NCBI GenBank assembly: GCA_025358395.1
Contig: JANYJT010000191.1
Span: forward strand, 1-17,530
DNA from: Bacteroidia bacterium
GTDB lineage: Bacteria > Bacteroidota > Bacteroidia > Bacteroidales > Prolixibacteraceae
DNA length: 17,530 nucleotides
Direction: 5' to 3'
This document shows positions 1-17,530 of this stretch, one piece after another. How positions within the stretch are numbered: position 1 is the first letter of the stretch; the number at the start of each line of letters is the position of its first letter. The notes below the pieces were generated by a model. The model was not told the origin of the DNA. It searched no databases and was given only the letters and a program-made list of their open reading frames with translations. The translations under genes were made by a program, and so were the position numbers.

Positions 1-2
1 GA

Positions 3-380
3 TCAGCGTTGAGAATTTTTGGCATCGAACGACAAGGTGGCATGAGGCACTGCACGAAGTCGCTCCTTGGATATCAAAGCTCCGGTCTCGCGGCAGATGC
101 CGTATGTCTTGTTCTCAATTCGGATCAGGGCAGCCTCGAGATGCTGAATAAATTTCTGCTGACGTTGTGCAAGTTTTCCTGCCTCCTCCTTGGATAAGGT
201 GGCTGCACCCTCTTCCAATACCTTGAAAGTCGGTGAAGTATCTTGCGTGTCATTGCCATCACCCTGGGTAATTGCATTTTTGTATAGTTCGTAATCCTGA
301 CGTGCTTTGTCCAATTTTCCCAGAATCAAGGCTTTGAACTCCTGGAGTTCTTCGTCCGAATACCTATTCTTCTCTGCCAT
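3..380 (-). CDS. TraR/DksA-family transcriptional regulator (cysteine-poor)
   Basis: A 125-residue protein of the TraR/DksA family, which binds in the secondary channel of RNA polymerase and tunes transcription initiation. Residues 1-90 are charged and mostly helical, as expected for the family's coiled coil. Residues 93-121 carry the family's C-terminal signature (YGICRETG, then ISKERLRAVPHATLS). The four-cysteine zinc site of classical DksA is missing: C96 is the only cysteine in the protein. To my knowledge this is usual for Bacteroidota members, so I do not read it as damage. The stop codon is at positions 3-5, so the gene is complete. It lies 86 bp downstream of ileS on the same strand. 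In Bacteroidota this pair is often followed by lspA, which would be beyond the left edge. A weak -7-like box (TATATTTA, near 397-404) may give it its own promoter. Confidence 0.9.
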   Translation of the reverse strand: MAEKNRYSDEELQEFKALILGKLDKARQDYELYKNAITQGDGNDTQDTSPTFKVLEEGAATLSKEEAGKLAQRQQKFIQHLEAALIRIENKTYGICRETGALISKERLRAVPHATLSFDAKNSQR

Positions 381-466
381 AATGTTGCGCTTTTTGTAAA
401 TATAATCTAAATCAGTGCTATTTATACCTGCTGATCTAAAAATTTATCAACAGCATCGGTAAATCA

Positions 467-3400
467 CTAAATTTTCCTCACGATTAAAACTGTTTCCAAC
501 CCTGGTTCTATTTCAACAAGCTGATCAACAGCCGATTCTGAAATATCGACCAATTTAAGCTTTTGAGCGAGTGTCTGTGCACAAATGTAATCTCCAAATT
601 TTGTCAACGCTTCTGCAAGTTCCGGATGGTTTCCAACAGTAAGCTCTATCTTGTCTGTCACCTCGAATCCGCTCTCTTTTCTGAGATTCTGAATCCTGTT
701 GATCAGTTCACGGGCGATCCCTTCCAGCTTCAACTCAGGCGAAACATGGATGTCGAGCGCGACAGTGAGGTTGCCCTCGCTGGCTACCTGCCATCCCGGG
801 ATATCTTCCGTAAGTATTTCCACATCTTCAGAAACCAGTCTGACCGGTTCCCCTTCGATGATCGTATCAACTGATCCCTCTCTTTCGAAAGCTGCTATCT
901 GAGCCTGATCCATCGCGGTTACCATGGCGGCAATCTGCTTCATCAGCTTGCTGTATTTGGGCCCAAGAGTCTTAAAGTTGGGTTTGATCTTCTTCCTGAT
1001 AATGCCGGAAGAGTCTGTCAGGTACTCAACCGCTTTAACGTTGACTTCTGTCAGGACGATGCTTTCTATCGCTTCAAACTGGTTTCGGAAACGCTCGCTT
1101 AACACCGGAACGATGATTCTGGCCAACGGCTGACGAACCTTGATTTTCTCCTTCCGGCGAAGGCCGAGTACCATGGAGGATGCTTTCTGCGCCAGTTCCA
1201 TTCGCTCTTCCAAGGCCTTGTCGACCAAACTATCGTCGGATACCGGAAATTTGGTGAGGTGAACGGATTGATCCACTTCCCTCCGGGTTACCTTGTTCAG
1301 GTCGCGGTAGAGCTGATCACTGTAAAATGGCGCGATGGGGGCAATCAGTTTGGCCACCGTTTCGAGTGTTATGTACAAGGTTTGGTATGCCGAAATCTTA
1401 TCCGCATCATATTCGCCACCCCAGAATCTTTTGCGACTCAGCCGCACGTACCAGTTTGAAAGATTTTCAGAGACAAATTCTGAAATGGTCCTGCCTGCCT
1501 TGGTGGGCTCATAAGTTTCGTAGGCTTCTGTCACATCTTTTACCAGGGTGTTCAGCAGTGAAAGGATCCAGCGGTCCGGTTCGGGCCGTTCGGAATTCCG
1601 GAGTTCAGCTTCCCGGTAGGTAAAGCCGTCCACATTGGCATACAGGGAGAAGAAACTGTAGGTATTGTAAAGCGTTCCGAAGAATTTGCGCCTAACTTCA
1701 TCCACCCCTGCCAGGTCAAATTTCAGGTTGTCCCACGGCTGGGAATTGGTGATCATATACCAGCGAACAGGATCGGAACCATACTTTTCGATGGTGGTGA
1801 AAGGATCCACGGCATTGCCCAGGCGCTTCGACATTTTGTTGCCGGCAGCATCCAGAACGAGTCCGTTGGAGATGATATTTTTAAAGGCCACAGTGCCTTT
1901 GGCCATGGTCGCGATGGCATGAAGGGTAAAGAACCAGCCTCTGGTCTGGTCGACACCTTCCGCGATAAAATCGGCGGGAAAGAGCGTGTCAAACTCCTCT
2001 TCGCGCTCAAATGGATAGTGAACCTGCGCGAAAGGCATGGCACCGGAGTCGAACCAGACGTCGATCAGGTCGAGCTCGCGAACCATTTTTACCCCTTTCG
2101 GGGAAACCAGTACAAGATCATCCACAAACGGTCGGTGAAGGTCTACCTTTTCGTAATTTTCTTTGGAGTTGTCGCCGGCAACGAAATCTTTGTAGGGATT
2201 TGCCGGCATAAAACCCGCAGCTACAGATTTCTCAATTTCTGCTACCAACTCTTCAACCGAGCCGATGCACAACTCTTCTGCACCATCTTCGGTGCGCCAG
2301 ATGGGCAGTGGAGTTCCCCAATATCTGGAGCGGGAGAGGTTCCAGTCGACCAGATTCTCGAGCCAGTTGCCAAAGCGCCCGGTCCCGGTAGATTGTGGTT
2401 TCCAGTTGATGGTTTTGTTGAGGTCGATCATCTGATCGCGGACGGCAGTCGATTTGATAAACCACGAATCAAGTGGATAGTACAGTACCGGTTTATCTGT
2501 CCTCCAGCAATGCGGATAGCTGTGTTCGTATTTTTCTACCCGGAAGGCTTTCCCGGCCAATTTCAGTGAAACGGATAAATCCACATCGAGGGTGGCATCG
2601 TTTTCGGTAAGCTTTTCGTCGTAACTGTTTTTGACAAAGCGACCCGCGAATTCTTTGTAGAGTTTCGCACTGACATGGTTTTTCACGAAATCCGCATCCA
2701 GATCCTCCACTCGGAAGAAGCGGCCCTGACGGTCGACCATCGGCTGGCGTTTTCCTTCGTTGTCGATCAGCAGCAGCGGTACAATGCCCGTCTGTTTGGC
2801 AACCCTGTCGTCGTCCGAACCGAAAGTCGGCGCGATGTGCACGATACCGGTACCATCTTCCGTGGTAACGAAATCGCCAGGGATGACCCTGAAAGCATCA
2901 CCCATCGGTTTCACCCAGGGGAAAAGCTGTTCGTAATTAACGCCCACCAGCTGACTCCCTGAGAATTCGCCGAGCAATTGATATGGAATGTTCTTCCCTT
3001 CGCCGGTAAAGCTATCCAGCGTTAGCGTCTCATTCTTCTCGGGGAAATAGTGTCGGAAAAGATTCCTGGCCAGAACGACCGTGATCGGCTGACCGGTATA
3101 AGGATTGAAAGTTTGAACTTTGACATATCTGATGGTTGCACCCACAGCCAGGGCAGTATTGGAAGGCAGCGTCCATGGAGTGGTCGTCCAGGCCAGGATG
3201 TAAAGATCGGTAGAAACCTGATCGAACAAAGGTGCCGATTTTTCATTTCTGATCACCTTGAATTGGGCGATGCAGGTGGTGTCTTTCACATTGCGGTAGC
3301 ATCCTGGTTGATTTAGCTCGTGCGAACTTAGTCCGGTGCCGGCAGCAGGCGAATAGGGCTGAATCGTATAACCTTTGTAGAGCAGATTTTTGTTGTAAAA

Positions 3401-3901
3401 GGATTTCAACAGCCACCACAAAGTCTCTATGTAGCGGTTGTCGTAGGTTATGTATGGATCGTCCATATTGACCCAGTAGCCCATTTTCCGGGTAAGATCC
3501 TCCCAGAGGTCGGTGTATTTCATCACCTCCCGGCGACAGGCAGCATTGTAATCGGCTACCGAGATATGTTTGCCGATATCCTCCTTCGTGATGCCGAGTG
3601 ACTTCTCCACACTAAGTTCGACAGGCAGTCCGTGGGTATCCCAGCCTGCCTTGCGCTTGACCAGAAATCCCTGCTGCGTCTTGTAACGACAAAATATATC
3701 CTTGATGGCGCGGGATACAACATGGTGAATTCCGGGTTGGCCATTGGCCGACGGCGGACCTTCATAAAAAATAAAAGGCTTTCCTTCGGCTCTGGTGGTG
3801 ATGGACTTGTTAAATGTATCATCCTCATCCCAGAATTTTAAGATATCCTTGTTAATTTGCGAAAGATTAAACTCCTTGTATTCCCTGAATTTCTTACTCA
3901 T
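467..3901 (-). CDS. ileS: Isoleucyl-tRNA synthetase (IleRS2-like, GIHH signature)
   Basis: This enzyme charges tRNA-Ile with isoleucine in the cytoplasm. I start it at the ATG of 3899-3901, giving 1144 residues. An in-frame ATG at 4021 would add 40 residues, but that stretch is encoded by an intergenic repeat (low-complexity KYFKYSKYSKY) and lies upstream of a good -7 box at 3934-3941. Visible landmarks are the class I HIGH-region signature at residues 57-60, reading GIHH in the context NGQPGIHHV; the editing-domain stretch TTTPWTLPSNTA; HIAPTFGSDDD; and KMSKR at residues 689-693, followed by the anticodon-binding region. Length and sequence style match the long, eukaryote-like IleRS2 type found in many Bacteroidota. 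The swapped signature (GxHH instead of HxGH) is discussed as a finding. The DksA-like gene follows on the same strand. Confidence 0.97.
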   Translation of the reverse strand: MSKKFREYKEFNLSQINKDILKFWDEDDTFNKSITTRAEGKPFIFYEGPPSANGQPGIHHVVSRAIKDIFCRYKTQQGFLVKRKAGWDTHGLPVELSVEKSLGITKEDIGKHISVADYNAACRREVMKYTDLWEDLTRKMGYWVNMDDPYITYDNRYIETLWWLLKSFYNKNLLYKGYTIQPYSPAAGTGLSSHELNQPGCYRNVKDTTCIAQFKVIRNEKSAPLFDQVSTDLYILAWTTTPWTLPSNTALAVGATIRYVKVQTFNPYTGQPITVVLARNLFRHYFPEKNETLTLDSFTGEGKNIPYQLLGEFSGSQLVGVNYEQLFPWVKPMGDAFRVIPGDFVTTEDGTGIVHIAPTFGSDDDRVAKQTGIVPLLLIDNEGKRQPMVDRQGRFFRVEDLDADFVKNHVSAKLYKEFAGRFVKNSYDEKLTENDATLDVDLSVSLKLAGKAFRVEKYEHSYPHCWRTDKPVLYYPLDSWFIKSTAVRDQMIDLNKTINWKPQSTGTGRFGNWLENLVDWNLSRSRYWGTPLPIWRTEDGAEELCIGSVEELVAEIEKSVAAGFMPANPYKDFVAGDNSKENYEKVDLHRPFVDDLVLVSPKGVKMVRELDLIDVWFDSGAMPFAQVHYPFEREEEFDTLFPADFIAEGVDQTRGWFFTLHAIATMAKGTVAFKNIISNGLVLDAAGNKMSKRLGNAVDPFTTIEKYGSDPVRWYMITNSQPWDNLKFDLAGVDEVRRKFFGTLYNTYSFFSLYANVDGFTYREAELRNSERPEPDRWILSLLNTLVKDVTEAYETYEPTKAGRTISEFVSENLSNWYVRLSRKRFWGGEYDADKISAYQTLYITLETVAKLIAPIAPFYSDQLYRDLNKVTRREVDQSVHLTKFPVSDDSLVDKALEERMELAQKASSMVLGLRRKEKIKVRQPLARIIVPVLSERFRNQFEAIESIVLTEVNVKAVEYLTDSSGIIRKKIKPNFKTLGPKYSKLMKQIAAMVTAMDQAQIAAFEREGSVDTIIEGEPVRLVSEDVEILTEDIPGWQVASEGNLTVALDIHVSPELKLEGIARELINRIQNLRKESGFEVTDKIELTVGNHPELAEALTKFGDYICAQTLAQKLKLVDISESAVDQLVEIEPGLETVLIVRKI

Positions 3902-3933
3902 AGCCTTGTGCAACTCCCTTTTTTTAAAGAGCA

Positions 3934-3941
3934 CAAAGATA
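3934..3941 (-). promoter_or_regulatory. ileS: -7 box of the ileS promoter (TATCTTTG)
   Basis: On the minus strand this reads TATCTTTG, an exact match to the Bacteroidota -7 consensus TAnnTTTG. It predicts a transcript start near 3928 and a leader of about 27 nt before the ATG at 3901. No TTG is found 19-21 bp upstream; that interval lies inside the 77-bp repeat (3949-4025). The box supports the shorter ileS start. Confidence 0.5.
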
Positions 3942-3948
3942 ATAAAAA

Positions 3949-4025
3949 AGTACTTGGAGTACTTAGAATACTTAAAGTACTTAAAGTTGGGAACTCCGAA
4001 CATATCAGCCAAATGGCACAAGTAA
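3949..4025 (-). repeat. 77-bp dispersed repeat, copy A (9-bp tandem core)
   Basis: The reverse complement of 3949-4025 matches 6896-6972 at 68 of 77 positions without gaps. The differences cluster in a 17-nt variable patch (repeat positions 7-23). The remaining 53-nt core differs at one position. Inside the core, a 9-bp unit of the type TACTTTAAG is repeated about three times with small changes. The copy ends 7 bp upstream of the ileS -7 box, so it occupies the place of the -33 element. It is read through by the longer, unlikely ileS start. The two copies are inverted relative to each other. Confidence 0.85.
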
Positions 4026-4048
4026 AATAAAGATCGGGTGTGTTTTAG

Positions 4049-4534
4049 TTACTTAACCAGGAAATGGTTAAATGGAATAGTTCTGGCTTCGTTACAATGG
4101 ATAGTAATCTTTTGGAATTTCTGACTGTAGGTTGATTCCATGAAAGTTAGCAATGTTTCTAAGTGTACCAATGCTCTCTTAAAGTGCTTGTCGTAAGTGA
4201 TATTGGCATCAATACTTCGATTTGACATGTTTTCACTTATTAAATACCTGGATCTTCTGGATAGATTTTGAAGTTGGGTATATGCTAAGTATACTTTTTC
4301 AGGAACTTTTGTGAGTGAAAGAATAAGATAAGGATTCAAGGCATTTGAAACCTCTTCGTGTTTGCGGTAATGTAAGTTCGAGACAGAAGCGATGTGTGAA
4401 TTGACAAGGTGAACAGCCACATAGTAACATACCGTTACATCCCAATCCCTATAATGCACTGATAAACTGCTAATTTCCTGCAAGAAGCTTAAGTTTTTCC
4501 TGGATTGGGAGATATGATCTGCAAAATTTGCCAT
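4049..4534 (-). CDS. HEPN-like helical protein, second gene of a coupled pair
   Basis: A 161-residue, largely helical protein. Residues 28-62 follow a pattern I associate with a HEPN-like family: RDW, then CYYVAVHLVNSHIA, then RKHEE, with a later AYTQLQNLSRRSRYL segment. The canonical HEPN RNase motif (R-x4-6-H) is not obvious; the nearest is R57-K-H59. I chose the ATG at 4532-4534 over an in-frame ATG at 4570 because it overlaps the upstream stop as TAATG, a classic re-initiation arrangement. The upstream partner (4534-5010) has a C-terminus resembling a degenerate nucleotidyltransferase-like or metal-free antitoxin fold. This suggests a toxin-antitoxin-like or regulatory pair. The gene is A+T-rich compared with ileS. 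The family assignment is pattern recognition, not a search result. Confidence 0.6.
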   Translation of the reverse strand: MANFADHISQSRKNLSFLQEISSLSVHYRDWDVTVCYYVAVHLVNSHIASVSNLHYRKHEEVSNALNPYLILSLTKVPEKVYLAYTQLQNLSRRSRYLISENMSNRSIDANITYDKHFKRALVHLETLLTFMESTYSQKFQKITIHCNEARTIPFNHFLVK

Positions 4535-5010
4535 TAAATGACCGTATTGAATTGAGAAGGAACTGAGCAATTGTCCGACTCTTCAAGGATGGTAGTTGAA
4601 ACATGGAATCCGTATTCACCATACTTTGCATTCAGGGTGGCTTCGAGTAAAAAAAGCTGATCCATGGTGGCTTCATCATCGTCCTTAACAACGGACCAAA
4701 CCAGAATTTTCGAGTCTGAAAGCTGAAATGATAACGATTTAAGTTCGATGTTACGTATTTTAAGGCCAGCAAAATAATTCGCCAAAAGATCAGGAATAAT
4801 TAACATACTGGAGCTTTCGCGGTTTTTACGTGCAATTTCAAGCATGTTGTTTTCCAAAAAAGGTTTCCAGAAATCCTGTTTTTCTTTTGGAGCAATTCCG
4901 GTAACTATTTGCATCTCTTCAACCCTAATTGAAGAAACAAGTTCATCGAACCATTTGGAAATATCAGCACTCTTTTCAGACAGCGTTGAGACCGGTGTTG
5001 CTGGAGTCAT
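4534..5010 (-). CDS. Hypothetical protein, partner of the HEPN-like gene
   Basis: A 158-residue soluble protein with no signal peptide or membrane segment. I do not recognise it with confidence. The C-terminal half contains a hydrophobic strand (KILVWSVV) followed by acidic residues (KDDDEAT), a helix (FLLEATLNAKYGEY), a second strand (GFHVSTTIL) and a serine/proline tail. That order resembles uncharacterised proteins found directly upstream of HEPN-like genes and could be a nucleotidyltransferase-like fold without obvious catalytic residues. The stop codon TAA shares its last A with the start ATG of the next gene, so the two are almost certainly translated together. A -7 box (5050-5057) and a palindrome (5059-5069) lie upstream, consistent with self-regulation. 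The gene is certain; the function is inference. Confidence 0.65.
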   Translation of the reverse strand: MTPATPVSTLSEKSADISKWFDELVSSIRVEEMQIVTGIAPKEKQDFWKPFLENNMLEIARKNRESSSMLIIPDLLANYFAGLKIRNIELKSLSFQLSDSKILVWSVVKDDDEATMDQLFLLEATLNAKYGEYGFHVSTTILEESDNCSVPSQFNTVI

Positions 5011-5049
5011 TTTGAAGGGTTGATTTCAGATTTAAAACAATAATCTATT

Positions 5050-5057
5050 CAAATTTA
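5050..5057 (-). promoter_or_regulatory. -7 box for the HEPN-like pair (TAAATTTG)
   Basis: The minus strand reads TAAATTTG, an exact TAnnTTTG match, 39 bp upstream of the start at 5010. No clear TTG lies at the expected distance upstream; the spacer holds the palindrome at 5059-5069 instead. This is the only strong -7 candidate I found in the 237-bp divergent intergenic region (5011-5247) for the leftward genes. Confidence 0.45.
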
Positions 5058-5058
5058 A

Positions 5059-5076
5059 CGTATTATACGGCGTATT
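5059..5076. promoter_or_regulatory. Candidate operator: CGTAT palindrome and repeated half-site
   Basis: Positions 5059-5069 read CGTATTATACG, a perfect 5-bp inverted repeat around one base. A further CGTATT half-site follows 12 bp after the first (5071-5076), so equivalent half-sites sit roughly one helical turn apart. The element touches the -7 box of the HEPN-like pair. A repressor bound here would block that promoter, as in self-regulated toxin-antitoxin units. This is inferred from position and symmetry only. Confidence 0.35.
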
Positions 5077-5192
5077 GTTCTAATGAATGCAAAATAAAGA
5101 AATAATAATAAGATTTAAAAGTTTTGGATCAGTAATTATATAGAAAGGCTGAATTCTCAAAAGTAGAATCTTAACTTTTAGCAAGTTTAGCC

Positions 5193-5224
5193 TTGCTTTT
5201 ATTCAAGGAACATCATTACATTTA
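5193..5224 (+). promoter_or_regulatory. Promoter-like pair upstream of the EEP gene relic
   Basis: TTG at 5193-5195 is followed after 21 bp by TACATTTA (5217-5224), one base from the Bacteroidota -7 consensus TAnnTTTG. The predicted start near 5230 would give an 18-nt leader before the ATG at 5248. It would transcribe the broken genes to the right. Confidence 0.4.
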
Positions 5225-5247
5225 CAGTACTAGCCAATTAGACAAAA

Positions 5248-5626
5248 ATGATGAGATTAATTACCTGGAACTGTCAAGGGGCATTTAGAAAGAAAGCTGA
5301 CTTCATTTTACCTCTTCAACCTGACATTTTAGTTGTCCAAGAATGTGAACATCCAGATAAATTAAATTTCAGTCAGACAAATAGGGAACCCCAAGATTAT
5401 TATTGGCATGGTGACAATGTAAATAAAGGAATAGGGATTTTTTCATATTCAGACTTTAAGTTTGAATTACTCACAGAATATAATCCGCAATTTAAATACA
5501 TACTCCCTTTAAAAGTTACTGGAAATGATTATTCATTTACTTTACTTGCAGTTTGGGCAATGAACTTATGATAACTGGACAGCCCATAGTGACCATTCCC
5601 CTCTTTATATTCAATTTGACATTTGA
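5248..5626 (+). pseudogene. Endonuclease/exonuclease/phosphatase (EEP) family gene with internal deletion
   Basis: The reading frame from 5248 to 5571 codes for 107 residues that begin like EEP-family phosphodiesterases: LITWNCQGAFRKKA, then the metal-binding glutamate in ILVVQECEHPD, then a GIGIFSY strand. It stops right after LLAVWA, far short of the 200-250 residues of the family. A different frame directly downstream (5564-5626) reads YDNWTAHSDHSPLYIQFDI and a stop, which is the family's C-terminal end with its catalytic S-D-H. The middle, probably around 90-100 residues including the catalytic Asp/Asn motifs, is absent, and the two ends are out of frame. The start and end of one gene are therefore both visible, with an internal deletion between them. 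An assembly error is possible. If expressed, the short product would lack most active-site residues. Confidence 0.75.
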
Positions 5627-5715
5627 TAATTGAAGTAAACGATTTGATAAGAACAATCTTTTACAGGACTTTGAAAATACGGAAAAATTGTAATGAATCA
5701 ACAAAACCGAGAAAA

Positions 5716-6006
5716 ATGGAACCAAAAGAATTGCCAAAATTTCATGAAACATTTCAACCGATCCTTGACATTTTAAAATCAGGAGATATTGTACACCACC
5801 GTGAGTTACTTAAAAAAGTTGTTGATAAATATTATTCGGATCTTCCGTTAGAATTGCTGGATCAAAAGACTAAAACCGGTGAAATCCTGATTTTAAACAG
5901 GATTGCTTGGGGAAAATCATATCTAAAAAAGGGCGGATACATAATTTATCCTGAAAGGGGAGTGGTTCAAATAACTGATAAGGGTAATGAACGAAACATT
6001 CGCTGA
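5716..6006 (+). CDS. Mrr-type N-terminal winged-helix fragment
   Basis: 96 residues matching the N-terminal winged-helix domain of Mrr-like restriction proteins: a proline-rich start with FHETFQPILDILKSGDIVHH, then KTGEILILNRIAWGKSYLKKGGYI, then the wing ending GVVQITDKGN. That domain binds DNA and is normally followed by a PD-(D/E)XK nuclease domain. Here the frame stops four residues after ITDKGN, while the next frame, overlapping by 20 bp, continues with a nuclease-like sequence. I used the ATG at 5716; the frame is open further upstream, but without family-like sequence. It may make a small stand-alone DNA-binding protein, but I think it is the head of a broken gene. It starts 89 bp after the EEP relic. 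Confidence 0.6.
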   Translation: MEPKELPKFHETFQPILDILKSGDIVHHRELLKKVVDKYYSDLPLELLDQKTKTGEILILNRIAWGKSYLKKGGYIIYPERGVVQITDKGNERNIR

Positions 6007-6349
6007 CATTGAATGTGAAAAAGATGGGATTAGGCATCTTATCAGTGTCAAGGCAAGAAACAAATACCAAAAAAACGGCAAATTAAACACAAGATACAAT
6101 CTGGGTTCTGAAGTTTATAAAAAAGCATTGTCTGCTGAGATAAAATATAATGGATCAGCCTATTGGATGGCATTACAATTTGATCGAAGGACATTTTCAA
6201 TATATTTTGGACGATTGACTGAATTAAATGGTAGTAGAGCAATTCCTGTTGACAAATGCGAGAAGGGAATGATCGGAGAGATTTGGGAACATAATAAGCG
6301 ACATTACTTTGATTTTGGGTTCTATACAAATCAAGAGAGTGAAATATAA
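5987..6349 (+). CDS. PD-(D/E)XK nuclease-like fragment (C-terminal part)
   Basis: 120 residues that look like the core and C-terminus of a PD-(D/E)XK superfamily protein: ADIECEKDG, then the strand LISVKARNKYQKNGKLNTRYNLG, later YWMALQFDRRTFSIYFG and a C-terminal WEHNKRHYFDFGFY. The usual acidic-x-K pair is S-V-K here, so catalysis is uncertain unless the family uses a displaced acid. The domain seems to lack its N-terminal helix and first strand. It overlaps the end of the winged-helix fragment in another frame, and its own frame is closed by a stop at 5972-5974. The simplest reading is one former winged-helix plus nuclease gene with a deletion that shifted the frame. A separate short gene is the alternative. 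Confidence 0.5.
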   Translation: MNETFADIECEKDGIRHLISVKARNKYQKNGKLNTRYNLGSEVYKKALSAEIKYNGSAYWMALQFDRRTFSIYFGRLTELNGSRAIPVDKCEKGMIGEIWEHNKRHYFDFGFYTNQESEI

Positions 6350-6358
6350 ACCAGCATT

Positions 6359-6808
6359 CTAAATTTCATTAATGCGCAATTTTTCCCTCTCCCACAAAAG
6401 CTTCTTCCCAAACCCCAGCCTGTTGTCCGTCATCTTTAGATAATCTATGGTCAGGATCCAGAGGGTGGTATCCATCAGGGCTGCAAAAGGGAATCGTTTA
6501 AGATAGGTCGAACTCGCATGATCCAGCGCGGCACCTTCCGCTTTTATGATTGTACCGGAAAACTGTATTCCTTGGATTTTGCCGATGATGCTCGTTTCAA
6601 GTACAACATTGCCCGCCACCTTTGGATTCAGAGCAGCCTCCTGGATGTGCCTCGTTTCGTAGCCGGAGGTAAAAACAAAAGCCATCTGCTCTTCCTGAAA
6701 TGCATAAAAGCAGTTGGCAACCCAGGGCTGATCACCCGAGACCGTGGCCAGGGTAAGGACGTGGTGCTTCCTGAGGAAGGAGGTGATCTTGGGGTCGGCT
6801 TGTTGCAT
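6359..6808 (-). CDS. yhbP: YhbP/UPF0306-like FMN-binding split-barrel protein
   Basis: 149 residues aligning from memory along the whole length with Escherichia coli YhbP (UPF0306). Shared stretches are an N-terminal helix, LATV..DQPWVANCFYAF, SGYETRHIQEA, a VAGNV strand, IQGIQFSGTIIKAEG, RFPFA and the highly conserved end LTIDYLKMTDNRLGFGKKLLWER. YhbP belongs to the pyridoxamine-5'-phosphate-oxidase-like split-barrel fold. Its role is not established; flavin or heme binding is typical of the fold. The gene ends 9 bp after the nuclease fragment on the opposite strand. A -7 box lies only 4 bp before the ATG, and a 10-bp tandem array stands behind it. Base composition is closer to the core genes than to the island. 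Confidence 0.85.
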   Translation of the reverse strand: MQQADPKITSFLRKHHVLTLATVSGDQPWVANCFYAFQEEQMAFVFTSGYETRHIQEAALNPKVAGNVVLETSIIGKIQGIQFSGTIIKAEGAALDHASSTYLKRFPFAALMDTTLWILTIDYLKMTDNRLGFGKKLLWEREKLRINEI

Positions 6809-6812
6809 GAAG

Positions 6813-6820
6813 CAAAGTTA
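6813..6820 (-). promoter_or_regulatory. yhbP: -7 box of yhbP (TAACTTTG), nearly touching the start codon
   Basis: The minus strand reads TAACTTTG, an exact TAnnTTTG match, only 4 bp before the ATG at 6808. Transcription would begin at or next to the start codon, giving a leaderless message. The region 12 bp and more upstream is the 10-bp tandem array (6829-6895); there is no TTG at the -33 distance. Confidence 0.45.
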
Positions 6821-6828
6821 GGAAAAAG

Positions 6829-6895
6829 TGAACTAAAGTGAACTAAAGTGACTAGAGTGAACTAAAGTGACTAGAGTGAGCTAAAGTGACTAAAG
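6829..6895 (-). repeat. Tandem array of seven 9-10-bp units (TGAACTAAAG type)
   Basis: Seven consecutive units on the plus strand: TGAACTAAAG twice, TGACTAGAG, TGAACTAAAG, TGACTAGAG, TGAGCTAAAG, TGACTAAAG. The 10-bp and 9-bp forms partly alternate. In the direction of yhbP the units read CTTTAGTTCA. The last CTTTAG ends 12 bp before the yhbP -7 box. The array joins the 77-bp repeat copy B at 6896 with no gap. Confidence 0.9.
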
Positions 6896-6972
6896 TACTT
6901 GCGCCACCATCTTGATTTGTTCGGAGTTCACAACTTTAAGTACTTTAAGTATTCTAAGTACTCCAAGTACTT
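6896..6972 (+). repeat. 77-bp dispersed repeat, copy B
   Basis: Same length and 68 of 77 identical positions when compared with the reverse complement of 3949-4025. It carries the same 9-bp tandem core (TACTTTAAG, TATTCTAAG, TACTCCAAG). It lies against the 3' end of the LVIVD lipoprotein gene (stop at 6974) and has no -7 box on its downstream side, unlike copy A. An open frame across it would read the same low-complexity FKYSKYSKY peptide; I regard that as chance. Confidence 0.85.
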
Positions 6973-6973
6973 C

Positions 6974-8263
6974 CTATTTCTTCACCAGGATGGAGCTAAT
7001 CTGCTTAATATTCTTCACATCCGAATAATCGTACTGATAAAACCCGTCACTTCCAATCATCAGCAAGGATTTGCCCAATGGGATCACATCGTAAGCCTGG
7101 ATGCCTGGAAATCTGGCGAGCTGGTGTTCAATAATCATAAGTGGATCGGAAGCATCGAAGACTTTCAAACCTGAGGTTCCGTCGCAGACAAATAGTATAT
7201 CTCCACTGATACCCAGTCCGTAAGGGTTGTCCATGTTGTACGACCGGAGCAGGGCAGGTTTAAGAATATTTGTGATATCCAAAACATCCAGGCGGTTGAT
7301 AAGGCTATTACACCTGTTTCCACCCCGGATCGTCACATATGCCCTGTTCCCCTGAACAACCACAGGATCGCATCCGGTAGCATGCCAGAAGTTTGAGACA
7401 AATGTAGGTTTGTTGATATCAGTAAGGTCGAAAATCAGCATCCCGGTAGTAGTTCCCAAAAACATGTACTTTCCATAAAGAAACATCGTTTCGATTCCCC
7501 AACCCTGGTTTGATTGAGAGGAGAGTCTGGGATCAGTTGGCACGCTAATGTCGAAATTGTAATATTTATAGGTATCAACAGCCAACAGTGAATTACCTGT
7601 CAGACCGAATCTGGCCATCGAACCGCCAACACCCGTACCGGAAGTACCCGAATTTGGCGAAGAGAAACCAGATGACGCTGCAAGATCGAGGGTGGTTTTG
7701 GCACCAAAATACATTGGGAAAATAGGATAACTAATCGTATTAATTTCTCTTCTAACTTTTTTGACTTCCCAGCTAATTACTACTCCTTTGGTATTGTCGA
7801 CCTGACCGACACGGTATTTCGTTTCATTGTAGGGAGGCACGGAATAGGGGAATACATCTTTAATGCGGCCGACTTCCCTGGCCTTGGTTGGATCAGTGAT
7901 ATCGAGGGCAACCAGATCGAGGTAGCTATCGGCATACATGATGTTGTTTTTGACTGCGATATCAACGTTTCCAGGAATGTTAATGAATCCGGTATATTGA
8001 GGAGAAGCGGGATTGGCATTGTTATAAATGTGGACTCCCTTCATATTTTCGTTGATGAAAATATAGTCGCCAATGGTGTAAATTTTTCCCGGACTGACCA
8101 GATCCTGCCGATTGACCATTTTCACGGATGCCCTCAAATCCGCTATGCTCATGTAAACCGGCTCTAACGAATAATACTGCTCAGTATAAATATCTTTGCA
8201 TCCTGCTAGCACAACACCAGTAAAAAAAAGTGTGATAAAAATATTTTTCATGATTCTTTTCAT
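6974..8263 (-). CDS. LVIVD-repeat beta-propeller lipoprotein
   Basis: 429 residues. The N-terminus is a lipoprotein signal peptide with lipobox VLAGC, giving lipidated C22 from the ATG at 8261-8263. I prefer this start to the in-frame ATG at 8290, which lies within the upstream gene, because it puts two basic residues before the hydrophobic core. Another ATG at 8251 would also work. The mature protein contains repeated LVIVD-type units (LVALDITDPTKAREVG, MLIFDLTDINKP, LDVLDITNILKPALL, LKVFDASDP), which form a propeller that probably sits on the outer membrane or surface. The substrate is unknown. It is the last gene of a tight unit, starting 7 bp after the barrel-like gene, downstream of the serpin. 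Confidence 0.85.
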   Translation of the reverse strand: MKRIMKNIFITLFFTGVVLAGCKDIYTEQYYSLEPVYMSIADLRASVKMVNRQDLVSPGKIYTIGDYIFINENMKGVHIYNNANPASPQYTGFINIPGNVDIAVKNNIMYADSYLDLVALDITDPTKAREVGRIKDVFPYSVPPYNETKYRVGQVDNTKGVVISWEVKKVRREINTISYPIFPMYFGAKTTLDLAASSGFSSPNSGTSGTGVGGSMARFGLTGNSLLAVDTYKYYNFDISVPTDPRLSSQSNQGWGIETMFLYGKYMFLGTTTGMLIFDLTDINKPTFVSNFWHATGCDPVVVQGNRAYVTIRGGNRCNSLINRLDVLDITNILKPALLRSYNMDNPYGLGISGDILFVCDGTSGLKVFDASDPLMIIEHQLARFPGIQAYDVIPLGKSLLMIGSDGFYQYDYSDVKNIKQISSILVKK

Positions 8264-8270
8264 GGTTATT

Positions 8271-9038
8271 TCATTTAAATAGCAATCCAATCTTGAGTGA
8301 CAATCGTCTGTAATCTATATCAATCCGGTAATCATCAGTTCTGCCGTAACTGTGTCTCATCCAACGATATCCTGCACTAAATGTCAGGGCACAATTCTCA
8401 CTGATTGGTGTTTGAATGCCTATTGCCGGATTGATGAGGAATCCGCCACGTGCGGAAACAGGATTATTATTATAGGTGGGCGCCGGTCCGGGCCAGATCA
8501 TCGGGCTTACGCGAATATCATCAATGGCATATATCGTCTGCGAATAAGATCCGCCCAATGCGATGGAATACCCCGCCTGCAGGGAAATAAATGGCAACGG
8601 ACGCTTGTTCTGGAAATAGTATCTGAAGTCGGCCACGACAGGGAGATAGGTTTCATTTGAAAGTTCAAGACCCACGCCGATCCCGGTGGAGAATCCTTTG
8701 GCAAAATACCAGCTGTTGGTATTGGTTAGGGTAAATGGTGCCTTGGTTGCATTGGAAGAGTTCCCGGCGAGGACCCCTATTTCAGTGAGGTTAAAATATC
8801 CCTTTCTGAAAGGAATGACTACCGGGGAAGGTCTGGTAATGCTATCGATCTCTTCATTTTTGAAGACCCAGATGTTGTTGTCTTTGGTCTTTAGTTTGAT
8901 CTGCTTACCAGGATCCTGAAGCACAATAATCCCTTTAATAACGCTGCCATTTTTCAGGTAGACCACATCTTTTTTTCCCCTTTGAGCGGATAGTGTCTGG
9001 CTGAACAATACAGCCAAAAGCAAAAAGAATATTTTCAT
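8271..9038 (-). CDS. Predicted outer-membrane barrel-like protein
   Basis: 255 residues with a Sec signal peptide (FFLLLAVLFSQTLSA, cleavage before QRGKK). Residues 20-70 form a small beta domain of the kind VVYLKNGSVIKGIIV ... NNIWVFKNEEIDSITR, often seen after the signal peptide in Bacteroidota envelope proteins. From about residue 78 to the end come alternating aromatic and hydrophobic strands with glycines, finishing with a strand ending LKIGLLFK. This suggests an eight-strand-like outer-membrane barrel. No specific function is recognised. It starts 2 bp after the serpin stop codon and ends 7 bp before the LVIVD gene, so the three are surely cotranscribed. Confidence 0.7.
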   Translation of the reverse strand: MKIFFLLLAVLFSQTLSAQRGKKDVVYLKNGSVIKGIIVLQDPGKQIKLKTKDNNIWVFKNEEIDSITRPSPVVIPFRKGYFNLTEIGVLAGNSSNATKAPFTLTNTNSWYFAKGFSTGIGVGLELSNETYLPVVADFRYYFQNKRPLPFISLQAGYSIALGGSYSQTIYAIDDIRVSPMIWPGPAPTYNNNPVSARGGFLINPAIGIQTPISENCALTFSAGYRWMRHSYGRTDDYRIDIDYRRLSLKIGLLFK

Positions 9039-9040
9039 AA

Positions 9041-10273
9041 TTAATTAGTTACAAGTGGATTTTCGACTTTCCCGGCAAAAAGAATGGCGCCGGTATCCTC
9101 TTCTGTGATAAAAAACAGGAAGGGTCGTATGGCGTAAAAAGCAGGAGGATCAACCGGCATGCTGGTAGCCCCAACACCAACCGACGTAACGGCCGCCGCT
9201 TCAGTACCAGATTCAGAGACATCGATGAATGTTTTGTGAATGACCTTTGTAATATAAAGCTGGTTTTGCGCATTGATGCCTGAAAAATCGGCTTTATTGG
9301 GATCAAAAGCAATGCTCATTCCCAGTGAGGAGAGAATGCCGTTGAGGGTGATATCCCACGAAAATTTCCATTTGGGGATCCAAACCGGAAGCTTTGTTTT
9401 GTTCTGAAGGGCCGCGTTCAATGTTGCCCATTTTTCTGAATTCAGGTTTGCCGCTAATTTATCAGGAGTAGTTCCCTCATCCGGAAGCAGCAGAATCATT
9501 TGAAATTTATCAGCGCCATAAGGCATCTTCAACGCTTTGAATCCAGGCTGTACAGAATAGCCAAAACTATTTTCCATTTTCATCATGGGTACCAAAACGA
9601 TATTTTGGTCAGTACAGATAAATTTCTCAGTTGCAGTTTTAGAAGTTTCAAATTGATATTTCCACTTGCCGTTGAAATAAATCGCATTGATCAGAAACAT
9701 GATCTCGTTGCTGGAAATGCTTGACAAAATGGTTGGGATCTTCCCGTTTGTCTTGTCGCTCACCCAATTATTGATGGTGGTTACCGCTGCCGGATTGAAA
9801 TCCAGTTTCGAAACCTGGGCGCTGTAATAGGTCTGATTGGACGTGATAAACGGATCGAGTACCGCAAAACCATTTTTGATCCAGATGGAATTGGCGATGT
9901 TCATCACCACATTGGGATCGGATTTTTGTAAGGCTGTAGCCAAATCAAGATTGATTTTATTGATCTCGTCTTTTGTTAATCCATCCAGACCAAGGGTTTT
10001 CTGAATGGCAGTCAGGGTCGTTCCTGAGGCACCGTTGAGGGTCATCGAAAGAGCAGTAGAGACACTTAGCGGGGAAATCATCCGGTTTTGAAGAGTTCCG
10101 TCAAGGCTCTTGCTGAGCAATGAAAAGCTAAAAGAATTGCTGGCACTGACCAATCGAAGGGACTTGTCGTTCATCACGATTTTTTCCCCTTCGGGCGAAG
10201 GTATTGTATCCTTTGTACAACCTACCGTAAAAAAGGCAATCAAAAGAACCAACACAGAGATTTTTTTATACAT
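9041..10273 (-). CDS. Serpin-family protease inhibitor, lipoprotein
   Basis: 410 residues. A lipoprotein signal (LLIAFFTVGC, lipidated C19) is followed by a complete serpin domain: NRMISPLSVSTALSMTLNGA, IANSIWIKNG, INNWVSDKTNGKIP, FLINAIYFNGKWKYQF, ALKMPYGADKFQMILLLPD and the C-terminal PFLFFITEEDTGAILFAGKVENP. The reactive-loop hinge reads ESGTEAAAVTS (from E354), with Gly at P15, Thr at P14 and small residues at P12-P10, so it should be inhibitory. Counting 17 residues gives P1-P1' as T370-S371, next to a methionine and proline. Small residues around P1 suggest elastase- or subtilisin-like targets. It is first in a unit with the barrel-like and LVIVD genes. The upstream region contains the 38-bp inverted repeat; no convincing promoter was found. 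Confidence 0.93.
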   Translation of the reverse strand: MYKKISVLVLLIAFFTVGCTKDTIPSPEGEKIVMNDKSLRLVSASNSFSFSLLSKSLDGTLQNRMISPLSVSTALSMTLNGASGTTLTAIQKTLGLDGLTKDEINKINLDLATALQKSDPNVVMNIANSIWIKNGFAVLDPFITSNQTYYSAQVSKLDFNPAAVTTINNWVSDKTNGKIPTILSSISSNEIMFLINAIYFNGKWKYQFETSKTATEKFICTDQNIVLVPMMKMENSFGYSVQPGFKALKMPYGADKFQMILLLPDEGTTPDKLAANLNSEKWATLNAALQNKTKLPVWIPKWKFSWDITLNGILSSLGMSIAFDPNKADFSGINAQNQLYITKVIHKTFIDVSESGTEAAAVTSVGVGATSMPVDPPAFYAIRPFLFFITEEDTGAILFAGKVENPLVTN

Positions 10274-10331
10274 ATTGCGTACTTGTTTGGTACTTATTAA
10301 AGATGTAAGAACAGATTCGTGAGTTGCAGAG

Positions 10332-10369
10332 AATAATGTGCTAATGTGCTAATATGCTAATGTGCTAAT
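10332..10369 (+). repeat. Left arm of a perfect 38-bp inverted repeat
   Basis: This arm is the exact reverse complement of 10464-10501 (38 of 38). It is built of 8-bp units of the type TGCTAATG, four in a row from 10339. The arm lies 58 bp upstream of the serpin start. No mismatch-free extension is possible on either side. Confidence 0.95.
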
Positions 10370-10463
10370 GAATGAACGAGATAATTTTCAAATTTGTTGC
10401 ATTGATTCAATTATTGACAAATATTCGTTAGTTGTTCAATTATTAAATCGGTCACTTTTCATA
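10370..10463. other. 94-bp A+T-rich spacer between inverted-repeat arms
   Basis: There is no open frame of note. Neither strand has an exact TAnnTTTG with a matching TTG. The closest candidates are AATATTTG on the minus strand and CAAATTTG on the plus strand. The segment could be the loop of a long hairpin, or an invertible segment carrying a weak promoter. Confidence 0.4.
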
Positions 10464-10501
10464 ATTAGCACATTAGCATATTAGCACATTAGCACATTAT
10501 T
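10464..10501 (-). repeat. Right arm of a perfect 38-bp inverted repeat
   Basis: Perfect reverse complement of 10332-10369. The stop codon (TAA, 10497-10499) of the following lipoprotein gene lies inside the arm, so in the direction of that gene the 8-bp array begins at the stop. A transcript would fold into a stem of up to 38 bp here, which could end transcription or protect the 3' end. Confidence 0.95.
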
Positions 10502-11015
10502 TTATTTTCATCATCCAATCAACAATCCCCGCACCATTCGGCGCCAGGTTCTCCTGAGACCAGTCGCCCGTCATTTTCAGAATCACGCGTTTATAGCGGT
10601 TGCCACTGGAGTCGTAGATATAGAATGCATAAATATGTTCTCCGGCATCGGCCATTGTATTTGTGGCCTTGGACATTGAACCGTTGGTACAACTGATGGC
10701 TTTTTCGCTATAAGACGCAAACTCATTGGAATTAATTTGAGTGATGACAGAGTCGCAGGCAGCCATATTTTTCTGCATGTCAGAAGCTTGGACATACCCC
10801 AGTGAATCCGGAAATACCCATTTCGCGCTCTTCTGAAATCTTTTGACCTGACCGGATTTGTCAAGCATCCATCCGTTGTGGTTGTAGCTCCAGGCATAAT
10901 TGATATACTCAGACTGGAAAATCAGGGTATCCTTATCCTCCGACCAGAAATCATTCGGCAGGAGACATCCTGATAAGATAGTCAGCAATATTAACCCGAG
11001 CAGAAGATTTTTCAT
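10497..11015 (-). CDS. Small hypothetical lipoprotein, probable ECF-sigma target
   Basis: 172 residues. The N-terminal signal peptide ends in lipobox ILSGC (lipidated C17). The mature part has several aromatic strands (YAWSYNHNGWMLD, HIYAFYIYDSSGNRYKRVILK) and two internal cysteines (in AACDS and ISCTN) that could form a disulfide. I do not recognise a named family. It ends within the inverted repeat at 10464-10501. It is separated by 119 bp from the anti-sigma gene upstream and has its own promoter-like signal (11040-11069), identical in design to the one in front of the other lipoprotein of this region. It is probably an envelope protein made under control of the neighbouring sigma factor. 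Confidence 0.75.
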   Translation of the reverse strand: MKNLLLGLILLTILSGCLLPNDFWSEDKDTLIFQSEYINYAWSYNHNGWMLDKSGQVKRFQKSAKWVFPDSLGYVQASDMQKNMAACDSVITQINSNEFASYSEKAISCTNGSMSKATNTMADAGEHIYAFYIYDSSGNRYKRVILKMTGDWSQENLAPNGAGIVDWMMKIK

Positions 11016-11039
11016 TGAACAGTTTTTTTGTTTTAATCA

Positions 11040-11069
11040 ATACGAAGTGATAGAAGTGAAACGCTACAA
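11040..11069 (-). promoter_or_regulatory. Bipartite ECF-type promoter candidate, copy 1
   Basis: The minus strand reads TTGTAGCGTTTCAC, then 11 bp, then CGTAT, 24 bp before the ATG at 11015. Exactly the same two parts at the same spacing occur at 13542-13571. Taken as TGTAGCG-N17-CGTAT, the spacing fits ECF sigma promoters. Confidence 0.5.
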
Positions 11070-11134
11070 ATTACAGATACAATTTTTATACCAATTTTTT
11101 TGATTTCAAGAAATAGTTTGCCCCAATTTTCCTG

Positions 11135-12376
11135 TCAGAAGGAAATTTTGAAGTTAATCCCGGAGGTAGTGTGGTTCAAGCTTCCAGGGGCCTGAACGGA
11201 AGTTGGAATTTTTGTATATGGTTCGAAATGGATAAACAATTTGTCCGTCAACTTTCTTTCAAACCCAACCATGAGATTGATTCGACCTCCGGGATCGAAT
11301 GTTTGGTTTGGAGTAACTGTATTTTGGGTTACAGATACCTGACTGACAACATCATATGTTTTTACGTCACTACCTCCGACTTTTAAAGTGATGGGGACAA
11401 GCAGGTTGGAATATTTCTTATCTTCATTCGCCTGGCTTAGATAGATCAGTGAAGACACTCCTGCTGAGAGGTACCATGAACTTGATTTGACTGAAAAAAA
11501 CTTCCAGATAATATTCAGGGGTATATCGAGATTAACCAGCGTTGACTTTGTTTCATCCTGAGGTGCTGATGTAGAAGAAACTATTCCCGCTATTTTTTGA
11601 TCCATATGCTGATTTTGAACCTGCAGTCCCGTTGACAACTGGAATTTGGATGACAAAGTGATATCGGCGCTGACACCTCCTGTATAATCCATTGAACCTG
11701 CTGACTGTGCAGAGTTTACTCCGGGAGAGAAATTGATTCCAAAACGAACCTTACGCCCCGGAACTGAGGCAATATGCTGATTCTCTTTATTTACCGTCAG
11801 TGTACGGAAAGTATCAGATTGTTTTCTTTTGATCGTATCTGAACTGTTTTTTACACTATCAGCATTATTTTTATTCTGCCGGAGCGAATTGCCGGCAGCA
11901 AAGAGGGAGATATTTTTAGCGGAGTCAGCCGCAACATCCGAATTCTTCTGATAACCGGTTGCTTTATTACCTACTTCCGCAATTGAATATTCCTTCTTAC
12001 CAGGATTGGTTTTCGACACAGTTCCTTTTGAATCTTCGGTATTGACAGAAGATTTAAGGGACGAAACCAATGGGACCGGCTTTTCTATGGATTTATTTTC
12101 GACGCCCGGAGTTTCCGTGACAATTGGGACTGGTTGATGTGCCACTGAATTTTGAATCTCTCTCTTTTCATAATGGATATAATGAATACCCAAAAATCCT
12201 ATCATAAGACATGCAGCGACACCGGAAGCTATCCGCAGGAAAAGCCTTCTTTTGCCTGCCGCTCTTTTGTGCACAAAACCCTCCCAGGAGCCCGGGATAT
12301 ATGCCTCTTCGTGATTTTCCAGAGACTGCTTTATCTGAGCAAATATTTCGCTTTCAGTAGTTTCTTTGTTCTTCAT
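11135..12376 (-). CDS. Anti-sigma-like membrane protein fused to an outer-membrane barrel domain
   Basis: 413 residues. Residues 1-46 are cytoplasmic in style (SEIFAQIKQSLENHEEAYIPGSWEGF), and residues 48-68 form one membrane segment (IASGVAACLMIGFLGIHYI). A long Ser/Lys/Asn-rich periplasmic linker runs to about residue 205. The C-terminal 200 residues look like an outer-membrane beta-barrel (VRFGINFSPGVNS, LQLSTGLQVQNQ-type strands, final SGINFKISF). This layout is common in Bacteroidota next to ECF sigma genes. The start ATG overlaps the sigma stop as ATGA (12373-12376), so translation is coupled. The likely role is to hold the sigma factor at the inner membrane and release it on an envelope signal. 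Whether one chain can span both membranes or is processed cannot be told from sequence. Confidence 0.75.
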   Translation of the reverse strand: MKNKETTESEIFAQIKQSLENHEEAYIPGSWEGFVHKRAAGKRRLFLRIASGVAACLMIGFLGIHYIHYEKREIQNSVAHQPVPIVTETPGVENKSIEKPVPLVSSLKSSVNTEDSKGTVSKTNPGKKEYSIAEVGNKATGYQKNSDVAADSAKNISLFAAGNSLRQNKNNADSVKNSSDTIKRKQSDTFRTLTVNKENQHIASVPGRKVRFGINFSPGVNSAQSAGSMDYTGGVSADITLSSKFQLSTGLQVQNQHMDQKIAGIVSSTSAPQDETKSTLVNLDIPLNIIWKFFSVKSSSWYLSAGVSSLIYLSQANEDKKYSNLLVPITLKVGGSDVKTYDVVSQVSVTQNTVTPNQTFDPGGRINLMVGFERKLTDKLFIHFEPYTKIPTSVQAPGSLNHTTSGINFKISF

Positions 12377-12924
12377 TCCTGTAAATATTTAACCGGAAAC
12401 AGCTCTCGCAGTTGTTTCTTGGCTCGTGTTAAATAGACTCTCGATGAACTGACCGGAATTCCAAGTTGTTCAGCGATCTCTTCATGACTGTATCCTTCAA
12501 TTTCGAAAAGGCAGAATACAGTTTTATGGTAATGCGGCAACAGATTCAGAATTTTAAGGATATCCTGAGTTGCCAGGAGGCTTATCGCATTGGGTGTTTC
12601 GTCCTGAACCGGATAATGTTCAGGTTCAACAAAAAGGTGATTCTTCTTATTTTTTCTTAAATGATCGATGGAGGTATTGATCACAATCCGACGCAACCAT
12701 CCCTGGAATGGTTTTGATGCATCATATTTCCCGATTTTGGAAAATACTTTGACAAAACTATCATCCACAACCTCAAGCGCATCGCGGCGCTGACGGTTAT
12801 AAATCAATGCAACACTTAAGGCATATCCAAAGAATTTCTTGTAAAGGAGTTCCTGAAATTTTTCTTTCTTTTTGATACATCCCTGCACAATGAATTCTAA
12901 GTTCTCCTCATTTTTTCTTTCCAA
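12373..12924 (-). CDS. ECF-type RNA polymerase sigma factor
   Basis: 183 residues with the two ECF regions. Sigma-2 is seen in YKKFFGYALSVALIYNR, then EVVDDSFVKVFSKIGKYD and FQGWLRRIVINTSIDHLRK. Sigma-4 is seen in ILNLLPHYHKTVFCLFEIEG, then YSHEEIAEQLGIPVSSSRVYLTRAKKQLRELF. The start is unusual: the only codon giving a full N-terminus is TTG at 12922-12924, with no ATG in frame upstream before a stop. It follows the lipoprotein gene by 40 bp and overlaps the anti-sigma gene by 4 bp, so lipoprotein, sigma and anti-sigma form one unit. It probably recognises the bipartite signals at 11040-11069 and 13542-13571, which would make it self-activating. The physiological signal is unknown. Confidence 0.9.
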   Translation of the reverse strand: MERKNEENLEFIVQGCIKKKEKFQELLYKKFFGYALSVALIYNRQRRDALEVVDDSFVKVFSKIGKYDASKPFQGWLRRIVINTSIDHLRKNKKNHLFVEPEHYPVQDETPNAISLLATQDILKILNLLPHYHKTVFCLFEIEGYSHEEIAEQLGIPVSSSRVYLTRAKKQLRELFPVKYLQE

Positions 12925-12964
12925 ATTGCAATTTAACTGATAAATGCGCTACGTAATAAATTTG

Positions 12965-13510
12965 TCAATTGACTGAAGCAATAATATCTGAATTGTCCGT
13001 ATTTGTTTTTTTCGAGGCATTACACAATAAAACGATCACATTCTGTCCGGATGTGACATCTCCCAACCATTCGGTCAGGTTAATGGAAAATGTCTGGGAA
13101 ATGCTATTCGTCGGTAACGACTGAGAAGAGGTAAGTGCCAGTGCAGCGCAAACTGACGTTCTTCGAAGATAGATAATGACGGTTTTTGGGGGGAGTGTTG
13201 TCAGACCGTTCCATATCAGTTCAAATTTACTATCCCCACAACCGACAGGATAAGTCGCTGTAATTTGAAGTGATTCCTTGTTCCTGGCAACTTTTGAGAT
13301 TTCGAATAATGCGGAATAATCAGATGAACGAAATTGATTTGCATCATTGGATGCCTGAATACTTTTGATGACTGTAAAATTTGCACTTGTGGCATTGGCA
13401 AAAGAATTTGTTGCATCCAATTTTGTGTTCAATTGTACCGTCTCTTTTGAACAGGACGAGCTGACCAGAAACAGTGTCAGAATTGCCATTAAATTGAAGA
13501 TATTTCTCAT
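12965..13510 (-). CDS. Small hypothetical lipoprotein, first gene of the sigma unit
   Basis: 181 residues. The signal peptide has lipobox VSSSC (lipidated C20). The mature protein is rich in Ser, Thr and Asn. Several beta strands around YPVGCGDSKFELIWNG, TVIIYLRRTSVC and NVIVLLCNASKK suggest a small beta-sandwich, with three cysteines in the mature part apart from the lipidated one. I recognise no named family. It lies 40 bp upstream of the sigma gene and is preceded by the bipartite promoter-like element at 13542-13571. The 80-bp gap to the epimerase gene suggests a separate transcript. It may be a sensor or an effector of the envelope response; this is inferred from context only. Confidence 0.75.
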   Translation of the reverse strand: MRNIFNLMAILTLFLVSSSCSKETVQLNTKLDATNSFANATSANFTVIKSIQASNDANQFRSSDYSALFEISKVARNKESLQITATYPVGCGDSKFELIWNGLTTLPPKTVIIYLRRTSVCAALALTSSQSLPTNSISQTFSINLTEWLGDVTSGQNVIVLLCNASKKTNTDNSDIIASVN

Positions 13511-13541
13511 TCTTCTTTAATAATATATGTTTTTGCAGACC

Positions 13542-13571
13542 ATACGTATTCAGATATGTGAAACGCTACAA
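13542..13571 (-). promoter_or_regulatory. Bipartite ECF-type promoter candidate, copy 2
   Basis: The minus strand reads TTGTAGCGTTTCAC, 11 bp, then CGTAT, 31 bp before the ATG at 13510. The same element is at 11040-11069. It can also be read as a standard Bacteroidota promoter, because TTG is followed after 20 bp by TACGTATG, one base off TAnnTTTG. Copy 1 fits that reading poorly, which favours the ECF explanation. Confidence 0.5.
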
Positions 13572-13590
13572 TCCGGGAAATATTTTATTG

Positions 13591-14622
13591 TCACGAGGGA
13601 AATTTACAATCTTTGAGGAATATCTTTCCGGTATCCTGAATCGTTTTAGCAATCGGCGTGTAGCTAAAATCTATCCTTCCGGTGATTTTTGATCCATCAT
13701 AATTGGAATGCTTTCCGGCGCTGCGGGCAGTTTCTTTGGTCAGGGCGGGATCTTTGCCAGATAAAAATGTTGCCAATCGTGAAATTCTCCAGCCTAGCTG
13801 CAGGAGAAACCGGTTTGCCCGGATGGTTGGTTTTTGTTGGTTCAATGCTACCGCGATGCGGTCAAAGACTTCCCGGTAGGTGAGGTTCTCCGCGGAAATC
13901 ACATAGCGCTGATTTTTGATGGAGTCCCAATTCTCCGATTGCAACAGTCCGGTGATGGCTCGTGACACATCCCTGACATCCACAAATCCGGTGCTGCCGT
14001 CGGTGAAAAATTTCATCCCATTCGCAACTGTCTGAAACAGACGCGGTGATCCATTGTTCCATTTCCCGGGGCCCAAAATCACCGATGGATTGACAATGAC
14101 CGCCTGCAATCCCTCTTCAATCCCTCTCCAAACTTCCATTTCGGATTGAAATTTACTTTCTGAATAGGCTGATCGCTGGCAGTCATTTTTCCACGACAGA
14201 TCTTCGTTGACGGCTATCCCGAAGTCCTGGTTGCCCAATGCTGCGACAGAACTTACCTGGCAAAAGCGTTGAATATTAAGCTCCAGAGCCAGATCAACCA
14301 GGTTGGCTGTCCCTTCAACGTTTTCGTTCAGCATGGTCTCCCTGTCGCGGGGATCAAAGGAGACCTTGGCGGCGGCATGAATGATGATTTCCGCTCCTTT
14401 CAAAGCTTCGCGCAAGGAGTTTTTATCCATCATATCACCTTCCACCCATTCAATACTCCCGAAGAGCCGGTCGGCATCCCCGGTGTACCACGAGAAAATT
14501 TTCCGGATCACTTGCAAATCTGAATTTTTCCGTTTCAGGGCACGAACATTTTTTCCGCTTTTCGTCAGATCAAAAAGCAGATGTGCTCCAAGCATGCCGG
14601 TGCCTCCGGTGATAAATATCAT
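13591..14622 (-). CDS. NAD-dependent epimerase/dehydratase family protein (extended SDR)
   Basis: 343 residues with the extended short-chain dehydrogenase layout. The N-terminal nucleotide-binding motif TGGTGMLG has G6, G9 and G12. An acidic EGDMMD follows the third strand, and then come IIIHAAAKVSFD and VEGTANLVD. The active-site serine lies in QVSSVAALG (S124/S125), and the YxxxK pair is Y153/K157 in AYSESK. Substrate-binding parts are NPSVILGPGKW and GFVDVRDVSRAITG. It is probably an NAD(P)-dependent sugar epimerase or dihydroflavonol-reductase-like enzyme; the substrate cannot be read. It starts 9 bp after the dnaG stop on the same strand, so the two are probably cotranscribed. Confidence 0.9.
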   Translation of the reverse strand: MIFITGGTGMLGAHLLFDLTKSGKNVRALKRKNSDLQVIRKIFSWYTGDADRLFGSIEWVEGDMMDKNSLREALKGAEIIIHAAAKVSFDPRDRETMLNENVEGTANLVDLALELNIQRFCQVSSVAALGNQDFGIAVNEDLSWKNDCQRSAYSESKFQSEMEVWRGIEEGLQAVIVNPSVILGPGKWNNGSPRLFQTVANGMKFFTDGSTGFVDVRDVSRAITGLLQSENWDSIKNQRYVISAENLTYREVFDRIAVALNQQKPTIRANRFLLQLGWRISRLATFLSGKDPALTKETARSAGKHSNYDGSKITGRIDFSYTPIAKTIQDTGKIFLKDCKFPS

Positions 14623-14631
14623 CTGTGGGGA

Positions 14632-16593
14632 TTATTTTTTGGGGTTGACAGTCCGGTCGAGCTGTTTACTAAGAATTTTATCAATATTTTTCAACTTTTG
14701 GTGCGCGGCCTGCAACTCCATCGAAAGGTCGTAGTCCTTGGCCGAATCGGCGATTTTCATCCTGTTCTCAATCTGGTTCATCATGCCGGAAACGACCCGA
14801 AGCTTGTATTCGCGGACCAATTTTGGCACCACCACCTGCAACAGATCCTCCTCCTTTTCGATGTGGCTGCCTCCACGCTCCCAGAAAGGACTCAGTGGAT
14901 GCCTTTCGGAGATGATATCGGAAGCAAACTGACTTACCAGAGGATCGGAATGTACGGTAAAATAACGCATGGGATCAAATTCCGCCTCACCAAGATGCAA
15001 TCTGTACTCCTCCAAAATGGCGTGAATAATTGGATTAACCGATACCATGCTATCGATATCCAGCTCAGAGATAATATATGCCGCCACAGTTTCCGAAATC
15101 CATTCGCCACTCTCTTCGTGCTCATAATCAAATATTTTGAGCGATCCGCATTTGAGCAATACCCTCAAAATCTCTTTCTCTTCAAGTTCGAAAGGGTTCA
15201 CAGATGCGGCTACTACTGCAGGTATTGGCTGCTCAGGCAGATTCCGCTGGTCTGCCGGAGGCGGAAGGTCACGGTTCCCCTGTGCCTCGTTCTTCTTCAG
15301 TTTCAGCTTCCTGATTTCGTTGTAAAGCACATCTTCACGAACCTCGAGCAACCGGCTGCACTCTTTCAGGTATTCTGTCCGGACAATCTCGTCAGGGATA
15401 ACTGAAATGGAGTTGACAATATCGGTAATCAGTTTTGCCCTCGACAAAGGATCGTTTTCGATTCCTGTAAGCAGTATTTTGGTCTTGAACTTGATAAAAT
15501 CGGTCTCATTCTCCTTGATATAATGCATCAGTTCGGTCGAACTCATCGCCTTGGAGAATGAGTCAGGATCCTCTTTTTCAGGTAAAGGCAGAACTTTCAC
15601 ATTCATCCCCTCCTCCAGAACCAGATCGATTCCGCGGAGGGAGGCTTTGATCCCGGCCTGATCTCCGTCGTAAATGATGGTGATATTCCTGGTAAATCGC
15701 CTGATCAGCCTGATCTGGTCGACTGTCAGGGAAGTACCCGAAGAGGCTACCACATTTTCGATGCCTGCCTGGTGCATGGCAATCACATCGGTGTAACCTT
15801 CTACCAGATAGCACTTGTCTTCCTGGATGATCATCCGCTTGGCCAGGTAAATGCCGTAAACAACGCGGCTCTTGTGGTAAATGTCCGACTCCGGGGAGTT
15901 CAGGTATTTGGCCACGCTCTTCTCAAGCGAAAGGGTCCTTCCGCCGAAGGCTATTACCCTACCTGAGATGCTATGGACGGGAAACATCATCCGTCCGGCA
16001 AAGCGGTCGCGCACCCAATCGTCGCGCCTGATGGTCAATCCGGTCTTTTCGAGGAACTCCATTTTATATCCCTCCTTCAAGGCCGCATTGGTGAAGGGTT
16101 CCTTCCCATCAGGACAGTAGCCCAGGCCGAATTTTTTGATCACTTCATCCCTAAAACCACGTTCGTGGAAATAGCTGAGGCCAACGGCCCTGCCATATTC
16201 ATTCTCCCACAGCTGGGCAGCGAAATATTTCCGGGCAAATTCGGAGACAATGATCTGACTTTCGTGGTCGTTGCGCTCCTGGATATCTTCGGGGCGCTCC
16301 TCCTTCTCCTGCACTTCGATGTGGTATTTTTTTGCCAGCCAGCGCAACGACTCCACAAAAGAGAGGTGCTCATGCTCCATGATAAAGTTAACAGCCGACC
16401 CGCCTTTGCCGCATCCAAAGCATTTATAGATCCCCTTGGCGGGTGATACGTTGAACGAAGGCGTCTTCTCATTGTGGAACGGACAAAGCCCCAACAGGTT
16501 CGTTCCCCGCCTTTTTAGGGTAACGAACTCACCGACAACCTCTGTTATTTCAGCGGTGTCGAGTATTCTCTGGACAGTTGCCTGGTCGATCAT
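14632..16593 (-). CDS. dnaG: DNA primase
   Basis: 653 residues, a full-length bacterial primase that makes RNA primers at the replication fork with the DnaB helicase. The N-terminal CHC2 zinc site has C37, H40, C58 and C61 in LCPFHNEKTPSF and YKCFGCGKGG. The RNA-polymerase core includes RFAGRMMFPVHSISGRVIAFGGRTL and KYLNSPES. The TOPRIM catalytic acids are E265 (VEGYTD) and D309/D311 (YDGDQAG). The C-terminal 200 residues form the helicase-interaction region, linked by a Pro/Gln-rich stretch near residue 435. The ATG at 16591-16593 begins with the usual MIDQATVQRILDTA. A TACATTTG box lies only 5 bp upstream and an 8-bp tandem array behind it. The epimerase gene follows after 9 bp. Confidence 0.97.
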   Translation of the reverse strand: MIDQATVQRILDTAEITEVVGEFVTLKRRGTNLLGLCPFHNEKTPSFNVSPAKGIYKCFGCGKGGSAVNFIMEHEHLSFVESLRWLAKKYHIEVQEKEERPEDIQERNDHESQIIVSEFARKYFAAQLWENEYGRAVGLSYFHERGFRDEVIKKFGLGYCPDGKEPFTNAALKEGYKMEFLEKTGLTIRRDDWVRDRFAGRMMFPVHSISGRVIAFGGRTLSLEKSVAKYLNSPESDIYHKSRVVYGIYLAKRMIIQEDKCYLVEGYTDVIAMHQAGIENVVASSGTSLTVDQIRLIRRFTRNITIIYDGDQAGIKASLRGIDLVLEEGMNVKVLPLPEKEDPDSFSKAMSSTELMHYIKENETDFIKFKTKILLTGIENDPLSRAKLITDIVNSISVIPDEIVRTEYLKECSRLLEVREDVLYNEIRKLKLKKNEAQGNRDLPPPADQRNLPEQPIPAVVAASVNPFELEEKEILRVLLKCGSLKIFDYEHEESGEWISETVAAYIISELDIDSMVSVNPIIHAILEEYRLHLGEAEFDPMRYFTVHSDPLVSQFASDIISERHPLSPFWERGGSHIEKEEDLLQVVVPKLVREYKLRVVSGMMNQIENRMKIADSAKDYDLSMELQAAHQKLKNIDKILSKQLDRTVNPKK

Positions 16594-16598
16594 GCTTA

Positions 16599-16606
16599 CA
16601 AATGTA
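16599..16606 (-). promoter_or_regulatory. dnaG: -7 box of dnaG (TACATTTG), nearly touching the start codon
   Basis: The minus strand reads TACATTTG, an exact consensus match, 5 bp before the dnaG ATG. This would make a leaderless or almost leaderless message. The -33 region falls inside the 8-bp tandem array, where TTAG units lie 12 and 20 bp upstream of the box. Confidence 0.5.
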
Positions 16607-16616
16607 GTAAGGAATG

Positions 16617-16672
16617 TGCTAATGTGCTAATTTGCCAATATGCTAATGTGCCAATATGCTAATGTGCTGATA
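16617..16672 (-). repeat. Tandem array of seven 8-bp units (TGCTAATG type)
   Basis: On the plus strand seven consecutive units read TGCTAATG, TGCTAATT, TGCCAATA, TGCTAATG, TGCCAATA, TGCTAATG, TGCTGATA. In the dnaG direction the unit reads CACATTAG or a variant. The unit is the same as in the 38-bp inverted repeat near 10332-10501. No inverted partner is found within the next 90 bp. The unit length, and the lack of longer repeats with unique spacers, rule out CRISPR. Confidence 0.9.
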
Positions 16673-16697
16673 GAAGAATGTTGGAATGGGGTAATAT

Positions 16698-16727
16698 TTG
16701 GAATTTGTGAAGAAAACGCTACATTTG
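16698..16727 (+). promoter_or_regulatory. Bacteroidota primary-sigma promoter for the restriction-modification gene
   Basis: TTG (16698-16700), 19 bp, then TACATTTG (16720-16727) is a full match to the TTG-N19-TAnnTTTG pattern. A start near 16733 gives a leader of about 26 nt to the ATG at 16759. The -7 box overlaps AAACGCTACA (16714-16723), the reverse complement of the TGTAGCGTTT part of the ECF-like element. Confidence 0.7.
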
Positions 16728-16758
16728 GATAGTAACCCCGAACACCGACAACCGAAAA

Positions 16759-17530
16759 ATGACAATCGAACAGTACCTGCAAACCCTGAATGCCCGTTAT
16801 AAATTAGGCAACGCAACAGAACATACATTCAGGGGTGATCTTGCCCAGCTCATTCAGTTTCTCGCTCCAAACATCACGGTTACCAACGAACCGAAGCGCC
16901 AAAAGTGCGGGGCTCCGGATTACATCCTTACCAGGAAGGATATACCGGTTGGTTTTATCGAGGCTAAGGATATCGGCGACAGCGATCTGGAAGGCACCAG
17001 GAAAGCGGGTGGAAACAAGGAACAGTTCGACCGTTACAAGGCTTCGCTGGATAACCTGATCTTTACAGATTACCTCAATTTCCTGCTCTACCGGGATGGC
17101 ACCCTGGTTTCAAGACACACCATCGGAGAAGTGAAAAACGGGAAAATTATTCCGCTGACTCAAAATTTTGCCGCTTTCACTGATTTCATCCGCGACTTCT
17201 GTCTGCACATTGGGCAGACAATCAAGAGTCCGAAGAAACTGGCCGGGATGATGGCTGCCAAGGCAAGATTGCTTTCCGAGGTTATCGAGAAGGCCTTGAC
17301 CCGCGATGAAGACAAGCAGGAAAACAGTACGCTCCGGGATCAGATGACCGCCTTCAAGGAAATTCTGATCCACGACATCACCCCGAAAGGGTTCGCCGAT
17401 GTCTATGCCCAAACCATCTCTTATGGCATGTTTGCCGCAAGGTTGCACGATCCCTGCCTCGACAATTTCAGCAGACAGGAGGCAGCCGAGCTGATCCCCA
17501 AGTCAAATCCGTTTCTGCGGAAGCTGTTTG
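16759..17530 (+). CDS. Type ISP/IIG-like restriction-modification enzyme, N-terminal nuclease part (truncated by window edge)
   Basis: 257 complete codons are visible and the frame is open to the edge; relatives usually have 1000 residues or more. The N-terminus shows a PD-(D/E)XK nuclease: NATEHTFRGDLAQLI with a candidate helix glutamate (E21), then NEPKRQKCGAPDY (P53-D54) and the strand GFIEAKDIG (E68-A-K70), then a Gln-rich helix (KEQFDRYKASL, Q88) and ANLIFTDYL-type strands with LLYRDG. Residues from about 200 (KEILIHDITPKGFADVYAQ) enter the connector before the N6-adenine methyltransferase domain. Single-chain enzymes of this kind carry nuclease, sometimes helicase, methylase and target recognition in one protein and cut unmethylated foreign DNA. 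The methylase motifs lie beyond the window. It has its own promoter, divergent from dnaG. Confidence 0.8.
   Translation, partial: MTIEQYLQTLNARYKLGNATEHTFRGDLAQLIQFLAPNITVTNEPKRQKCGAPDYILTRKDIPVGFIEAKDIGDSDLEGTRKAGGNKEQFDRYKASLDNLIFTDYLNFLLYRDGTLVSRHTIGEVKNGKIIPLTQNFAAFTDFIRDFCLHIGQTIKSPKKLAGMMAAKARLLSEVIEKALTRDEDKQENSTLRDQMTAFKEILIHDITPKGFADVYAQTISYGMFAARLHDPCLDNFSRQEAAELIPKSNPFLRKLF

Follow-up and report, generated by a model that had tools for sequence, protein, structure and literature searches.

The closest known kinds of sequence to the arrays described below are, as far as the cited parts of the published accounts go, the cyanobacterial STRRs, the TAACTGA repeats, the BrickBuilt element and the REP elements. 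STRRs are arrays, usually of 7-bp repeats, which are intergenic and capable of forming hairpins, one of them lying close to the 3' terminus of the gene upstream, and in the part of the source cited their function is given as not known (PMC2670836). Many-copy intergenic arrays built of degenerate 7-bp units occur here as well (TTTATCC in the sister genome G001), but the units in these Bacteroidota range from 7 to 10 bp, a fixed core is flanked by inverted arms in one family, and some of the arrays reach a TAnnTTTG box. The TAACTGA direct repeats (MacGregor 2015) are intergenic heptamer arrays found in Beggiatoaceae, Cyanobacteria and five Bacteroidetes, and some of the Bacteroidetes regions also carry other heptamer arrays which are absent from close relatives (PMC4679880, in the sections cited). 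That system, by the same sections, uses a single word, located for the most part directly ahead of start codons and with a proposed translational role, whereas here there are many words, at stop codons or upstream of a -7 box. BrickBuilt, a MITE of Porphyromonas gingivalis, is an intergenic multi-copy element of the Bacteroidota with tandem repeats and inverted ends (PMC4596501, cited in part). The present element is likewise dispersed, multi-copy and bounded by inverted ends, but BrickBuilt in that description is one array of 23-nt units with a leader and a tail, whereas here the two inverted arms on either side of the core are each made of short-unit arrays. REP elements are placed after stop codons. 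They are many-copy, extragenic, GTAG/CGTC-tagged palindromes, for which the passages cited put forward hypothetical roles in supercoiling, termination or mRNA stabilisation (PMC3733652). They differ, on that account, from the element found here, in which the arms are tandem arrays, the total length is ~150 nt and no Y1 transposase was found beside the copies (30 Y1 loci). No description of this element was found in the literature searched, which included searches on intergenic tandem repeats of Prolixibacteraceae.

We analysed a window of 17,530 nucleotides (the whole stretch of DNA, to which all coordinates refer) together with eight congeneric genomes, G001 to G008. We lean towards the view that the 9-bp array upstream of ileS forms the right arm of a ~150-nt interspersed element belonging to this genus, a gene-end element resembling REPs and STRRs, and is not a sequence-specific -33 element.

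The ileS array and a dispersed element family

Table 1. Genes, boxes, arrays and element copies located in the window
Feature	Position	Strand	Evidence or remarks
ileS	467-3901	minus	ATG at 3901; tRNA-synt_1, E 6e-116
-7 box TATCTTTG of ileS	3941-3934	minus	exact TAnnTTTG; same eight letters in 8/8 congeners
9-bp tandem array, AAGTACTTT-like units	3949-3987	minus	TRF: 4.3 copies, 86% matches, score 50
41-nt arm at ileS (right arm of dispersed element)	3948-3988	minus	arm matching
77-nt half element at ileS (core and right arm)	3948-4024	minus	alignment to element family; 88% with 6896-6972
-7 box TAACTTTG of yhbP	6820-6813	minus	4 nt ahead of ATG (6808)
Left arm of complete copy, AAAGTGAACT units, beside yhbP promoter	6825-6896		TRF 10/19-bp array
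Complete element copy	6825-6972	plus	left arm 6825-6896, core ~6892-6931, right arm 6932-6972
8-bp array, promoter-side arm upstream of serpin gene	10334-10370	minus	TRF, repeat search
8-bp array covering stop codon of 172-aa gene	10464-10499	minus	TRF, repeat search
-7 box TACATTTG of dnaG	16606-16599	minus	5 nt ahead of ATG (16593)
dnaG 8-bp array, TTAGCACA units, single arm, separate word family	16613-16668	minus	TRF 8/16-bp; 0/1000 shuffles as good

The closest IleS (88%) is that of a MAG named 'Bacteroidia bacterium' (L001, genome G001), and the next, from Prolixibacteraceae, is at ~70%. The ileS start at 3901 is conserved among the congeners, and the matches of most relatives begin at residue 1-4. 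A longer ileS ORF reaching to 4021 was rejected as a spurious read-through of the array because the matches of relatives begin at the ATG at 3901 and the extension is missing from them, and for the same reasons (start conserved, extension missing in relatives) we dropped a coding explanation in which the array would be in frame with ileS. This spurious extension is a warning against gene calls which translate such arrays.

Upstream of ileS, on the minus strand, stands TTTTTTAT-TATCTTTG, with the 9-bp array terminating at the T-run and stopping 7 bp ahead of the box. The distances given in the first-pass annotation are correct as it defined them, the 'CAAG' end lying 11 bp before the box at ileS and the 'TTAG' end 12 bp before it at both yhbP and dnaG. 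All three arrays are real, being detected by TRF, and 200 dinucleotide-shuffled versions of the window gave 0 arrays of period 6-11 with a score of >=50 (compared with 19 at a score of >=40). The view that they are non-random also held good. They lie directly upstream of a box conserved in the genus, and unrelated arrays recur at the ileS slot of congeners. Scans of the window for Rfam families (at the gathering threshold) and tRNAs gave no match.

Three features had been overlooked in that annotation, namely that the 77-nt unit at ileS recurs in inverted orientation at 6896-6972, that the arm in this second copy leads to a stop codon and not to a box, and that the two arrays at 10334-10370 and 10464-10499 form an inverted pair. 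The window therefore holds one full copy of the element (6825-6972) and one half copy, at ileS, of which the left arm is degenerate or missing upstream. The second copy of the 41-nt arm, which is the right arm of 6825-6972, has no TAnnTTTG box after it and adjoins the stop codon of an LVIVD-repeat gene at 8290-6974. The plan of the element is a pair of inverted arrays of 9-10-bp units flanking a ~40-nt core, ~150 nt in total, and the core would be close to ACTTGCGCCACAATCTTGATTTGTTCGGAGTTCCCAAC. This plan is shared by 20 distinct core hits, with inverted 9-10-bp arrays (AAAGTGCCT, AAAGTGAACT, AAAGTGACT, AAAGTACTT) and a core near AAAGTACTTGCGCCACAATCTTGATTTGTTCGGAGTTCCCAAC; the weakest of these hits has an E of 0.12 and the loci were mostly fetched because they were element-like. 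A search with the complete element matched 7/8 congeneric genomes, with 24-65 matches each and 0 in G002 (the best 40 candidates were scored in six genomes, and several matches are possible per element), and across the family at least 18 of 140 genomes matched when the best 6 candidates per genome were scored. There was a single core hit in 1.058 Mb of G001, and most arrays of that genome are therefore without a recognisable core; the word TTTATCC gave 99 overlapping pattern matches in G001 and the reversed pattern 0.

Mobilisation by a RAYT was considered and rejected, as no transposase could be tied to the family: there were 36 matches to the Y1 transposase (PF01797) in 8 genomes, and the element core was present in 0/30 fetched Y1-transposase loci (flanks up to 1.5 kb), 8/30 of which carry some tandem array. 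Viral contigs (searched with a 28-base array word), phages and plasmids gave no match by blastn.

The two copies of the 41-nt arm in the window are identical, as are the two copies in G006, and the species differ at one base, suggesting, from this one diagnostic site, that copies of the element may evolve in concert. Unit number is unchanged between the window and G006, whose ileS genes are 91% identical. Of the 8 congeners, only G006 and G003 have yhbP on the strand opposite ileS, and in G006 the flipped yhbP segment lies between two elements, an arrangement which fits recombination between inverted copies. We infer from the identical arms and this flipped segment that copies are homogenised and recombined within a genome, and that the elements are probably able to mediate inversion.

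The spacing of these two genes also varies, the gap between their matches being <0.2 kb in six congeners, of which G003 and G006 have the flipped arrangement, and ~0.8 kb in the other two, G005 and G007. In the window ~2.3 kb of orphan ORFs separate yhbP and ileS at 4049-6349, two of which were searched with no Pfam match, and this stretch looks like an insertion in the slot.

Promoter boxes, array distances and the -33 region

The consensus of the Bacteroidota -33 element is TTG/TTTG. That of the -7 box, TAnnTTTG, is stated for flavobacteria in the part of the source cited (PMC9723704). The arrays at ileS, yhbP and dnaG had been taken as evidence for a preferred distance between array and box, and we scanned array-box distances in 1.058 Mb (25%) of the sister genome G001. 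An array lay within 120 bp of 15/203 candidate boxes, against ~1 expected from mononucleotide shuffles, and they were spread over 4-11 bp (3 boxes) and 20-120 bp (12 boxes). In a smaller sample, made up of 788 kb of G001 and the 17.5-kb window, boxes within ~82 bp of 121 intergenic arrays pointed away from the array more often than toward it (26 vs 13; near the 68 arrays scoring >=45, 17 vs 3). Among the 26 boxes pointing away, 7 were at 4-11 bp, a local excess to which the window itself contributed 3. A subset of arrays thus adjoins boxes, but there is no single preferred distance, and the general claim of the first-pass annotation, which by its own account stood or fell with such a distance, therefore fails.

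Three roles had been suggested for the arrays, that they replace the -33 element, that they offer several alternative -33-like boxes, or that they change expression through copy number. Replacement as a general mechanism was unsupported. A TTG or TTTG 19-20 bp above TAnnTTTG was found in 0/8 ileS and 0/8 dnaG promoters, with or without an array (the ileS set for this and the following count comprised 8 promoters, G002 being left out). The second proposal, in which units ending in TAAG or TTAG ~20 bp upstream of TAnnTTTG would act as alternative boxes, draws on a weak -33 signal in the lineage, as TTG ends 19-20 bp above 24/168 boxes in G001 against a background of ~3 per position, and on T[AT]AG occurring at 20-21 bp in 4/8 ileS promoters, all of the AGT type (window, G003, G005 and G006), and in 1/8 dnaG promoters, that of the window. 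However, a period of ~9 would by arithmetic bring about one third of arrays to a spacing of 19-21 by chance, the TTTATCC arrays at ileS (G001, G004 and G008) contain neither T[AT]AG nor TTG, T[AT]AG is absent from the other 7/8 dnaG promoters, and the spacings at the window yhbP promoter are 12 and 22. We therefore regard it as very unlikely that the units serve as alternative -33-like boxes, but at the window ileS promoter specifically TAAG-N20-TATCTTTG may be a weak -33. Copy-number switching gained no support from the sister genome G006, where unit number is the same and 40/41 nt are identical to the window arm.

Some of the boxes lie unusually near the coding sequence: those at 16594-16606 (dnaG, in the window and 7 congeners) and 6809-6820 (window yhbP) are 4-5 nt before the ATG, which suggests that the dnaG mRNA and the window yhbP mRNA are leaderless or nearly so. 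The layout of the dnaG box is common to 7 congeners, G003 giving no dnaG match. A different motif, TGTAGCG...CGTAT, is found on the minus strand upstream of 11015 and 13510, at a 172-aa gene (window and 5 congeners) and a 181-aa gene (window and 6 congeners); a sigma factor gene (Sigma70_r2/r4) at 12373-12918 is nearby, and the sites are probably its target promoters.

Turnover of array words at orthologous promoters

The ileS slot is filled by AAGTACTTT in the window and G006, by AGTCACTTT in G003 and G005 and by TTTATCC in G001, G004 and G008, while G007 has no array and G002 a distal CTCCGGT-like tract (P 0.068), and all of these slots sit above an identical TATCTTTG box. The tandem signal upstream of ileS was significant in 7/9 sequences (window and 8 congeners; P<=0.01), with three word families, and that upstream of dnaG in 7/8 (window and congeners without G003; P<=0.04), where the words include TTAGCACA, CCGTTTC and TGCCCTC and differ between the sister species represented by the window and G006. 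The dnaG promoter of G001 appeared repetitive by eye, yet was not significant (P 0.715), and the neighbouring dksA promoter gave a tandem signal in 0/7. The distance from array end to box was 5-8 nt in five and 19-20 nt in two of the seven significant ileS arrays, and ranged from 6 to 74 nt in the seven significant dnaG arrays. Among 80 ileS loci there were 49 arrays, of which 10 (in 6 loci) lay <=300 nt upstream of ileS, and two other Bacteroidales have unrelated arrays ending at the T-run and TATCTTTG box of this gene (CAGGACTG in L046, upstream of 3598, and TTGAGCC in L063, upstream of 133). A tree based on ileS (first 935 nt) had no supported fork. At the yhbP slot, G004 (L204) has a palindromic repeat, CGACAGATTGCTTC...GAAGCAATCTGTCG, instead of an array, and a degenerate form of it is found in G007 (L206).

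Such a succession of words could mean that composition, not sequence, is what is kept above the -7 box, a pyrimidine-rich, T-ended tract acting as an upstream element and tandem words being a quick way to build it. The 80 nt above the dnaG box are indeed 72-90% pyrimidine in 7/8 promoters with different words, and the ileS upstream regions are 59-71% pyrimidine in 8/8, compared with an average of 50% over the shorter stretch from -50 to -10 for array-free G001 boxes. The window dnaG tract, however, is 57% pyrimidine, G001 boxes with arrays average only 56%, and 188/203 G001 candidate boxes have no array, so that we consider a composition-type element highly improbable. The dnaG pyrimidine tracts (7/8) mostly do not fold, 7/8 tracts being unstructured.

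A broader reading, which we consider a rather doubtful one, is that some housekeeping promoters carry, as their upstream half, a sequence-free cassette which many words can fill and sister species can swap, what is kept being an array, the T-run, TAnnTTTG and, at dnaG, a near-leaderless start. The composition or structure of the tract would then set promoter strength, in place of a -33 sequence, and inverted copies would serve as sites of recombination at which gene segments are flipped.

Gene ends, hairpins and possible function

In 1.058 Mb of G001, a sample which is 91% coding, 85/103 arrays (score >=50) were intergenic and 9 were inside ORFs; these numbers are estimates and array densities are biased upward, because the sampled contigs had all been identified through an array-word hit and genes were called by a simple longest-ORF rule. 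Array edges facing a stop codon fell within -20 to +10 nt of it in 41/91 cases, compared with 6/79 start-facing edges at start codons. Direct arrays were present in 39/283 tandem, 6/51 convergent and 4/92 divergent intergenic regions, that is in 45/334 stop-containing regions vs 4/92 divergent ones (P 0.015). Inverted self-matches were not significantly rarer in divergent regions (11/92 vs 65/334, P 0.12); they occurred in 76/426 intergenic regions vs 5/426 in shuffles, many of them being ordinary short hairpins, and at a threshold of 14 in 30/64 array-bearing regions vs 74/362 array-free ones. The inverted arms showed no significant purine/pyrimidine polarity along transcription (26 vs 20).

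A 55-nt segment which includes the window ileS array folds into a 14-bp hairpin with U6 behind it (z -3.92, 1/200 shuffles as good), and with more flank z is -2.37; a strict terminator scan of 3850-4150 gave 0 hits. When 150 nt above the box were folded (60 shuffles each), the ileS slot folded better than shuffles in the window (z -3.5), G001 (-2.5), G004 (-4.5), G008 (-7.1) and G005 (-6.1), weakly in G006 (-1.8) and G003 (-1.2), and not at all in G007 (+1.3) and G002 (+0.6). Structures at the yhbP slot were a short palindrome in G001 (z -6.2), a long palindrome in G004 (-5.1) and array pairs in G008 (-8.7) and G005 (-5.5), with z values of -2.4 in G002, -1.7 in the window and -0.5 in G007. 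Termination at ileS and yhbP is therefore plausible on the predicted folds. The dnaG arrays were unstructured in 7/8 cases (window z -0.19; the exception was G007, z -3.5) and hence are unexplained by gene-end hairpins. In the genome-wide sample of G001, T-runs after array ends were not commoner than A-runs (27 vs 29 of 91), and the excess of T-tails in the core family (13 vs 0 of 46 sides) is to some extent inherent, since TT comes next in the unit itself and in some arrays the edge finder halted short of the array end.

These observations must also be weighed against a neutral origin, in which the arrays are functionless repeats driven by slippage and conversion and accumulate where insertion is harmless (after stops, and upstream of promoters needing no -33), with the T-run and -7 box marking the limit set by purifying selection. 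The lack of a single preferred box distance, the scarcity of direct arrays in divergent regions, the unrelated words at one slot, the lack of a genome-wide U-tract and the absence of TTG at 19-20 even from the array-free G007 ileS promoter all accord with it. Plain slippage alone, however, gives no inverted partners, whereas inverted self-matches were found in nearly half of the array-bearing regions as counted above, and at several ileS and yhbP slots the folding is far stronger than that of shuffled sequences. A neutral origin thus seems to us possible, if on the unlikely side.

Under the reading which we prefer, of a dispersed gene-end element, such elements and arrays of other words would come to lie in the space from a stop codon to the core promoter that follows, extending as far as the T-run and -7 box without crossing them, and selection presumably protects this T-run and box. 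At ileS the RNA of the arm could fold into a hairpin with UUUUUU behind it, immediately above the box. The likeliest function, if there is any, would be that of a gene-end hairpin, terminating the upstream transcript or protecting its 3' end and joined to the promoter that follows, and the ileS array is probably such a hairpin or filler rather than a sequence-specific promoter element.

The present case is a warning against reading arrays of this kind as regulatory motifs from a single genome. Should the cassette reading be true, promoter strength would depend on the composition or structure of the tract and not on a -33 sequence. In orthologous housekeeping promoters of one genus, the upstream DNA has been overwritten by unrelated arrays while the -7 box was kept; whether a -33 sequence is needed in these promoters thereby becomes testable, as does the spread and homogenisation of short tandem words in bacterial genomes.
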